In this document: piece after piece, positions 1-64,000 of the stretch
How the letters are laid out: each line of letters opens with the position of its first letter
Position numbering within the stretch: the stretch's first letter is position 1
Source of the DNA: Gammaproteobacteria bacterium
GTDB lineage: Bacteria; Pseudomonadota; Gammaproteobacteria; HTCC5015
DNA: 64,000 nt
Reading direction: 5' to 3'
Assembly (NCBI GenBank): GCA_013817245.1
Contig: JACDDA010000007.1
Span: 62,001 to 126,000 of the forward strand
Notes under the pieces: model-generated
Seen by the model: only the letters and a program-made list of their open reading frames with translations
What the model was told of the DNA's origin: nothing
Databases searched by the model: none
Translations under genes and position numbers: made by a program

Positions 1-297
1 CGTTGTTTGCCAAACCCGCATTGGTTACCAGAACTGCGTCCATTGACCGGCAAAGACGCGGCGGTGATTAAATTTCTCGAACAAGAACCCATGGTGAATA
101 CCTTGCTGGAAGATGTGCATCATTTTCTAGAAGCGTGGTTACCAAGATTCATGAATGAAAATCGCCGTTATCTGACTATTTCAATTGGCTGCACCGGCGG
201 CCAACATCGTTCCGTTTATTTAGTCGAACAATTAGCGATGATCTTACGACGTAAAATGGGTAATATCGCCATTCGACACCGTGAACTCTCTTCCTAG
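1..297 (+). CDS. rapZ: RapZ RNase adapter protein, C-terminal part
   Basis: The window opens inside this gene; the last 98 codons are read in frame from base 1. In enterobacteria RapZ binds the small RNA GlmZ and presents it to RNase E, tuning glucosamine-6-phosphate synthesis; elsewhere its targets are less clear. The visible part is the C-terminal RNA-binding domain, recognised by the start CLPNPHW and by the family motif GCTGGQHRSV encoded from about 187. The N-terminal P-loop ATPase half lies outside the window. EIIA and HPr genes follow closely (17 and 27 bases apart), the usual rapZ/PTS neighbourhood in proteobacteria. Family assignment is secure; target RNAs cannot be read here. Confidence 0.95.
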   Translation, partial: RCLPNPHWLPELRPLTGKDAAVIKFLEQEPMVNTLLEDVHHFLEAWLPRFMNENRRYLTISIGCTGGQHRSVYLVEQLAMILRRKMGNIAIRHRELSS

Positions 298-314
298 CTG
301 AATAATGGCAACCC

Positions 315-713
315 ATGACTGTTGGCCTATTACTGATTACGCATAATGATATTGGCGCGCATTTATTAGCCACTGCACGCGAAATTATGGGCGGCGCGAT
401 AAAAACGCCAGTCGATTGCATGGCCATTAGATCACAGTGCGAACCTAGTCTTGAGCTGCAACAGGCGACACGACAAATTGCGCTATTAGATAGTGGTCAA
501 GGCGTTTTGATATTGACCGATTTATATGGTGCCACGCCCAGCAATATTGCTAATCGCTTAGCCTGTCACTCAGGTATTCGTGTGGTTGCCGGACTTAATC
601 TGCCCATGTTAGTGCGCGTATTAAATTATGCGGATTTAGGTTTAGACGAATTAACTGAAAAAGCCGTTAGCGGTGGCCAAGCCAGCGTGTTTACTTGTAC
701 AAATAAACCGTAA
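315..713 (+). CDS. PTS EIIA component, mannose/fructose family
   Basis: A 132-residue cytoplasmic phosphotransferase EIIA of the mannose family. It accepts phosphate from HPr on a histidine. His10 in LLITHNDIG fits the active site, and the later DLYGATPSNIA stretch is typical of the fold. No EIIB, IIC or IID permease genes are nearby, so a regulatory role is more likely than sugar uptake, as is common for the rapZ-linked PTS of non-enteric proteobacteria. It sits between rapZ and HPr on the same strand and is probably co-transcribed with them. Confidence 0.92.
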   Translation: MTVGLLLITHNDIGAHLLATAREIMGGAIKTPVDCMAIRSQCEPSLELQQATRQIALLDSGQGVLILTDLYGATPSNIANRLACHSGIRVVAGLNLPMLVRVLNYADLGLDELTEKAVSGGQASVFTCTNKP

Positions 714-740
714 CACCTTTCACTGATAATGGATTAACCC

Positions 741-1010
741 ATGCTAGAAAAAGAAATTTTAATTATTAACAAACTTGGTTTACATGCACGCGCATCTGCC
801 AAATTAGTTTCCACCGCGTCACGCTTTAAATCCCATATAGAGCTCAGCCGTGGCAGCAAAACTATTAACGCCAAAAGTATTATGGGAGTGATGATGTTAG
901 CGGCCGGTCAAGGTACTACTTTGCAACTGCGCATTGATGGTATTGATGAAAACGAGGCGTTAGTGGATATTGAAAAACTTATTAATGATCGCTTTGGTGA
1001 AGGCGAATAA
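741..1010 (+). CDS. ptsH: HPr-family phosphocarrier protein
   Basis: An 89-residue HPr/NPr. It relays phosphate from enzyme I to EIIA proteins. His15 in KLGLHARAS is the phosphorylation site. Ser46, in NAKSIMGV, is at the position modified by HPr kinase in organisms that have HprK. It ends the rapZ-EIIA-HPr run. The enzyme I gene (ptsI) that often follows in this neighbourhood is absent: the next gene is mgtE after 112 bases. Whether it is HPr or nitrogen-branch NPr cannot be settled from the sequence alone. Confidence 0.94.
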   Translation: MLEKEILIINKLGLHARASAKLVSTASRFKSHIELSRGSKTINAKSIMGVMMLAAGQGTTLQLRIDGIDENEALVDIEKLINDRFGEGE

Positions 1011-1122
1011 GCCGCTCGCGCTTTTATTTAATCTGCAACATTGCCTCAAACCGTCACTGACCAACAAAGCCATTTGTCATTAAAGTGCGATACACTTAAC
1101 GCCTACCTTATGAGCGTTTGGT

Positions 1123-2481
1123 ATGTCGGAAAAAAAACCAGTCGAGCAAACATCGGATCGCATTAGTTCATTGCGCAAGCAAATGAACAGCGGCACGATG
1201 CTCGCTGCGCGCCGCATGTTAAATGCGTTACACCCTGCCGAAATCGCTGACCTCTTAGAATCTTTACCGACCCGCGAACGTAAAGTTGTGTGGGAGATGG
1301 TGGATCCTAGTTTCGATGGTGAAGTATTAATCGAACTGGGCGAAGAAGCGCGTGAAGCCTTATTGGCGGACATGGATAAAGCCGAAGTATTGGCTGCGAC
1401 CGAACATCTTGACGCCGATGACTTTGCCGACTTGTTAATGTCTTTGCCGGAAACGGTAATCCAAGAAACCTTGCTCAGTATGGATAAGCAACGCTTAGCC
1501 CAAGTTGAGGCCGTGTTGTCTTATCCCGAAGACACCGCCGGCGGCTTAATGGATTTGGATGTCGTCACGGTACGTCCCGACGTAACCGTCGATGTCGTAT
1601 TACGTTATCTGCGGCACTTGGGTGAATTACCTTACAACACTGATCGCATTATTGTCGTGGATCGTTTTACTCGTTATCTCGGCACCTTACCGCTACAAAA
1701 ATTATTGGTCAGTGATTTAGACGACAGTGTTGCTGAAGTCATGGATTGGAAAGAAGAACCAATTTCAGTGAATACGCCTGATATTGAAGTCGCACGTTTA
1801 TTCCGTAATCGCGATTTAATTTCTGCGCCAGTCGTGAATGAAAAAAATGAATTAATCGGCCGCGTGACAGTAGATGACGTGGTCGACGTAATTGTTGAAG
1901 AAGCCGATCGATCCGTATTACACATGGCCGGTTTACAAGAAGATATGGATATCTTCTCGCCGATTTTACGCAGCACGCGTCGACGCGCGATTTGGTTAGG
2001 CATTAATCTATTTACAGCATTTCTAGCGGCCTTTGTTATTGGTTTATTCGAAGCCACGATTCAACATGTCGTGGCCTTAGCGGTACTGATGCCCATTGTC
2101 GCCAGCATGGGCGGCATTGCCGGCAGCCAAACGCTAACCTTAGTGATTCGCGCGCAAGCATTAGGACAAATCGGTCGCGGTAATTTCCGCGTGTTATTAA
2201 ATCGTGAAGTATTTATTGGTTTCTTAAACAGCTTATTGTGGGCACTCGTAGTCGCGGTAGTGGCGTATTTATGGTTTCACGATATTCGTATTGGCGCCAT
2301 TATCGCCACCGCGTTAATCATTAACCAATTAGCCGCCGCCTTTTCCGGCGTGATTATTCCCGTGATCCTCGACCGAATGGGCATTGATCCTGCGGTCGCA
2401 GGTAGCGTAATTTTAACGACGGTCACCGATGTCACCGGCTTTTTCGCGTTCTTGGGAATTGCCACATTAGTGTTAATGTAA
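1123..2481 (+). CDS. mgtE: Magnesium channel/transporter MgtE
   Basis: A 452-residue inner-membrane Mg2+ channel. The layout is standard: an N-terminal acidic helical domain (about 1-130), two CBS domains (about 135-255) that sense cytoplasmic Mg2+, a connecting helix, and five membrane helices (about 285-450). The pore region shows GGIAGSQTLTLVIRA, and the last helices carry the AGSVILTTVTDVTG segment with the conserved Asp. Length matches the family. No Mg2+ riboswitch is recognisable in the 112 bases upstream. In several gammaproteobacteria mgtE lies next to the PTS/rapZ genes, as here. Confidence 0.95.
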   Translation: MSEKKPVEQTSDRISSLRKQMNSGTMLAARRMLNALHPAEIADLLESLPTRERKVVWEMVDPSFDGEVLIELGEEAREALLADMDKAEVLAATEHLDADDFADLLMSLPETVIQETLLSMDKQRLAQVEAVLSYPEDTAGGLMDLDVVTVRPDVTVDVVLRYLRHLGELPYNTDRIIVVDRFTRYLGTLPLQKLLVSDLDDSVAEVMDWKEEPISVNTPDIEVARLFRNRDLISAPVVNEKNELIGRVTVDDVVDVIVEEADRSVLHMAGLQEDMDIFSPILRSTRRRAIWLGINLFTAFLAAFVIGLFEATIQHVVALAVLMPIVASMGGIAGSQTLTLVIRAQALGQIGRGNFRVLLNREVFIGFLNSLLWALVVAVVAYLWFHDIRIGAIIATALIINQLAAAFSGVIIPVILDRMGIDPAVAGSVILTTVTDVTGFFAFLGIATLVLM

Positions 2482-2557
2482 AAATGATAGGCTGCGAATT
2501 GCGCAGTCACTATTTCTTAAATAGTTTAACCCTCTTCAACCTGTTCGAGTCTTGTTT

Positions 2558-5500
2558 ATGAACTTGCCTGATCTTGCCATTAAACGTCCCGTCTTTATCA
2601 CCTGCTGTTTCGTTTTAATTGCCTTGCTCGGTGCGCTGTCGATTACGCGTTTAGGTGTTGATACCTTTCCAGATGTCAGTTTTCCTATTGTGGTCGTCAG
2701 CACTACTTATCCGGGCGCGGCTCCCAGCGAAATTGAAACCTTGGTATCCAAACCCATTGAAGAATCCGTCGGCACCTTGTCGGGTATTAAAACGATTCGT
2801 TCAACGAATAAAGAAAGCATTAGTTTAGTCATCGTGGAATTTACCCTTGATACCGATGTTAAATACGCTGAACAACAAGTTCGCGATCGCATCGCCACGG
2901 TAAAACCCAAATTACCCGATGATGCGGAAGAACCCATTATTAAAACCGTTAATCCCAGTGACCAACCGATTTTAATTCTCGCCTTATCAGCAGATATGCC
3001 ACCAGCAGAATTGTATGACCTCGCGGATCAATCGATACGACCTTTATTGGAACAAGTAAAAGATGTAGGTCAAGTTGAAATCGTAGGCGCACGCAAACGC
3101 GAAATTCAAGTATTACTGGATCGCAAAAAACTAAAAGCTCGCGAACTTTCAGCAAGCCAAGTTGCTACTCAATTAGCAATGGCCGGCACCAATATTCCTG
3201 CAGGTAAAACTAACTTTAATGGCCAAGAAATCATCATCCGTACATTGGGTGAATATGATTCACTCGACGATATTCGCTCCACACTGATTAATTTTTATGG
3301 CAATGAGACACCCACACAAATAAAAGATGTAGCGGAAGTACGTGATGGCTTAGAAGATGAAGAAAGCCGCACGTTTATTAATGGAAAACAAGCATTGACG
3401 CTGTATGTTTACCGTCGCTCCGGCGCCAACACTATCGCAGTCGTCGACATGGTAAAAACGCGCATTAGTAAAATCAATCAAACTTTTACGCAGCAAACAT
3501 CGACTTTTGATTTGGCCATTGTGCGTGATGGCAGTAATGAAATCAGAGCAAATGTTCTTGACGTAGCAGAATCCATCGCTCTTGGTATTTTGCTAACCAT
3601 TACCGTCGTGTTTTTATTTTTAGGTAACGCGCGTTCCACGTTTATCACCGGCATTGCATTGCCTAACTCCTTGTTAGGCGCATTTATTTTAATGATGGTC
3701 GCTGGTTTTACCGTCAACATCATGACCTTATTAGCCATGAGCTTAGCGGTAGGTTTATTAATTGATGATGCCATTGTGGTGCGCGAAAATATTTTTCGAC
3801 ATATTCAACTTGGCAAAAGTCCACGTGAAGCGGCGAGTCTCGGCACACGTGAAGTCGCATTAGCCGTAATTGCCACCACCTTTACGGTGATCGCCGTATT
3901 TGGTCCTGTAGCATTCTTACAAGGTGTCGTTGGGCAATTTTTTAAAGAATTTGGTTTAACCATTTGTTTTGCCATGCTCATCAGCTTATTAGATGCATTC
4001 ACGATGGCGCCGATGTTGTCAGCCTATTTAGCCGGTCGCAATGCACCTGCCGTTCGACGTAATTTTATCAGCCGCGGAATTGGATATGTGACGGATAGTT
4101 TTGAGCGCGGCCAAACTCATTTAGAAAATTTTTATGTGAAAACCTTACACTTTACTTTACGTTGGCCCTTGCTCGTATTAAGCATTGCATTAGCGATATT
4201 TGTTTTCAGTTTCTTTGCGATTGCCAGCGTACCAAAAACATTTTTGCCGCCTGCAGATACAGGTGAATTCATGGTTACCATGGATATGCCGCCTGGCACT
4301 GATTTACAACAAACAAATAAAGTCGCTGACGCTATTGATCGTGAATTACGTCAACGCAGCGAAGTTACTCGTACAGTAATGGCAGTGGGCGGCAATAACG
4401 GTGAACCTAATGAAGCCAATATTTATGTACAGCTAGTGCCGCGCAAAATGCGCAGCATGAACACCTCAGAGTTCAAAGAAATAGCGCGCGGCATCGTTGC
4501 ACCTTACGCCTATGCGTCGCCTAAAGTACAAGATCCCACCGCAATGGGTGAAGACGAACAACCTTTTAATGTCAGCATTATTGGGGAAGATTTACAACAA
4601 ACTCAAAAAATCGCCACTGATTTATATGAACATATTAAAAATCATCCTGATTTAAAAGATGTAGATATTAGTTATCGGCCCGGCAAACCCGAACTTCGCG
4701 TAGTGCTCGACCAACAACGCGCCAAGATACTGGGTGTTTCCACGCAACAATTAGGACAAGAACTACGCACTCATATTGAAGGTAGCGTGCCGGCAATGTT
4801 TCGAGCGAATGCTCACGAATATGATATTCGCGTACGTTTATTACCCGAGCAGCGTAATCTTAAAGAAAACTTTTCCACAACATACGTTCCTAATTTTAAT
4901 AATCGTCTAATTAAATTATCGGATGTCGCCAAATCTACCGAAACCGACGGCCCTGCTACTATTTATCGTCAAGACCGAGGTCGCTACATTCAAGTCTCGG
5001 CCGAATTAAATCCTGACGGGCTGGGTATGGCGCGCGCTATTGCCGACGTGAAAAAATATTTAAGCACTGGCGAAACCAAAGTACCGCCCAATATTCGTTA
5101 TGAATTTGTTGGTCAAGCAGAAAATTTTGAAGAGTTAAATAAAAACATTAGCATCGCGATGTTGCTTGCCGTCATTTTTATTTATTTTGTACTCGCCAGC
5201 TTGTACGAATCATTTATCACGCCTTTCACTATTATGTTGGTATTGCCTTTAGCGATTTGCGGCGCATTTTATGGTTTAGCTATTACCGGTTCATCGCTGG
5301 ATATTTTTTCTATGATCGGGACTATTTTGTTATTAGGGATCGCCACCAAAAATTCCATTTTGTTGGTTGATTACATCAAACAAATGACCGACCAAGGGGA
5401 ATCTATTGCAGAGGGTATTATCGCCGCGGGTAAAACTCGTCTGCGTCCCATTATTATGACGTCAGTAGCATTAATTGCGGGCATGTTGCCGGTTGCAATT

Positions 5501-5668
5501 GGTTTGAATGAAGCCAGTAGTCAACGCACCAGCATGGGCATTGCGGTTATTGGAGGATTAATTTCTTCTACCGTTTTAACTTTAGTAGTAGTACCGGCTG
5601 CGTATATTTATATCGAACGTTTTCGTTTATGGAGTTTGCGTTTTTTCAGTAAATTCGCGCCTGAATAA
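2558..5668 (+). CDS. RND-family multidrug/solute efflux permease (HAE1-like)
   Basis: About 1036 residues, the length of AcrB/MexB-type proton-driven exporters. The first membrane helix begins at residue 11, large periplasmic porter domains follow, and TM4 has the paired aspartates GLLIDDAIVVREN (about residues 403-404) used in proton relay. A second block of helices ends the protein (LLGIATKNSILLVDYI). The ATG at 2558 is chosen over an in-frame TTG six bases upstream; neither has a strong ribosome-binding site. No membrane-fusion protein or outer-membrane channel gene is adjacent, which is unusual since these pumps normally sit in a two- or three-gene operon. Substrate unknown. Confidence 0.93.
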   Translation: MNLPDLAIKRPVFITCCFVLIALLGALSITRLGVDTFPDVSFPIVVVSTTYPGAAPSEIETLVSKPIEESVGTLSGIKTIRSTNKESISLVIVEFTLDTDVKYAEQQVRDRIATVKPKLPDDAEEPIIKTVNPSDQPILILALSADMPPAELYDLADQSIRPLLEQVKDVGQVEIVGARKREIQVLLDRKKLKARELSASQVATQLAMAGTNIPAGKTNFNGQEIIIRTLGEYDSLDDIRSTLINFYGNETPTQIKDVAEVRDGLEDEESRTFINGKQALTLYVYRRSGANTIAVVDMVKTRISKINQTFTQQTSTFDLAIVRDGSNEIRANVLDVAESIALGILLTITVVFLFLGNARSTFITGIALPNSLLGAFILMMVAGFTVNIMTLLAMSLAVGLLIDDAIVVRENIFRHIQLGKSPREAASLGTREVALAVIATTFTVIAVFGPVAFLQGVVGQFFKEFGLTICFAMLISLLDAFTMAPMLSAYLAGRNAPAVRRNFISRGIGYVTDSFERGQTHLENFYVKTLHFTLRWPLLVLSIALAIFVFSFFAIASVPKTFLPPADTGEFMVTMDMPPGTDLQQTNKVADAIDRELRQRSEVTRTVMAVGGNNGEPNEANIYVQLVPRKMRSMNTSEFKEIARGIVAPYAYASPKVQDPTAMGEDEQPFNVSIIGEDLQQTQKIATDLYEHIKNHPDLKDVDISYRPGKPELRVVLDQQRAKILGVSTQQLGQELRTHIEGSVPAMFRANAHEYDIRVRLLPEQRNLKENFSTTYVPNFNNRLIKLSDVAKSTETDGPATIYRQDRGRYIQVSAELNPDGLGMARAIADVKKYLSTGETKVPPNIRYEFVGQAENFEELNKNISIAMLLAVIFIYFVLASLYESFITPFTIMLVLPLAICGAFYGLAITGSSLDIFSMIGTILLLGIATKNSILLVDYIKQMTDQGESIAEGIIAAGKTRLRPIIMTSVALIAGMLPVAIGLNEASSQRTSMGIAVIGGLISSTVLTLVVVPAAYIYIERFRLWSLRFFSKFAPE

Positions 5669-5732
5669 ATCTCACTGCATGCGCAAAAATAACTAGTGAT
5701 GAAACACGAACATATATCGGCATCGGTATCGA

Positions 5733-6641
5733 TCAATCCTTATCCCATAAACACGCTGCGCCGCGCACACCCGAAGCATCACCGTGACGCGGCGGCAGCA
5801 AGCGCGTATTAACCTGATCGGAAAATACATAACTGCCCCACAACGCCGGCACTTCGGTATACAAACGTGCGATGTTGGACATGCCACCGCCGAGCACAAT
5901 CACATCAGGATCTAAAATATTAATCACGTGCGCTAAACCTCGCGCCATACGATCGACATAACGTCGCATCACCGTTTCTGCGCGCATCTCACCGACAGCG
6001 GCTAACGCCACAATCTGCTCGGCTGCTAAGGACTCACCCGTTAATTGGTAAAAATCAGCAGCGCAACCGGGACCCGATAAAAATGTTTCTAAACAACCAT
6101 ATTGACCACAATAACAAGGTCGACCAGGACGTTCATCATCACGCGGCCACGGTAAAGGATTGTGTCCCCACTCCCCTGCAATACCATTAGGACCTTGCAA
6201 TACATGGCCATTTACCACGACACCCGCACCGGTGCCGGTACCTATAATCACACCGAAGACGACGGATGCACCGACCGCTGCACCGTCTGTGGCTTCCGAT
6301 AAAGCAAAACAGTTCGCGTCATTACTGATCCGCACCGGCTGCTGCAAGTGAGTTTCTAGATCGTGCAAAAAGGCTTGGCCATTTAACACTATGGTATTGG
6401 AGTTTTTAATTAAGCCGCTATGCGAAGCAATAGTCCCGGGCATTCCAATCCCAATCGTATTGTTTGGCCGAGTAGTGCCGGTTGCTTGTTCAATACGCTG
6501 GAGCAATTCGCTGATCGCCACAATAATCGCTCGATAATCACCTTGCGGCGTCGCCACACGATTCCGCCAACACTCATTACCTTGCGCATCCAACGCCACG
6601 CCTTCTATTTTGCTACCACCTAGATCAATCCCAATGCGCAC
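5733..6641 (-). CDS. mak: ROK-family fructokinase (Mak-like)
   Basis: A 302-residue sugar kinase that by homology phosphorylates free fructose (E. coli Mak is the close relative I recall). The N-terminal DLGGSKIEG phosphate loop, the NDANCFALSEA catalytic segment with the general-base Asp, the GTGTGAG loop and the Cys-rich ROK zinc site CYCGQYGCLET are all present. INILDPDVIVLGGGMSN near the end is typical of Mak. The start has only a weak Shine-Dalgarno. It is convergent with the RND permease and divergent from nrdA. Substrate could be another hexose or N-acetylhexosamine, so the symbol is moderately sure. Confidence 0.88.
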   Translation of the reverse strand: MRIGIDLGGSKIEGVALDAQGNECWRNRVATPQGDYRAIIVAISELLQRIEQATGTTRPNNTIGIGMPGTIASHSGLIKNSNTIVLNGQAFLHDLETHLQQPVRISNDANCFALSEATDGAAVGASVVFGVIIGTGTGAGVVVNGHVLQGPNGIAGEWGHNPLPWPRDDERPGRPCYCGQYGCLETFLSGPGCAADFYQLTGESLAAEQIVALAAVGEMRAETVMRRYVDRMARGLAHVINILDPDVIVLGGGMSNIARLYTEVPALWGSYVFSDQVNTRLLPPRHGDASGVRGAACLWDKD

Positions 6642-6800
6642 GGACTTTATCTCTCCTCATTAATTTTTTAAGCATTTCATTACCATTCATCTGAAGGCTT
6701 ATTCATCGCAGATATCTATTAAATCTCTACCACTCTTACAAAACCGCGCCAGACCGAGGCTGCCTCTATTATGCCGCGAAATAAGCGACTTACCCTTAAC

Positions 6801-6809
6801 TTATCCACA
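6801..6809 (+). promoter_or_regulatory. Consensus DnaA box upstream of nrdA
   Basis: The nonamer TTATCCACA is a perfect DnaA box. In E. coli DnaA binds boxes in the nrdAB promoter and couples nucleotide-reductase expression to replication initiation. Its place 29 bases before the first NrdR box supports the same logic, but a single box can also be a chance match. Confidence 0.6.
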
Positions 6810-6837
6810 TCTTATACTCAGCTTACAAACCTGGAAA

Positions 6838-6885
6838 ACACACTATATTGTGCTTGACCGAGTATCAAGACACATTCTATAGTGG
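6838..6885 (+). promoter_or_regulatory. Tandem NrdR boxes controlling nrdA
   Basis: Two 16-base sites, ACACACTATATTGTGC (6838-6853) and ACACATTCTATAGTGG (6870-6885), match the NrdR consensus acaCwAtATaTwGtgt with few mismatches. Their starts are 32 bp apart, about three helical turns, the spacing usual for cooperative NrdR binding. NrdR represses ribonucleotide reductase genes when dATP is high. The position upstream of nrdA makes the assignment likely. Confidence 0.85.
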
Positions 6886-6979
6886 TCAACCAATTTTGAG
6901 AGACCTTGCGTGGGCGATTTTCATATAAGATCCGCCACTGCTATAGCGAAGGTTCGCAGGGTATTTTTTTCGTAACGCC

Positions 6980-7001
6980 GCAATCTAGTTGCCTAGATTG
7001 C
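6980..7001 (+). promoter_or_regulatory. Leader hairpin before nrdA
   Basis: GCAATCTAG and CTAGATTGC form a perfect 9-bp stem around a TTGC loop, ending about 12 bases before the ribosome-binding site. There is no U-run, so it is not a simple terminator. It could stabilise the mRNA 5' end or affect translation; function not known. Confidence 0.5.
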
Positions 7002-7023
7002 CAGTCAAATTATAAGGACGACA

Positions 7024-9984
7024 ATGCAAACTGAATCAAGCGCGGTTAACACGGCAGTAACCCAGCCTCCAGCCGATGAGGCATTAACTCAATTACCTAG
7101 CACCTCGGAAATCTCGGTCACCGCGCCGGGTTTATATCGGGTGATTCGCCGTAATGGCAAAGTCACCGGGTTTGATAGCCAAAAAATTAATGTCGCTATC
7201 ACCAAAGCTTTTTTAGCCGTGGAAGGTAGTAGCGCTGCTGCTTCACGCCGCATCCATGATGTCGCTGCGGCCTTGACCAACCACGTCATGAATGCCTTAC
7301 AACGTCGTCAACCCGACGGCGGCACTTTCCATATAGAAGACGTACAAGACCAAGTCGAATTGGTTTTAATGCGCGACGGCCATCATAAAATTGCCCGCGC
7401 TTATGTGCTGTATCGTGAAGAACGCGCCCGCGAACGCGCGGCCGCTGACAGCAAAAAACCTAAAACCGCACAAGCACAAAAAACCTCAACGCTCAATGTC
7501 ACGCTCGCCAATGGTCAACGTGCACCATTAGATATGGATCGCATTCACGCGGTCGTGAACGAAGCCTGCTCCAAACTAGACGCGGTTGATGCGGATATCG
7601 TCATTAGTGAAACCTTGCGGAATTTATACGACGGCATTCCACAAAAAGAAGTGGGTCACGCCTTAGCCATGAGTGCCCGCATCTGGATTGAAAAAGAACC
7701 TAATTATTCGTTTGTCGCCGCTCGTTTATTACTAGATACCTTGCGCACCGAAGCACTGACATTTGTTGGCGATGGTGCTAACACCGCTACCCATAGCGAA
7801 ATGAAAGAACGTTATCCCGAATACTTCAAACACTACATCGAAAAAGCCGCTGCAGTGGAATTACTGGATAGTGAATTAACCCGTTACGATCTCAACAAAC
7901 TAGGTCGCGCATTAAATGCAGAACGCGACCAACAGTTTACCTATTTAGGTTTGCAAACCTTATATGATCGTTATTTCTTGCATCATGACGATATTCGTTT
8001 TGAATTACCGCAAGCTTTCTTTATGCGCGTCGCGATGGGTTTGGCGATTAACGAAGTTGATCGTGAAGATCGCGCCATTGAATTTTATCACTTGTTATCC
8101 TCTTTCGACTTCATGAGTTCAACGCCTACTTTATTTAACTCTGGCACTTTGCGTCCGCAATTATCCAGCTGTTACTTAACAACCATTCCGGATGATTTGA
8201 AAGGTATTTTCAAATCCATTACTGATGATGCGATGTTGTCAAAATTTGCCGGCGGTTTAGGTAATGACTGGACGCGTGTTCGCGCGATGGGCGCACATAT
8301 CAAAGGTACTAATGGCAAATCACAAGGTATCGTACCGTTCTTAAAAGTTGCCAATGATACGGCCGTTGCGGTTAATCAAGGCGGCAAACGCAAAGGTGCC
8401 ATGTGCGCTTATTTAGAAACCTGGCATTTAGATGCTGAAGAGTTTTTCGAATTACGCAAAAACACCGGTGATGATCGTCGTCGTACTCATGACATGAATA
8501 CCGCCAACTGGATTCCTGATTTATTTATGCAACGCGTCTGTGAAGAAGGTCAGTGGACTTTATTTTCACCGGATGACGTGCCTGATTTACATGATTTGTA
8601 CGGCAAAAAATTTCAAGCGCGTTACGAAGCCTACGAAACCAAAGTAGATCGCGGCGAAATCAAAAATTTCAAACGCATTCGCGCAGTAGATTTATGGCGC
8701 AAAATGTTAGGTATGTTATTTGAAACCGGCCATCCTTGGATAACCTTCAAAGATCCTTGCAATTTGCGTAGCCCACAACAGCATATTGGTGTCGTGCATT
8801 CATCTAATTTATGCACCGAAATTACTTTAAATACCTCCGACACTGAAATTGCTGTGTGCAATTTAGGTTCGATAAACATGGCACAACATGTCAACGAGAA
8901 TGGTTTGGATTTAGCTAAGTTAGAAAAAACTATTAACACCGCGATGCGCATGTTAGATAACGTGATTGATTACAATTATTACAGCGTACCCGAAGCCCGC
9001 CGTTCTAATTTACGTCATCGTCCTGTGGGTTTAGGCCTCATGGGTTTCCAAGATGCGCTTTATAAAATGCGTCTCGCTTATGCTTCAAATGAAGCAGTTG
9101 AATTTGCTGATCATTCAATGGAAGCAATTAGTTATTTCACGATTAAAGCGTCAACCGATTTAGCTGAAGAACGCGGCGCTTATCCGACCTTTAGCGGTTC
9201 TTTATGGGATCAAGGCATTTTGCCTCTCGACTCTGTGCGTTTGCTAAAAGAAAATCGTGGCGAATATTTGCAAATGGATACTTCCAGTACTTTAGACTGG
9301 GATGATTTACGTGATCGCGTACAAAACGTCGGTATGCGCAATTCCAACACGATGGCAATTGCCCCTACCGCCACTATTTCAAATATTTGTGGCGTCAGCC
9401 AATCCATTGAACCCACCTATCAAAATCTATTTGTTAAATCGAATTTGTCGGGTGAATTCACCGTGGTCAATCCCTACTTAATTGACGATTTAAAAAGTCG
9501 CGGTTTATGGGACGAGGTCATGGTCAATGATTTGAAATATTTTGATGGTAGCGTTCATCCCATTGATCGCATTCCTGCCGATTTAAAAGCCTTGTATTCC
9601 ACTGCTTTTGAAATGGATCCACGTTGGTTAATTGAAGCCGCTAGTCGTCGTCAAAAATGGCTAGATCAAGCGCAATCACTCAACTTATACATGTCTGAAC
9701 CGTCTGGCCAAAAAATGGATAGCCTGTACAAACTCGCGTGGATTCGTGGTTTAAAAACTACTTATTACCTGCGTTCAACCGGCGCAACCCATGTTGAGAA
9801 AAGCACCATGGCCGGTCGTGACAATAAATTAAATGCGGTGCAAGACGCACCTGCGGTCAAAGCCCAAACTAAAACTAATGCGAATGCTTTTATAGATGAT
9901 CCTTTAGCGGGCATTAACGGCGATAACGCAGATGCACCTAAAGCTTGTTCATTATTAGATCCTGAGTGTGAGGCATGTCAGTAG
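7024..9984 (+). CDS. nrdA: Ribonucleoside-diphosphate reductase alpha subunit (class I)
   Basis: A 986-residue catalytic subunit that reduces NDPs to dNDPs. Two N-terminal ATP-cone domains are visible (about 38-130 and 158-245), the allosteric activity sites that sense ATP/dATP; many homologues have one. The catalytic barrel has the redox cysteine in LSSCYLTTI, the NLCTEI Cys-Glu pair and the partner cysteine in AVCNLGSINM. The C-terminal tail ends PECEACQ, a CxxC pair that re-reduces the active site via thioredoxin or glutaredoxin. The start follows AAGGACGAC. The 3' end overlaps the next small gene by 10 bases. Longer than E. coli NrdA (761) because of the N-terminal extension and duplicated cone. 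Confidence 0.97.
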   Translation: MQTESSAVNTAVTQPPADEALTQLPSTSEISVTAPGLYRVIRRNGKVTGFDSQKINVAITKAFLAVEGSSAAASRRIHDVAAALTNHVMNALQRRQPDGGTFHIEDVQDQVELVLMRDGHHKIARAYVLYREERARERAAADSKKPKTAQAQKTSTLNVTLANGQRAPLDMDRIHAVVNEACSKLDAVDADIVISETLRNLYDGIPQKEVGHALAMSARIWIEKEPNYSFVAARLLLDTLRTEALTFVGDGANTATHSEMKERYPEYFKHYIEKAAAVELLDSELTRYDLNKLGRALNAERDQQFTYLGLQTLYDRYFLHHDDIRFELPQAFFMRVAMGLAINEVDREDRAIEFYHLLSSFDFMSSTPTLFNSGTLRPQLSSCYLTTIPDDLKGIFKSITDDAMLSKFAGGLGNDWTRVRAMGAHIKGTNGKSQGIVPFLKVANDTAVAVNQGGKRKGAMCAYLETWHLDAEEFFELRKNTGDDRRRTHDMNTANWIPDLFMQRVCEEGQWTLFSPDDVPDLHDLYGKKFQARYEAYETKVDRGEIKNFKRIRAVDLWRKMLGMLFETGHPWITFKDPCNLRSPQQHIGVVHSSNLCTEITLNTSDTEIAVCNLGSINMAQHVNENGLDLAKLEKTINTAMRMLDNVIDYNYYSVPEARRSNLRHRPVGLGLMGFQDALYKMRLAYASNEAVEFADHSMEAISYFTIKASTDLAEERGAYPTFSGSLWDQGILPLDSVRLLKENRGEYLQMDTSSTLDWDDLRDRVQNVGMRNSNTMAIAPTATISNICGVSQSIEPTYQNLFVKSNLSGEFTVVNPYLIDDLKSRGLWDEVMVNDLKYFDGSVHPIDRIPADLKALYSTAFEMDPRWLIEAASRRQKWLDQAQSLNLYMSEPSGQKMDSLYKLAWIRGLKTTYYLRSTGATHVEKSTMAGRDNKLNAVQDAPAVKAQTKTNANAFIDDPLAGINGDNADAPKACSLLDPECEACQ

Positions 9985-10184
9985 CTGTCACTCACGAATC
10001 GGCACCCCATAACCCAGTGATTGCACAATCATTGGTTTATTGGGAACAACAACGCAGCGTGTTGTTAAGCAGTGGTGGTCATGATATCAGCAAGCCTCAT
10101 CGCGGCAGCAAACGGTTTATTCGTGAAATGCCGCAGTGGGAACGCAAGGTACACAAATTATTAGAACGCATTAATCGCGTTTAG
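9975..10184 (+). CDS. Small unknown protein between nrdA and nrdB
   Basis: A 69-residue soluble, basic protein that I do not recognise. Its ATG overlaps the last 10 bases of nrdA and a purine-rich GAGTGTGAGG lies just upstream, pointing to translational coupling. The C-terminal half (SKPHRGSKRFIREMPQWERKV, split by charge into a basic patch and an amphipathic helix) looks ordered; there are no Cys pairs, signal peptide or membrane helix. Its place inside the nrdA-nrdB operon suggests a link to ribonucleotide reductase, such as assembly or regulation, but this is position-based inference only. Confidence 0.65.
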   Translation: MSVAVTHESAPHNPVIAQSLVYWEQQRSVLLSSGGHDISKPHRGSKRFIREMPQWERKVHKLLERINRV

Positions 10185-10245
10185 CAAAATTCACACGTAA
10201 CACTGTTGCGCTACGACGCAACATTTAGAAAAGAGGATGAACATT

Positions 10246-11466
10246 ATGTTGAACTGGGATGATATTGAAAGCATTGGCAAAAAAACCAATCCTGCTGCAA
10301 ACCCTACACCAAACAAAGCCACGCCCATTTCAATTACTGCGCCGGTCATTATGGCGGCCGCATTACAAGAATTACAGGCTGCTGAAGATAATACCGCGAC
10401 TAACAGCGCACATGCTGGCATAACCGGTTTAGAACGCATTGAAATGGGCGCGGCGCGCATTCAAGTAGATGACAAAAAAATCATTAACTGTCGTGCTGAT
10501 TTAAATCAATTAGTGCCGTTTAAATATCAATGGGCTTGGCAAAAATATCTCGACGCTTGCGCTAATCATTGGATGCCGCAAGAAGTAAACATGTCGGCTG
10601 ACATCGCGTTATGGAAAAACCCAAATGGTTTAACCGAAGACGAACGCATGGTTATTAAGCGTAACTTAGGATTTTTCTCTACCGCTGATTCTTTAGTGGC
10701 AAATAATTTAGTGCTGGCCGTGTATCGCCACATCACCAATCCTGAATGCCGCCAATATTTACTGCGTCAAGCGTTTGAAGAAGCTTTGCATACCCATGCT
10801 TATCAATACTGCATTGAATCTTTAGGTTTAGATGAAGCTGAAGTTTTTAATATGTATCGCGAATTGCCGTCAGTCGCAGCCAAAGCCGAATGGGCATTGC
10901 CATACACGCATAGCTTAGCGGATCCCACCTTCTTCACCGGCACGCCACAAGATGATCAACGTTTATTACGCGACTTAATCGCGTTCTATGTGATTTTCGA
11001 AGGCATTTTCTTCTACGTCGGTTTCACCCAAATTTTGTCTATGGGTAGACGCAATAAAATGACCGGCGTCTCTGAACAATTCCAATACATCATGCGTGAT
11101 GAATCCATGCACATGAATTTTGGCATTGATGTGATCAACCAAATCAAAATCGAAAATCCACATTTGTGGACTACGTCTTTCAAAGAAGAAATTGTCGCCA
11201 TGATTCGTGATGGTGTCGAAATGGAAACACGTTATGCGCATGACACCATGCCACGCGGCATCTTAGGCTTGAATGCGCCGATGTTTGAAGAATATTTACA
11301 ATTCATCGCCAATCGTCGCTGCGCGCAAATTGGTTTAGCGGAAATATATCCGGGTGTCAGCAATCCATTCCCATGGATGTCGGAAGTGCTGGATTTGAAA
11401 AAAGAAAAGAATTTCTTTGAAACACGTGTGACCGAATATCAAACTGGCGGCGCTTTAAACTGGTAA
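10246..11466 (+). CDS. nrdB: Ribonucleoside-diphosphate reductase beta subunit
   Basis: About 406 residues. The ferritin-like beta subunit holds the dinuclear metal site and stable radical. The helix [11 protein letters not shown] gives a metal-ligand Glu and His (E179, H182) followed four residues later by a Tyr (Y186) at the radical position, so a tyrosyl radical is expected. The second ligand helix is [16 protein letters not shown] at 10246 is chosen because AGAGG sits nine bases before it; the in-frame ATG at 10237 abuts that site too closely. An N-terminal Ala/Thr-rich stretch of about 70 residues precedes the core. It is downstream of nrdA and the small gene. Confidence 0.96.
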
Positions 11467-11693
11467 TGACGACCATGAAAAATCTTCATTATCAACATCA
11501 AGTAGGATTAGCGTTATATCAGCAAATCCAAGCGAGCCCAGCCGCACGTGATACACAGCTGTTACCACAAGCATTAAACGCGGCTGCGCTTAACAATATT
11601 AGCAACACCGCGCGTAATGACATTATTCCCGGTTTATTGGACTCAGCTTTTAAAGCGTACCCCATACGTTTTATTAGCACGCATAAAACGTAA
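11466..11693 (+). CDS. Small unknown protein after nrdB
   Basis: A possible 75-residue protein whose ATG overlaps the nrdB stop codon (TAATG), the arrangement seen in coupled translation. A second in-frame ATG lies at 11475. The sequence is Ala/Asn/Gln-rich without recognised motifs, signal peptide or membrane segment. It ends before a hairpin cluster and a clear terminator, so it would be the last gene of the nrd operon. No homologue known to me; it could be a non-coding tail. Confidence 0.4.
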   Translation: MTTMKNLHYQHQVGLALYQQIQASPAARDTQLLPQALNAAALNNISNTARNDIIPGLLDSAFKAYPIRFISTHKT

Positions 11694-11715
11694 ACGATTG
11701 ACTCTAATGCTATAA

Positions 11716-11756
11716 GAGATCGACCAACGATCTCAGGTGATGCGCCAAGGATGGCG
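11716..11756 (+). other. Two stem-loops in the nrd operon 3' region, one with an AAGGAU loop
   Basis: GAGATCG/CGATCTC (11716-11722 with 11728-11734) makes a 7-bp stem with an ACCAA loop. CGCC/GGCG (11743-11746 with 11753-11756) follows, with loop AAGGAT, which contains the A(N)GGA core recognised by CsrA/RsmA proteins. Both precede the terminator at 11768. They may form a structured 3' UTR or a small RNA processed from it; no separate promoter is evident. Confidence 0.5.
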
Positions 11757-11767
11757 TGAGCTTTACT

Positions 11768-11797
11768 ACGGCGGGTCTTAAACCCGCCGTTTTTATT
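11768..11797 (+). terminator. Rho-independent terminator of the nrd operon
   Basis: ACGGCGGGT (11768-11776) pairs perfectly with ACCCGCCGT (11782-11790) across a 5-base loop and is followed by a T-rich run. It closes the nrdA-nrdB transcript. Confidence 0.9.
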
Positions 11798-11929
11798 GGC
11801 ACTGATTATAAGTCTCTTGCAATTCCTGCCGCGCTCCACGAAAATCGTCTGTGATTTTCACACACCCATAAAAATATTACCGTTACCTAATATCAGTCTC
11901 TATCAAATCTACTTCAGGGAAGAATCTTT

Positions 11930-12736
11930 ATGTCAGAACCTAGCAGCGCTACGCCTATGTTATTACCCGCACGTTTGGTAGAAGCACCCGCCGCAAAATT
12001 TATCATCGGCTTTGCTGCCGGCATTGCAGCCATCAGTATTCCGCGTTTATCTGCCTTATTAACCAATGACAATATTTCGTTGATAACGGCATTTACTCCC
12101 GACTATCTGGCCATCGTAGGTTTATTTGGCGCCTTAATCGGTACCGTTGTGTTGATTTTAGAATATGGTGTGGCACGCACACCTAAAGAAACATTTTTTG
12201 CGGCGCTCGCGATTCCAGCTTTAGTTGCAGGCGCATTTAATACCACGATGGTATCGAGTCAAGCGCAAAAAACGCATGAAAAAATGGAAAGTTTTGTGAC
12301 GCAAGTAGGACAACAAGAAGGCATTACGACACTGCCGAGTCAAAACACACCGCTACGCATTATTTCAGCAGATGAAAATATCTCACCCGCTACTAATCAA
12401 GCAGTGCAACCCAGTGCCTCATTAAATCCGCTAGGTGTCGCATGGGCACAAAATACTCAACAAGTCATTCAATCTAATCAAAACTTTAATCCCGGTTTTC
12501 AGTTTGATAAGACAATGTATGTTGTTGTATTAGGGCAATTCACAACTAAAGAGGACGCGTTGCAAAAATTGGCCGAATTAAAAACTCAAATCCCCGACGC
12601 AGTAGCGGTTGAGTCTGGCGTGCAATACATGATCGTTAAAGGCAATCAAACTTTAAATAAATGGGAAGCCACCAAAATCGCGCTGAAAATAAAACACGAA
12701 TTAGGTTTAATACCGAGCTTACTCGTCATTGAATAA
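11930..12736 (+). CDS. Membrane protein with C-terminal SPOR-like domain
   Basis: A 268-residue protein of unknown role. Three hydrophobic segments (about 23-43, 58-79 and 85-106) anchor it in the inner membrane. A Gln/Asn/Ser-rich linker (about 110-185) leads to a C-terminal module (about 193-265) of the pattern YVVVLGQFTTKEDALQKLAEL ... YMIVKGNQTLNKWEA, which resembles a SPOR fold (two alpha-beta repeats that bind denuded peptidoglycan). If so, it may act at the septum or envelope. The SPOR call is from pattern only. A strong terminator follows; the gene stands alone. Confidence 0.7.
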   Translation: MSEPSSATPMLLPARLVEAPAAKFIIGFAAGIAAISIPRLSALLTNDNISLITAFTPDYLAIVGLFGALIGTVVLILEYGVARTPKETFFAALAIPALVAGAFNTTMVSSQAQKTHEKMESFVTQVGQQEGITTLPSQNTPLRIISADENISPATNQAVQPSASLNPLGVAWAQNTQQVIQSNQNFNPGFQFDKTMYVVVLGQFTTKEDALQKLAELKTQIPDAVAVESGVQYMIVKGNQTLNKWEATKIALKIKHELGLIPSLLVIE

Positions 12737-12741
12737 TCCAT

Positions 12742-12776
12742 AAAAAAAGCCCATGAATAAATTCACGGGCTTTTTT
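12742..12776. terminator. Bidirectional terminator
   Basis: GCCCATGAAT and ATTCACGGGC pair with one A-C mismatch. An A-tract lies to the left and a T-tract to the right, so it can end the SPOR-like gene on the plus strand and the GMC oxidoreductase gene on the minus strand. Confidence 0.85.
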
Positions 12777-12795
12777 AGTAAAAATATAAATTTGT

Positions 12796-14655
12796 TTAAT
12801 GTATAGACTTAGCATCGGCCAAAATTACATCCGAGGCTTTTTCACTGATCATATACACACATGAAACAATAAAAAACCCAGGAATTTTTGGAAATACCGA
12901 AGCATCCACTACCCGTAAATTTTTAACACCGCGCACGCGGAAGTTGCTATCCAATACCGCCATCGGATCGTTGTCAGTGCCAATTTTACAGGTACAAGAC
13001 GCATGATGACCCCACGCATTATCTTTAATGAATTGACCAATTTGTTCGCGAGTTTGTACCGCGGGGCCGGGTACAATTTCTTGTTTCATAACTGAGGTGG
13101 TGGCTTCCGTCATGCTACGCACAAATTCGATGCCTTTAATAACGGATTCCAAATCTTCGCCAGCCGCATCATTACCTTCATCAAAATAACGGAAATTAAT
13201 ATCCGGTACATCACGAGGATCCGCCGAACGTAACGTTACTGTACCTGCCGTATTGTTGGTATGCGCTTTTAAAATCGCCCAGGTAAAGTAATTATGGCCT
13301 TCTGTAATAATTTTTGCGTACCCCGGAAAATATCCATAAAAATTACCCGCCAAACCAAAAATAAATAAATCCGGTTCTGGACGCGCCGGTGCTGATTTAG
13401 TAATCACCGCTAAAACTGCGCCATTGGTCGTGTAAACACCTTTGCCTTTTTTCCATTGCGCAAAAATAGGATCGGGTTGTTCGTCATCATTAGCCGGCCC
13501 ACGAAAAGTCGCGCCTTCTAATAAAGAAAACGGCGCTTTCATTTCGTTTACCACACCTACTTCATAACGGTCTTGTAAATTACGACCTACGCCCGGTAAA
13601 TCTATTTTTACTTCAATGCCATGCTTTTGTAATTCCGCACGCGGTCCAATACCCGACAACATTAACAACTGCGGCGTATTAAATGCGCCGCCCGCAAGAA
13701 TGACTTCTTTATTTACATACACTTGTTCAATACTATTAACAGTAGCACTCGGCGCACGTGGATCCGCGCGATATAAACTTTTACCTAGCTGATACTCCAC
13801 TCCAATAGCGTTGTTATTAGTATCTAACAATACACGACTGACTAAAGCATGCGTGCGAATAGTTAATTTATCAGGATGCAGTGCTGCAATTTTACGAATG
13901 TAATCGCGTGTGCCCATACGTTTACCATTTTTAATAGCTAACGGCGTATAACGCAAACCTTCCGCACTTTGTTTTACCAAACGCCAATCATTAGGATCTA
14001 ACAAACCCGTTAAGCCTTGTTTGATTCTTTCAACCGGACGACCTAATTGTTTAATCGCTTTCGCCGCTGAATGTTTTAACAATTCCAACAATGCTCTATC
14101 TTTTAAAATGTTTAAACTAGGATTGGGCATACTGGAATGCAGCCAACCATCAAATCCATAACGCGCGGGATTCCAACCAAAACATTTCGCCAACCAACGA
14201 CGCACGGGGTGTGCATGATTATTTTCAAAACGTTGGAAATAATTACGCATTTTATCGGCTTGCCAAGATTTATCACCGGTTAGATTAGCAATGTAATCCC
14301 AATCACTGTTATGTGGATACACAGTGATCATTGCATTATGCGCTGTGCAACCTCCTAACGTACCGGAACGCGGATATAACACACCATCTTTCGCAGCCGT
14401 ATATTTACTATCACGTTTTTGTTGCGCGTCATCCGCATAGTGACGGACAAAATAATCCCAACGTAAGGTTTCATCTTCTGATGCTAAAGGATGAAATACC
14501 GGCACTTGATAATGCCACGGCTCTTCATCACCACAGGCTTCTAACAACAATACTTTATAACCGGCTTTCGCAAGATTAGCCGCTAAAGGTCCGCCGCCCG
14601 CCCCAGAGCCTACGACTACATAATCAAATTCAGGCGTTTTTTTAACATCAGCCAT
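12796..14655 (-). CDS. GMC-family FAD-dependent oxidoreductase
   Basis: A 619-residue flavoprotein of the glucose-methanol-choline family, which oxidises alcohols or sterol-like substrates. The N-terminal FAD loop is VVGSGAGGGPLAANLAKAGY; GTLGGCTAHNAMI is the second family motif. The C-terminal catalytic region has GHHASCTCKIG. The second catalytic His/Asn usually seen near PxxxxGNxN is not obvious; the segment reads KIPGFFIVSCVYMISEKASD. The start at 14655 is supported by AAGGAA seven bases upstream; a longer frame to 14727 lacks this. No signal sequence is evident. It lies 79 bases after a dihaem cytochrome c gene in the same orientation, suggesting that electrons pass to that cytochrome. 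Confidence 0.9.
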   Translation of the reverse strand: MADVKKTPEFDYVVVGSGAGGGPLAANLAKAGYKVLLLEACGDEEPWHYQVPVFHPLASEDETLRWDYFVRHYADDAQQKRDSKYTAAKDGVLYPRSGTLGGCTAHNAMITVYPHNSDWDYIANLTGDKSWQADKMRNYFQRFENNHAHPVRRWLAKCFGWNPARYGFDGWLHSSMPNPSLNILKDRALLELLKHSAAKAIKQLGRPVERIKQGLTGLLDPNDWRLVKQSAEGLRYTPLAIKNGKRMGTRDYIRKIAALHPDKLTIRTHALVSRVLLDTNNNAIGVEYQLGKSLYRADPRAPSATVNSIEQVYVNKEVILAGGAFNTPQLLMLSGIGPRAELQKHGIEVKIDLPGVGRNLQDRYEVGVVNEMKAPFSLLEGATFRGPANDDEQPDPIFAQWKKGKGVYTTNGAVLAVITKSAPARPEPDLFIFGLAGNFYGYFPGYAKIITEGHNYFTWAILKAHTNNTAGTVTLRSADPRDVPDINFRYFDEGNDAAGEDLESVIKGIEFVRSMTEATTSVMKQEIVPGPAVQTREQIGQFIKDNAWGHHASCTCKIGTDNDPMAVLDSNFRVRGVKNLRVVDASVFPKIPGFFIVSCVYMISEKASDVILADAKSIH

Positions 14656-14734
14656 AAACAAATTCCTTATAGAAAATATTATAAAAAAAAGGCTAGCCGC
14701 CATTACAGCGACCAGCCTAATCATCATTCTAAAA

Positions 14735-16888
14735 TTAAAACGTTTTAACGAATTCTATTAATGCTTTTTTATCCGTATCAGCTAATTCAGCACCGTAATA
14801 ATGACCACGATCCGTAACAAAATCGGGGCACTTGCTAATAGCTAACAAAGGATCCACCAATTCTTTTAATACTTCAGTAGCAGCATCACCCGTCAAATTT
14901 TCTTTATGAATCTTCTTCAGGCCTTTTTTAACTTTAATCAAAGTTTGAATGGTGGTTTTCAGCTTTTCTTGATCTTTTAAGTTTAAATCAATACTCGCTA
15001 ACAAATTAACCGGTGTACCTTTAGGAATAGGTCCCAACACAATATGATTTTCATCATCGGTTAGTTCTTTTAACAAAGGACGTAAAGCCGCTGGTACAAA
15101 GTTTGTATGAATGCGGATCCAGCTTTCTTCAGTGGTCCGATAAATAGAATCCATACCTTTGCGCTTTTCTGGCCACAGCATTTTTTCCATTGCATCATTG
15201 TAAGCCGCAAGACGACCCGTCACGCTAGGATCTTGGTTATATAAACCCAAGGCATTGTTATGGAAGAACGGTGCAGTTGCCCATGCAGTAACTAATGAAG
15301 GTACGCGTGTATAACCAGGCCCACCCGCCGGCATATCAAACATGCGCTTTTCACCGGTTAATGGATGCTGAACTTCAATCTGGCCTACCGAAGGCAACGT
15401 CTTATAGGTTTCAGAAGAGAAGTTATCCCATACATTGCCGCGCATAGCATTTGTCGATAAAGCACTACATGCATTGGTTTTAAGTTCACTAACGGCAATG
15501 CGTTCATCGGTTGATAAATAATTGTTATCCAAGAAATCCGGCGCCGCGACAATGACACGCATGTCGGTTTTATAAGCTTCCGAACCACGCGCAGCAGTGG
15601 GTTGCTTACTGGAATGACACTCAGCGCAATTGTCTGCAAACAATTGTTTACCGGTAGCGAGTTGGGTTTGATCTTTTGATAAAAACGTCTCGCCACTTTC
15701 TGCATCTTTTAAATACATAGGACCCGCGGCTTTTACAAAATAAGCCGCTAAAGGACCTACCCGCTCAGCAGTAGATTGCCAATACACAGAATTTTTCTGG
15801 GCTTTTGTAACTTCAAAAGGTGTTTGTGGTTTACCGCCCAAAATCGCATTGTGATTTTTTAACCACTGCTGATGAAACTGACCAATATTCACATACACAC
15901 GACTCAATGCGCCAATGATACCGACAGAGTCAGAACCATCTTTAAGAATATGTGGAACCAACATTTCAGGTTTATGATCAGGCAAATCTAAAGCACCGCC
16001 CGCTTGTTTTTCTAAATGACCTGTACCTAAACGTGCGCCTACATTAAAAATAGCATTCATCGTGCGCGGATTATTAATATTATCCGTGGCAATAAACGAC
16101 GTATCTAATGCACCCGGTGGGCTTGTATTAAATAACTGCCACACAAAGTTATTCGGTTTTAAGTCATAACCAAATATGCGGTTAATCCATAAATATTCCG
16201 CGCCAATATTATTAGATAAATTTGCCCATTCAGGCGCTTCTAAATCTTTCGGTGGATGCACTGGATGGAATGACACATGGCAAAATGCACAGCTCATACC
16301 AATTTGATAAGGGCGTACTAATTTAGTGTCGTAATAATAAGTTTGATCGGTGTAATAACGAGTAGCGTCCCATTTCGCTTTCGCTTTTGCGTCGAAGTCA
16401 GGATTAGGATAAACCCGCAAACCTACAATTCCGGAAGGATATCCATACACTGTAGGATCAACATCAGCGGCTAATTTATCTTTAGGCACGTCCATCCACA
16501 AACCAAATTCATCAGGTGCAATCGCTTGTTTCATATCGGGATCATTCATCATCCCATACCATGCAAAACGACTACCGCGCTTACGACTATCTAATATTTT
16601 TAATAAGTCGACCGAACCAAAACTATGGGTCGACATATAATTCCAAAATTCTTGATTACCACCCGTCCATAACAACCACGTGTTACGACCTTTACGTTCT
16701 TCATCTGATAAGACCACGCCGCCATCCATCGCATCGAACCAAGCACTCGCTGTTTGTGGAAAATCGGCAGGCGTTTTGCCTTGAGCCATCGGTGTATCAA
16801 TGGGATCATGTTGTTTGCTCAACCATAACCATGCGCCAATCGCAATGCCGGCAAGTACCAGCACAACTAGCCATTTTTTCTTTGACAT
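14735..16888 (-). CDS. Membrane-anchored dihaem cytochrome c
   Basis: A 717-residue protein with an N-terminal membrane anchor (about 5-22) and a periplasmic body. Two c-type haem sites are visible: CAFCH in the N-terminal half and CAECH in the C-terminal half. The domain order resembles dihaem peroxidase (MauG/CcpA) and RoxA/RoxB rubber-oxygenase relatives, but I cannot place it in a characterised subfamily. It starts after a strong AAGGAG. The following GMC oxidoreductase gene is likely co-transcribed, so a periplasmic substrate-oxidising pair is plausible. Which protein meets the substrate is unknown. Confidence 0.85.
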   Translation of the reverse strand: MSKKKWLVVLVLAGIAIGAWLWLSKQHDPIDTPMAQGKTPADFPQTASAWFDAMDGGVVLSDEERKGRNTWLLWTGGNQEFWNYMSTHSFGSVDLLKILDSRKRGSRFAWYGMMNDPDMKQAIAPDEFGLWMDVPKDKLAADVDPTVYGYPSGIVGLRVYPNPDFDAKAKAKWDATRYYTDQTYYYDTKLVRPYQIGMSCAFCHVSFHPVHPPKDLEAPEWANLSNNIGAEYLWINRIFGYDLKPNNFVWQLFNTSPPGALDTSFIATDNINNPRTMNAIFNVGARLGTGHLEKQAGGALDLPDHKPEMLVPHILKDGSDSVGIIGALSRVYVNIGQFHQQWLKNHNAILGGKPQTPFEVTKAQKNSVYWQSTAERVGPLAAYFVKAAGPMYLKDAESGETFLSKDQTQLATGKQLFADNCAECHSSKQPTAARGSEAYKTDMRVIVAAPDFLDNNYLSTDERIAVSELKTNACSALSTNAMRGNVWDNFSSETYKTLPSVGQIEVQHPLTGEKRMFDMPAGGPGYTRVPSLVTAWATAPFFHNNALGLYNQDPSVTGRLAAYNDAMEKMLWPEKRKGMDSIYRTTEESWIRIHTNFVPAALRPLLKELTDDENHIVLGPIPKGTPVNLLASIDLNLKDQEKLKTTIQTLIKVKKGLKKIHKENLTGDAATEVLKELVDPLLAISKCPDFVTDRGHYYGAELADTDKKALIEFVKTF

Positions 16889-17347
16889 AAAGACTCCTTA
16901 ATATACAAGCGATGAAGGTGTAGATGGTCAGACGTAAACTGTGCATTCTGTAAATTAAAGAAGCAGAGCCACGACGAAAACTCAACACTATTATTTTAAA
17001 TTGACATAGCCACGCAAAATATTACAACGTGATGATGTGATTAAGCAGAAGGGAAAAGAGCCTTGTAAGATAAAACCACTTCCATCCCTGTCAGCGACCC
17101 GCATCATAAACGAGTCACTCTAGAAATTCAAAATTCTTACATGCTTTTACGTCATTCACTGACAACACGACCCTCCAAAATAGAAGGTAAAAAACACCAT
17201 GGAAGTCGTGGGGGTGATGACTTTACTTCAATCGTGCAACCGTCTAAAGTTCGCGACTCATAATAAAAATTGTGCTGAATCCCTGTCTTAATTATTTTTT
17301 AACAGGAACGACACATTCACTCACATCTGAAAACTAAGGACAGTTCC
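16889..17347. other. Divergent intergenic region without a recognised gene
   Basis: A 459-base gap between the cytochrome gene (minus) and the patatin gene (plus). It must hold promoters for both. I see no repeat element, riboswitch or convincing small gene in it; the only clear signals are AAGGAG at the left edge and AAGGACAG before the patatin start. Confidence 0.5.
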
Positions 17348-19525
17348 ATGGCGGAGCATTGCACACGCAACAGTGCCGATCTCATTGCGGCAGAACAACA
17401 ACACATTAAAAATGCACGACAACGTGCCAATATCTCAGATCCAAACTATAGCGCATTCGCAATTTCCGGCGGCGGCATACGTTCCTCTTCTTTAGGATTA
17501 GGCGTAATGCAAGCATTAGTAGCTGCTGGTTTGATGAAAAAATTTGATTATTTATCAACCGTATCCGGCGGCGGTTATATTGGTAGCGCGCTGACGTGGT
17601 TTTTAAAACAAGGTTTACCCGATCAACATCTCGCGGGTGTTGATGCCGATAATTTTCCTTTTGGGAGACCTCGCGCGGGTGCACGCCAAGGCCAACAGTT
17701 AAATACCCCCGCCGTTCATGACCACAATGCAATCCTCAATTTTATTCGTCAACATGGAACCTATCTGACACCTGGCCAAGGCTTAAATGGGTGGGCTTTA
17801 ATTGGATTAGCATTACGTGCCACGCTAGTGTCATTAACAACTTATTTTTTATTATTTATTAGTGCCTTCTTATTATTAATCACGCTCAATATTTTTGAAT
17901 CAGTCGATGTGAGCGTCATTGGTTTGCCTGCAAAATTGCAACCTACTTTTAACAATCTGCCTATTACTGTCGCCACCTTAAGTTTAGTCGCTTATATTAT
18001 TGGTAGTTTTATTTATGCACTCAGCACACGCTGGAGTACTGACAACTCTTCATTTCGTTATCGTTTGCGGACGTGGGCACAAATATCTCAAGGCAAACTA
18101 CTTTCAATGGGTTTGTTATTTTTTATCGTCGGCTTATTACCCTACACTTATGGCTGGCTAGAAACTTTAAACGCTAAATTACAAGCCGCCGGCACCTTAA
18201 CGGTATTAGGCAGTGCTTGGGGATTTTTCCAACGCGGGCAACGCGACAAAAAAGAGAAGCGTCCGAATATTATTACCGCTTCACTCGATATGATTGCTTC
18301 TGGATTTATTCTTTATGGTTTAGCGTTTGGCGCTTACACAATTGCAAGCTGGGTACTCACCAGCGACTACACTGCTCTGTTTAGTAGCGTTATTGTTATT
18401 ACGAGTGTGATTTTAGGTGTCGCCGTTAATACCAATTATCTCGGTTTACACCGCATGTATCGTGATCGCTTAATGGAAACATTTTTACCTAATCTCGAAT
18501 CAGTTAGACAAAATCGTTGGCAACTTTCTACTGATGCTGACATTGCTTTATTAGAAACCATGTGCCAAACACCTAACGAACGTCCTTATCATTTAATAGG
18601 TGCAAATGTAGTATTAACAGATTCTTTAGAAACTAAATATCGTGGTCGTGGCGGTGATAGTTTTTTATTTTCACCCTTATATTGTGGCTCCGACGCCACC
18701 GGTTGGGCACAAACCTCGCAATACATGAAAGCAGGTAACAGCAGTGGCATGACGCTCGCTACCGCCATGGCTATTTCGGGTGCATCATTTAATCCTAACG
18801 CGGGCAACAATGGCGGCGGCTTAACGCACAATCGCATTGTTTCTACCTTGTTTAACTTACTTAATTTACGCTTAGGTTATTGGGCTAATAATCCCGCCTT
18901 TGTGAACAAAGTTATTTTCAAACCTAATTTTTTATATCCTGGCATTATTAAAGGCGGAATTTTAGGTGGGCACTTGCGCGAAACTCATCGTCACATTGAA
19001 CTCACCGATGGCGGTCATTTTGATAATTTAGGTTTATATGAATTAATTCGTCGCCAACTGAAATTGATTGTGATTGTTGATGGTGGCGCAGATCCGGAAT
19101 TTCGTTTTGATGATTTAGGCAATGCTGTCGAACGTGCACGCGTAGATTTTGGCACTGGCATTAAATTTGAACATCCTGTTTATAATTTAACCAACCTTAT
19201 GCCCAGCAGCGCTACAGAAAGCGACGTACTCAATGACCGTTTTAAATTAGCACGCCATGGCTTTGCCTTAGGTCGTATTGAATATGCGGATGGCAGCGAA
19301 GGCAAAATTATTTACGTCAAATCAACCTTGACGCACAAACAATCCGTCGATATTTTCAGCTACAAAGGCTCGCATCCTGAATTTCCGCATGAACCAACAG
19401 CGGATCAATTTTTCAACGAAGTGCAATTTGAAGCCTATCGTGAATTAGGTTATTACTTAGGCTGGGCCATGATTGAAGCCTGTGGCACAGAAGAAAGTCA
19501 GGGTCAGTGGCAATTTACCATTTAA
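17348..19525 (+). CDS. Patatin-like phospholipase with membrane segments
   Basis: A 725-residue predicted lipid acyl hydrolase. The oxyanion loop SGGGIRSSSLG (about 40-50) and nucleophile Ser73 in TVSGGGYIGS are at the N-terminus; the catalytic Asp554 is in TDGGHFDNLGLYEL. Between them are about five hydrophobic segments (roughly 158-180, 205-226, 251-270, 310-335, 338-357), so the lipase domain is split by a membrane insert. The nucleophile motif lacks the first Gly of GxSxG, which seems normal for this large bacterial subfamily. Its stop overlaps the start of the lipoprotein hydrolase gene (TAATG). Likely acts on membrane lipids; substrate unknown. Confidence 0.88.
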   Translation: MAEHCTRNSADLIAAEQQHIKNARQRANISDPNYSAFAISGGGIRSSSLGLGVMQALVAAGLMKKFDYLSTVSGGGYIGSALTWFLKQGLPDQHLAGVDADNFPFGRPRAGARQGQQLNTPAVHDHNAILNFIRQHGTYLTPGQGLNGWALIGLALRATLVSLTTYFLLFISAFLLLITLNIFESVDVSVIGLPAKLQPTFNNLPITVATLSLVAYIIGSFIYALSTRWSTDNSSFRYRLRTWAQISQGKLLSMGLLFFIVGLLPYTYGWLETLNAKLQAAGTLTVLGSAWGFFQRGQRDKKEKRPNIITASLDMIASGFILYGLAFGAYTIASWVLTSDYTALFSSVIVITSVILGVAVNTNYLGLHRMYRDRLMETFLPNLESVRQNRWQLSTDADIALLETMCQTPNERPYHLIGANVVLTDSLETKYRGRGGDSFLFSPLYCGSDATGWAQTSQYMKAGNSSGMTLATAMAISGASFNPNAGNNGGGLTHNRIVSTLFNLLNLRLGYWANNPAFVNKVIFKPNFLYPGIIKGGILGGHLRETHRHIELTDGGHFDNLGLYELIRRQLKLIVIVDGGADPEFRFDDLGNAVERARVDFGTGIKFEHPVYNLTNLMPSSATESDVLNDRFKLARHGFALGRIEYADGSEGKIIYVKSTLTHKQSVDIFSYKGSHPEFPHEPTADQFFNEVQFEAYRELGYYLGWAMIEACGTEESQGQWQFTI

Positions 19526-20937
19526 TGAAACAGCTAACATTTATTATGCCCATGTATTCTCATCGCATTATTCATCGCTGCGCAATAATTACTACGGCCT
19601 TTGCATTATTGCTCAGCGGTTGCGCTGGCAATGTTATGTACCGACCTAACTATCAAATTTGCACCAGTCCCACGCCCGATGAAACATGCAAAACTAATGC
19701 GCTGCAATACATAACACCCCTCACGACGAATGATGATGCACAGCAAAATTATTGGTTAAGTTTTATTGAGTTTGATGAACAAGGTCAATTACACGATCGC
19801 GCTCAAATGAATGCAGTGATCAATAATATTTCCGCACAAGCAGCGCAGCACGATATTTTGATAACCGTATTTGTGCATGGTTGGCATCACAATGCCCGTG
19901 TAGGTGATGATAATATCACCGAGTTTCGCAAATCTTTGCAACAACTCAGTCTTTTAGAATCGGCACAAGCACGCGCTGCAAATCGTAAACCCCGTATTGT
20001 TTATGGCATATACATCGGTTGGCGCGGCGAATCAATTGATGTTGCAGGCTTGCGCTATTCTACTTTCTGGGCACGCAAAAATGCCGCGCATGCCGTTGGC
20101 CATGGCGGTGTTACCGAAGTGTTTGCGCGTTTGGAAGAAATTCGTGATACCAAATTAATGATGGAACAATCACATCCTTCCAGCCAAACACGTTTAATTA
20201 TTATTGGACATAGTTTTGGTGGTGCTGTCGTTTATTCAGCGTTATCACAAGTATTAATGGAACGTTTTGTCGATACGCGCGGCCCTACTGGCATTAGCTC
20301 AGATGTTCGCGGCTTTGGTGATTTAGTGGTGTTAATCAATCCTGCTTTTGAAGCACAGCAATTCGCCACACTCAGTGATATGGCGAACGCACGCGGCAGT
20401 TATTTTGCTTCGCAATTACCCGTGTTAGCAGTATTAACTTCGGAAGCGGATACAGCAACACGTTATGCTTTTCCAGCGGGTCGTTTTTTTGCAACCATGT
20501 TTAAAAACGATCGCAAAGTCACACGCATAAATCAAGCATCACATAAGCAACAAGAAATTGATCAAACGGCTGCCAATCGCATGGCCATTGGCCATTTTAA
20601 AGATTACCGCACGCATGAATTAATGCCCGATACTTCAACGGTACAGCCTGATTTAAATATGCGCCAAATGCTCGCCACTTTAGATGATATTCGGCAAGGC
20701 TGGTTACACGATGAAGCCAACAGCGACATTCGTTTTCAAGGTTCCGTATTAAAGCACCTGAACCACAGCATTGGTCGCAATCCATATATGCTCATTTATG
20801 TCGACAAAAAAATCATCGCCGACCACAATGAAATTTATGACTGGCGCGTCCGTAGCTTTTTGGGCAATTTAATTATGTTGTCGACGCTCGCACCCGTACA
20901 AGACCAAACACCCACCACCGCTCCGACTGCCAAATAA
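19525..20937 (+). CDS. Lipoprotein alpha/beta hydrolase
   Basis: A 470-residue predicted esterase or lipase. It starts with a lipoprotein signal (ALLLSGC lipobox), so the mature protein should be lipid-anchored on the outer face of a membrane. VFVHGWHHNA resembles the oxyanion-hole strand of alpha/beta hydrolases and IIGHSFGGAVVYSAL is the nucleophile elbow. The ATG at 19525 overlaps the stop of the patatin gene, indicating coupled translation; an upstream GTG in the same frame is less likely. With its partner it may form a two-step lipid-degrading or remodelling unit. Specific substrate unknown. Confidence 0.85.
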   Translation: MKQLTFIMPMYSHRIIHRCAIITTAFALLLSGCAGNVMYRPNYQICTSPTPDETCKTNALQYITPLTTNDDAQQNYWLSFIEFDEQGQLHDRAQMNAVINNISAQAAQHDILITVFVHGWHHNARVGDDNITEFRKSLQQLSLLESAQARAANRKPRIVYGIYIGWRGESIDVAGLRYSTFWARKNAAHAVGHGGVTEVFARLEEIRDTKLMMEQSHPSSQTRLIIIGHSFGGAVVYSALSQVLMERFVDTRGPTGISSDVRGFGDLVVLINPAFEAQQFATLSDMANARGSYFASQLPVLAVLTSEADTATRYAFPAGRFFATMFKNDRKVTRINQASHKQQEIDQTAANRMAIGHFKDYRTHELMPDTSTVQPDLNMRQMLATLDDIRQGWLHDEANSDIRFQGSVLKHLNHSIGRNPYMLIYVDKKIIADHNEIYDWRVRSFLGNLIMLSTLAPVQDQTPTTAPTAK

Positions 20938-20976
20938 TCTATCTTTATATATAGGCCTTTTCGTAAAATATTGCGG

Positions 20977-20991
20977 ACACTAATATTGTGT
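20977..20991 (+). promoter_or_regulatory. Possible NrdR-like palindrome
   Basis: ACACTAATATTGTGT resembles half-sites of the nrdA NrdR boxes but is one base shorter than the 16-base consensus. It is followed by GAGTATCAAGAC, a 12-mer also present between the two NrdR boxes of nrdA (6860-6871). It lies upstream of a small membrane protein and an AlkB-type repair gene. Weak evidence; could be coincidence. Confidence 0.3.
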
Positions 20992-21068
20992 GCGAGTATC
21001 AAGACTCAAGCTGCAGATACTAGATCTCAGCTCACCCCCTATCATGTTCGCTTGCCCGGGATTGCTTT

Positions 21069-21548
21069 ATGAACTTAAGAACCATCTACAAAATTTGTGT
21101 GTTGATTGGCTTATTAATGGTCGTCACTATTCCCTTCTTGGCATGGCAGGTTTTAATCAATATTCAACCCCGTGCTGAAGAAGTTTTTCGGGAAAACATT
21201 TTATTGCAATTAGATTTAGACAGTTTAAAACAAGAAGTTAATGCTTTAGATAACGGTATTAATCACGTAAACCAACAACAAGCTGCCGAAACTCCTCTTT
21301 ACACCGAAAGCCAAATTCAAAAACTGCGCGAAGATATTGACGTATTACAAACCGCTATTGGTGAGAAACTAGAACAAATAGCCATGGCCAAAACTACCCA
21401 AGTACGGTTAGTTCGCCACGTTAAAATTGTTATTGCTGCAGCAATGTTGTTGCTCGCCATTGGCATGACGCTTACGGTATTTGGCGTATTAGGCCTGCAT
21501 TACCATATTAAAATTTATACTGACAGACGCTTGCAACCACGCGGCTAA
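21069..21548 (+). CDS. Two-helix membrane protein with coiled coil
   Basis: A 159-residue protein that I do not recognise. A membrane helix at about 7-28, a periplasmic segment with heptad-like, Gln/Glu/Leu-rich coiled coil (about 40-105) and a second helix (about 117-141) give a hairpin topology. The architecture resembles sensor or adaptor proteins, but there is no HAMP, kinase or methyl-accepting signature. It ends five bases before the AlkB-type gene, so the two are likely co-transcribed. Confidence 0.7.
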   Translation: MNLRTIYKICVLIGLLMVVTIPFLAWQVLINIQPRAEEVFRENILLQLDLDSLKQEVNALDNGINHVNQQQAAETPLYTESQIQKLREDIDVLQTAIGEKLEQIAMAKTTQVRLVRHVKIVIAAAMLLLAIGMTLTVFGVLGLHYHIKIYTDRRLQPRG

Positions 21549-21552
21549 AATA

Positions 21553-22164
21553 ATGCTGGGGACTGCACATGCAGAACATATTGTTTTGCCTAACGCCGAG
21601 TTATTCTATTATCCGCAATTCTTAACAACAGATTGCTCGAGCAATATTGATTATTTCGCGCAACTCTTACAAAAAATACCCTGGACTCAGCACAGCATTA
21701 CACTTTTTGGTCGCACTCAATTAATGCCGCGACTCACTGCTTGGTATGCCGACCCCAATATAAATTATCGCTACTCAGGTTTTACTGAACCGCATCATGA
21801 TTGGATTCCCGAACTTATTGAACTTAAAAATATTATCGAGGAAATCAGCGGCACTCAATTTAATGGGGTGCTGGCTAATTTATATCGTGACCAACAAGAC
21901 AGCATGGGTTGGCATGCAGATGATGAAAAAAATTTAGGCCAAAAACCGATTATTGCATCCCTTAGTTTAGGTGCAAGTCGTGAATTTCAGGTAAGACCGA
22001 AAAAAAATAGAACAATGAACTCCACGTTAAAGTTGTTGCTCAATCATGGCAGCCTGCTGATTATGCGGGGCGACACTCAAGAATATTGGCAACATCAATT
22101 GCCCAAACAACGACACCCTATCACTGCACGGATTAATTTAACGTTTCGTTATGTTTATAATTAA
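21553..22164 (+). CDS. AlkB-type 2-oxoglutarate/Fe(II) dioxygenase
   Basis: A 203-residue oxygenase related to AlkB, which removes alkyl groups from DNA or RNA bases by oxidation. The first metal-binding pair is in WHADDEKNLG (His-x-Asp), typical of ALKBH2/3-like bacterial proteins. The third ligand His and the 2-oxoglutarate-binding Arg fit the C-terminal WQHQLPKQRHPITARINLTF region. FNGVLANLYRDQQDSMGWH is family-like. It sits directly behind the two-helix membrane protein. It is not an Ada fusion; substrate could be DNA or RNA. Confidence 0.88.
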   Translation: MLGTAHAEHIVLPNAELFYYPQFLTTDCSSNIDYFAQLLQKIPWTQHSITLFGRTQLMPRLTAWYADPNINYRYSGFTEPHHDWIPELIELKNIIEEISGTQFNGVLANLYRDQQDSMGWHADDEKNLGQKPIIASLSLGASREFQVRPKKNRTMNSTLKLLLNHGSLLIMRGDTQEYWQHQLPKQRHPITARINLTFRYVYN

Positions 22165-22174
22165 TGCCGACATT

Positions 22175-23014
22175 CTATTCGAGTTTGATAAACTTTAAAG
22201 TCATACGATCCGATTCACCAATTGTCAGATAACGCGCATCACCCGTGTGTTTACGCAATGTAGGCGGCAACGCCCAGACGCCTTCTGGATAATCTTTGGT
22301 GTCTAAAGGATTGGCATTAATGTCTGACCGCGCCAGTAATTTAAAACCTGCTTGTTCAGCTAATTGGATAACATACGCTTCAGTAACATAACCTGATTCG
22401 GCATACGCATCTTGATCTATACCTGCATCACCACGATGCTCGACCACACCTAAAATACCGCCTGGCTTTAACGCTTTATACATCGCCGCAAATACCGACT
22501 CCGTATGTCCTTCCATGCGCATCCAATTATGCACATTGCGGAAAGTTAGCACTCTGTCTGCTGAATTAGCCGGCGCAATATCTAATTTCTTCAAAGGCCG
22601 TAATTCAGTCACGATTACATTTTTATATAATTTAGGTTGTTGCTTAAATTTTAAGGCTAATTTTTCTGCCATTTCAGTATAAAAAGCAATATCACTGTTT
22701 TTCTCAAAACCCGCCGCATAAAAAGTCCCGTGTTTTTTAAGATACGGCGCCAAAATTTCTGTATACCAACCTTCGGCCGGCCAAATTTCAACGACGGTCA
22801 TGTCTTCACGCACATCAAAAAACTGTAAGGTTTCTAACGGATGGCGATAACGATCACGCGCTTTATGTTCGGCAGAACGGTATTTACTAGCGAGCACGCT
22901 TTGCAAATGCTGCTGACTACTGGCTTTTTTTTGTTCGTCTGTTTTCGGAGAAAATATTTGACATGCTGACAAACTAATTATCATCAGCACTAAACAAAAA
23001 TTTTGCATTTTCAT
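22175..23014 (-). CDS. Methyltransferase-like lipoprotein
   Basis: A 279-residue protein with a short lipoprotein signal (SLSAC lipobox near residue 18). The body resembles a class I methyltransferase of the COG4798-like group: the segment REDMTVVEIWPAEGWYTEIL takes the place of the SAM-binding loop, and PGGILGVVEHRGD that of a later strand. The classic GxGxG is replaced by WPAEGWY, typical for this group, so activity is uncertain. Two in-frame ATGs (residues 1 and 3) could serve as start. A secreted, lipid-anchored methyltransferase is odd because SAM is cytoplasmic; a non-catalytic role is possible. Confidence 0.75.
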   Translation of the reverse strand: MKMQNFCLVLMIISLSACQIFSPKTDEQKKASSQQHLQSVLASKYRSAEHKARDRYRHPLETLQFFDVREDMTVVEIWPAEGWYTEILAPYLKKHGTFYAAGFEKNSDIAFYTEMAEKLALKFKQQPKLYKNVIVTELRPLKKLDIAPANSADRVLTFRNVHNWMRMEGHTESVFAAMYKALKPGGILGVVEHRGDAGIDQDAYAESGYVTEAYVIQLAEQAGFKLLARSDINANPLDTKDYPEGVWALPPTLRKHTGDARYLTIGESDRMTLKFIKLE

Positions 23015-23050
23015 AAATTTAACTCGCCCACTATTAATACAATAAACTAT

Positions 23051-24127
23051 TTAAAAAAGCTGTAATTGTTCGCGCGCATGCGCATCACTCGTCATTAAAT
23101 TGGTTGCTGTCACACCTAACAATCGTACGGGTTGTGTTGCAGCATCGGTACTTGCCAACAACTCAGCCAAAATAACAGATATCGGCAAAAGTGTATCGTT
23201 TAAATTATCTAAGCCTTGCTCAAAACTGCGACTCCGCGTGATTTGGGTAAAATCCGCATATTTTATTTTAATCACCAAGGTTCGAGCGCGACAGCGCCGA
23301 CGTTGTAAAGCGCTCCATACTTGGTGCGCAAGCTCTTCTAAAATGCCGCGCATAGCATCAAGGTTAGACAAATCCTGTTCAAAAGTAATTTCTTTACCTA
23401 TAGATTTGCGCACGCGATTACTGACCACGGGTCGATCATCAATGCCATGTGCTAACTCATAACAATACGCGCCCAACTTACCAAAACTTGCAATGAGCTC
23501 AGCCTTCTCCCAGTTTTTTAAATCTGCGCCTGTATAAATGCCGAGCTTATGTAACTTTCCTTCGGTTGCCTTGCCGATACCAAAAAATTTCCCAATTGGC
23601 AAAGCTGCAATAAATGCTGGTGCCTTTTCTGGCGTGATCACATACAAGCCATTCGGTTTATTAATATCGGAAGCAATTTTGGCAAGAAATTTATTATAAG
23701 AAACACCCGCCGATGCGGTCAGCTGCAATTGTTGAAAAATATCCTGCTGGATTTTTTTGGCTAAAGCCGTCGCAGAACCCGACGCATCCCACACATGAGT
23801 CACATCAAGGTACGCTTCATCAAGTGAAAGCGGTTCTACTAAATCGGTATATTGCCGAAAAATATGTTGTAGCTGACGTGAGACTTCTCGATACCGCTCA
23901 AAACGCGGCACTGTAAATATTGCATGCGGGCATAAACGATACGCCTGTGAAGAGGGCATCGCCGAATGAATGCCAAATTGCCGCGCTTCATAACTCGCGG
24001 CCGCAACCACTCCACGTCGATCCGGTGGGCCGCCTACAATGACCGGACGTTGTCGATATTCAGGAAAATCAAGCTGCTCCACTGCTGCAAAAAAAGCATC
24101 CATATCGATATGTATAATTTTTCGCAT
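23051..24127 (-). CDS. dinB: DNA polymerase IV
   Basis: A 358-residue Y-family translesion polymerase. The catalytic acidic residues are seen in HIDMDAFFAAVEQ (Asp8) and SLDEAYLDV (Asp103, Glu104). The helix-hairpin-helix thumb follows (FFGIGKATEGKLHKLGI), then the little-finger domain (about 240-345). The C-terminus ends EQLQLF, a likely beta-clamp binding motif of the QL-x-LF type. Length is normal. No LexA box was recognised upstream. Confidence 0.96.
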   Translation of the reverse strand: MRKIIHIDMDAFFAAVEQLDFPEYRQRPVIVGGPPDRRGVVAAASYEARQFGIHSAMPSSQAYRLCPHAIFTVPRFERYREVSRQLQHIFRQYTDLVEPLSLDEAYLDVTHVWDASGSATALAKKIQQDIFQQLQLTASAGVSYNKFLAKIASDINKPNGLYVITPEKAPAFIAALPIGKFFGIGKATEGKLHKLGIYTGADLKNWEKAELIASFGKLGAYCYELAHGIDDRPVVSNRVRKSIGKEITFEQDLSNLDAMRGILEELAHQVWSALQRRRCRARTLVIKIKYADFTQITRSRSFEQGLDNLNDTLLPISVILAELLASTDAATQPVRLLGVTATNLMTSDAHAREQLQLF

Positions 24128-24234
24128 AGATTTATAATTTCAAAAAGTATTTTTAACCACATTAAACCATTGCCAGTATAACGACATCCATGTTACACAG
24201 ATATTTGCTTACTGTTATGAATAAGGCATCTGAT

Positions 24235-25062
24235 ATGTTACTTGCGACAATCCGCGGACCGCGCTTTTACTGGATGTTATTCTACAGTTTAGTGTTTTGT
24301 GCATTAAATAGCGCGCCGATCATGGCGGCAGAAATCGCGTCCAATCGCGTGGATCATGCGTTGTGGCAACAATTTTTAGATGAATATGTAGTGACTCATC
24401 CAGATGGCATTAATCGTGTACGTTATGCCAAGGTTACTGCTGCCGACAAAAAACATCTGCAACAATACTTACAACAATTACAAAACATGCGTGTTAGCAA
24501 ATTAACGCGCGACGAACAGTTAGCTTATTGGATTAATTTATATAACGCTCTCACGGTCAATGTGATTTTACAGCATTATCCTACCGACTCTATTCGCAAC
24601 ATCAATATTTCTGGATGGTTTTCCACAGGGCCTTGGAAAAAAGAATTGATCAAAGTTGAAAATAAAAACCTGAGCCTCAACGATATAGAGCATCGTATCC
24701 TCAGAATTCAATGGCAAGACAACCGCATTCATTACGCGCTTAACTGCGCTTCTTTAGGCTGCCCTAATCTAAACCCACAAGCATTTACGAGTACAAACTT
24801 ACAAGATCTATTAAACAATAGCGCCAAAAACTACATTAATCATTCCCGTGGCGTCACTATTAAAAACAACCGTTTAATCATTTCGACTATCTACAAATGG
24901 TACGCAGAAGATTTTGGCGGCAACGATGCGGCTATTATTGCGCAGCTGCAACGTTACGCTAGTCCAGCGCTTAAATTAAAGTTACAAAAATTTAATAAAA
25001 TTGATGGTTATGCGTATAACTGGCAACTTAATGATGTCTTCGATTTCGTGCCTAAACCGTAA
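24235..25062 (+). CDS. DUF547 domain protein, exported
   Basis: About 275 residues. A hydrophobic N-terminus (FYWMLFYSLVFCALNSAPIMAAE) looks like a cleavable signal peptide. The rest is a DUF547 domain: LAYWINLYNALTV and IHYALNCASLGCPNL, with paired cysteines, are family hallmarks. The ATG at 24235 is chosen because AAGG lies eight bases upstream; earlier in-frame ATGs at 24190 and 24217 are possible. Function of the family is not established. Its last 11 bases overlap the convergent NRDE gene. Confidence 0.82.
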   Translation: MLLATIRGPRFYWMLFYSLVFCALNSAPIMAAEIASNRVDHALWQQFLDEYVVTHPDGINRVRYAKVTAADKKHLQQYLQQLQNMRVSKLTRDEQLAYWINLYNALTVNVILQHYPTDSIRNINISGWFSTGPWKKELIKVENKNLSLNDIEHRILRIQWQDNRIHYALNCASLGCPNLNPQAFTSTNLQDLLNNSAKNYINHSRGVTIKNNRLIISTIYKWYAEDFGGNDAAIIAQLQRYASPALKLKLQKFNKIDGYAYNWQLNDVFDFVPKP

Positions 25063-25828
25063 AATCAAAAGCGTGTCTGGTAATAACGTCAGAATTCAAA
25101 GTCAGCGACGAATATTCAATTTCAGTAAAGTTAATATGGCCCGCTTTATTAATCGTTAGCAACGACGTGCTACGTGTGCCGTAATCTGCTGTTTTAATAA
25201 ATATAGGTGATAGCATTTTTTCTTGTATCCAACTCACGCCCGTAGCGGGCAGCTCATCGGCGTTAGCCAGCGTGGTATCACGCATCAAATTCAGTAAAGC
25301 ACTTTCATCCAAAGTCGTTCCTTGCAATTCTTGCGCTAACAACTGCTTAATACTGCGTACTTTTGGCCAATCAGTATCTAACAAATGATTGCTGAGACCA
25401 TACACTCCAGGCGTTAATTTTTGATACGCCTCTTTGCTGCGATTAGAAAAATAATACATTTCACCCGCAGTATTGCCGTACAAGGCATTAAAACCTGCAT
25501 AAGCAGAACGCTTGATAGCATTAATAAAATCAGGAATATTATTAGCGTCATCTATATTGCGTAAATAATCACTCACAATCTTACCGCGCGAATGAATCCC
25601 TGGGAGCGGCGGCGCTTCCCGAAAATTAGTTAACGCGGCAATATAACCGTTGCGATTAATGCCTAACCAACTGCCGCCGGCTTGCAGATCACGTCCCGCC
25701 AAAATCTGCGCATGATCTTGCCACCATGCCAACGGTGCAGTAGGACGCGCATAATATTCATCACGATTAGCTAACAGTATCAAGGGATACTCGGGATGTT
25801 GCGCTAATGCCAAGACGATTAAACACAT
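25052..25828 (-). CDS. NRDE (TANGO2-like) family protein
   Basis: A 258-residue protein of the Ntn-hydrolase-like TANGO2/NRDE family. Cys2 immediately after the initiator Met and the LANRDEYYARPTAPLAWW block that names the family are present. GGSWLGINRNGYIAALTNFRE is also typical. Eukaryotic TANGO2 has been linked to haem and lipid handling; bacterial function is not defined. It is convergent with the DUF547 gene and follows ndh on the minus strand with 34 bases between. Confidence 0.88.
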   Translation of the reverse strand: MCLIVLALAQHPEYPLILLANRDEYYARPTAPLAWWQDHAQILAGRDLQAGGSWLGINRNGYIAALTNFREAPPLPGIHSRGKIVSDYLRNIDDANNIPDFINAIKRSAYAGFNALYGNTAGEMYYFSNRSKEAYQKLTPGVYGLSNHLLDTDWPKVRSIKQLLAQELQGTTLDESALLNLMRDTTLANADELPATGVSWIQEKMLSPIFIKTADYGTRSTSLLTINKAGHINFTEIEYSSLTLNSDVITRHAFDFTV

Positions 25829-25862
25829 ATCAACGATTCATCCATCATCAATCTATTTGAGC

Positions 25863-27176
25863 TTAATGTAGTTTTAAACGTGGGCCTAAGGTACGCGACA
25901 ACAAATCTTTAATCATTGCGATGCCGGTGGTCCACATGCCTAACACTACCCATTGATGGCGGCGATACAAAGCCAAATAAATCCAACGCGCTAATAAACC
26001 TTGAATACCAATACTCTTTATATAACGACCCATGACAGTGCCGACCGCGCCTTCGCTGGCAATGCTAATAAACGCACCTTGATTGTGAAATGAATAGTAT
26101 TTGTTAATCACGCCGGTCGCTAAATATTCTGGTAGCACTCGCGCAAGATATTCCGCTTGTTGTGCTGCGGCTTGCGCCAAAGGCGGTACGCGCACCATTA
26201 CACCGTCTTCTTCGTATTGCAAACCTGCGCAATCACCAAAAACAAAAATATTAGGATCTACGCTACTTTGTAAATTTTGTTTAACAATAATCTGATTAAG
26301 GCGATTGTTTTCTAAACCCAGCGTATTCAACCAATCCGGCGCTTTAACACCCGCCGCCCACACTACCAACTGAGCTTCCATTACTTGCCCGGTGGCGGTG
26401 ACCACGCTTTGCGTTTGAACTTCTTTTATTTGTGTATTGAGTTTTACTTCGATGCCGAGTTTTTCTAATTCACGCTTTACGCGCCGACTCACTGTTTCAT
26501 TCAGCGCCAACACCAAACGTCCCGCGGCTTCTACTAAATAGATGCGCGCATTTTGTTTATCAATATTTTCCATGCCATAGTCAGGCAAGCTCGTCATCAC
26601 CTCTTGCAGCTCAGCCGCTAATTCAACACCGGTCGCGCCACCACCAACAATCACAATATTTAATTCTTGTAACTGACCGGCCAAATGCCGCGTATGACTA
26701 CGCAATAAACTGTGCAGAAAACGCTGATGAAAACTTTCCGCATTCGCACGACTATCTAAAAATATCGCATGCTCACTCACGCCAGGCACGCCAAAGTCAT
26801 TGCACATACTGCCAACCGCTAATACTAAAAGGTCATAACTCATTTCACGCGCCGGTAATACTTCACGACCTGCAGCATCGTGAAATTCTGCGAGTTGTAA
26901 TTTTTTATTCGCTCTATCTAAACCAATCATTTCGCCAAAGCTAAACTCATAACCATTACGTTCACCGTGCGCAAACAAATTAATTTCATCTTCAAAAGAA
27001 GTTAAGGTTCCAGCAGCGACTTCATGCAACAAAGGTTTCCAAATATGCGTCAAGCTTTTATCAATTAACGTGATACGCAAGTGGTTTTTCGCACCGTATT
27101 TTCTGCCCAAACGTGTGGCCAATACCAAACCGCCCGCACCGGCACCCACGATCACAATATGTTTTTGCGTACTCAT
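25863..27176 (-). CDS. ndh: Type II NADH:quinone dehydrogenase
   Basis: A 437-residue monotopic flavoprotein that passes electrons from NADH to quinone without pumping protons. Two dinucleotide folds are visible: VGAGAGGLVLATRLG (FAD) at the N-terminus and VGGGATGVELAAEL (NADH) near residue 175. FGDCAGLQ is the FAD-closing motif, and the QAAAQQAEYLARVL segment follows as in NDH-2. The C-terminal amphipathic region provides membrane attachment. It is divergent from sat. Confidence 0.94.
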   Translation of the reverse strand: MSTQKHIVIVGAGAGGLVLATRLGRKYGAKNHLRITLIDKSLTHIWKPLLHEVAAGTLTSFEDEINLFAHGERNGYEFSFGEMIGLDRANKKLQLAEFHDAAGREVLPAREMSYDLLVLAVGSMCNDFGVPGVSEHAIFLDSRANAESFHQRFLHSLLRSHTRHLAGQLQELNIVIVGGGATGVELAAELQEVMTSLPDYGMENIDKQNARIYLVEAAGRLVLALNETVSRRVKRELEKLGIEVKLNTQIKEVQTQSVVTATGQVMEAQLVVWAAGVKAPDWLNTLGLENNRLNQIIVKQNLQSSVDPNIFVFGDCAGLQYEEDGVMVRVPPLAQAAAQQAEYLARVLPEYLATGVINKYYSFHNQGAFISIASEGAVGTVMGRYIKSIGIQGLLARWIYLALYRRHQWVVLGMWTTGIAMIKDLLSRTLGPRLKLH

Positions 27177-27469
27177 GACAAATTACTTCCTCGATGAATC
27201 AAGATGCTGGCGTTGAATCAAGCCCTTGGTGTTAATGCCGCATAAAGCTGCGGCGACTGCTAAATCAGCTCTTTCATGAGCCGCCGCGCATATTAACCAT
27301 CAATTAATCGATTAACGTATAACTTCATACATTTTTATTCTTTTTGCTTTGAAAGCCGCTTGGTATAGTGTCGCCCCTGCTCCGGCGATCTCGCCGCAGC
27401 CCTGCTTCCCCCGACTCACGCCGCGCGGAAGTAAATATTCGACAACACGGCGTATTCAAAGAGGCATAC
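27177..27469. promoter_or_regulatory. Divergent ndh/sat control region with sulfur-gene promoter motif
   Basis: At 27351-27380 lies GAAAGCCGCTTGGTATAGTG followed by TCGCCCCTGC. A nearly matching motif occurs before cysH (35531-35557). TATAGT (27364-27369) would be a -10 element, while no good -35 is present at the normal distance, as expected for a CysB-activated promoter. CGGCGA/TCGCCG makes a small GC hairpin just after. The sat ribosome-binding site AGAGG precedes the chosen start. Confidence 0.5.
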
Positions 27470-28687
27470 ATGACTGGCTTGATCAAACCCCACGGCGGCG
27501 GCGAACTAAAACCCCTATTACTCACCGGCAGCGCCTTAAGTGCGGAACAACACCGTGCGGCCAGCTTACCCAAAGTCGTCATTAGCTCACGTGAAGTGGG
27601 CGATTTAATCATGCTCGGCATTGGCGGTTTCACGCCTTTAACCGGCTTCATGGGTAAGGCCGACTGGGAAGGCGTCTGCCGCAATATGCACACCGCTGAC
27701 GGTTTGTTCTGGCCCATTCCGATCACCCTTTCGACCGATAAAGCCACCGCCGACAGCCTCAACATTGGCGCAGACGTCGCCTTAATCAGCAGCGAAACCA
27801 ATGAAATCATGGGCGTGCTGACGCTCACCGAAAAATACAGTATTGATAAAAAACTCGAATGCCAAGAAGTCTTTGCTACCCAAGACCTTGAGCATCCGGG
27901 CGTGAAAATGGTCATGGATCAAGGTGAGATCAACCTTGCCGGCCCCGTAAAAGTGTTATCACAAGGCGGTTTCCCCGAAACTTACGGCGAGCATTACATG
28001 ACACCGGCCGAAACTCGCGCCGCTTTTGCCGAACGCGGCTGGCATCGGGTTACCGCTTTTCAAACCCGCAACCCTTTGCATCGCTCACATGAATATTTAG
28101 TGAAATGCGCAGTGGAAGTCACCGACGGCGTGCTCATTCATTCATTACTTGGCAAACTCAAAGCCGGCGATATTCCTGCGGATGTCCGCGTTAATGCCAT
28201 CAATGCACTGATCGACAACTATTTCGTCAAAGGCACCGTGATTCAAGCAGGTTATCCGCTAGACATGCGTTACGCCGGACCACGCGAAGCTTTATTACAC
28301 GCGGTGTTCCGCCAAAACTACGGCTGCGCGTATTTAATCGTTGGCCGTGATCATGCCGGTGTAGGTGAATATTACGGCGCGTTTGATGCGCAAACTATTT
28401 TCGACAAAATTCCTGCCGATGCTTTGCAAATTCAAGCCATGAAATTTGATTGGACATTTTACTGTGACGCTTGCGAAGGCATGGCCTCCGACAAAACCTG
28501 TCCGCATGATGCCAGCCATCGCTTATTATTATCCGGTAGCAAACTACGCAAATTATTATCGGAAGATCAGCCTGTGCCCAACAATTTTAGCCGCCCTGAA
28601 GTATTAAAAATACTCAGCGCGTACTATAAAACCATTGCTGCTGAAGATCGTGTAGAAATTAAATTAACCGGCGCTTCTGCCAAATAA
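27470..28687 (+). CDS. sat: Sulfate adenylyltransferase (ATP sulfurylase)
   Basis: A 405-residue single-chain ATP sulfurylase making adenylyl sulfate (APS) from sulfate and [16 protein letters not shown] contains the HxxH nucleotide-binding motif, and [12 protein letters not shown] is the second signature. A Cys/His cluster ([16 protein letters not shown]) near the C-terminus is the zinc-binding motif of bacterial Sat. The start at 27470 has AGAGG nearby and gives the normal N-terminus ([10 protein letters not shown]); a frame extending to 27368 runs into promoter-like sequence. No APS kinase domain is present, which fits an APS reductase pathway. cysI follows after 38 bases. Confidence 0.96.
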
Positions 28688-28725
28688 ACAGCGCAGCACG
28701 CTAAACCTGAGATTGGAAATAGACC

Positions 28726-30378
28726 ATGTATCGTTATAACGACATTGACAGTCAAATTGTTGCACAACGAGTCGCAGAATTTCGCGACCAAACGCAACGT
28801 TATTTGAATAAAGAATTGACGGAAGAAGAATTTCGTCCACTTCGGTTAATGAATGGCTTGTATGTGCAACGTTTTGCACCCATGTTGCGCGTAGCAATAC
28901 CCTATGGTCTATTATCCAGCGAACAATTGCACATGCTCGCGCATATCGCGCGCAAGTATGATCGTAATTATGGTCACTTCACCACCCGGCAAAATATTCA
29001 ATACAACTGGCCCGCACTCGAAACCGTTCCCGATATCTTGGCAGATCTTGCCAGCGTAGAAATGCACGCCATTCAAACCAGTGGCAACTGCATTCGCAAC
29101 GTCAGCTCCGATCAACTCGCCGGTGTTGCGACAGATGAAATTGAAGATCCACGGCCGTATTGCGAAATCATTCGTCAGTGGTCGACGTTTCATCCAGAGT
29201 TTAGTTATCTACCACGCAAATTTAAAATCGCCGTCAGTGGCGCGGAAGGCAAAGATCGCGCGGCCGTACAAGTGCATGACATCGGTTTATATTTAGTGCG
29301 CAATGCACAAAATGAAATTGGCTTTAAAGTATTAGTCGGCGGTGGCTTAGGTCGCACGCCCATCATTGGTCAAGTCGTGCGCGAATTTTTACCCAAAGAA
29401 GATTTGTTATCGTATTTAGAAGCCATCTTGCGCGTGTACAACTTGCAAGGGCGTCGCGACAACATCTACAAAGCACGAATTAAAATTTTAGTTACCGCTT
29501 TAGGCATTAAACGTTTTGGCGAACTCGTCGAAACCGAATGGTCACATATCAAAACCGGCGCACTCAAACTCGACATGGAACGTGTTAGTTACTTCCAAAA
29601 ATTCTTCACGCCGTTTACTTACGACACACAAGCCGCTAGCGATACAAGTTTTGAACAACATAAAAAAACCAATCTATTGTTTGCAACTTGGGTACAACGC
29701 AACACCGTCGATCATAAAGTCGCCGGTTATCGTGCAGTGTGGATCAGCTTAAAAGCACCCGCCATTGCACCGGGCGACATCACCGATGTGCAAATGGATG
29801 CAGTAGCAGCAATAGCCACACAATATAGCTACGGCCAAATTCGCACCACGCATAATCAGAACCTCATGCTCGGTGATGTTAAACACGCCGATTTATTCGC
29901 AGTGTGGCAAGCCTTAGACCAACAAAATCTTGCATGGGCTAATATCGGCACGCTCAACGATATGATTTGCTGCCCGGGCTTAGACTTTTGTTCATTAGCG
30001 AATGCGGGCTCGATCGACATCGCCAAACAAATCAATGATAAATTCGACAAACTCGATTATTTATACGACCTCGGCGAAATCGAATTAAAAATGTCAGGCT
30101 GCATCAATGCTTGCGGTCATCATCATGTGGGCCACATCGGCATCTTAGGTGTTGATAAAAAAGGCGTAGAGTTTTATCAAATCCAACTCGGTGGCGACGC
30201 ATCCCTTAACGCAGCGGTCGGAAAAGTATTAGGTCCCGCCGTCGAAAAACACGAAGTCGCCAACACGCTGGAAAAATTATTAAACGTCTACATCCAACAC
30301 CGCATCGAAAGCGAGCGTTTTATAGATACGTTCAATCGTATCGGCATACAAATATTTAAGGATGCCATCTATGAGTAA
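28726..30378 (+). CDS. cysI: Assimilatory sulfite reductase haemoprotein (nitrite/sulfite reductase family)
   Basis: A 550-residue siroheme/[4Fe-4S] enzyme that reduces sulfite to sulfide. The cluster and siroheme ligands are C416-x5-C422 in CCPGLDFC and C459-x3-C463 in SGCINACGHH. Two sulfite-reductase repeats are evident; HFTTRQNIQYNW is in the first. The sequence resembles the CysI of Pseudomonas, which works without an adjacent CysJ flavoprotein. It is in operon with sat upstream and the DUF934 gene downstream, which strongly supports the sulfur role over nitrite reduction. Confidence 0.93.
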   Translation: MYRYNDIDSQIVAQRVAEFRDQTQRYLNKELTEEEFRPLRLMNGLYVQRFAPMLRVAIPYGLLSSEQLHMLAHIARKYDRNYGHFTTRQNIQYNWPALETVPDILADLASVEMHAIQTSGNCIRNVSSDQLAGVATDEIEDPRPYCEIIRQWSTFHPEFSYLPRKFKIAVSGAEGKDRAAVQVHDIGLYLVRNAQNEIGFKVLVGGGLGRTPIIGQVVREFLPKEDLLSYLEAILRVYNLQGRRDNIYKARIKILVTALGIKRFGELVETEWSHIKTGALKLDMERVSYFQKFFTPFTYDTQAASDTSFEQHKKTNLLFATWVQRNTVDHKVAGYRAVWISLKAPAIAPGDITDVQMDAVAAIATQYSYGQIRTTHNQNLMLGDVKHADLFAVWQALDQQNLAWANIGTLNDMICCPGLDFCSLANAGSIDIAKQINDKFDKLDYLYDLGEIELKMSGCINACGHHHVGHIGILGVDKKGVEFYQIQLGGDASLNAAVGKVLGPAVEKHEVANTLEKLLNVYIQHRIESERFIDTFNRIGIQIFKDAIYE

Positions 30379-30859
30379 AATAATTCGTGATCGAAAAATA
30401 GTAAATGACAACTGGGTTTACGTAGACGACGAAACCGCATTGCCCGCGGAAAACAGCATCATCACCTACGCTCGTTGGCAAATTCAGCGCGAACAATTAA
30501 TCAAACATTCACAATTACTCGGCATAAAAATTCCGAATGATGTCGACGTCACCAGCCTGCAAGATGACTTAGCGCACTTCGCGTTGATTGTTTTAGACTT
30601 TCCCTTATTCCGCGATGGTCGCGCTTACTCGCAAGCGTATCTACTACGCAATCGTTATGGCTTCAATGGAGAAATTCGCGCTGGCGGTAACGTCCTGCGT
30701 GATCAACTGCAATTCATGGAACGCTGTGGTTTTAACGCATTTGAAAATGATCCTAGCAAAAACATCGCAGACCTTATAAAAGGGTTTGATGTGTTTACCG
30801 TGCAATACCAACCGAACAAAGCGGAAATGCCAGCAACACGGCATATGAATAAAAACTAA
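30371..30859 (+). CDS. DUF934 protein, partner of CysI
   Basis: A 162-residue protein of the DUF934 family. FRDGRAYSQAYLLRNRYGF and GGNVLRDQLQFMERCGFNAF are characteristic. It is almost always found directly after this type of cysI and is thought to assist sulfite reduction, for instance in electron supply or assembly; mechanism unproven. The ATG at 30371, with AAGGA eight bases upstream, is preferred to the ATG at 30362. It overlaps the end of cysI by eight bases. Confidence 0.9.
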   Translation: MSKIIRDRKIVNDNWVYVDDETALPAENSIITYARWQIQREQLIKHSQLLGIKIPNDVDVTSLQDDLAHFALIVLDFPLFRDGRAYSQAYLLRNRYGFNGEIRAGGNVLRDQLQFMERCGFNAFENDPSKNIADLIKGFDVFTVQYQPNKAEMPATRHMNKN

Positions 30860-30916
30860 ACATTCGACGTAAGGCGGCCTACAAGTATTTCACGCTTTGC
30901 TTATTGCGCCCTAAAG

Positions 30917-30934
30917 TCTATACTTTTTCATAGA
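30917..30934. promoter_or_regulatory. Possible operator before the toxin-antitoxin pair
   Basis: TCTAT (30917-30921) and ATAGA (30930-30934) form a short inverted repeat about 40 bases before the antitoxin start. Antitoxins of this kind usually repress their own promoter. Weak evidence. Confidence 0.3.
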
Positions 30935-30975
30935 AAACGATTTGATTCTAAAACCACTCAATTGAGGCGTTTTAT

Positions 30976-31155
30976 ATGCAAACACCTAAACAAAATGCCA
31001 TTGAAGCTATCCAACAATTACCGGATGCCGTTGATATGGAAGAAATTATGTACCGCCTATATGTAATCGACAAAGTTCATAAAGGTCAAAACGATGTCCG
31101 CGAAGGCCGTACTATCACAGCCGGAGACCTACGCCGCGAGATGGATCAATGGTAA
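30976..31155 (+). CDS. Antitoxin of a RelBE/ParDE-type pair
   Basis: A 59-residue protein starting MQTPKQNAIEAIQQLPD and ending GDLRREMDQW. The middle (VDMEEIMYRLYVIDKVHKGQ) is helical, and GRTITAGDLRREMD fits the C-terminal toxin-binding tail of small RelB/ParD-like antitoxins. The reading frame overlaps the toxin gene by seven bases (ATGGTAA arrangement), the normal antitoxin-toxin order. GAGGCG lies about ten bases before the start. Confidence 0.8.
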   Translation: MQTPKQNAIEAIQQLPDAVDMEEIMYRLYVIDKVHKGQNDVREGRTITAGDLRREMDQW

Positions 31156-31451
31156 TTTGGACCTTGAGCGCCAAACAAGACCTACGACAAATTTACAACT
31201 TCATTGCTTCCGATTCCGTCCATTACGCCAAAAAAGTCACTGACGATATTTACGCAAAACCCAACACCCTCGACTTATTGCCACGATTAGGCAGAATTGT
31301 TCCCGAAATAAATGACGAAACCTTAAGAGAAATTTCTGTTTATTCCTACCGTATCATTTATCAAATTCATCAAAAAAATATCTATGTGCTGACCATTATC
31401 CACAGGCGACGCGATCTAAAAATAGATGATTTAGGAAAAATTAATACTTAA
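31149..31451 (+). CDS. RelE/ParE-family toxin
   Basis: A 100-residue toxin with the RelE/ParE fold: VIWTLSAKQDLRQIYNFIA at the N-terminus, a central LGRIVPEINDETLREI turn, and the C-terminal strands YSYRIIYQIHQKNIYVLTIIHRRRDL. The last His-Arg-Arg is typical. It may act on gyrase (ParE branch) or cleave mRNA (RelE branch); the YRIIYQI...IIHRRRD pattern leans to ParE/RelE plasmid-stabilisation proteins. It directly adjoins the repeat-rich accessory stretch. Confidence 0.85.
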   Translation: MVIWTLSAKQDLRQIYNFIASDSVHYAKKVTDDIYAKPNTLDLLPRLGRIVPEINDETLREISVYSYRIIYQIHQKNIYVLTIIHRRRDLKIDDLGKINT

Positions 31452-31485
31452 TTCATTATGCATTTATATTTCACCATACAACACA

Positions 31486-31715
31486 AAGCGTTTCGCTCGT
31501 CGCTGCGCGACTACAGCGAGTAACTTTGATTGCCATGGATGGCATGAATGCAGATTTTGCAGGAGCAAAAATCTGCTGTCGTAACAAGAAATTGAATATT
31601 CTTATAAAAGCAGAAGCGTTTCGCTTGTCGCTACGCGACTACAGCGAGTAACTTTGATTGCCATGGATGGCATGAATGCAGATTTTGTAGGAGCAAAAAT
31701 CTGCTGTCGTAACAA
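31486..31715 (+). repeat. Two tandem copies of a 102-bp hairpin module
   Basis: 31486-31587 and 31614-31715 are the same 102-base unit with few differences. Each contains a CGACTACAGCGAG terminal part, the small palindrome GCCATGGATGGC (loop ATGGAT) and a long stem (left arm 31550-31560, right arm 31565-31576 in copy 1) capped by an AGGA tetraloop. The module also occurs, reversed, within the 57 kb element. Confidence 0.9.
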
Positions 31716-31797
31716 AAAGTCACCAAACGCCGCTCTCTTGCATCCCTGCAATCGCGGCATTCGAACATCCTGTTCATCAATACTCTCCCCGATGTCT
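31706..31797 (-). repeat. Inverted copy of part of the 33 kb hairpin element
   Basis: This stretch is the reverse complement of about 33234-33325 with about one mismatch by eye. On the minus strand it gives stem-loops GAAC-AGGAT-GTTC and TTGC-AGGGAT-GCAA. Further along the minus strand are GCGAC-AAGGAC-GTCGC (31863-31878) and a 9-bp stem with an AGGAA loop (31888-31910). With the 33 kb copy it flanks about 1.4 kb in inverted orientation. Confidence 0.88.
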
Positions 31798-32193
31798 CGC
31801 TGCGCGTAAACAAACACGTGCAGTCTCCTCGTATTGCGCAACTTGTAACGGGTCGTCCCGATGCGACGTCCTTGTCGCGGCGGAACTAAAACAAACTTCC
31901 TGTTTGTTTTCCCCGACAAGTCGTGCAACACTCAGCGAGCCACGAGGGGAATGCTCCTTCGTTATTTATTGTGATTAATCAAATATCGACAAATGCGTGA
32001 ATATCACAGGAGTTACAAAACAAAGAGGAAAGCACCCCTATACAAGATAGCGACGCTAGCAACTTTCTATTACGACAAAAAGTTACTCACTGCAGTCGGG
32101 CAGCGATTGGTATAATTCTTTTCTTTGTGAAAATTTTTTACAGTATAGTTAGCAGAACGTTTTTGCTATCAAAAACATACCATGCCTTTGTGA

Positions 32194-32736
32194 TTAAAAA
32201 AACAGTTTTGCAATGACAGCAAAGAACGCCATAAAATATGGAAAATAATATTGTCCAAATTTTTCAGTTTTAAATGCAATATATAAAAACAATGTTAATT
32301 TCCTAAATACCTGATTAGGTTTTATTTTAAAAAATTCTTGAGCGCTGCGTGTTCCTGCTTTTACTTGCCACTGCCATAAACCAAACACGGGTTGGTAAGT
32401 ATCGCCGTCATATGCACTTGTTCCGTCCTTTGTTTCTTGTTTCAACCATTTGCCCATGAGATCAGACTTATACATAGAATGCGTATATGAAAGCCAATCA
32501 TTCTTATGATTGGAAAACTGCCAAAATCGCAACAAAAACCAAGCCAACATAATCCAAGCAAAATAAGCTAGCACTTGTGGTTTTTTAAAAGTAATGCTGC
32601 TGGCAAGTACTGATATAGTAGAAACATGCTCTTGATTTCCTAAATGGGCATCTCCTAGCGCAAACAAAATGAAACCCGTAGAAAGGACCACCAAATTTCT
32701 TCGTGCGGACTCTAGTGATGATGTATCAATATCCAT
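32194..32736 (-). CDS. Unknown membrane protein
   Basis: A 180-residue protein without recognised domain. Hydrophobic stretches at about 13-30, 52-75 and 160-180 suggest two or three membrane helices. The middle loop is rich in Trp, Lys and Tyr. It stands alone between inverted repeat elements, in an island with a toxin-antitoxin pair, so horizontal acquisition is possible. No function can be given. Confidence 0.6.
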   Translation of the reverse strand: MDIDTSSLESARRNLVVLSTGFILFALGDAHLGNQEHVSTISVLASSITFKKPQVLAYFAWIMLAWFLLRFWQFSNHKNDWLSYTHSMYKSDLMGKWLKQETKDGTSAYDGDTYQPVFGLWQWQVKAGTRSAQEFFKIKPNQVFRKLTLFLYIAFKTEKFGQYYFPYFMAFFAVIAKLFF

Positions 32737-32783
32737 TTTTATTAGCCTATAGACAGTTATTTATATCTTATTAACTAGCGCCG

Positions 32784-33149
32784 TCAATTATCCAACGCAG
32801 CTCCCCACACTTCATAAAACTCTATCTCTTTATGTTGCTGCGCGTCCACGACATCTTTGTAAACAGCAATCGCAGTGTATTTTTTACCGTCGCTGCGTGC
32901 TTCGATCAGGACAACACTCATGAAGGCCATGCCGATAATACCATTTTCCATTTTAGCGCCGTAGGGCGCAATACGCGTAGCGCATTGCGCCCTACGTTTC
33001 TTTGTTTTCGATGCTAAGGCACATTCAGCTTTATAATTATCAAAAACTGTAATGATATTAAACCAAGGGAAAAACCCGTTATGGCACGCTGAGGCATATT
33101 TAAAGGCTAGCGGCACATGAACAGGGATGTTCATGTGAGCCGATCGCAA
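32784..33149 (-). pseudogene. Chimeric reading frame, probable gene remnant
   Basis: A 121-codon frame whose parts have different origins. Its first 25 codons or so lie in the hairpin element starting at 33075, the middle crosses the palindrome 32960-32996 (encoding RRAQCATRIAPYG), and only the last 55 codons, from Met in KMENGIIGMAFM, look like ordinary protein. The C-terminal piece may be the remains of a gene cut by repeat insertion. No homologue recognised. Confidence 0.35.
32960..32996. repeat. REP-like palindrome
   Basis: CGTAGGGCGCAAT (32960-32972) pairs with ATTGCGCCCTACG (32984-32996), with a further short inner stem ACGC/GCGC. Such GGGCGCAAT palindromes are widespread extragenic repeats in proteobacteria. 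A single copy is seen in this window. Confidence 0.8.
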
Positions 33150-33369
33150 CAGGATGTGCGTGGAGGCGACGCGTCAGCCTTTAAATATGACGAGGGAATA
33201 CGGAAATGGAATTTCATTCCATTTCCGTACGTGATATCGGGGAGAGTATTGATGAACAGGATGTTCGAATGCCGCGATTGCAGGGATGCAAGAGAGCGGC
33301 GTTTGGTGACTTTTTGTTACGACAAAAAGTCACTCGCTGTAGTCGCGTAGCGACGAGCGAAACGCTTTT
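33075..33369 (+). repeat. Modular hairpin element A with GGA-loop stem-loops
   Basis: A 295-base element sharing its ends with the 57 kb copy. Stem-loops on the plus strand: ACATGAAC-AGGGAT-GTTCATGT (33115-33136); CGCA(a)C-AGGAT-GTGCG (33145-33160); a 14-bp stem with TTC loop (33199-33229); GAAC-AGGAT-GTTC (33254-33266); TTGC-AGGGAT-GCAA (33278-33291) inside an outer GCCGC/GCGGC pair; a 12-bp stem with TACG loop (33306-33333); and a terminal GTCGC-GTA-GCGAC hairpin. Four loops carry AGGA or AGGGA, matching CsrA/RsmA sites. No protein is likely. Confidence 0.85.
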
Positions 33370-33410
33370 GTTTGTAAAATATTGATACGCGACCAACTAA
33401 TAAAATACTT

Positions 33411-33680
33411 TTAATGCAACATCCCACTCGCCCGTAACATACCCACAATCCCCACAATAATCCAAAACAGATTCAGCAATGTATAGGCATTGTCTTTACG
33501 TAAAATCGCACACCATGACAACATAATCGCATCAATGGTATTAAATGCCCAAACGAATAAGAAAGGACTTTCGGGTCCCATCCAGCTAACTAATGTGAAA
33601 CTAAAAATTCGCATTAATACGCCGACCATTTCGACAAATCGGATATTGCTATAAACAAAAGCATTGGCCGCGCTAATCAT
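33411..33680 (-). CDS. Small unknown membrane protein
   Basis: An 89-residue protein with two or three hydrophobic helices (about 20-36, 40-60, 66-84). Similar small proteins occur in other gammaproteobacteria by memory, so it is probably real and chromosomal rather than island cargo. NAYTLLNLFWIIVGIVGMLRA forms the last helix. Its stop lies 41 bases from hairpin element A, which may act as its transcript end. Function unknown. Confidence 0.65.
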   Translation of the reverse strand: MISAANAFVYSNIRFVEMVGVLMRIFSFTLVSWMGPESPFLFVWAFNTIDAIMLSWCAILRKDNAYTLLNLFWIIVGIVGMLRASGMLH

Positions 33681-33721
33681 TCAATAAGACCTTCTGAAAA
33701 AATTTTAAAAATTAAGAAAAT

Positions 33722-34411
33722 TTATTTTAACGCAAACTTAATCCGCACTTGCGCACGCACTTCTAGCATGCCCGGATCAAACGCAGGTTCATCAGCGGCC
33801 ATTGCTTGCATTTTCATGCCGCGCTCTAACATCGGTGGGCGCGAGATGCCTTGTTCGCTAATTTCTAAAACAGCACCTAAACGGCGATCACTGGCTTTGG
33901 CTAATTCATTGGCTTTTGATTTAGCCGATGCATACGCTTTAGCTAAAGCTTCCTGTTCGGCTTTTTCAACACTTTCACGACCGGGTTCAACTTGATTGAT
34001 TTCGCTGACGCCTGCTTGCAATAAACCATCGGTGATGGTGTTTAAGATTTTTAAATCGCGGACCACCGCACGCACGCTGCGGGTTGCGCGATAACCGGTA
34101 AGTTTTTGAGTGTTGTTATCCCAACTATATTCAGGCGCTAGACGAAAATCACCCGCGTCAATATCCGCTTTGGCCACATTGTTTTGTTGCAATACTTTTA
34201 AAGCGGCTTGCGTGCGTTGGTCGACTTTGCTTTTAGCGAGCGCTTTATCTTGCTGTACTTCCCACACTGAAAATTGCACCGCCATCCATTCTGGATTGAC
34301 GCGACTAACGCCTTCACCGCTGACGTCTACCCATGCGCTCTCTTCTGCATGTGCAGTTATGCTGAAACCACTAACTAAAATTAAAAATGAAAATAAAATA
34401 GAAATACGCAT
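33722..34411 (-). CDS. SIMPL-domain (DUF541) exported protein
   Basis: A 229-residue protein with a signal peptide (ISILFSFLILVSGFSITAHA) and a SIMPL/DUF541 domain over most of the mature part: WVDVSGEGVSRVNPEW at the start, YRATRSVRAVVRDL centrally and LEVRAQVRIKFAL at the end. Family members form periplasmic or outer-membrane-linked oligomers; role uncertain, with links to oxidative stress in some species. The ATG at 34411 has GGAG upstream; a TTG at 34426 is less likely. It shares strand with cysB, 28 bases after it. Confidence 0.85.
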   Translation of the reverse strand: MRISILFSFLILVSGFSITAHAEESAWVDVSGEGVSRVNPEWMAVQFSVWEVQQDKALAKSKVDQRTQAALKVLQQNNVAKADIDAGDFRLAPEYSWDNNTQKLTGYRATRSVRAVVRDLKILNTITDGLLQAGVSEINQVEPGRESVEKAEQEALAKAYASAKSKANELAKASDRRLGAVLEISEQGISRPPMLERGMKMQAMAADEPAFDPGMLEVRAQVRIKFALK

Positions 34412-34439
34412 AGCGGTGTTCTCCAATGATTGAAATAAA

Positions 34440-35414
34440 TTAATATTCTGGCAGGGTTATATTTTCAAATAACGCGTCAACTTCTTCTTGATTATGGCAC
34501 GCTACCACTGCATCGACTGTATCACGATCTAAATGCGTCGCGAATAGCTGCATAAAAGCATACATATAAGCACGAATAAACATACCGCGTCGAAAGGCTA
34601 TTTTAGTGATACTGCCTGCAAATAAATGACTCACGTCTATTTTCACTAAGTCTTTATCTTCTTCTGGCAAATAGGCCATACGCGCGATTAAACCCACGCC
34701 CAAACCTAAACGCACATAGGTTTTAATCACGTCGGCATCGGTGGCAGTAAATACCACATTGGCGGTTAAGCCGGCGTTCTTAAATGCATCATCGACTTGG
34801 CCACGACCGGTTAAACCAGAGACATACGTCACTAAAGGATGTTGCGCGAGGTCTTGAATGCTGACCGTTTTTAATTGTGTGAGTGGATGTTGCGCCGGCA
34901 CGACTAAACACCGATTCCAACGATAACAAGGCATCATGATTAAATCGCTGTATAAAGCGATAGCCTCGGTGGCAATGGCAAAATCTACTTCGGCGGATAC
35001 GGCCATTTCAGAAATTGAACGTGGCGTGCCTTGGTGAAAATGTAAATCCACATCGGGATAACGGCCGCGAAATTTTTGTACGACCGGGGGCAATAAATAA
35101 CGTGCTTGTGTGTGAGTGGTGGCGATATTCAAAGTACCGCGCGACGCATGCCGAAATTCCGCCGCGAGGTTTTTAATATTCTCAACTTCTTTTAACACAT
35201 GTTCGGCGCGCGCGATGATTAGCAATCCTTCTTGCGTAATATGCGTGAGGTGTTTGCCGCTACGATGAAATAATTCGACGCCTAATTCATCTTCTAACAA
35301 TTTAATTTGTTTGGAAACGCCGGGCTGCGAGGTGTACAGTTTTTCCGCTGCTTCCGAAATGTTTAAATTGTTTTTGACGATGGCTGCCAAAAACCGGAGT
35401 TGTTGTAGTTTCAT
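34440..35414 (-). CDS. cysB: LysR-type regulator CysB
   Basis: A 324-residue transcription activator of sulfur assimilation. The N-terminal helix-turn-helix (MKLQQLRFLAAIVKNNLN, ISEAAEKLYTSQPGVSKQIK) is very close to E. coli CysB. The effector domain has TTHTQARYLLPPV and ATDADVIKTYVRLGLGVGLIA, which form the sulfate/N-acetylserine pocket. The start at 35414 gives the usual N-terminus; a longer frame to 35534 would add 40 unrelated residues. It is divergent from cysH, the normal arrangement for a local activator. Confidence 0.95.
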   Translation of the reverse strand: MKLQQLRFLAAIVKNNLNISEAAEKLYTSQPGVSKQIKLLEDELGVELFHRSGKHLTHITQEGLLIIARAEHVLKEVENIKNLAAEFRHASRGTLNIATTHTQARYLLPPVVQKFRGRYPDVDLHFHQGTPRSISEMAVSAEVDFAIATEAIALYSDLIMMPCYRWNRCLVVPAQHPLTQLKTVSIQDLAQHPLVTYVSGLTGRGQVDDAFKNAGLTANVVFTATDADVIKTYVRLGLGVGLIARMAYLPEEDKDLVKIDVSHLFAGSITKIAFRRGMFIRAYMYAFMQLFATHLDRDTVDAVVACHNQEEVDALFENITLPEY

Positions 35415-35530
35415 AAGGTGCGGTTTCTCTAAACGATAATGGACGAGCTCATGGCTGCTCGGCCTGATCTGGAATACCTTTATATACCGATTTGAGCTAA
35501 AAAAATAAACAAACATTCTTTTATGTACTG

Positions 35531-35557
35531 ACAAAGCCCTTTATAGTGCCACCCCTG
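35531..35557 (+). promoter_or_regulatory. Probable cysH promoter, shared motif with sat
   Basis: ACAAAGCCCTTTATAGTGCC continues into ACCCCTGC; the matching stretch before sat is at 27351-27380. TATAGT (35542-35547) would be the -10 box. Lack of a -35 hexamer fits activation by CysB, whose gene is divergent. A small GGCGTACGCC palindrome follows. Confidence 0.5.
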
Positions 35558-35611
35558 CCGCTCGGGTAGGCGTACGCCGCCCCGATGCCCAACTTCTGCA
35601 ACAGGTGCCCT

Positions 35612-36322
35612 ATGACAACTGCCTTAAGCCCCGATTTACAAGCCAAAGTCGCCGCTGCCAAAGCGATTTTGCAAGAAATCACTAGCAAACATGGCAAAGT
35701 CGTCTTTGCTAACAGCCTCGGCGCTGAAGATATGGTGATTACGGATTTGCTACGCAAAGATTTCACCCAAGTCGATATTTTCAGCTTGGACACCGGCCGC
35801 CTGCCCGCCGAAACGTATGACTTGATGCAGAAAACCGAAGACCGTTATAACTTCAAATTGACCTATTACTATCCCGACACGACGACGATTGAACAATTCA
35901 CTCGCACCAAAGGCATCAACGCTTTTTATAACAGCGTGGATCTGCGTAAAGAATGCTGCAATATCCGCAAAGTTGAGCCATTAAAACGCGCACTAGCGAG
36001 TCAAGGCGCTTGGATCACCGGCTTACGGCGTAGCCAATCGGTCACGCGTTTGGACGTGCCGGCCATTGAGTTCGATAAAGCCTTTGGTTTGGATAAAGCT
36101 AACCCATTGATTGATTGGGAAGAAAGCGATGTGTGGGCCTATATCAAAGCCTTAGATATTCCTTATAACGCCTTGCACGATCGCAACTATCCTTCTATTG
36201 GTTGCGCACCTTGCACCCGCGCTATCAGCAAAGGCGAAGATATTCGCGCTGGTCGTTGGTGGTGGGAAAATCCTGAAACCAAAGAATGCGGTTTGCATGC
36301 AGGCAAACCCAACGCCGCATAA
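35612..36322 (+). CDS. cysH: Assimilatory adenylyl-sulfate (APS) reductase
   Basis: A 236-residue enzyme reducing APS to sulfite with thioredoxin. The paired cysteines in KECCNIRKVEPL and the CAPC pair in IGCAPCTRAI bind a [4Fe-4S] cluster, the mark of APS rather than PAPS reductases. The catalytic Cys is in the C-terminal KECGLHAGK. FANSLGAEDMVI is the nucleotide loop. Start 35612 follows AGGTG; an upstream frame to 35585 is unlikely. The APS type agrees with the lack of APS kinase near sat. Confidence 0.95.
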   Translation: MTTALSPDLQAKVAAAKAILQEITSKHGKVVFANSLGAEDMVITDLLRKDFTQVDIFSLDTGRLPAETYDLMQKTEDRYNFKLTYYYPDTTTIEQFTRTKGINAFYNSVDLRKECCNIRKVEPLKRALASQGAWITGLRRSQSVTRLDVPAIEFDKAFGLDKANPLIDWEESDVWAYIKALDIPYNALHDRNYPSIGCAPCTRAISKGEDIRAGRWWWENPETKECGLHAGKPNAA

Positions 36323-36352
36323 CTTACTTACTTATTTACCACAGGCAGGGTA

Positions 36353-37813
36353 ATGGATCACTTACCCATTTTTCTTAATCTTCAGCAACGTCGCTGCCTC
36401 ATCGTAGGCGGCGGCGCGGTTGCGTTACGCAAAGCCGAACTACTTCGGCAAGCCGGCGCGCAGATCACCTTGCTTGCCACTGAATTGCATCCACAATTAC
36501 TTAGCTGGCATGAAGCGGGAACCATCGAACGCTGGTTACCATATGCAGCTAAAGATTTTGCTGACTTATTAAACGAACGCATTAACACGTTTGTATTAGT
36601 GATTGCGGCTACCGATGATGCGGTCATTAATCAAACCGTACACGACGTTGCGCAAGCGGCCAATATTCCCGTTAATGTGGTTGATCAACCCGCATTATGC
36701 AGTTTTATTTTTCCGTCGATCATTGATCGCTCACCGGTGATTATTGCTGCGAGCACCGGTGGCCGTGCGCCGGTATTAGCGCGATTGTTACGCGAAAAAC
36801 TCGAAGGTTTAATTCCGCAACACTACGGCAAACTCGCCACACTCGCCGGCGCTTTACGCGCACAGATTAAACAAGCGTTGCCCGACATAACGGTGCGCCG
36901 CCGTTTTTGGGAGCAACTGTTGCGCAGTCCTTACGCCGATCAATTAATGCAAACTAATAGTGTTGATGCAAAACACATCGCCGAAAATTTACTGACGCAC
37001 TACACCGGTGAAAATCATCAACATACCGCCAATAAAATGGGCGGTGAAGTATATTTAGTAGGTGCAGGCCCAGGCGATCCAGAGTTATTAACATTTCGCG
37101 CATTGCGTTTAATGCAGCAAGCGGATGTGGTGTTATATGACAAACTCGTTTCCGATGAAGTATTAAATCTCGTACGCCGCGATGCGGAAAAAATATTTGT
37201 CGGTAAAACTCAAGGTTGTCACAGCAAACCGCAAAGCGAAATTAATCGTTTACTAGTGGAATACGCGCAACAAGGCAAACGTGTCTGCCGTTTAAAAGGT
37301 GGCGATCCCTTTATTTTCGGTCGTGGCGGCGAAGAATTGCAAAGTCTAGTAGCAGCGAAAGTACGTTTTCAAGTCGTGCCTGGCATCACTGCCGCGACGG
37401 CCTGCGCAGCGTATGCGGGCATTCCACTCACGCATCGCGATCATGCGCAGAGTTTGATTTTTGTCACCGGACATTTACGTGAAGACGGTGAATTTATATT
37501 GAACGGTTCACTGGATTGGCAAACCTTGAGTAAACCACAACAAACCGTGGTGTTTTATATGGGCTTAAAAAATCTTGCACAAATCACTGAACAATTGCGC
37601 GCGCACGGGATGCCCGATGTAATGCCGATTGCCATCGTTGAAAACGGCACGCGGGTTAATCAACGCGTGATCAGTGGCACGTTAGCGAATATTGTGCAAC
37701 AAACAGAAAACAATGACGCAAGCCAACCGAGCTTAATTATTATTGGTGAAGTGGCGGCTTTACACGAATCATTACAATGGTTTGTTCCAGAGCTTATTGA
37801 AAACTCTGTCTAA
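36353..37813 (+). CDS. cysG: Siroheme synthase (trifunctional CysG)
   Basis: A 486-residue enzyme making siroheme from uroporphyrinogen III. The N-terminal part (about 1-210) is the precorrin-2 dehydrogenase/ferrochelatase, with IVGGGAVALRKAELL as the NAD loop. The C-terminal part (about 228-480) is the SAM-dependent methyltransferase, with VYLVGAGPGDPELLT, RLKGGDPFIFGRGGEE and PGITAATACAAYAGIPLTHR. It supplies the siroheme used by CysI. It follows cysH by 30 bases, likely in one operon. Confidence 0.96.
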   Translation: MDHLPIFLNLQQRRCLIVGGGAVALRKAELLRQAGAQITLLATELHPQLLSWHEAGTIERWLPYAAKDFADLLNERINTFVLVIAATDDAVINQTVHDVAQAANIPVNVVDQPALCSFIFPSIIDRSPVIIAASTGGRAPVLARLLREKLEGLIPQHYGKLATLAGALRAQIKQALPDITVRRRFWEQLLRSPYADQLMQTNSVDAKHIAENLLTHYTGENHQHTANKMGGEVYLVGAGPGDPELLTFRALRLMQQADVVLYDKLVSDEVLNLVRRDAEKIFVGKTQGCHSKPQSEINRLLVEYAQQGKRVCRLKGGDPFIFGRGGEELQSLVAAKVRFQVVPGITAATACAAYAGIPLTHRDHAQSLIFVTGHLREDGEFILNGSLDWQTLSKPQQTVVFYMGLKNLAQITEQLRAHGMPDVMPIAIVENGTRVNQRVISGTLANIVQQTENNDASQPSLIIIGEVAALHESLQWFVPELIENSV

Positions 37814-37839
37814 TCAAGGTTAATAAAATTGTGTAAAAA

Positions 37840-38403
37840 TTAACTCTGATAACGCAAGCGCGATGAACGCCAATACACTTCTGGTACGTCGGCGCGCAAA
37901 GCTAAGATTCGGCAGGTCACAAATAAAAAATCGGATAATCGATTTAAATATTTTTGTAGTAAAGGATCCGTTTCAGGTTCTTCAAATGTTAACGTAACTA
38001 AACGACGTTCTGCGCGTCGACAAATGCTACGCGCTAAATGACAACTCGCCACCGCTAAATTACCCGCCGGCAAAATGAATTCGCGCAAATGCGGCAAGTG
38101 ATCGTTTAAATCGTCTAGTTGTTTTTCAATTGCAGTAATCCGCGCTTCGTTTAAACCGCTGTATTCAGGTGAGCTTAGCTGGCCGCCCATTTCGAATAAG
38201 TCATGCTGAATTTCTGATAATAAAAAGCGCATATCTTCAGGAATGTCATGCGCGACGACAATGCCAATAGCGGAATTAAGTTCGTCTACCGCGCCAATGG
38301 CTTCAATTACAAACGTGTCTTTTTCGACACGGCTGCCATCCGATAAAGCAGTAGTGCCGTCATCACCGGTGCGTGTATAAATTTTAGTAAGTCGATATCC
38401 CAT
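37840..38403 (-). CDS. pduO: Cob(I)alamin adenosyltransferase, PduO type
   Basis: A 187-residue enzyme attaching the adenosyl group of ATP to cob(I)alamin. The N-terminal ATP loop YTRTGDDGTTALSDGSRV and the helix FILPAGNLAVASCHLARSICRRAERR are diagnostic. It is the last gene on the minus strand of the cobalamin cluster, convergent with cysG. It has no riboswitch of its own; a terminator-like hairpin separates it from btuB, so some readthrough or a local promoter is needed. Confidence 0.93.
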   Translation of the reverse strand: MGYRLTKIYTRTGDDGTTALSDGSRVEKDTFVIEAIGAVDELNSAIGIVVAHDIPEDMRFLLSEIQHDLFEMGGQLSSPEYSGLNEARITAIEKQLDDLNDHLPHLREFILPAGNLAVASCHLARSICRRAERRLVTLTFEEPETDPLLQKYLNRLSDFLFVTCRILALRADVPEVYWRSSRLRYQS

Positions 38404-38512
38404 GGCGTGCTCCTATTATTGGCTGGCACATATCACTGTGCAGGGGCGAAGCATGGTAAAGGGAAATGGCCGCCGCGACAATCCGTGCAGCGACCATTTA
38501 TAGAGAAGTAGT

Positions 38513-38548
38513 CTAAAAATCCCTTATTTCGTCAATGACCCATAAGGG
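38513..38548 (-). terminator. Terminator after btuB
   Basis: CCCTTAT (38521-38527) pairs with ATAAGGG (38542-38548). On the minus strand the stem is followed by ATTTTTAG, giving a U-run. It lies directly after the btuB stop. Confidence 0.7.
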
Positions 38549-38559
38549 CTAACAAATAA

Positions 38560-40539
38560 TTATTCAAAACGATAGGCAAGACTTAACCAAGTGTTGCTGC
38601 CCGTGGCGGGATAATAAGCTCCAAACGAGTTAGCATAATCGTAGTATTGTGCATTAAACAAATTATCAATGCGCAAACCCAGATTCCACTGATTGACGCT
38701 GTAGTTCAAGGTGAAATTACTCACGTTGTAACCTGATAGTGGATCTGCTGCATTATCGTTATCACCGGGCAAATATTGTTTGCCGATACGTTTAGTTTCA
38801 AACGACAGGCTAACATCCGCGAGCTGATAATTAACCGCGCCACGGATCACATTTTCGGGCACACCTGAAACATCGTTACCGGCAAATACACCTGAACGGA
38901 ATTCTGCTTTAGTTAATGTATAAGCGCCGACAAAACTCAATGCGGATGTTGCATTAACGCCAAGCTCTAAAGTGCCGCCCACACGCCGCGTTTCATCAAA
39001 GTTCACATTGGCGCCCGGAAAAAATCCACCACTGTCTGCGCTTGGGTCAAACGCAATTTCGTTTTGCAAATCTAATAAGTACGCGGATGATTTAACGTAC
39101 AGAACATCACTTTGCCATTGTGCACCTAATTCCCAGGTATCACCGGTTTGCACTTCTAAGCCATTGCTACCCAACGCCGTAAAAGCTTGTTCATCTACTT
39201 TTGCAAAACGATAGTTTTGATCAAAACGTACAAACAATTTTAAACTTTCAATGGGTCGCAACGTAGCGCCTAACGAGTAAACGGTAACACTGTCATCGTG
39301 TTTTAAACCATCGGGATAGTCAGTAGCATCGGTTAACTCATCATCGACCTTGGCAGTCCGTAAGCCCACCGTTACACCCAACATCGGCAATACAGGAATC
39401 ACCGTATTGGAATAAAGCGATTCAGTTTGTTGTTGATTGCTGCGATCAAAGTCACCAAAACTACTAGGAATAAAACTTTTATAATCCGAATCAATCCTTT
39501 CAAAACCTAAAGCACTCACCAACTCACCTGCGCTTAATTGATAACGCGCTTCAATTTGCGGATTTACTGTGTTTTGCTCGCGCAGACTATTACCTGGATC
39601 AGTAGTGCAGGAACTAAACAAAGCGCAGCCACTAAAGTTTTGCAAAAAGACTTGTTCATCTCGCGCACGTGTGACATCTAATTGCGCACGAAAATGTTCT
39701 GCAAAACCTAACCATACTTGCGCATGACCCGTATCGGTATTGCTATTAATATAATCATTTTCAAAATCTTCATAGGAAATACGCGGCGAACTTTTTGCAT
39801 CGTCTTCCGATAAAGCGCCCGCTGTTTGTTGTTTTTGTTCTGCACCTTGGTATTCCAACAAGCCACCGAATGATTCAAAGGTAAATTCATTGCGTACGCT
39901 AACAAATGTTTCATCAACTTTACTGTGCTCACGATAACCATCGGTGTGACGATCGCTTGCATTGACACGTAAACCATAAAAACCCCATTGCTGACTCGCG
40001 CCTACATCCGCTTGATAAGTGTTATAAGCACCGACACCCACTTTCGCATAAGCACGTAATGCATCAGCTTTGCGAGTAATAATGTTTATCACACCACCGA
40101 CGGCTTGATCGCCATAAACTGTACCGGCGCTGCCTTCAATAATTTCAATGCGTTCAACATCATCTAAAGCGATGGTATTTAAATCGGGTGCAGCGATGTC
40201 GGTATTGTTTAAACGTCGCCCATCAATTAAAACTAATACGTTAGAACCTGCTGATTCACCAAAACCACGCATATCAATAACCGCACCGGTGCCAGGATTA
40301 GTAACGCTAATGCCTGCACGACCTAATAATATTTGATCTAGCGTGACGGCATTGCTCGCTAAAATTGCCGCGCGATCAATGACGGTGAAACTTGCGGGTA
40401 AATAAGTGGTTGCAGATTCCGTGCGTAAAGCGCTAACAATAGTTTCCGGTAATGCACTGCTTTGCGCCCCGCAAACAGTGTTAGACGTTAACAACAATAC
40501 GGGCAATAAACATAACCCGTTTAATAAACGTTTTTTCAT
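38560..40539 (-). CDS. btuB: TonB-dependent outer-membrane receptor, BtuB-like
   Basis: A 659-residue outer-membrane receptor, most likely for cobalamin. A signal peptide (RLLNGLCLLPVLLLTSNTVCGA) precedes the TonB box (ETIVSALRTES). The plug domain (about 45-160) includes VLVLIDGRRLNN and GSAGTVYGDQAVGGVINIITRK; the rest is a 22-strand barrel ending in an aromatic residue followed by Glu (LAYRFE). Start 40539 follows AAGGGGA; the longer frame runs into the leader. The cobalamin riboswitch upstream and btuCDF nearby support the substrate. Confidence 0.93.
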   Translation of the reverse strand: MKKRLLNGLCLLPVLLLTSNTVCGAQSSALPETIVSALRTESATTYLPASFTVIDRAAILASNAVTLDQILLGRAGISVTNPGTGAVIDMRGFGESAGSNVLVLIDGRRLNNTDIAAPDLNTIALDDVERIEIIEGSAGTVYGDQAVGGVINIITRKADALRAYAKVGVGAYNTYQADVGASQQWGFYGLRVNASDRHTDGYREHSKVDETFVSVRNEFTFESFGGLLEYQGAEQKQQTAGALSEDDAKSSPRISYEDFENDYINSNTDTGHAQVWLGFAEHFRAQLDVTRARDEQVFLQNFSGCALFSSCTTDPGNSLREQNTVNPQIEARYQLSAGELVSALGFERIDSDYKSFIPSSFGDFDRSNQQQTESLYSNTVIPVLPMLGVTVGLRTAKVDDELTDATDYPDGLKHDDSVTVYSLGATLRPIESLKLFVRFDQNYRFAKVDEQAFTALGSNGLEVQTGDTWELGAQWQSDVLYVKSSAYLLDLQNEIAFDPSADSGGFFPGANVNFDETRRVGGTLELGVNATSALSFVGAYTLTKAEFRSGVFAGNDVSGVPENVIRGAVNYQLADVSLSFETKRIGKQYLPGDNDNAADPLSGYNVSNFTLNYSVNQWNLGLRIDNLFNAQYYDYANSFGAYYPATGSNTWLSLAYRFE

Positions 40540-40545
40540 GGGAAG

Positions 40546-40580
40546 ATCCCCTTGTGAACAATAATAAATATTGCGGGGAT
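40546..40580 (-). promoter_or_regulatory. Hairpin masking the btuB ribosome-binding site
   Basis: On the minus strand ATCCCC (complement of 40575-40580) can pair with GGGGAT (complement of 40546-40551), the latter being the btuB Shine-Dalgarno. This fits a riboswitch that controls translation initiation. Inferred by eye, not folded by program. Confidence 0.5.
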
Positions 40581-40641
40581 GAGTGGCGGGATAAAAAATA
40601 AAATATTCCCGCACGTGGCCCACCGCAACGTGTTTAATATT

Positions 40642-40865
40642 CACAGGCCGGTATCCGGGCTGACGGTTGAATGTTTAAACGCATGATTTAAATATGCTTT
40701 AAATATTCGGCTTCATACCTTCCCATATTATCTATTGAATGTTGAAACATTCATGTAACTAACACAGTGGTTATTTATGAAGCTATAACCGATCACCGTT
40801 GCGGGGGCAGCGTTGGTATTTCACCAAACTTCCCGTTTAACGCGTGCAATGACGAGCACCTGTAA
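40642..40865 (-). ncRNA. Cobalamin riboswitch upstream of btuB
   Basis: Read on the minus strand, the conserved pieces come in order: GGTGCTCGTC at the 5' end (40851-40860), GGTGAAATACC, the core CTGCCCCCGCAACGG (about 40796-40810), GGGAAGG, and the B12 box AGCCCGGATACCGGCCTGTG (about 40643-40662). This is the classic AdoCbl riboswitch layout. Binding of cobalamin would shut down btuB. The switch lies between btuD and btuB, so only btuB (and perhaps the adenosyltransferase) is under it directly. Confidence 0.95.
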
Positions 40866-40900
40866 ACGTGTGCGCACAGTACTTAGACTGAAGTAAAAAA

Positions 40901-41698
40901 TCAAGCAGGATGAAAGACGGGACCGAACGCGGTTTCGATACGTTGAATAGGATGTTGATAAATTTCACTGAGCAATTCAGATGTTAATAATTCGCTGACA
41001 ACACCGCTGCGCCATTTACCTTCCGGCAATAAAGCCAACACATGCGTGCAATAACGCCAAACTAAATCAGGCTCATGGACACTCATGATTAAGGTCGCAC
41101 CACGCGCACTGAGATCACGGTTAATCACGTCTAACATCTGTATGCGAAAATGCCAATCCAGATGATTAGTGGGCTCATCTAACAATAACAACGCGCTTTG
41201 TTGCGCTAAAACAGCTGCTAATGCTACTCGCTGACGCTCACCGCCCGATAAACTGGCTAATTCACGTTGCGCAAAATGTTGCATTTGCACGGCAGTTAAA
41301 GCCTGCATAATAATCGCGTGATGTTCATAGTCAGTATGAGTATTCTTAATAAAAAAAGAATATTGTTGATAAGGAAAACGTCCTAGTGCTACCCGCTCAT
41401 ATACGGTGCTGGCAAACACTGACGCTTGTTCTTGAGATAAAAAAGCTATTTGTTGCGCACGTTCTAAAGAAGACCAGACAGTTATTAATTTGTTATTTAA
41501 TAAAACGCTGCCCGTAGTAGGCGCACACCACGCCGTGATCGCGTCCAACAAACTGGTTTTGCCGGCGCCGTTAGCGCCTAAAATTGCCCAGCGTTCGCCT
41601 GCTTGAATATTCAGCTGTAAATCACGCACTAAATTTTTAGCGCCACGTTGAATCGTTAGGTTTTTGAGTTGCAATAAACTCCCTTGGAATAAACTCAT
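40901..41698 (-). CDS. btuD: Cobalamin ABC transporter ATPase BtuD
   Basis: A 265-residue ABC ATPase. Walker A is GANGAGKTS, the signature LSGGERQRVAL, Walker B ALLLLDEPTNHLD, and a switch His follows in SVHEPD. The ATG overlaps the btuC stop by four bases (ATGA), so the two are translationally coupled and form one transporter. A longer frame to 41803 lies inside btuC and is rejected. FecC-type iron-siderophore systems look similar; the B12 context favours BtuD. Confidence 0.92.
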   Translation of the reverse strand: MSLFQGSLLQLKNLTIQRGAKNLVRDLQLNIQAGERWAILGANGAGKTSLLDAITAWCAPTTGSVLLNNKLITVWSSLERAQQIAFLSQEQASVFASTVYERVALGRFPYQQYSFFIKNTHTDYEHHAIIMQALTAVQMQHFAQRELASLSGGERQRVALAAVLAQQSALLLLDEPTNHLDWHFRIQMLDVINRDLSARGATLIMSVHEPDLVWRYCTHVLALLPEGKWRSGVVSELLTSELLSEIYQHPIQRIETAFGPVFHPA

Positions 41699-42720
41699 AG
41701 AGCATCCAACGCCGCAGCGCGACGACGCAATAAATAAATAAATAAAGGCACGCCGATTAACGCAGTACAAACACCTACTGGCAATTGTTGTGGCGCTAAC
41801 CAAACACGCGCGAGAGTATCAGCAAAAACTAATAAAGCTGCGCCTAATAAAATCGAGGCGCTCAATAGATAACGATGCCGACGCACGCCGCTTAAACGCA
41901 ACACATGCGGCACAATCAAACCAATAAAACCAATCGGCCCTGCGCATGCCACCGCCGCTGCACAAGCTAATGAAGCCATTATTAACACCATCAACTGCAC
42001 GCGCTGCACATTAATGCCTGCATGATAAGCTAAGGTATTGCCATGGATTAATATGTCTAAGATAGGTGCAATACTGTGCGCCCAAATAAATACCACTATC
42101 AATATCGCTAAAGCAATTGGCCAGTGTTGCGCCACACTTAAATCACCTAACAACCAAAATAAAGCGACTTGTAATTGTTGTTGCGCGCCTAAGCTTAATA
42201 AAAAACTTAATACAGCACCCCAACCCGTGGCTAATACGACGCCCATTAATAATATACGTTCGGGTGATGCACTATGCCGCGCACTTAAGCCTATTAAACA
42301 TATCAAACTGAGTAATGCGCCCAACCACGCGGCTAAGGGTAATGGTAAAAACGTCCAGCCAAAAGTGATTACTAATAATACGGATGCACTTGCACCACCC
42401 GACACACCCAAAACAAAAGGTTCGGCTAAAGGATTGCGTAAAACAATTTGCAATAAAACACCCGCTAACGCTAATAAAGCGCCTACCACTGCACCGGCTA
42501 TTACTCTCGCCATGCGCAGTTCACCAATCACATCTATTTTAATAAAAGCGGGACTGCTTGCATCAGCAAAAGACAGGGGCCAATACCAGCCTGCGCTGCC
42601 CAAGCTAATACCTAAACTCACCGCTAACAATAAAGCCAACGCGCACAGCGCGAGCATGAAATATTCTCGGCGCGTATTAGCATGGTGAAATGATGAGCGA
42701 GTGGGCATAATGCGTCGCAT
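41695..42720 (-). CDS. btuC: Cobalamin ABC transporter permease BtuC
   Basis: A FecCD-family inner-membrane permease with about ten helices. LRNPLAEPFVLGVSGGASASV and GPIGFIGLIVPHVLRLSG are family signatures; the second is the coupling-helix region contacting BtuD. As annotated it has 341 residues; starts at 42708 or 42657 (Met before LALCALALLL, with GAGAA upstream) would give 337 or 320, closer to the usual 326. The start is therefore uncertain. It is divergent from btuF with almost no spacer. Confidence 0.9.
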   Translation of the reverse strand: MRRIMPTRSSFHHANTRREYFMLALCALALLLAVSLGISLGSAGWYWPLSFADASSPAFIKIDVIGELRMARVIAGAVVGALLALAGVLLQIVLRNPLAEPFVLGVSGGASASVLLVITFGWTFLPLPLAAWLGALLSLICLIGLSARHSASPERILLMGVVLATGWGAVLSFLLSLGAQQQLQVALFWLLGDLSVAQHWPIALAILIVVFIWAHSIAPILDILIHGNTLAYHAGINVQRVQLMVLIMASLACAAAVACAGPIGFIGLIVPHVLRLSGVRRHRYLLSASILLGAALLVFADTLARVWLAPQQLPVGVCTALIGVPLFIYLLRRRAAALDAL

Positions 42721-42749
42721 TATTCATGTTTTGCGCCGAAGGGGCAAAT

Positions 42750-43628
42750 ATGCAATCGCTCTTTTTGTATTTACCGCGCTTAATTTTAATCTGCACGGTG
42801 TTTATTAACCTCATAGATGTCGCTCACGCGCATGAAGCCATTCACGCACGTGATGCTAGCGGAACCTCGATCACGCTTGCGCAGCCGGCCAAACGCATTA
42901 TTAGTTTAGCGCCGCATATTACTGAATTATTATTTGCAGTAGGTGCAGGTCCACAGGTCATCGCAGTTTCGCAATACAGCGATTATCCAACTCCTGCTAA
43001 AGCCTTGCCGCGCATCGGTGCCGCAGGCGCTTTAGATTTAGAAAAAATTATTCAACTCAAGCCTGACTTAATTATTGGCTGGCAAAGTGGCAACGCGGCG
43101 AATGCCATAGAAAAACTTCGCGCGCTAAGCATCAACGTTTATTTATCCGAACCGCGCAATTTAGATGATATAGGCAAAGAATTATTAGACATTGGACGTT
43201 TAAGTGGCGGCGCTCAAGCAAACCAAGCGACGATTGCGTGGCAAGATTTTGTACGCACACTAAAACCTCGCAATAAAAAAATAATAAATACTTTTATTGA
43301 AATTTGGCCAGCGCCTTTAATGAGCATTAATCAGCAACATTTACTCACGGATGCATTACAACGTTGTGGCGGACATAATATTATTGATACCCCAGCTTTA
43401 GCGCCGGTAGTTGATATTGAAAGCGTGTTAATAAAAAAGCCCGCGTTGGTTGTGTTGGCTTTGCCTACTGAACAAGCACACGCTGCAGAACGCGATTGGC
43501 AACAATGGCCAACGCTGCACGCTCGCATTATGACCATTAATCCTGATGAATTACTCAGACCAACGCCGCGTATGATGTTTGGCATTCGTCGCTTGTGCGC
43601 TGCATTACATGCGTTAGCCGCGCCCTAA
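42750..43628 (+). CDS. btuF: Cobalamin-binding periplasmic protein BtuF
   Basis: A 292-residue substrate-binding protein of the helical-backbone (cluster A/class III) type. A signal peptide (FLYLPRLILICTVFINLIDVAHA) is followed by RIISLAPHITELLFAVGAG, which opens BtuF-type domains, and IGAAGALDLEKIIQLKPDLII. It captures B12 in the periplasm and hands it to BtuCD. ATG 42750 follows AAGGGG, so it is preferred to the ATG at 42726. Iron-siderophore binding is the main alternative; context favours B12. Confidence 0.9.
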   Translation: MQSLFLYLPRLILICTVFINLIDVAHAHEAIHARDASGTSITLAQPAKRIISLAPHITELLFAVGAGPQVIAVSQYSDYPTPAKALPRIGAAGALDLEKIIQLKPDLIIGWQSGNAANAIEKLRALSINVYLSEPRNLDDIGKELLDIGRLSGGAQANQATIAWQDFVRTLKPRNKKIINTFIEIWPAPLMSINQQHLLTDALQRCGGHNIIDTPALAPVVDIESVLIKKPALVVLALPTEQAHAAERDWQQWPTLHARIMTINPDELLRPTPRMMFGIRRLCAALHALAAP

Positions 43629-43692
43629 AAAAACCATACAACATGTCGCCTAAGGAGACGCTCATCTATTTATAGGATCTATATAAGGTATA

Positions 43693-46600
43693 ATGCCGCC
43701 TCGCAAACCAACCTTAATCCGCAAAATCATGACACCCGACAGCCCGCTCGCACAATCCGCATTAAGCCGCACCACCAAACTACACGCTGCACTCAAGCAA
43801 CGTATTCTGATTCTCGATGGCGCGATGGGCACGATGATTCAAAATCATCGTTTAGAAGAAGCTGATTATCGCGGCAAGCGTTTTGCCGATTGGCCCAGTG
43901 ATTTAAAAGGTAATAATGATTTATTAACGCTGACCCAACCACAGATAATTCGCGGCATTTATGATGCTTATTTAAATGCGGGCGCCGATATTTTAGAAAC
44001 GAATTCTTTTAATGCAACACGCATCGCAATGGCCGATTACGCGATGGAAGATTTGTCAGCGGAAATTAATCGCGCCGCCGCACAATTAGCCCGCGCCGCC
44101 GCCGATGCTAAAACTGCGCAAACCCCCAATCAGCCACGTTTTGTTGCTGGCGTGTTAGGACCTACCAATCGTACTGCCAGTATTTCACCGGATGTTAATG
44201 ATCCCGGTTTTCGTAATACCAGCTTCGATCAATTACGCGGCGCTTATTACGAATCGGCTAAAGCCTTAATGGAAGGTGGCGCTGATATTATTTTGATAGA
44301 AACTATTTTCGACACACTAAACGCTAAAGCTGCCGTGTTTGCGGTACAAGAATTATTTGATGATCTCGGTTGGTCATTACCGATTATGATTTCGGGCACC
44401 ATCACCGATGCCTCCGGCCGCACGCTCACCGGCCAAACCACTGAAGCATTTTGGAATTCACTGCGACATGCAGAACCTATTTCAATTGGTTTAAATTGCG
44501 CGCTAGGCCCCAAAGAATTACGCGCTTATGTTGATGAGTTATCACGCTTAGCCGATACGCATGTCTCTGCGCATCCGAATGCGGGTTTGCCTAATGAACT
44601 GGGTGGTTACGATTTATCACCGGAAGATATGGCGAAACATATTGATGAATGGGCCAGTGCAGGATTTTTAAATATTGTTGGCGGTTGCTGCGGCACCACG
44701 CCTGAACATATTGCAGCCATCGCTGCGGTGGCGCGCAAACATGCGCCGCGTGTTATTCCGACGATACCTAAAGCATTACGACTCGCCGGTTTTGAACCTT
44801 TTAATATTACCGCTGATAGTTTATTTATTAATGTCGGTGAACGTACCAACGTAACGGGTTCAGCGCGTTTTTTAAAATTAATTAAAGAAGGCGATTTTGA
44901 AACAGCCTTAGATGTTGCGCGTCAACAAGTGGAAAGCGGCGCGCAAATTATTGACATTAATATGGATGAAGGCTTGCTGGACGCGCATCAAGCGATGTCA
45001 CGTTTTTTAAATCTGATAGCAGCTGAACCCGATATCGCACGCGTGCCCATCATGATCGACTCCTCAAAATGGGAAGTGATTGAAACCGGTTTAAAATGCA
45101 TTCAAGGTAAAGGCATTGTTAATTCGATTTCGCTAAAAGAAGGTGAAGCCAAATTTATTGAGCAAGCCAAACTGGTGCGGCGCTATGGCGCAGCGGTCAT
45201 CGTCATGGCATTTGATGAGGCGGGGCAAGCCGATACTCAACAACGTAAAGTGGAAATTTGTACACGTGCTTATAAAATTCTAACGGAACAAATCGGCTTT
45301 CCAGCAGAAGACATTGTTTTTGATCCTAATATTTTTGCGGTCGCAACCGGTATCGAAGAACATAATAATTACGGCGTAGATTTTATTGAAGCCACACGCC
45401 TTATTAAACAAACTCTGCCCTACGCTAATATATCGGGCGGCGTATCAAACGTCTCGTTTTCATTTCGCGGCAATAATCCCGTACGCGAAGCTATCCATGC
45501 CGTATTTTTATTTCATGCGATTAAAGCCGGCATGGACATGGGCATTGTTAACGCCGGTCAATTAGCATTATACGAAGATATTCCCAGCGACTTGCGTGAT
45601 GCAGTTGAAGATGTAATTTTAAATCGCCACAGCGGCGCAACCGAAGCCTTACTTACCATTGCCGAACGTTATCGCGGTGATGGCCAAGTCGTAGAAGCCA
45701 AGAAAGAAGATCAAGCGTGGCGCCAATTACCGGTGAATGAACGTTTATCGCATGCTTTAGTAAAAGGCATTGATGAGTTCATCGAGATGGATACCGAAGC
45801 AGCGCGCTTACAAGCCGAACGACCTTTGCATGTTATCGAAGGTCCGTTAATGGACGGCATGAATGTCGTCGGTGATTTATTTGGCGCAGGGAAAATGTTT
45901 TTGCCTCAAGTAGTAAAATCGGCACGCGTAATGAAAAAAGCAGTCGCTTATTTAATGCCCTATATGGAAGATGAAAAAGCCGGCGCTTCAAAAAATGGCC
46001 GCATTTTAATGGCAACCGTAAAAGGCGACGTTCATGACATTGGCAAGAATATTGTTGGCGTAGTATTGCAATGCAATAGTTATGAGGTCATCGACTTAGG
46101 TGTCATGGTACCTACCGAAAAAATTCTGCAAACAGCGAAAGAATTAAATTGCGATATTATTGGTTTGTCAGGTTTAATCACGCCTTCGTTAGATGAAATG
46201 ACGCATGTTGCAAAAGAAATGCAACGCCAAGGTTTTACAATTCCTTTAATGATTGGCGGCGCAACCACTTCTAAATTACATACGGCGGTAAAAATTGATC
46301 CGCAATACGAACATCCAGTGGTGTATGTTCCCGATGCTTCACGCGCTGTGGGTGTTGCAGGCAATTTATTAAGCCCCGAAAATCGTGAAAAATATACGCT
46401 AGCTTTAAAAGAAGAATATCGTGATATGCGTGATCGCCGTAACGCGCAACAAGATAATCGCAAACAAGCCTCCATGGTTGATGCGCGCGCTAACAAACAA
46501 GCGATTGATTGGTCCGCTTATACACCACCCACGCCCCAATTTTTAGGCACACAAATTCTGGATAATTATCCATTAGAAAAATTAGTGCCCTTTATTGATT

Positions 46601-47439
46601 GGACACCGTTTTTCCAATCATGGGAATTAGCTGGAAATTATCCCGCTATTTTAGATGATGAAATTGTGGGTGAGGAGGCGCGGAAATTATTAGCTGATGC
46701 GAAAATCATGCTAGAAAAAATTATTCAAGAAAAATGGCTAACAGCGAAAGCGGTGTTTGGATTTTTTCCTGCCAATAGCAATGGCGCAGATGACGTCACT
46801 TTATATACAGACACAACACGTCAACCCACATTAAACACGCTGCATTTTTTACGACAACAAAGCATTAAACAACAAGGTCGTTATAATCACTGTTTAGCGG
46901 ATTATATTGCGCCGCAAACCAGCGGCTTAGCTGATTACATAGGCGCGTTTGCTGTAACCACAGGGCTTGGCATTGAGCCGCATGTAGCGCGTTTTGAAAA
47001 AGATCACGATGATTACAATGCTATTTTACTAAAAGCCTTGGCAGATCGTTTAGCCGAAGCATTTGCTGAACATTTACATGCACGCGTGCGCCAAGAATTT
47101 TGGGCTTATGCGTCCGATGAAATTTTAAATAACGAAGATTTAATTAAAGAAAACTATCGCGGCATACGACCTGCGCCCGGTTATCCTGCTTGCCCAGACC
47201 ATACTGAAAAAGATGCTTTATGGACGTTGTTACAACCTGAGCGCATCGACATGAGCTTAACCGAAAGCAAAGCTATGTGGCCTGCTGCTGCGGTGTCGGG
47301 TTGGTATTTTGCTCATCCCGATGCGCGCTATTTTGGCGTTGGGAAAATCAGCAAAGAACAATTAGAAGATTATGCAGCACGTAAAAATATGGACATTGCA
47401 ACTGCCGAACGTTGGTTGGCACCTTTGCTGGCTTATTAA
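43693..47439 (+). CDS. metH: Cobalamin-dependent methionine synthase
   Basis: A 1248-residue enzyme moving a methyl group from methyl-tetrahydrofolate to homocysteine through cobalamin. Four modules are in order: homocysteine domain with zinc cysteines ([11 protein letters not shown]; about 30-350), folate domain ([13 protein letters not shown]; about 370-650), B12 domain with the lower-ligand motif [14 protein letters not shown] (about 670-910), and the reactivation domain ([15 protein letters not shown]; about 940-1245). Start may be 43693, just after AAGGTAT, or the ATG at 43729. It lies beside the B12-uptake genes, which supply its cofactor; no riboswitch precedes it. Confidence 0.97.
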
Positions 47440-47474
47440 ATACTTTATTAAAATAATCACAACAGCAAGAACAA

Positions 47475-47510
47475 CAATAGCAGAACGCTTTCGCAAGCGA
47501 TCTGCTATTG
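47475..47510. terminator. Long hairpin between metH and the FadL-like gene
   Basis: CAATAGCAGA (47475-47484) pairs with TCTGCTATTG (47501-47510), enclosing CGCTT/AAGCG. There is only a weak T-rich tail, so it may act as a shared transcript end or an mRNA 3' stabiliser. Confidence 0.55.
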
Positions 47511-47520
47511 AATAAAAGCT

Positions 47521-48564
47521 TTATCTCATTTTCACTGTCAACGCGACGGTAATAAAAGTTTCTGACAGCGTCACGCCATTTAAATCATAATCACGCACTT
47601 CATTGGCAATATCAACAGTGTAGTTTTCTGAAAAATTTGCACCAAAACCGAAAGTGCTGCTGTCATAATCATACGCTTGTGGTTTTTGCAGCGTTGTTTC
47701 TTCGGTCGCGGTAGCCGAACCAAAACGCAAAGCATAATTAATATTTTTAATCGGCATTGCTACTTCTAAGCCAAACGCGCTTTTTTCATATTGACCAATC
47801 ACTGAAGAACCTGAAGGAGTACTCGTGATTTTATCCCAAGCCAATGTTTCAATTTGATAATTCAAATTAAGTAAGGCAGACGCAATATTAAAACGGCCAT
47901 TTAATCCTAATGCCAAGGATTGCGGACGACCAAAATAACGATCTGCTGTATAAGTACCAAAATCTGCTTCTGTTTTATAAGTTAAACCCGCATTCAAACC
48001 CACCGTGCGCATATTCAACAACGCACTGTGCAAACCAAAAGTAAAACCAAACGCATTATCTTCCCAAATAAAATCTTCACTAGCAGCAATCATGTCGAAA
48101 CTCGCACCTAGCCCAATATAATCGTGCACGTCCCATGCACCTGCCACAGACCACTGTGAGTTTTTAATATTTTTGGCGCCTTCTAGACTGCTCGCAGGCA
48201 AGGTGTAATCTTGTAGTTGAAAATAAGCAAAACCATAATTATTAACGCGATAACTTATCCAGTGCACAAAAAAATCGTCTTGCGTTACTTCGCTTGGTGC
48301 GTCACTGCTATAACTAGGCGCATTACCAACATTAATTGCAACTTCTGAATCAGGCGCATTCAACGACAAACCTGCGGGATTATAAAAAATAGCGGAGGCG
48401 TCATCTGCTTGACCAATAAACGCACCGGCCATACCAGCGGCACGAGTACCAGGCGTGGTGGCATTATATTCATAGGCAAGCGCGAGGTTGGCGACTAAAC
48501 CCAACACTACGCTCAACAATACACGGGCACTTAATAATTTTAACGTTTGATCAAACACGAACAC
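47521..48564 (-). CDS. FadL/OmpP1/TodX-family outer-membrane protein
   Basis: A 347-residue beta-barrel. After a signal peptide ending near LALAYEY, the motif GTRAAGMAGAFIGQADDASAIFYNPAGL is the N-terminal hatch of the FadL family, with the NPAGL signature. The remaining strands alternate polar and hydrophobic residues and end VALTVKMR. Family members import long-chain fatty acids or aromatic hydrocarbons; substrate here unknown. Somewhat shorter than E. coli FadL (446). Confidence 0.88.
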   Translation of the reverse strand: MFVFDQTLKLLSARVLLSVVLGLVANLALAYEYNATTPGTRAAGMAGAFIGQADDASAIFYNPAGLSLNAPDSEVAINVGNAPSYSSDAPSEVTQDDFFVHWISYRVNNYGFAYFQLQDYTLPASSLEGAKNIKNSQWSVAGAWDVHDYIGLGASFDMIAASEDFIWEDNAFGFTFGLHSALLNMRTVGLNAGLTYKTEADFGTYTADRYFGRPQSLALGLNGRFNIASALLNLNYQIETLAWDKITSTPSGSSVIGQYEKSAFGLEVAMPIKNINYALRFGSATATEETTLQKPQAYDYDSSTFGFGANFSENYTVDIANEVRDYDLNGVTLSETFITVALTVKMR

Positions 48565-48623
48565 CTCCCACTTTATTAATCGTTTACTGATAACAAAATA
48601 TCAGCAGATAGTTAGAGCAACAT

Positions 48624-49226
48624 TCATGACAAAAGAGCCAATAAATCCTGCGTCATTCTGGCGGTCAATCCCCACAAACGCTCGCCTTCGTAGTCGCGAT
48701 AATACACTAGCTGAGCACGCAACGTCGCTACTGCCTCATTGCTAACCGAACTAACCGGCGAAACCCGTGGCTTCATTTCATAATTTTCAGCCTGTCGCAA
48801 CCATTGCAAAGGCATGATCAAGGTGCGGCTGACTTCAGTGGTTTGCAAAACGAATGTTTGCGGCCATTCCAAAATACCAATCACGGGTGTGACTTGTACG
48901 CCGGTAATGCTAAGCATACTGGGTAAACACGCGAGCACCTCAATAGCTTCTGGCAAAACCCCAATTTCTTCTTGCGTTTCACGCAATGCAGTTTGTAATG
49001 GTGTTTCATCCGCACGTGCAATGCCGCCCGGAAATGCAATCTGACCACTGTGTATATCGTGCGGATTTTCAGCGCGCTTGATATATAACAAATACCATGC
49101 TTGTTCATGCCATACCAATGGCAATAATACCGCCGCGCGTTTTTGTGAAGTTGATGTTATAGCCGGCACTGAATCCACTAAGGCTTGCTGGATCAATTGA
49201 CTTAATTGTGCGCGGCTCCAATTCAT
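48624..49226 (-). CDS. Nudix hydrolase, CoA pyrophosphatase type
   Basis: A 200-residue Nudix enzyme. HSGQIAFPGG followed by the Nudix box (GG x5 E x7 RETQEEIG, in GGIARADETPLQTALRETQEEIG, split here for length) matches the NudL/YeaB branch that hydrolyses coenzyme A and its derivatives. LLPLVWHEQAWYLLYIKRA is the upstream beta strand common to the group. It is 14 bases upstream of... the ttcA stop lies beyond its start on the same strand, suggesting co-transcription after ttcA. Confidence 0.85.
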   Translation of the reverse strand: MNWSRAQLSQLIQQALVDSVPAITSTSQKRAAVLLPLVWHEQAWYLLYIKRAENPHDIHSGQIAFPGGIARADETPLQTALRETQEEIGVLPEAIEVLACLPSMLSITGVQVTPVIGILEWPQTFVLQTTEVSRTLIMPLQWLRQAENYEMKPRVSPVSSVSNEAVATLRAQLVYYRDYEGERLWGLTARMTQDLLALLS

Positions 49227-49239
49227 TAGAAAAACATTA

Positions 49240-50139
49240 TTAAATAAATTTTATGACTTGCGCTTTTATCGGCAGCGCTAGATCTTGCGTACGTTGAGAT
49301 GAGGTATCACAGGGATTGATTGAGACTTCATTATTGTTAGTTGCAGGCAGCGCCATGAAGTCATACAGCTCTGTATCCAGCATATGCGAAGGCGCGATAT
49401 TAGACAAAGACTGAAACAAGCTTTCGATACGACCTGGAAAGCGTTGTTGCCAGTCTTGCAACATGTTCTTAATCGCTTGACGCTGTAGATTTTCTTGCGA
49501 GCCGCATAAATTACAAGGAATAATCGGATGCGCACGATATTGCGAGTATTTTTGAATATCGTGTTCAGCACAATACGCTAACGGTCTAATCACAATATTT
49601 TTACCGTCATCACTTTTTAATTTCGGCGGCATGGTTTTTAACTTGCCGCCATAAAACATATTTAAAAATAAGGTTTCTAAAATATCATCACGATGATGGC
49701 CCAAAGCGATTTTGGTAATCGCATTTTTTTGTGCAAACTCATACAAGGTGCCGCGCCGCAAGCGCGAACATAAACTGCACATCGTTTTGCCTTCCGGAAT
49801 AATTTCTTTAACGATGCTGTAGGTATCTTTTTCTAAAATCTGATAAGGCACACCGAGTGCTTGTAAATACTCAGGCAATACATGCACGGGGAAATCAGGC
49901 TGTTTCTGATCGAGATTCACTGCTAACAATTCAAACTGAATGGGCGCACTGCGCTGCAAACTTAATAACATGTCCAACAAAGTATAAGAATCTTTGCCGC
50001 CCGATAAACACACCATGACACGATCACCCGCTTCAATCATGCCGTAATCTTCAATCGCTTGTCCGACTTGACGGCGCAAGCGTTTCTCCAATTTTTTGGC
50101 AGTTACCGAGTGCGGGTAGTGAGTGAGCGTGTCTTGCAT
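49240..50139 (-). CDS. ttcA: tRNA 2-thiocytidine(32) synthetase
   Basis: A 299-residue PP-loop ATPase that thiolates cytidine 32 of some tRNAs. The PP-loop is [15 protein letters not shown]. The CxxC pairs CSLC and CNLC hold the [4Fe-4S] cluster needed for activity. [23 protein letters not shown] is typical of TtcA. The start at 50139 has GAGGA upstream; the frame to 50163 is rejected. The Nudix gene follows 13 bases later on the same strand. Confidence 0.95.
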
Positions 50140-50281
50140 AACGAAAATCCTCAAGGCAGCCATTATGCCCGATGGTGTTGGTAGATAGCATCAAGCTTTA
50201 ATGTTTTTGGCCGCTAGGGTGGACTTACAGGCCGAGCGGCAGCAGGGCAAACACTCTATTAAGCGATGAAAAGGGATTTTC

Positions 50282-50473
50282 ATGTATAAAACCAACCACA
50301 CCGGTATGTTGGGATATCTAGATCATTTGCGCAGTGATGCGCAGCAGTTAACTCATGAACAAGTGCAGGATTATTATGCGCGGTTAGAGCAGACACTCAA
50401 TACGCTACAACATGCATCCCATAAAAAAACCCTTCCGAAACAGCCGCCTAGACAGCTATCAGGGAAGGGTTAG
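50282..50473 (+). CDS. Possible small basic protein
   Basis: A 63-codon frame with AAGGGA ten bases before its ATG. The N-terminal 40 residues (LDHLRSDAQQLTHEQVQDYYARLEQTL within them) could form helices; the tail is Lys/Pro-rich. Its last 46 bases double as the gltA terminator on the opposite strand, so the C-terminal sequence is constrained by that hairpin. No recognised family; real gene uncertain. Confidence 0.4.
   Translation: MYKTNHTGMLGYLDHLRSDAQQLTHEQVQDYYARLEQTLNTLQHASHKKTLPKQPPRQLSGKG
50421..50471 (-). terminator. gltA terminator
   Basis: AACCCTTCC (50428-50436) pairs with GGAAGGGTT (50463-50471), with an inner AGC/GCT stem. On the minus strand the stem is followed by TTTTTTAT. 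It lies 46 bases after the gltA stop. Confidence 0.8.
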
Positions 50474-50516
50474 AGATCACGTTAATGCGTCGTTTTATAC
50501 GCAACGCGCCATTAAC

Positions 50517-51806
50517 TTAACGTTTTTTCAAATCCATTACATTGCGCGCCGCAGGGCCGGTATATAACTGACGCGGTCTGCCGATTTTTTTATTCGGATC
50601 GGCCATCATTTCGCTCCAATGCGAAATCCAACCTACCGTACGCGCAATCGCAAACATCACGGTAAACATTTCTACTGGGAATTTTAGTGCGCTGTAGATA
50701 ATGCCGGAGTAAAAATCAACGTTTGGATACAATTTACGTTCAACAAAATATTCATCTTTCAAAGCAATTTCTTCTAAACGCATCGCTAATTCCATACGCG
50801 GATCGTTGCCGTATTTAGCCAATACTTCATGACAAATTTTCTTAATGATTTTAGCGCGCGGATCAAAATTGCGATAAACGCGATGACCAAAACCCATTAA
50901 GCGGAACGAATCATTTTTGTCTTTAGCTTTCGCAATAAACTTGTCGATGTTTTTGACATCACCAATTTCATCCAACATGTGCAATACCGCTTCATTCGCG
51001 CCGCCATGTGCTGGCCCCCACAAACAAGCAATACCTGCGGCAATCGCTGCATACGGATTGGTGTCTGATGAACCGGCTAAACGTACTGTTGAAGTAGAAG
51101 CATTTTGTTCATGATCGGCATGCAAGGTAAACAACACGTCTAACGCTTTTTCAGCAATCGGATCAATCACATAATCTTCTACTGGACGCGCAAACATCAT
51201 GTGTAAAAAATTACCGGTGTAACTTAAATCATTGCGCGGATACATAAAGGGTTCGCCAACAATGTGCTTATAACAAGCGGCGGCAATCGTCGGCATTTTT
51301 GCGATTAAGCGATGCGCAGTTAACATGCGATGCTCAGGATTTAAAATATCTAAATCATCGTGATAAAACGCTGACAAAGAACCTACTACGCCGGTCATCA
51401 TCGCCATTGGATGTGAATCATGGCGGAAACCTTTAAAAAATTGCAGCAAGGATTCATTGATTAAGGTGTGATGACTAATAGAATATTCAAACGCTTCTTT
51501 TTCTTTTGGATTTGGCAATTCACCATTTAACAATAAATGGCTCACTTCCAAGAAAGAACATTTTTCTGCTAACTGTTCGATGGGATAACCACGATACATC
51601 AGCTCGCCTTTCTCACCATCTAAATAGGTGATCTCACTGCGACAACTTGCAGTGGATACAAAACCGGGGTCATACGTGAAATAACCGCTTTGTTTATTGA
51701 GCGGCGTAATGTCGATGACGGGTGCGCCATACGTACCTTGATGGACATCAAGATCAAAACTTTTATTATTACTTGGATCTTGCAACGTAATTTTGGAATC
51801 GGCCAT
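50517..51806 (-). CDS. gltA: Citrate synthase (type II, hexameric)
   Basis: A 429-residue enzyme condensing acetyl-CoA with oxaloacetate at the entry to the TCA cycle. Catalytic His residues are in [14 protein letters not shown] and in the [15 protein letters not shown] loop, with the Asp in the C-terminal DFYSGI segment. The N-terminal domain ([15 protein letters not shown]) is that of the NADH-sensitive Gram-negative type. Start 51806 follows AAGGG; a longer frame to 51899 adds unrelated residues. Length equals that of E. coli GltA within two residues. Confidence 0.97.
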
Positions 51807-52256
51807 AGCAAACCCTTTTTCTTGATTAAAACCGAGGTCTTTTGAACCCCACCGTATGCTGTCTTGTGGACAATATTTTGAATTGCCGATCACTTGCAAC
51901 CGGCCTTATAAAACGCTTACTTCGGGTAGCTGTTTCCGGCAACCTGACTAACACCTTCGCCAATACCGAGAGGTTCGCTTAGGGTTGCAAAGGGTAGTAA
52001 AAATTGCGTCTTAACACAATCCCGTAATACGAATAAGCCGCCATCAACAGCTTAGCGGCCATGCTCCCCGCTCCCTAAAATTTTAAGCATCTTGCGCTGT
52101 TTGATCGGTGACGGGGGCCTGTTGAGCATTCAACGCTAGTTGTTTGAATTCTAAAAAAAAATTCCTGATTAAGCGCGCACCAAAACGGATATACGTCCTC
52201 ATCTAAACACAAATTTACTGATATAGTCCTTCTTAATACAGACCTTACTACGCCCG
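51807..52256. other. Divergent intergenic region between gltA and the kinase gene
   Basis: 450 bases without a recognised gene. It must contain the gltA promoter and leader on the minus strand and the kinase promoter on the plus strand. I see no riboswitch, repeat element or tRNA. Confidence 0.5.
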
Positions 52257-54869
52257 TTGCTAAACCATTTGGAATTGGCTTTGCTAAAAAAATTATCCCT
52301 CAAGTCAGACTGGATCATCGGTTTCGCTGTTGTCATCGTGCTCATCGTACTCGGTGGGTCTAATACTATTCGTGATCTTGAATGGGGCGCTTATAACACC
52401 GCAGTTTGGATCACACCGGATCGTCGTCCCAATCCACAAGTCGTCGTGGTTACCGTCGATGATGCCTCGATCAAGATGTTAGGTCGCTGGCCATGGACCC
52501 GCGATGAACTCACTACTATCACACGTAAACTCGATAATGCCGGCGCCACCGTTATTGGTTACACACTGCCCTTTGACGAACCGCAAAATCAACTCGCCTT
52601 GAGTGCGCTGAGTAATTATCGCGACAACGAAGTCGACAAAGACACGTTGCGCCTGCTCAATCTGGTTTTATTACAACTCAATACAGATCGTACCTTAGCT
52701 CACACCTTTAACCGCACCGGCAATGTTTTGTTATCCGTGCCTTATACCGCATTAACCAGCCGACCCGCCCGGCCCAGTAAATTGCCCACCATTATGCAGC
52801 CGCATGTGATTGAAGAATTGCTGTATCAAAAGGGTCAACATAATTGGTTCGCCGAATTTTTCCGTCCCAGCCGCACCATCAAAGTAGACGACATCATCGC
52901 GCCGGTAGGCGTCATTGGCCAAGCCGTGCGCGGCATCGGATTGGGCGTGGGACAACCGTCACTGGATGGTTTAAATGCGACCCGTCCCTTAATTGGCTTA
53001 CACGGCGATCATTACTTACCGTCTTTTGCCTTACAAGCCACTCGCTGGAGCAATGAATACCGCCAGAAAAAATTTGCGGTCACTTTTAAAGACGGCATTT
53101 TGTTAGATGGCAAAGCACTCATTACCGATAAACAATTCCGCGCTTATCCTATGTTTTATAAATGGAAAAATGATCAACCCCCTTTTCCTACATATTCTTT
53201 TGCGGATGTATTTACCGATCGCGTGCCGCCTGATGCTTTCCAAGGAAAAATTGTTTTAATCGGCGCAACCATTGCGCGCCTTGAAGCGCCCGTTAAAACG
53301 CCCATCGCCAGTCCGATGGCGCCCGTGTTTTTAGAAGCGAACACCATCTCCGCATTACTTAACGGCGATCTTTATAGCGTACCCAGTTGGGCAACGCCAG
53401 GACGTTACTTAGCGTTTGTCATTGTGTGTTTATATTTAATGTTGATCTTACCGCGACTCAGTTTATCCACCGGTCTCGCCATCAGCAGTTTGTTATTAGT
53501 TGTCTTATTAAATGTGCATTTTATTGAAATGACGATTTATGCCACCTGGTTCCCGTTGATGGGTCCGATTGTGGCGTTGATTGGCGGACATTTATTACTC
53601 ACCGCTAAACACTTAGTTGAAGCGCGCGTCGTGCGTTATCGTCAAGAATTATCCAACTCCAACAAATTACTCGGCCAATCTTATCAACTCCAAGCGCAGC
53701 TGGATTTAGCATTTGAAAAATATCGTATCTGCGATCCTAGCGATGAATTGTTTGGCCTGTTATACAACTTAGGTTTAGATTACGAACGCAAACGCCAATT
53801 CAACAAAGCCATCAACGTTTATAAACACATTCAAGAATATCAAGCCAAATACCGCGACATCGAAGAACGCATTAAAACTAATCTCAATACCAGTAACACC
53901 GTCGTGCTCGGCACCGGTGGCCAACGTAATGCGACTAATCATTCATTAGTAGCAGGCGAAGGCGTACAAAAACCTATGTTAGGTCGTTACCAAATTGAAA
54001 GTGAACTTGGACGCGGCGCAATGGGCATGGTTTATCTTGGCACGGATCCAAAAATTGGTCGCACCGTCGCCATTAAAACCATGGCGTTATCCGATGAATT
54101 CGACGCGGCACATTTAGAAGATGTTAAACAACGTTTCTTCCGTGAAGCAAAAACCGCCGGACGTTTAAATCATCCCAACATCGTCACCATTTATGACATT
54201 GGTGAAGAACACGATCTCGCTTATATCGCCATGGACTTCTTGCAAGGCAAAGACATGGCAAACTTCACCAAGCGCACCGAACTATTACCCATACCCGAAG
54301 TGATTAACGTCATCATTCAAGTCGCTAACGCGCTGGATTACGCACACAAACAAAAAATTGTGCATCGCGACATTAAACCCGCCAATATTATTTACGATAG
54401 ACGCGCAAAAAAACCCAGCGTTACCGACTTTGGTATCGCGCATTTAACAGACACCAGCAGAACTAAAACCGGCACCATCCTCGGTACGCCATCATTCATG
54501 TCCCCAGAACAACTCTCTGGTAAAAAAGTCGACGGACGTTCTGATTTATTTGCTTTAGGTGTAACGCTTTATCAACTCCTCACCGCCAGCCTGCCATTCA
54601 CCGGTGACTCTATTTCAGCATTAATGTATTGCATCACCAATGATCCACCGCGCGACATTTTAAAACTCCGCCCCGGTTTACCTATTTGCTTAAAACAAGT
54701 CATCGAAAAATCACTGGCTAAAGCACCCGAAGATCGTTTTCAAACCGGTCAAGAAATCGCCGTCGCATTACGTAAATGCATGCAATCCTTAAGCACCTTG
54801 CCCAATCGCAATAAAGACATGGGCGAAGCGCCGCATGAAACATTACAGCGACGTTCAAACGATTCGTAA
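52257..54869 (+). CDS. CHASE2-domain serine/threonine protein kinase
   Basis: An 870-residue transmembrane kinase. One N-terminal helix (about 18-38) leads to an extracytoplasmic CHASE2 sensor domain (about 40-370, with VVVVTVDDASIKMLGRWPW), three helices (about 380-445), a linker with TPR-like repeats (about 460-545), and a cytoplasmic Hanks-type kinase (about 578-845). Kinase motifs are GRGAMGMV, Lys607 in VAIKTM, HRDIKPANI (Asp705) and DFG (Asp724), so it should be active. Start is a TTG at 52257; in-frame ATG is absent for the first 70 codons, so the exact start is uncertain. Sensor on the N-terminal side is opposite to eukaryote-like PASTA kinases. Confidence 0.92.
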   Translation: MLNHLELALLKKLSLKSDWIIGFAVVIVLIVLGGSNTIRDLEWGAYNTAVWITPDRRPNPQVVVVTVDDASIKMLGRWPWTRDELTTITRKLDNAGATVIGYTLPFDEPQNQLALSALSNYRDNEVDKDTLRLLNLVLLQLNTDRTLAHTFNRTGNVLLSVPYTALTSRPARPSKLPTIMQPHVIEELLYQKGQHNWFAEFFRPSRTIKVDDIIAPVGVIGQAVRGIGLGVGQPSLDGLNATRPLIGLHGDHYLPSFALQATRWSNEYRQKKFAVTFKDGILLDGKALITDKQFRAYPMFYKWKNDQPPFPTYSFADVFTDRVPPDAFQGKIVLIGATIARLEAPVKTPIASPMAPVFLEANTISALLNGDLYSVPSWATPGRYLAFVIVCLYLMLILPRLSLSTGLAISSLLLVVLLNVHFIEMTIYATWFPLMGPIVALIGGHLLLTAKHLVEARVVRYRQELSNSNKLLGQSYQLQAQLDLAFEKYRICDPSDELFGLLYNLGLDYERKRQFNKAINVYKHIQEYQAKYRDIEERIKTNLNTSNTVVLGTGGQRNATNHSLVAGEGVQKPMLGRYQIESELGRGAMGMVYLGTDPKIGRTVAIKTMALSDEFDAAHLEDVKQRFFREAKTAGRLNHPNIVTIYDIGEEHDLAYIAMDFLQGKDMANFTKRTELLPIPEVINVIIQVANALDYAHKQKIVHRDIKPANIIYDRRAKKPSVTDFGIAHLTDTSRTKTGTILGTPSFMSPEQLSGKKVDGRSDLFALGVTLYQLLTASLPFTGDSISALMYCITNDPPRDILKLRPGLPICLKQVIEKSLAKAPEDRFQTGQEIAVALRKCMQSLSTLPNRNKDMGEAPHETLQRRSNDS

Positions 54870-54923
54870 TCTTAGTTTTTTACTGCATTTAACTTATTAC
54901 AAAATGTGAGCTGTTTTCTGCAA

Positions 54924-57008
54924 TTATTTTTTCTCAGCGCTTTCTTCTTTAGCCATAAATTGCTTTGCTTGCTCAAGGCCCGCTGCAGCCGCTTTTTGAA
55001 TCCATTTCATCTCCTCTGAATCATCACGCGGAACACCTTCGCCGCGGCCATACAACATCCCTAAATTATATTGTGCTGATGCATGATTTTGATCCGCTGC
55101 TTTTCGAAACCACTTATATGCCTCCACATAATCTTGAGCAACACCTTTTCCATCGTAATACATTACCCCTAAATTAAATTGAGCTGACGCATAACCCTGC
55201 TCTGCTGCTTTACGATACCATTTAGATGCTTGTAAAAAATCTTTCGTAACTCCTTTGCCTCGATCATACATTACCCCTAAATTATTTTGTGCTGCCGCAT
55301 AATTATGCTTTTCTGCTTTAAGATACCAATTCAACGCCTCAACAAAATCTTGCGGAACACCTTCGCCTCGGTCATACAGCATCCCTAAATGATATTGTTC
55401 TTGCGCTCCATTCTGCTCTGCAGCTTTACGATACCATTTATATGCCTCTACAAAATTTTGCGAAACACCTTCACCTCGACTATACATCTGTCCTAAATTA
55501 TATTGTGCTGAAGCATTATTTTGATCTGCAGCTTTCCGATACCATTTAGATGCCTCTACAAAATTTTGCGAAACACCTTCACCTCGACTATACATCTGTC
55601 CTAAATTATATTGTGCTGAAGCATTATTTTGATCTGCAGCTTTCCGATACCATTTAGATGCTTCTGCAAAATCTTCTGGGACTCCGTAACCCTCGTAATA
55701 CATTATCCCTAAATTATATTGTGCTGAAGCATCATTCTGCTCTGCTGCTTTACGATACCATTTATATGCTGCTACCAAATTTTGCGGAACACCTTCGCCT
55801 TGGCTATACATTACCCCTAAATTATATTGCGCTGAAGCATTATTTTGATCTGCAGCTTTCTGAAACCATACTAAGGCTTCTGCAAAATCCTGCGCAACAC
55901 CCTGCCCTTTGTAATACGTCAGCCCTACATTGAATTGCCCATCTCTATCATTCTGCTCTGCTGCTTTCCGGAACCATTTCAAAGCTTCTGTAAAATTTTG
56001 CGGAACGCCTTTACCTTTCGCGCACATCACTCCTAAATTCAATTGCGCTTTCACATTATTCTGCTCTGCTGCAATTCGATACCATTTAGATGCAGCTACA
56101 AAATCTTCTACAACACCTTGACCCTTCTCATGCATGCCTCCTAAATCATTTTGTGCGGCCGCGTAATTCTGCTCTGCTGCTTTTCCATACCATTTCAAGG
56201 CCTCTACAAAATCTTGTGGAACACCTTCGCCTCGAAAATACATAACCCCCAAATTATACTGAGCTAATACATTATTTTGATCTGCTGCTTTGCGAAACCA
56301 CTTATATGCCTGTGCAGAATCTTGTAAGGCGCTAGCATCTTTCAGATACATTAACCCTAAGCTAATTTGTGCTGCTTCATGATTCTGATCTGCAGCTTTT
56401 CGATACCATTTCAATGCTTCTCCAAAATTTTGCGGAATACCTTCTCCTCGGTCATACAACACTCCTAAATTATATTGGGCTTGTGCCATATTTTTTTCTG
56501 CTGCTTTACGATACCACTGCGAGGCCTCTACAGAATCTTGCAGAACACCTTCACCCCGATCATACAGTACCCCTAAATTATATTGTGCTTCTCCATGATT
56601 TTGATCTGCTGCCTTCTGAAACCATACCAAAGCTTCTGAAAAATCCTGCGCAACGCCTTGCCCTTTGTAATACATAAGCCCTAAATTAAATTGCGCTGAT
56701 GCATTACCATGATCGGCCGCTTTACGATACCATTTCAATGCCGTCACAAAATCTTGTGTAACGCCTTGACCTTCTGCATATATAAGGCCCAAATACACCT
56801 GTGCAATTATATTTTTGTTTTCAGCAAGCTGTAAAAATAATTTTAGAGCTTGCTTATACTGTTTTTCATCATAAGTATTAATAGCTTTTTTTAATTCAGC
56901 AGAAGTATCTAATAATATTTTAGAATTTATCGCATCGTTTTCAACAGCGAGAGCTAAAGCACTATTTGCCAGCATAAAGATATAACAGATTAATTTTTTA
57001 AATCGCAT
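54924..57008 (-). CDS. Exported Sel1-repeat protein
   Basis: A 694-residue protein made almost wholly of about 18 Sel1/TPR-like repeats of 36 residues, consensus EALKWYRKAADQNNASAQYNLGVMY with G-x-GVPQDF endings (shown in parts). A signal peptide (RFKKLICYIFMLANSALALA) directs export. Such solenoids bind protein partners. Start 57008 has AGGG upstream; the frame to 57083 is unlikely. It is convergent with the CHASE2 kinase. Repeats 11 and 12 are identical at DNA level, showing recent expansion. Partner unknown. Confidence 0.88.
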   Translation of the reverse strand: MRFKKLICYIFMLANSALALAVENDAINSKILLDTSAELKKAINTYDEKQYKQALKLFLQLAENKNIIAQVYLGLIYAEGQGVTQDFVTALKWYRKAADHGNASAQFNLGLMYYKGQGVAQDFSEALVWFQKAADQNHGEAQYNLGVLYDRGEGVLQDSVEASQWYRKAAEKNMAQAQYNLGVLYDRGEGIPQNFGEALKWYRKAADQNHEAAQISLGLMYLKDASALQDSAQAYKWFRKAADQNNVLAQYNLGVMYFRGEGVPQDFVEALKWYGKAAEQNYAAAQNDLGGMHEKGQGVVEDFVAASKWYRIAAEQNNVKAQLNLGVMCAKGKGVPQNFTEALKWFRKAAEQNDRDGQFNVGLTYYKGQGVAQDFAEALVWFQKAADQNNASAQYNLGVMYSQGEGVPQNLVAAYKWYRKAAEQNDASAQYNLGIMYYEGYGVPEDFAEASKWYRKAADQNNASAQYNLGQMYSRGEGVSQNFVEASKWYRKAADQNNASAQYNLGQMYSRGEGVSQNFVEAYKWYRKAAEQNGAQEQYHLGMLYDRGEGVPQDFVEALNWYLKAEKHNYAAAQNNLGVMYDRGKGVTKDFLQASKWYRKAAEQGYASAQFNLGVMYYDGKGVAQDYVEAYKWFRKAADQNHASAQYNLGMLYGRGEGVPRDDSEEMKWIQKAAAAGLEQAKQFMAKEESAEKK
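55443..55658 (-). repeat. Exact 108-bp tandem duplication in the Sel1 gene
   Basis: 55443-55550 and 55551-55658 appear identical by eye over three 36-base codon-rows, equal to one Sel1 repeat unit of 36 codons. Neighbouring units differ at many positions, so this pair arose recently by slippage or unequal recombination. Confidence 0.85.
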
Positions 57009-57609
57009 ATAAGCCCTAGGTTTTAAAATCACAATCACTTCCGTATATTTCATCCTTGTTATGATGGCATGAATTTTACCCATATTTTTATCTGATGCAC
57101 CAATTTAAATAAACCGATCTTCAATTCTTTTCATAAGCAGTTCGAATAAAGTCTCATGCGCCAACACAATCTGAGAGGAATGGCTGGGGTCTTCCCGGGG
57201 GTTGCCTGTAAATATCAGGCTCTATCCAGAGTTACATTTTAATTAGCCGGCGCATGCTTTTTAACGTGTATATGAAACGAAGCGACAACGCCCGTTATGG
57301 TGTGCCGAGTTGTGTTTAAGGGGTAACGGCACATGAACAGGGATGTTCAGGTGAGCCGAGCCGCGATAGGACATCGCGTCTCGGCGACGCGTCAGCCTTT
57401 AAAGATAACGAAGAAATACTGGAATGGAATTTCATTCCATTCCAGTACGTGACATCGGGAAAGTATTTTTTGGTGACTTTTTGTTACGACCGCAGATTTT
57501 TGCTCCTGCAAAATCCGCATTCATGCCATCCATGGCAATCAAAAGTTACTCGCTGTAGTCGCGCAGCGACGAGCGAAACGCTTTTAAATGTTACAAATAA
57601 ACTAAAAAC
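57009..57609. other. Gene-free stretch with hairpin element C
   Basis: About 600 bases. The first 280 hold only the Sel1 gene promoter side and a small GCCTG/CAGGC hairpin (about 57205-57221). The rest is the 295-bp element at 57291-57585. No credible protein gene. Confidence 0.65.
57291..57585 (+). repeat. Modular hairpin element C with GGA-loop stem-loops
   Basis: Shares both ends with element A at 33075-33369. Stem-loops: GAAC-AGGGAT-GTTC (about 57340-57353), CGCGAT-AGGAC-ATCGCG (57362-57378), a 14-bp stem with TTC loop (57417-57447), and a terminal GTCGC/GCGAC hairpin. It lacks the two middle GGA hairpins of A but has the AGGA-tetraloop/ATGGAT module inserted, reversed, within the hairpin that is intact in A. 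Stem sequences differ from A with pairing kept. Confidence 0.85.
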
Positions 57610-57966
57610 TTAAACCCTCGTCGCCCGAATAAACAACGGTAACCATGTCAGTAACAACACCATCGCCGATACAAAATTCACCCATGTCATCCACTGCATT
57701 TTTGCTTGAATCTCAGCCGCTGCTTCTGCTTTGAAAACCTGACACATTAAAACATCCAACATCACGACCATAAATAAAACCGGCGCAATGGCGGGTACAA
57801 ATATACCCAAGGCAAAACCCCAGCCTTCGGCAGGCCGAAACACGGCCGTATAAACAGCAGCGAGGCTCGTACTCCAACACATGGCTAATAGCGCTAGGCG
57901 CAGAAAGCCCAGTTGTTGCAGTCGGACGCGTACGGTAAAAGCAGGCGGTGTTGGTGATGTGGTCAT
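57610..57966 (-). CDS. Small unknown membrane protein
   Basis: A 118-residue protein with three hydrophobic helices (about 22-42, 48-70, 92-112). The start follows AAGGAGTCTTTAT, a strong ribosome-binding site. No family recognised. It is divergent from the diguanylate cyclase gene by 34 bases to the nearest possible start and ends 24 bases before hairpin element C. Function unknown. Confidence 0.65.
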   Translation of the reverse strand: MTTSPTPPAFTVRVRLQQLGFLRLALLAMCWSTSLAAVYTAVFRPAEGWGFALGIFVPAIAPVLFMVVMLDVLMCQVFKAEAAAEIQAKMQWMTWVNFVSAMVLLLTWLPLFIRATRV

Positions 57967-58054
57967 ATAAAGACTCCTTATATTGAATTGGGCTTAAACA
58001 TTGGCGGCAAGAGGCCGATTATACCGACTGAGCTTCTTTAATACTGGTCTAGTC

Positions 58055-59662
58055 ATGGTTGAAACGGTCGACGACGAATTGGAAATCAATAAGTGGAAGA
58101 ATCGCTATTTTGCTGCTTTAGAGGAGCAAGAAGCGGGCGACGTGCGCTGGCAACAAACCGGTAGCGCGCTAACGGATGCTTTGGATGCCAGTATGCAGGC
58201 GTGGTGGTTAAATGCACCGCGTGCTGAGCGTATTTTAAAAAGATTACGAAAATTCCCTGCGGATAGTCAATGGTACACCGCGGTGCGCGAGATCAATCAA
58301 TTCGCGGCACAGCAACAAGAACAACGTGAACAAATCAGCGAGGTCTTTATTGATTGTTGCAAAGCATTGCTGGATCTTGCTTTGCAACAGAAAGTTTCTT
58401 TTGGGCAAAAATATCGTTTGAATCGTTTATACAAACAACTTAGCAAGTCTGGCTTGTCGATAGAAAATATCAGTGCTTTATTACAACAAATTTTAGAGCA
58501 CTGGCCAAAAACTACCTTGCCCCTTCATCAAGAGCGTGCACCCGACAATGATCATTTAATAGATGATGCAAAACTAGACGCATTGGATACGACTTACACA
58601 CAAACTAATTCAGCGGCCTTAAATCTAGATTCCGAAACGCTAGAGAATGCTTTACAGATTTGTCGTAAGTTAGTGCAGAAGTGTCAAGAAACCGGTGTTT
58701 CGCCCAGCACGATTAATGGTTTGCAAGCGTGGTTAGAAACGCCTACTAATTTGCCGGGTTTATTACATACCATTACTGATGCGTTTAATGAAGCGCTGCA
58801 AACGACTCAACAAGAATTCAGTGGATTTTTACAAGATATTAATGCGCGCTTGGCAGAGTTTCGCCAATTAATTAATCAAAGCCAAGTGGCCGGCAAAGAA
58901 AGCTTGTCTGACTCTAGTCATTTACACGATGCTTTACGTACGCATATAGAAACGATTAATCACAATGTCAGCACCGCTAAAAATCTCGACGGTTTGAAAC
59001 AAGCGATTAATGCTCATCTGGCGCAAATCGAACACGCCATGACGCATTTCCAAGAAAAACAAAACTCGCGTGATCATGAGTTACACGACAAGGTCAGCAC
59101 TTTATTTTCGCGCTTAGATAAAATGGAACAACAATCCACACAACTCTTAAGTGAACTCACGGAAACGCGGGCGCAACATCAACTAGACAGTTTAACTAAA
59201 GTGCCTAATCGACAAACCTTGGATGAACGTTTAAAACACGAAGTCATGCAAGCGCAATTGCACAATAAGAGTTTAGTGTTAGCGGTACTGGATGTAGATT
59301 TTTTCAAAAAAGTTAACGATCAATACGGTCATTTAGCCGGAGACAAAGTGTTACGCGCGGTGGGCAAAGTGTTAAACAAAAATTTACGACCGAATGATTT
59401 TGTGGCGCGCTACGGCGGCGAAGAATTTGTCATGCTAATGCCACATACACCGATGGAAGCAGCCACGCATGTGTGTGAACGTTTAAGATTAGCCATTGCA
59501 GACTGCCCTTTTCATTCACGCGGCGCGCGCGTGCCCATCACTGTGAGCATGGGCATCACGGACTATCGTATGGGAGAAACGCCGGAGCAATGTTTTAAAC
59601 GTGCAGATCAAGCGCTTTATCAAGCCAAAAACACCGGCCGCAATCGTGTTGTTAGCGGCTAA
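58055..59662 (+). CDS. Diguanylate cyclase (GGDEF)
   Basis: A 535-residue c-di-GMP synthase. The N-terminal two thirds (1-360) is helical with a long coiled coil before the catalytic domain and no membrane helix, so it is cytoplasmic. The GGDEF domain is at about 370-530: active-site GGEEF at 454-458, and an intact inhibitory I-site RPND at 445-448, five residues before it. Thus product feedback inhibition is expected. Start ATG 58055 is preferred to a TTG at 58001; neither has a strong ribosome-binding site. No EAL domain. Confidence 0.93.
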   Translation: MVETVDDELEINKWKNRYFAALEEQEAGDVRWQQTGSALTDALDASMQAWWLNAPRAERILKRLRKFPADSQWYTAVREINQFAAQQQEQREQISEVFIDCCKALLDLALQQKVSFGQKYRLNRLYKQLSKSGLSIENISALLQQILEHWPKTTLPLHQERAPDNDHLIDDAKLDALDTTYTQTNSAALNLDSETLENALQICRKLVQKCQETGVSPSTINGLQAWLETPTNLPGLLHTITDAFNEALQTTQQEFSGFLQDINARLAEFRQLINQSQVAGKESLSDSSHLHDALRTHIETINHNVSTAKNLDGLKQAINAHLAQIEHAMTHFQEKQNSRDHELHDKVSTLFSRLDKMEQQSTQLLSELTETRAQHQLDSLTKVPNRQTLDERLKHEVMQAQLHNKSLVLAVLDVDFFKKVNDQYGHLAGDKVLRAVGKVLNKNLRPNDFVARYGGEEFVMLMPHTPMEAATHVCERLRLAIADCPFHSRGARVPITVSMGITDYRMGETPEQCFKRADQALYQAKNTGRNRVVSG

Positions 59663-59735
59663 TATATAAATAGACTCGCCTAAAACCCTATCATCGGGTT
59701 ACTATCGCGCCCGTCACACCACTACGCCGTCACTC

Positions 59736-60689
59736 ATGTTTGAATTATTAACGCCAGATATCGCTTGGGTCATGATCGCCACTCTTGAAGTATTGTTGGT
59801 GGCTGGCATTGCGTATCTGCTATTAAATAAAAAATCCGCTCAACCTTTACCTTTATCAATACGCGAAAATTTAGTGCATGCGAGCTGGGCACTATTTTTT
59901 ATCTGCCTACCTTTATTAGCAAATCAAAATGGCGCGTTGCTGCTGTACGCGTTGCTAAGTTATTTTTGTTTTAAAGATTATTTAAACGTATTACCCCCCA
60001 AACCGCTTGATAGCCGTCTCGTATTTTGGGCTTTGCTGTGTGTCCCTTTACAATATGGCTTGATCGCAAGTCAATGCAGCTTACCGATTTTAGTGCTTGC
60101 TAGTTTCACGTGGTTTATTTTATTAGGCTTGCGCACTATTAGTATTCAAGGCGCAGAGGATTTTTTGAAAACTTGGCTGTTTATGAGTTTCGGCGCGGTG
60201 TTATGTGTTTATAGTCTTAGTCATTTCGCATTGCTCATTACTCAAATACAAAGCCTTGCAAGTGCTTTGATTTTTTATATGTTGCTATTGTGTTTATTTT
60301 ATCGCGCAACGCAACGCGGCTTACAACGTTATCACCATCGCTGGCCGATTAATGTTCCGTTGCAAGCAACCGAAGACAGCGAAAAGTCGCTATTGAGTTT
60401 GGGTTATTGGGATCCTATTTTACTTGCGGGCTTATTAACCATCATCGCAGGCGTTTTGATCGCGCCGATATTTACACCTTTAACACTCATTGAATCCATG
60501 TTGACTAGTAGCAGCTTGGTGTGTGCGTATCAGATAGTAGATAGTTTATTGTTGGCTTTACACCAAGATCAAAATGCAAAACTCCATCGCGGCATTTTCC
60601 CGCACGGCTGGTGTTTTAAACATACTCAACATTTCGCGGCGATGGCAACTTTGTTGTATTACTTGTACTGGGGTTTTTGGTCAGCGTGA
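59736..60689 (+). CDS. Polytopic membrane protein, degenerate CdsA-like
   Basis: A 317-residue protein with about eight hydrophobic helices. Layout and neighbour recall the phosphatidate cytidylyltransferase-like proteins paired with acyltransferases in Pseudomonas. However, the CdsA signature near the C-terminus (normally K-D-x-G..PGHGGVLDRxD) reads only LHRGIFPHGWCFKHTQ, lacking the catalytic aspartates. So either the family call is wrong or the enzyme is inactive. Its stop overlaps the next gene (GTGA). Confidence 0.6.
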   Translation: MFELLTPDIAWVMIATLEVLLVAGIAYLLLNKKSAQPLPLSIRENLVHASWALFFICLPLLANQNGALLLYALLSYFCFKDYLNVLPPKPLDSRLVFWALLCVPLQYGLIASQCSLPILVLASFTWFILLGLRTISIQGAEDFLKTWLFMSFGAVLCVYSLSHFALLITQIQSLASALIFYMLLLCLFYRATQRGLQRYHHRWPINVPLQATEDSEKSLLSLGYWDPILLAGLLTIIAGVLIAPIFTPLTLIESMLTSSSLVCAYQIVDSLLLALHQDQNAKLHRGIFPHGWCFKHTQHFAAMATLLYYLYWGFWSA

Positions 60690-61450
60690 AAACACACATT
60701 TTACAATGGCTAGATCAAGTCGCATGGCGCTATATGGTGCGCACTATAGGCTTTTTAATCAGCAGTTGGCGCATCAGCGGCTTACAACATTTGCCGGTAC
60801 CGGGTCCTGCAGTTTTATTAGTCAATCCTTGTTCACGCTTTGAATTACATGTTTTATTAGCAAGCTTGCCGCCCGCTTACAGTGCACTGGTTGAGATTGC
60901 ATCTTTGCACGCCGAACTTGATTCGCCTTCTAAACGTGCTAAGGCGATGCGTGAATCGTTAGAATTACTCGATAACGATATTGAATTACCCGCCGATGGT
61001 TTAACTTTATTAATTCAACACAGCCAAGATATTTTAAGTGCAGGACATGCCTTATTAATTTTTACCGATCATCGTCATCCGCCGAATCATTCGCGGCTAA
61101 CGGTTTTATTTGATTGGTTAAGCGCGAATTATCCACACGCACCGATTGTGCCTATTACTTTGCGCGGCTTACACCAAGCCGGCGTCCAACAAGAAGGACA
61201 TTTAGCGCCGCGTTTATTTGATATGCGGATTGGCGAAACTTATTTTCTACAAGCAGATGTCGTGTATTTAGAAACTGCGATTCAATATCCCGATGACGAT
61301 ATTACGTTGATTAGTACTAACAATCTCGATCTCAACATCGATGAACAGTTAGCAACGCGTCAAATAAATACAATGTTAGATACGCAGCAAGAAAGCTATT
61401 TACAAACTATCGCTTTAACGACTCAAATATTGCCGACTGACGAGGGATAA
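60686..61450 (+). CDS. PlsC-like acyltransferase, degenerate motifs
   Basis: A 254-residue protein resembling 1-acylglycerol-3-phosphate acyltransferases in layout. [23 protein letters not shown] aligns with motif I, but the catalytic H-x4-D is replaced (N-P-C-S-R-F-E). Motif III reads FTDHRHP in place of [15 protein letters not shown] resembles motif IV. Catalysis by the usual mechanism is unlikely. GTG start at 60686 overlaps the previous stop by four bases. The 3' end overlaps msrA convergently by 28 bases. Confidence 0.6.
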
Positions 61451-62076
61451 CAAATCCCGGTACCGCCCAAACCACAATAACCGCCAGGATTTTTGGCTAA
61501 ATATTGTTGATGATAATCTTCGGCAAAATAAAATACCGGCGCTAATACTAATTCTGTTGTAATCGCATTTTTACCGGCAGCACTTAATGCGCTTTGATAA
61601 TCTGCTGCACTCTCTTGCGCTGTCATTAATTGTTCGGCATTGCTGCAATAAATCCCTGAACGATATTGCGTGCCACGATCATTGCCTTGTTGCATACCTT
61701 GGGTAGGATCATGACTTTCCCAAAACACAGTTAACAATTGCGCAAAACTGACTTGCTGTGGATCATAAAGTACGCGCACCACTTCATTGTGGCCGGTTAA
61801 TCCCGAACACACTTCTTCATAAAGAGGATTTGGCGTGTAACCACCCGCATAACCCACAGCGGTAACTTGTACGCCGGACACTTGCCAAAAACGGCGTTCA
61901 GCGCCCCAAAAACATCCTAAACCAAACACAACTTCTACCCACTCGCTAGGATACGGCGGTAACAACGCGCGACCATTCACGTAATGTTTATTCGTAATCG
62001 TTAACGGTGTAGCGCGGCCACGTAACGCCTGTTCTGGTGCAGGCAAAACGGCGGCGTACTCTGCAGATTTCCACAT
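61423..62076 (-). CDS. msrA: Peptide methionine sulfoxide reductase A
   Basis: A 217-residue enzyme reducing methionine-S-sulfoxide. Catalytic Cys55 is in [36 protein letters not shown] and the [25 protein letters not shown] tail with recycling cysteines are typical. The N-terminal extension of about 45 residues is like E. coli MsrA. The start at 62076 (MWKSAEYA) is preferred to 62115. Stand-alone gene. Confidence 0.95.
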
Positions 62077-62305
62077 AAATGACTCTCTTTTAGCGAAGGG
62101 TTGCTTGGCAACCACAAGTGAGCAAGCATCAGAAGCGCTTGCTAAGGTTATAGGCCTAATCTAGACTGCCGGCCGGTCAGAAAGTTGTGTCCTTAGCCGT
62201 GTTTATTAACCCACGCTCGGATTCTAGCCTTATTAAAACCCGCGTGGTCACTCTGGGTGACGGAATCTCGCGAATCCTCATTCAATAACTTACGGATTTC
62301 TACCC

Positions 62306-62794
62306 ATGCAAATTACCCATAACACCGTCGTTGCGATCCATTATGTTTTAAAAGACACCGCTGGCGAAATCATTGACCGCTCAGAACCCGGCGATGCAAT
62401 GCATTACCTGCATGGCGCTGGCAACATTATTTCGGGTTTGGAAAAAGCCCTGGAAGGTAGGCGCCAAGGCGACAGCATTGATGTGCATATCGCCGCAGAA
62501 GACGCTTATGGCCCCAGCCTACCGTTCTTAATTCAAGAAGTGCCACTAGAAGCGTTCGCAGGTGTAGGCGATATTCAACCCGGTATGCGCTTTCAAGCCG
62601 ACACCGAACAAGGTCCGGTACCGGTAGTGGTAACCCACGTGAGTGATAGCATCGTAACGGTGGATGGTAATCATCCCTTAGCCGGACAAGCCTTACACTT
62701 TGCAGTGGAAATTGAAACCGTGCGCGCCGCAAGTGACGAAGAATTAAGCCACGGTCATGTACATGGTGCCGGCGGCCATCATCACGATCATTAA
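62306..62794 (+). CDS. slyD: FKBP-type peptidyl-prolyl isomerase SlyD
   Basis: A 162-residue chaperone and prolyl isomerase. The FKBP core (VVAIHYVLKDTAGEIIDRS, HYLHGAGNIISGLEKALEG) is split by the insert-in-flap chaperone domain (about 70-125). The C-terminal tail HGHVHGAGGHHHDH is His-rich and binds nickel and other metals, though shorter than in E. coli. AAGG-type Shine-Dalgarno not obvious. Role: folding and metal handling, possibly for nickel enzymes. Confidence 0.95.
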   Translation: MQITHNTVVAIHYVLKDTAGEIIDRSEPGDAMHYLHGAGNIISGLEKALEGRRQGDSIDVHIAAEDAYGPSLPFLIQEVPLEAFAGVGDIQPGMRFQADTEQGPVPVVVTHVSDSIVTVDGNHPLAGQALHFAVEIETVRAASDEELSHGHVHGAGGHHHDH

Positions 62795-63338
62795 ATCTCG
62801 CTTTTTTATTTAATCTCTTTTCCTGCTGCTGCAGCCAAATGGGTGATTTCAACATTTGGCTGTCAGCTCATCTGCTATTCTAAATCGCTGTTCAGCTTTG
62901 CCCTCTTCAGCTCTTGCGAGCCACTCGCAGATGTGGCGTACTAGCTAATGAGTCTTTACAATGCGTCCTCATTAAACGGAGCATCCGTAAGAATTTGCTG
63001 ATGATTTAGCGAATTTTTTCGGGAAAAGTAGGATCACTTAGTCTTTACAGCCCTACTGCTGACTAATTGTGAGTTTAACGTGGTACTTGCTCCCGCAAAT
63101 AATTCGTACAACAGTGCCAGCATAAAACTGAACTGCTATTAATTATCAGAGGATTTACACACGATCAGGCCTCAGACAATTGTTCAGTGTTGTAATATGC
63201 GCAACTGGTGCAAAACTGGCGCAAAGCACACCACTGCCGTAATCAACCGAACCTATTAACGTGCGGTTTGCATGACTATAAAAGACTTTAACGTTGCCGC
63301 CATCACTGGCGATATCGTACCTGCGGAGTAAGGGATTT
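62795..63338. other. Intergenic region before the response regulator
   Basis: 544 bases without a credible gene. CAGCCAAATG (62832-62841) and CATTTGGCTG (62853-62862) make a perfect 10-bp stem shortly after slyD without a U-run. The decamer AGTCTTTACA is repeated at 62951-62960 and 63040-63049 in the same direction, 89 bp apart; it could be a regulator site but is weak evidence. A GTAAGGG ribosome-binding site precedes the next gene. Confidence 0.5.
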
Positions 63339-64000
63339 ATGAAAGTATTAGTGATTGAAGATGATCAGGATTTACGACATACACTCGCTACCTGCATGCA
63401 AGGCGAAGGTTACACGCTCGAAGCAGTCGCTGATGGTGAAAGCGGTTTGCGTTTAGCGCGCGAACAATTATTCGACATCGCAGTGATTGATCTGGGTTTA
63501 CCCAATTTATCCGGCATTGAAGTGATTCGCGCATTGCGTCGTGACAATCAATTATTACCTATTTTAATTCTAACCGGTCGCGGCCGCTGGAAAGATAAAG
63601 TCGAAGGTTTAGAAAACGGTGCCGATGATTATTTAGTCAAACCTTTTCACACAGAAGAATTATTAGCACGAATGAAAGCATTAGTGAGACGCTCTTCGGC
63701 TTGGAGCAATGTCGAAATAAAATGCGGGCCTATCAATTTAAATACGGCGCAACAAACTGTCCAGATTAATAACACTGCCATCACCCTGACTCAATCAGAA
63801 TACCGCATCATTGAACATTTAATGACACATGCGGGCAAAATCATTTCTAAAGCAGATTTAACTGAATACGTTTACAACCAAGACTTTGACAAAGATAGCA
63901 ACGTCATTGAAGTGTTCATTGCGCGCTTACGCAAAAAACTGGATCCCGAAAGTGCAATAAACCCAATTGAAACATTGCGCGGTCGTGGTTATCGTTTCAC
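63339..64000 (+). CDS. OmpR/PhoP-family response regulator, 3' truncated by window
   Basis: About 220 codons are present; the stop lies beyond the window. The receiver domain (1-115) has acidic EDD at 7-9, phospho-acceptor Asp51 in VIDLGLP, LTGRG with the Thr, and Lys in LVKPF. The winged-helix DNA-binding domain (about 125-220) ends IETLRGRGYRF, the PhoP/QseB-like signature. The ATG at 63339 follows AAGGG. A sensor kinase gene probably follows outside the window. Regulon unknown. Confidence 0.92.
   Translation, partial: MKVLVIEDDQDLRHTLATCMQGEGYTLEAVADGESGLRLAREQLFDIAVIDLGLPNLSGIEVIRALRRDNQLLPILILTGRGRWKDKVEGLENGADDYLVKPFHTEELLARMKALVRRSSAWSNVEIKCGPINLNTAQQTVQINNTAITLTQSEYRIIEHLMTHAGKIISKADLTEYVYNQDFDKDSNVIEVFIARLRKKLDPESAINPIETLRGRGYRF

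What the first reader, a model, noticed from the sequence alone, without database searches (positions are those of the whole stretch)
31863..31910. More GGA-loop hairpins of different sequence beside the inverted element
Seen on the minus strand: GCGAC-AAGGAC-GTCGC (31863-31878) and a 9-bp stem of A and C with an AGGAA loop (31888-31910). They are unrelated in stem sequence to elements A and C but again expose AGGA or AAGGA. Two further such hairpins on the same strand are 31738-31751 and 31763-31775, giving four in about 170 bases.
Basis: seen in the sequence. Interest (0 to 1): 0.55.

Follow-up and report, generated by a model that had tools for sequence, protein, structure and literature searches.

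The report
Scattered repeats carrying CsrA-type RNA hairpins
The four hairpins are one arm of a repeated, strongly folded RNA element scattered through this bacterial genome, whose loops closely match the binding site of the global regulator CsrA, so the repeats may soak up that regulator.

Summary
The four minus-strand GGA-loop hairpins are real, at the stated coordinates, and far beyond chance (4 against a shuffle mean of 0.04). They are not an isolated RsmY/RsmZ-like gene. Positions 31822-31938 (-) match Rfam TwoAYGGAY (RF01731, 42.7 bits, gathering score 43), a family of unknown function in the same Rfam clan as E. coli CsrB. The RNA is one arm ('alpha') of a dispersed element. The genome holds 18 element loci; at 14 an alpha and a homologous 'beta' arm point away from each other. 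Compensatory changes support the fold, also in another genus. GGA stays in the H1 loop of 32 of 32 arms while stems change. ACARGGAYGT, the core of the CsrA SELEX site, occurs 26 times in 11.8 kb of element and 0 times in 105 kb of flank. RF01731 occurs in 23 of 369 class genomes, all with csrA. My reading: dispersed CsrA-binding RNAs, probably sponges or 3'-UTR tags. CsrA binding of the family was proposed in 2014 (PMC4333381); I found no description of the repeat anatomy. Transcription and CsrA binding are untested.

The parts
31485..31718 (+). Outer end of the alpha side: two tandem 128-bp units (31486-31590, 31614-31718) holding H5 and module M2; M2 exposes GGA hairpins on the + strand (TGCCA-TGGA-TGGCA, TTTTGC-AGGA-GCAAAA)
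   Evidence: the repeat finder D3, 96% identical; 4 GGA hairpins on + against a shuffle mean of 0.038; alignment of copies
31738..31775 (-). Optional module M1: two GGA hairpins (31738-31751, 31763-31775)
   Evidence: Present in some copies and absent in others
31800..31823 (-). Hairpin H3 of the alpha arm (no GGA in the loop)
   Evidence: Paired in 98.4% of cells in 14 alpha arms, mostly invariant
31822..31938 (-). Core of the alpha arm: TwoAYGGAY RNA, stem P1 enclosing H1 and H2
   Evidence: RF01731, 42.7 bits, gathering 43; fold z -6.47; 11 pairs with changes on both sides in 14 arms
31863..31878 (-). GGA hairpin H2 (ACAAGGACGT)
31888..31910 (-). GGA hairpin H1 (ACAGGAAGT)
32062..32110 (+). 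Degenerate extra H4-H5 end
   Evidence: the repeat finder D2, 74% to 33309-33388
32194..32736 (-). 180-aa open frame between the arms; no Pfam match; probably not part of the element
33075..33376 (+). Beta arm: P1 with H1 (33114-33137) and a damaged H2, H3 (33199-33229), M1 (33254-33291), H4 (33305-33333), H5
   Evidence: RF01731 33090-33189, 38.8 bits; fold z -9.39; inverted repeat 98% to 31705-31799
57291..57590 (+). Another beta-only copy in the window
   Evidence: RF01731 57296-57433, 43.5 bits, above gathering; repeats D4, D5, I2, I6

Best explanation
The hairpins are part of a TwoAYGGAY-type structured RNA that exists as a dispersed two-arm genomic repeat. Each arm, read outward, forms a stem (P1) holding two hairpins that present loops close to ACA-R-GGA-Y-GU, 24-26 nt apart, followed by plain hairpins (H3, H4, H5) and sometimes by extra GGA-hairpin modules. 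SHOWN: the copies, the fold (compensatory changes), the conserved GGA loops and SELEX-like motif, and an ordinary csrA gene in the genome. INFERRED: the repeats are transcribed, mostly as 3' extensions of flanking genes, which face inward at most loci; each arm binds a CsrA dimer across H1 and H2; and with 18 loci the repeats lower free CsrA (sponge) or tag the carrying mRNAs with CsrA.
For: RF01731 match and shared clan with CsrB. Covariation in 18 beta and 14 alpha arms and in 15 distinct H1 hairpins of another genus. GGA in the H1 loop of 32 of 32 arms and in H2 of 28 of 32; GGA-GGA spacing 24-26 nt wherever both are present. ACARGGAYGT 26 times inside elements, 0 in 105 kb of flank; 3 in the window, all in the three arms, 0.23 expected. 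SELEX consensus RUACARGGAUGU (PMC7652899, passages). csrA with L4 and R44 (which residues matter is recalled) in the genome and in 23 of 23 RF01731 genomes against 313 of 369 overall. H4 found without using GGA has GGA hairpins upstream in 11 of 30 loci, 0.71 expected. CsrA binding of TwoAYGGAY was proposed before from motif matches (PMC4333381, passages). In P. putida Rsm proteins pulled down intergenic sequences near ISPpu8, one a long palindrome (PMC7937890, passages).
Against: No transcript and no CsrA binding shown. Stems of 9-10 pairs are longer than in most SELEX ligands, which had four or fewer. No promoter-like site above chance. 3 of 18 beta arms have ACGA in place of GGA in H2, 1 of 14 alpha arms lacks H2, and the window's own beta H2 is damaged. 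19 of 30 H4 loci show no strict GGA hairpin upstream. The csrA co-occurrence is weak, because csrA is common, and is not corrected for relatedness. At 2 of the 4 beta-only loci (L052, L066) neither flanking frame would transcribe the arm in sense.
Confidence: 0.55

Rival explanations
1. A DNA-level repeat (MITE or REP/BIME-like): hairpins matter as folded single-stranded or cruciform DNA for transposition or recognition of the ends, and the GGA loops are incidental.
For: Inverted ends, dispersed copies, patchy distribution (23 of 369), three Y1 transposase genes in the genome, location at gene ends.
Against: GGA and the SELEX core are kept while stems change, and GGA is the top loop triplet upstream of H4 in other genomes; a pure DNA hairpin needs no particular loop. 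No clear target duplication seen; the flank test showed a shared, rearranged site, not an empty one.
Confidence: 0.2
2. Back-to-back sRNA genes: each centre carries a two-way promoter and each arm is its own CsrB-like sRNA ending at the outer terminator-like hairpin.
For: Arms point outward from the centre in all 14 two-armed loci of G000 and in 4 of 4 G364 pairs; T-rich tails after the outer hairpins, 6.3 T of 14 against 3.9 expected.
Against: The centre is the least conserved part; sigma-70-like sites are not above chance, 6 found against 4.8; four loci have a beta arm only.
Confidence: 0.12
3. Bidirectional transcription terminators or mRNA 3'-end stabilisers whose GGA loops do not bind CsrA.
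For: 11 of 18 loci between convergent open frames, 0 between divergent ones; terminator-like sites 9 against 2.2 expected.
Against: Does not explain the conserved ACA-GGA-GU loops or the fixed spacing.
Confidence: 0.1

Closest known systems
TwoAYGGAY RNA, RF01731 (Weinberg 2010, PMC2864571; CsrA proposal PMC4333381)
   Same: Covariance-model matches; two GGA-loop hairpins enclosed by a stem
   Different: Here it is one arm of a dispersed two-arm repeat with further hairpins and modules (H3-H5, M1, M2); loops include AGGAA and AAGGAC, not only AYGGAY; the finding's own copy is 0.3 bits under the gathering score
CsrB/RsmB sRNA, RF00018 (and, recalled, RsmX/Y/Z)
   Same: Many GGA-loop hairpins; same Rfam clan CL00106
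   Different: CsrB has 22 GGA and 6 strict hairpins in one 369-nt RNA, while arms here carry 2 core hairpins each and are spread over 18 loci; no CsrB match in this genome
RrA/RrB/RrF, E. coli sRNAs from rRNA operon ends that bind CsrA (PMC8144298, abstract read)
   Same: CsrA-binding RNA in several near-identical copies made by terminator read-through
   Different: Three copies tied to rRNA operons; no two-arm repeat described in the abstract
REP/BIME and MITE repeats (recalled)
   Same: Dispersed palindromic repeats at gene 3' ends
   Different: Two-arm elements here are about 0.55-0.65 kb, with a multistem fold and conserved GGA loops
Rsm-bound ISPpu8-linked intergenic palindrome of P. putida (PMC7937890, passages)
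   Same: Long palindromic intergenic sequence bound by RsmA, RsmE and RsmI

Membership tests
TwoAYGGAY RF01731 | Covariance-model score at or above the gathering score | tested here: inconclusive
   The finding's copy 42.7 against 43; 57296-57433 passes at 43.5; 21 of 30 genome copies pass
TwoAYGGAY RF01731 | Two hairpins with GGA loops inside an enclosing stem | tested here: met
TwoAYGGAY RF01731 | Loops of the form AYGGAY | tested here: inconclusive
   GGA kept; G000 loops are AGGGA, AGGAN, AAGGAC; other genera have ATGGAC, ACGGAC
CsrB / RsmY / RsmZ sRNAs | Match to the family model | tested here: not met
   Only RF01731 reported in the region at E up to 1; no RF00018 in the genome
CsrA-sequestering RNA (functional class) | Several GGA hairpins with CsrA-type loops | tested here: met
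CsrA-sequestering RNA (functional class) | Binds CsrA | not testable with these tools
   no binding data for this genome
CsrA-sequestering RNA (functional class) | Is transcribed and relieves CsrA repression | not testable with these tools
   no RNA-seq or genetics available
MITE / REP-type mobile repeat | Inverted ends plus target duplication or empty sites | tested here: inconclusive
   Inverted ends present; no clear duplication; flank test gave a shared, rearranged site
MITE / REP-type mobile repeat | Linked transposase | tested here: inconclusive
   Three Y1_Tnp genes in the genome, by coordinates none within 10 kb of the 18 loci; their target repeats were not examined

The most novel reading that the evidence does not exclude
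Gammaproteobacteria and perhaps other Proteobacteria carry a broad, so far unrecognised class of dispersed two-arm repeats, recognisable by the H4 end hairpin, that act together as a distributed CsrA sponge: by spreading, a genomic repeat family sets the cell's free CsrA level and hangs CsrA-binding 3' tails on neighbouring genes. TwoAYGGAY is only the fragment of it that Rfam captured.
Probability: 0.3. Interest if true: 0.82.

Novelty: new variant of a known kind. Interest (0 to 1): 0.6.

Why it matters
TwoAYGGAY has been an RNA of unknown function since 2010, and I saw no test of its proposed CsrA role (2014) among the papers that one search listed, of which I read passages of three. Seeing it as one arm of a dispersed repeat with near-ideal CsrA loops turns a guess into a test on many natural copies. 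If the repeats titrate CsrA, a repeat family sets the level of a global regulator, which would link repeat expansion to the control of metabolism, motility and biofilm.

Tried and rejected
Chance or low-complexity palindromes: rejected by shuffles, fold z-scores and covariation.

RsmY/RsmZ or CsrB family member: no Rfam match.

Protein-coding explanation: the open frames over the arms (for example 31602-31931 -) read straight through the hairpins, whose copies differ by stem-preserving changes, so I treat these frames as spurious.

The 1.1-kb stretch between the window's arms as captured cargo: weakened by a degenerate H4-H5 end at 32062-32110. An alpha remnant, a gene, and a separate beta-only element is simpler; four other loci have only a beta arm.

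Clean proof of mobility: the joined-flank search gave no empty site. In G270 the left flank lies beside an element and the right flank about 7 kb away; in G160 only the right flank was found, within a few kb of other elements. The site looks shared and rearranged.

Naming the organism: the first pattern scan gave 0 hits; the H4 scan gave four MAG records, none said to be this genome.

Promoters in the element: not above chance.

Full report
What was claimed and whether it holds. The four minus-strand hairpins are at the stated coordinates. A fixed rule (GGA in a loop of 3-7 nt, at least 5 Watson-Crick pairs) finds 4 in 31738-31910 (-). The mean in 1000 dinucleotide shuffles is 0.038 and the maximum 1. 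The plus strand of 31700-31970 has none, and all 271-nt stretches of the window with 3 or more such hairpins on a strand fall in this element. Folding z-scores are -6.5 (31822-31938) and -5.6 (31700-31970).

What it is. At relaxed threshold Rfam's TwoAYGGAY model (RF01731) covers 31822-31938 (-) with 42.7 bits (gathering score 43) and 33090-33189 (+) with 38.8. A third copy at 57296-57433 (+) passes at 43.5. The genome has 30 matches, 21 over the cut-off, while 0 of 14 control genomes have one. blastn with the region found 35 matches in the genome. Together these make 18 loci, which I fetched with about 3 kb of flank.

Anatomy. Aligning the loci gives two homologous arm types. Alpha occurs at 14 loci and beta at 18; at all 14 two-armed loci the arms point away from each other, around an AT-rich, poorly conserved centre. 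At 12 of these loci both arms show as RF01731 matches in the order minus, plus. Read outward, each arm has: a lead with AACGAAG, CCC and ATGG; a long stem P1 holding H1 and H2, the two GGA hairpins; H3 without GGA; sometimes module M1 (two more GGA hairpins); H4 (GTGACTTTTTGTTACGACAAAAAGTTAC or the variant GGTTACTTTCTTGTCGCGACAAGAAAGTAACC); sometimes module M2, whose GGA hairpins lie on the other strand; and H5. The finding's hairpins are alpha H1 and H2 plus M1. In the window the arms are 1.1 kb apart with a 180-aa frame and a degenerate H4-H5 end between them, so this locus is probably decayed or composite.

RNA-level selection. For 18 beta arms 97.7% of cells pair, 12 pairs have changes on both sides, and the covariation score is 0.194, against 0.097 shuffled and at most 0.058 when slid. 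For 14 alpha arms the figures are 95.9%, 11 pairs, and 0.192 against 0.092 and at most 0.046. The structures were derived from these same alignments, and the shuffle control ignores relatedness. In the genus of G160, G270 and G364, 26 H1 hairpins that I picked from the list (15 distinct) pair in 100% of cells, with 6 of 10 pairs changed on both sides and with A and GGA invariant in the loop. I took only those that fitted one 26-nt pattern; two H1-like hairpins of L136 and L139 with a 9-bp stem, and L130's right arm, were left out. Those copies were found with a model that itself favours GGA loops, so the loop there is not independent evidence; the stems are.

The loop. GGA is in the H1 loop of 32 of 32 arms and in H2 of 28 of 32 (3 beta arms have ACACGATG, one alpha arm lacks H2). 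The two GGA are 24-26 nt apart in the 28 arms where both could be measured. ACARGGAYGT occurs 3 times in the window, once in each of the three arms (0.23 expected), and 26 times in 11.8 kb of element against 0 in 105 kb of flank. Many copies are alike by descent, so 26 is not 26 independent events. The CsrA SELEX consensus is RUACARGGAUGU, with ACA and GGA in every ligand and the AC/GU pair closing the loop; most ligands had four or fewer pairs (PMC7652899, passages read). The stems here are longer, a point against tight binding. The strict GGA hairpin count gives 96 in the 18 loci and 21 in the flanks; one locus, L053, has 0 under this rule. E. coli csrB, used as a yardstick, has 22 GGA, 6 strict hairpins and no ACARGGAYGT, and falls in the same Rfam clan, CL00106.

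Spread. RF01731 is in 4 of 55 relatives, the window's own genome included, and in 23 of 369 class genomes. In 12 of these 23 searched again with laxer filters, copies run from 5 to 40, with back-to-back pairs again in G160, G270, G364 and G242; one pair in G160 faces inward. csrA is in 23 of 23 and in 313 of 369 overall; by hand arithmetic that is about a 2% chance, uncorrected for relatedness. To avoid the GGA bias I searched for H4 alone: 19 of 369 class genomes have it, and the reversed control pattern shows 0 in every listed genome. Of 31 matches, 30 became loci and were read: 11 (in 8 of 19 genomes) have a GGA hairpin of 6 or more pairs on the sense strand within 260 nt upstream. Shuffles predict 0.71; the antisense strand has 1, the downstream side 4 on either strand, and GGA is the commonest of 64 loop triplets in hairpins of 7 or more pairs. 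The pattern did not match G000 itself, whose H4 is a variant. A separate scan of named genomes gave four MAG contigs. Reading them by eye, three show a GGA-loop hairpin shortly before H4, though none scores as RF01731. So the element class is wider than the Rfam model.

Place in the genome. By open frames of 80 or more codons, 11 of 18 loci lie between convergent frames, 7 between frames in the same direction, and 0 between divergent ones; short frames make this approximate. Outer ends carry T-rich tails after GAGCGAAACGCTT-like hairpins. So an inward transcript of a neighbour could run through the far arm in its sense orientation and end there. Promoter-like sites are not above chance.

How it most likely works. 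Shown: repeat, fold, loop conservation, and csrA with an ordinary sequence. Inferred: transcription by read-through, one CsrA dimer bridging H1 and H2, and titration of CsrA or tagging of the carrying mRNA. A parallel may exist in P. putida, where RsmA, RsmE and RsmI all pulled down intergenic ISPpu8-associated sequences, one of them a long palindrome (PMC7937890, passages); I could not reach that sequence. E. coli has CsrA-binding sRNAs made by terminator read-through (PMC8144298, abstract).

Against what is known. TwoAYGGAY was found in 2010 (PMC2864571, passages), and PMC4333381 (passages) proposed in 2014 that it binds CsrA, calling for validation. Searches of the paper library for TwoAYGGAY, for CsrA with repeats, sponges or mobile elements and for ISPpu8 did not show me a description of TwoAYGGAY as a dispersed two-arm repeat. 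Subscription papers are missing from that library, and I read only listings, abstracts and passages.

Noticed in passing
window 31149-31451 (+): ParE-family toxin gene of a type II toxin-antitoxin pair (Pfam PF05016, 65 bits) directly left of the element, facing it.
   Followed up: partly
window 55028-56772: About 16 tandem copies of a 108-bp unit, 71% alike; probably 36-residue protein repeats of the Sel1 kind (recalled, not tested).
   Followed up: no
window 40629-40878 (-): Cobalamin riboswitch (93 bits) just upstream of a 694-aa frame at 38560-40644 that looks like a TonB-dependent receptor (my reading of the frame).
   Followed up: no
L170, L171, L172 (named MAG contigs): The H4 hairpin of this element occurs in MAGs labelled Proteobacteria, Alphaproteobacteria and Gammaproteobacteria, each with a GGA-loop hairpin just before it.
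   Followed up: partly
L056 right of the element (about 3640-3690): A run of 20 or more G beside one element copy; possibly an assembly or phase-variation feature.
   Followed up: no
L060, alpha side, module M2: M2 holds a short tandem expansion of GCCATTCAT units, so the modules themselves grow by slippage or duplication, as the doubled unit at window 31486-31718 also shows.
   Followed up: no
G012, G188, G292 copies: Several RF01731 copies lie at or near contig ends in draft genomes, so the repeats may break assemblies and copy numbers may be underestimates.
   Followed up: no

Follow-up and report, generated by a model that had tools for sequence, protein, structure and literature searches.

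Element A, a hairpin-rich sequence in the 64-kb window (the whole stretch of DNA analysed here), is best explained as the decayed half of a dispersed, non-coding, MITE-like element that is presumably mobile. In its full form, this element consists of terminal inverted repeats (TIRs) around two outward-facing TwoAYGGAY units, and the reading that we favour, with modest confidence, is that these units, once transcribed, would serve as CsrA clamps. Judged from the sequences, a mobile-looking element appears to spread predicted docking sites for CsrA. The TwoAYGGAY RNA family and the idea that it binds CsrA were already known; its presence within a dispersed MITE-like element and the evidence for selection on its loops did not appear in the parts of the literature consulted and are reported here as new.

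Architecture and dispersal of the element

The first-pass annotation had described element A as a dispersed repeat, and a search of the whole genome (G000; 2.27 Mb in 20 contigs) bore this out, with 47 BLAST pieces at about 20 sites. The best full copies (e.g., L062, L066, L070, and L073) were ~565–570 bp long; they begin with a two-hairpin TIR, followed by unit Y, a centre rich in A+T, unit X, and finally the TIR in inverted orientation. Units X and Y differ from each other and face outwards. Two further GGA hairpins on the outward strand (module 2) were present in some copies, and an extra pair of hairpins with the loops ATGGAT and AGGA, on the inward strand, was present in the TIR of some copies. 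The element is thus short (~565 bp), non-coding, repeated at ~20 sites, and bounded by TIRs of 65–90 bp, as expected of a MITE.

Three copies were found in the window (Table 1). All four short GGA-loop hairpins of element A were recovered exactly where they had first been placed, together with the two longer hairpins, the second of which lies at ~33306–33333. The 295-nt element A was predicted to fold with −129.4 kcal/mol, compared to −85.3 (sd 4.7) in shuffled sequences (z = −9.3). Its X hairpin 2 is one base short when compared to sister copies (GTTGCG to GTGCG), and the minimum-energy fold omits this damaged hairpin. The proposal that element A and copy B are a single element split by an insertion was rejected, because copy B possesses a right TIR, albeit degenerate, of its own.

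Table 1. Coordinates of the element copies and their parts in the window.
Feature	Position	Strand	Evidence and remarks
Element A: one half of the element, with X unit, module 2, and a single TIR; left half absent	33065..33369	+	blastn against full copies
X unit of element A: outer stem around two GGA-loop hairpins (TwoAYGGAY core)	33091..33196	+	alignment of 18 copies; RF01731 score
X hairpin 1, loop AGGGAT, SELEX-core match	33114..33137	+	CACATGAACAGGGATGTTCATGTG; GGA in 18/18 copies
X hairpin 2 (AGGAT loop), one base deleted in element A	33145..33160	+	CGCAACAGGATGTGCG; GGA in 15/18 copies, CGA in 3/18
Long near-perfect palindrome (ATTCC hairpin), without GGA loop	33199..33229	.	fold, sequence
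Module 2: two further GGA-loop hairpins	33250..33304	+	33254-33266, GAACAGGATGTTC; 33278-33291, TTGCAGGGATGCAA; six G000 copies, 94-100% identity
Right TIR: A/T-stem hairpin and G+C-rich hairpin	33303..33369	+	found inverted at the far end in full elements (L070:4577-4641, for example)
Copy B: Y-type half, carrying module 2 and two copies of the TIR	31485..31962	-	Y unit 31825-31939; module 2 31725-31779
Degenerate TIR flanking copy B on its opposite side	32062..32106	+	84% over 45 bp
Copy C: X-type half element, RF01731 above cutoff	57280..57585	+	43.5 bits, cutoff 43

Several minor features were noted around these copies. The two TIR copies of copy B are in tandem (31528–31600 and 31656–31705), with a hairpin into which the ATGGAT/AGGA hairpin pair is inserted on the inward strand; the same inserted pair was also found in L063 and in copy C. 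Beside the full copy at L063, a long poly-G followed by Ns and poly-C (L063:5660-5765, G000:C2:156159-156264) is an assembly artefact. A separate REP-like palindrome, TAGGGCGCAATACGCGTAGCGCATTGCGCCCTA, is located just upstream of element A (32960–32996; 86% self-complementary over 37 bp), and the open reading frames at 31602–31931 (−) and 33117–33350 (+), which lie wholly or mostly within the repeats, are probably spurious.

No target-site duplication was recognised by inspection of the copies, and no partner transposase with the ends of the element was identified. Three genes encoding Y1 (REP-type) transposases were found in the genome (C1:425634, C2:252335, and C1:30427), and no element sequence was shared near the two of these loci that were examined. 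REP, BIME, and REPIN sequences are likewise palindromic intergenic repeats at the 3′ ends of genes, but they are short palindromes, in contrast to ~570 bp here, and no element copy lies beside the two Y1 loci examined in G000. Searches of plasmids and phages gave no match for the G000 element, a single IMG/VR match being judged to be due to chance, while the element of family f145 gave two short partial matches to plasmids. The TIR hairpin pattern had no match in the GTDB genomes searched.

TwoAYGGAY units and conservation of their loops

Both the X and the Y units match the Rfam family RF01731 (TwoAYGGAY), whose covariance model has a gathering score of 43 bits. A search of the genome with this model found 30 matching places; many other G000 copies passed the cutoff as copy C did, and sister X copies reached 48.7 bits. 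Element A itself scored 38.8 bits (33090–33189), under the cutoff of 43, and is an aligned homologue of passing copies. RF01731 was present in 23/370 sampled genomes of the class and in 40/397 genomes of the phylum, all but one of the latter belonging to the same class.

As in the TwoAYGGAY RNA, two adjacent hairpins with (A)NGGA loops stand within an outer stem in the X and Y alignments. However, TwoAYGGAY was published, as far as the consulted parts of the sources go, as an RNA motif, whereas in G000 it is carried by a dispersed element with inverted repeats and a pair of outward-facing units. The available part of its source table labels it 'probably RNA, probably not cis-regulatory' (PMC2864571), and CsrA binding was proposed by Gardner and Eldai, in the portion of the article consulted, from motif matching alone (PMC4333381). 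The earlier statement that no description of a repeat family of this type was known is therefore only partly correct: both the RNA family and the proposal of CsrA binding are in the literature, and comparable anonymous intergenic repeats have been reported in Pseudomonas fluorescens, whereas TwoAYGGAY as a repeat element was not found in the consulted sections of papers that name it.

The match of X hairpin 1 (loop AGGGAT) to the CsrA SELEX core was borne out (ACAGGGATGT). The motif ACARGGATGT occurs twice in the 64-kb window (33121 and 57337) versus 0.11 expected, both times within repeat copies; the full SELEX consensus is RUACARGGAUGU (PMC7652899).

The first-pass annotation considered that loops drifting freely among genome copies would argue against CsrA. 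Such drift was not observed, and the CsrA reading thus passed, as far as sequence comparison can tell, a test that could have failed it. The GGA was kept in all 18 copies in X loop 1, with G, A, or T as the N of ANGGA, in 15 copies in X loop 2 (CGA in the other three), and in 13/13 copies in each of the two Y loops. G, A, T, or C can follow AGGA in the 13 aligned Y copies, with a shift to AGGGA in one of them. The mean minor frequency was 0.028 in the GGA columns of X versus 0.152 in other unpaired columns, and 0.013 versus 0.173 in Y. Across copies, GGA thus persists in a CsrA-type context (ANGGA or ACARGGAUGU) despite turnover of the stems and of the N of ANGGA, which at the level of sequence supports CsrA-type loops well; hairpin 2 often departs from this pattern.

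The stems of the X and Y hairpins change in compensating pairs: 40 doubly changed cells were counted in Y versus 18.3 in shuffled alignments, and 19 versus 5.6 in X, and on the main measures covariation was higher than in any of the 500 shuffles or the slid controls. The loops nevertheless provide the stronger argument, because arm-to-arm correction of palindromes could inflate covariation. At pairs common to both strands, the asymmetry between G-U and A-C (17 versus 12 cells) was not significant. The GGA strand was the more stable RNA in 26/31 units from other genomes (25/31 after all loops were neutralised to TTAA), as well as in 18/18 X and 9/13 Y units. Copies from one genome do not count as independent samples, and selection of units by the Rfam model may favour the GGA strand.

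The spacing from GGA to GGA in X is ~28 nt and falls inside the 10–63 nt range over which CsrA bridges two sites (PMC7652899). The stems of the element comprise 9–10 bp, and most SELEX winners have four or fewer contiguous pairs, shorter than these stems (PMC7652899).

Genomic context and competing explanations

In G000, convergent genes flank 11 of the 20 sites and divergent genes flank none, compared to 12/102 and 24/102, respectively, for background gene pairs; every site therefore adjoins at least one gene 3′ end. With simple ORF calls, the sites of genome G028 were distributed similarly (8 convergent, 5 tandem, and 0 divergent), and the bias was weaker in family f143, where 2/17 sites were divergent. 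The dispersed non-coding intergenic repeats of P. fluorescens (R178/R200 and the MITE-like R0/R2), several of which have inverted repeats and hairpins, show, in the part of the report consulted, the same tail-to-tail bias, explained there as the least harmful location (PMC2718517), and placement alone is thus no argument for a CsrA function. The consulted part of that report draws no link with CsrA, and the comparison with the TwoAYGGAY elements of f145 was made by description rather than by consensus sequence.

Both genes flanking element A are transcribed antisense to its GGA strand. The absence of a clear dedicated promoter, as originally noted, was also found here, nothing promoter-like being detected in or upstream of element A within the scanned stretch, and for these two reasons element A may be silent. 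No sigma-70-like site was found inside the scanned copies and no conserved promoter in the centre of the element (mean identity of 69%, versus 87% in X and 82% in Y), and the search for an intrinsic terminator in a full copy was negative. Among the neighbours, a ParE-type toxin gene (PF05016; 31149–31451, +) ends 34 bp from copy B, and a cobalamin riboswitch (RF00174, 93 bits; 40629–40878, −) lies upstream of a TonB-receptor-like gene (38560–40644).

Nothing contradicted the earlier remark that the window contains no csrA; the genome has one csrA gene (G000:C5:219930-220085), whose product we take to resemble E. coli CsrA. No CsrB (RF00018) match was found in G000, and the RsmZ (RF00166) search gave only a sub-threshold match at G000:C1:258432 (20.9 bits), which was rejected as not credible, since it consists of a coding end and a terminator hairpin with one ANGGA. 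The element was thus not assigned to either sponge family by these searches. It shares repeated A(N)GGA hairpin loops with CsrB and RsmZ, but the latter are single dedicated sRNA genes, whereas here the hairpins are spread over ~20 sites, in half or full elements that show no visible promoter.

According to the CsrA-clamp reading that we favour, the transcript of a neighbouring gene would run into a full element from either side, and because X and Y face opposite ways, one unit is always sense in any transcript that crosses it. The paired GGA hairpins of the sense unit would then clamp a CsrA dimer onto the transcript. Each transcribed copy would act as a minor sink for CsrA and provide a 3′ end occupied by it; taken together, numerous copies could buffer the free CsrA pool.

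Alternatively, CsrA may not be involved at all, and the element may be a MITE- or terminator-like repeat in which the hairpins act solely at the DNA level or as generic 3′-end structures; the GGA loops would then go back to a recent ancestor or be recognised by a transposase in single-stranded DNA. Long TIRs and near-palindromes, a convergent placement as in P. fluorescens, the presence of three Y1 transposase genes, and the tolerated loss of GGA in hairpin 2 are all consistent with this explanation, and concerted correction between palindrome arms can mimic covariation. However, GGA persists although the neighbouring N can be any of the four bases and stems vary from one lineage to another, which indicates CsrA specificity rather than common descent; moreover, the GGA strand is the more stable RNA and the two Y1 loci examined have no element sequence beside them. 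We consider this explanation unlikely on the whole.

Two other explanations retain CsrA. It is quite improbable, in our view, that CsrA, once bound to a unit reached by read-through, favours termination or shields the 3′ end where two genes converge: CsrA does drive Rho-dependent termination at pgaA (PMC7652899), and the sites, never between divergent genes, each adjoin at least one 3′ end, but this placement bias has the simpler explanation of a least harmful location offered in the consulted part of PMC2718517, and a full copy contains no intrinsic terminator. Still less credit is given to the idea that the dispersed copies jointly titrate CsrA and replace a dedicated CsrB-like sponge RNA in this genome. 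The ~20 sites, of which full ones carry four or more GGA hairpins, and the lack of a CsrB match or a credible RsmZ match in G000 would fit such a role; yet the element has no conserved promoter, the GGA strand of element A is antisense to its neighbours, the sponge search covered, of the sponge families, CsrB and RsmZ (RsmY being another one), and RF01731 matches are absent from relatives of the same family even though these possess csrA.

Recurrence in other genomes and families

Three genomes of another family (f143), in which BLAST, not the Rfam model, identified the units, served as an independent replicate. Hairpin 1 had GGA in 35/35 units on seven different perfectly paired stems, the N of ANGGA being T in 19, G in 12, A in three, and C in one. 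In hairpin 2, GGA was found in 19 of 34 units and CGA in 15, and this hairpin is thus dispensable or decaying in f143. Paired GGA sites are therefore not always kept, hairpin 2 having lost its GGA in 3/18 X copies and 15/34 f143 units. The two-unit outward architecture with TIR hairpins is also present in f143, and opposed close pairs of RF01731 matches were found in genomes of f145 and f169.

It is possible, although we advance it only tentatively, that a lineage of transposable elements across several gammaproteobacterial families carries selected CsrA clamps, so that insertion in either orientation subjects a host transcript to CsrA and adds to a genome-wide sink. A mobile element would then rewire or buffer a global post-transcriptional regulator. 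If the RNAs bind CsrA, the orphan TwoAYGGAY motif would be explained as the cargo of a dispersed element, selfish-looking repeats could carry sites for a master regulator, and a hidden, copy-number-dependent term would be added to CsrA/RsmA titration.

The csrA gene was found in 22/23 genomes with RF01731 and in 302/347 others, a co-occurrence that has no power and is uninformative. One genome (G369) with a single RF01731 match (43.8 bits) had no csrA among the matches listed and is a possible counter-example. Finally, a homologue of module 2, whose stems have changed and whose loops read AGGGAT, ATGGAT, and AGGAT, was detected in the JALSHZ MAG (G012).
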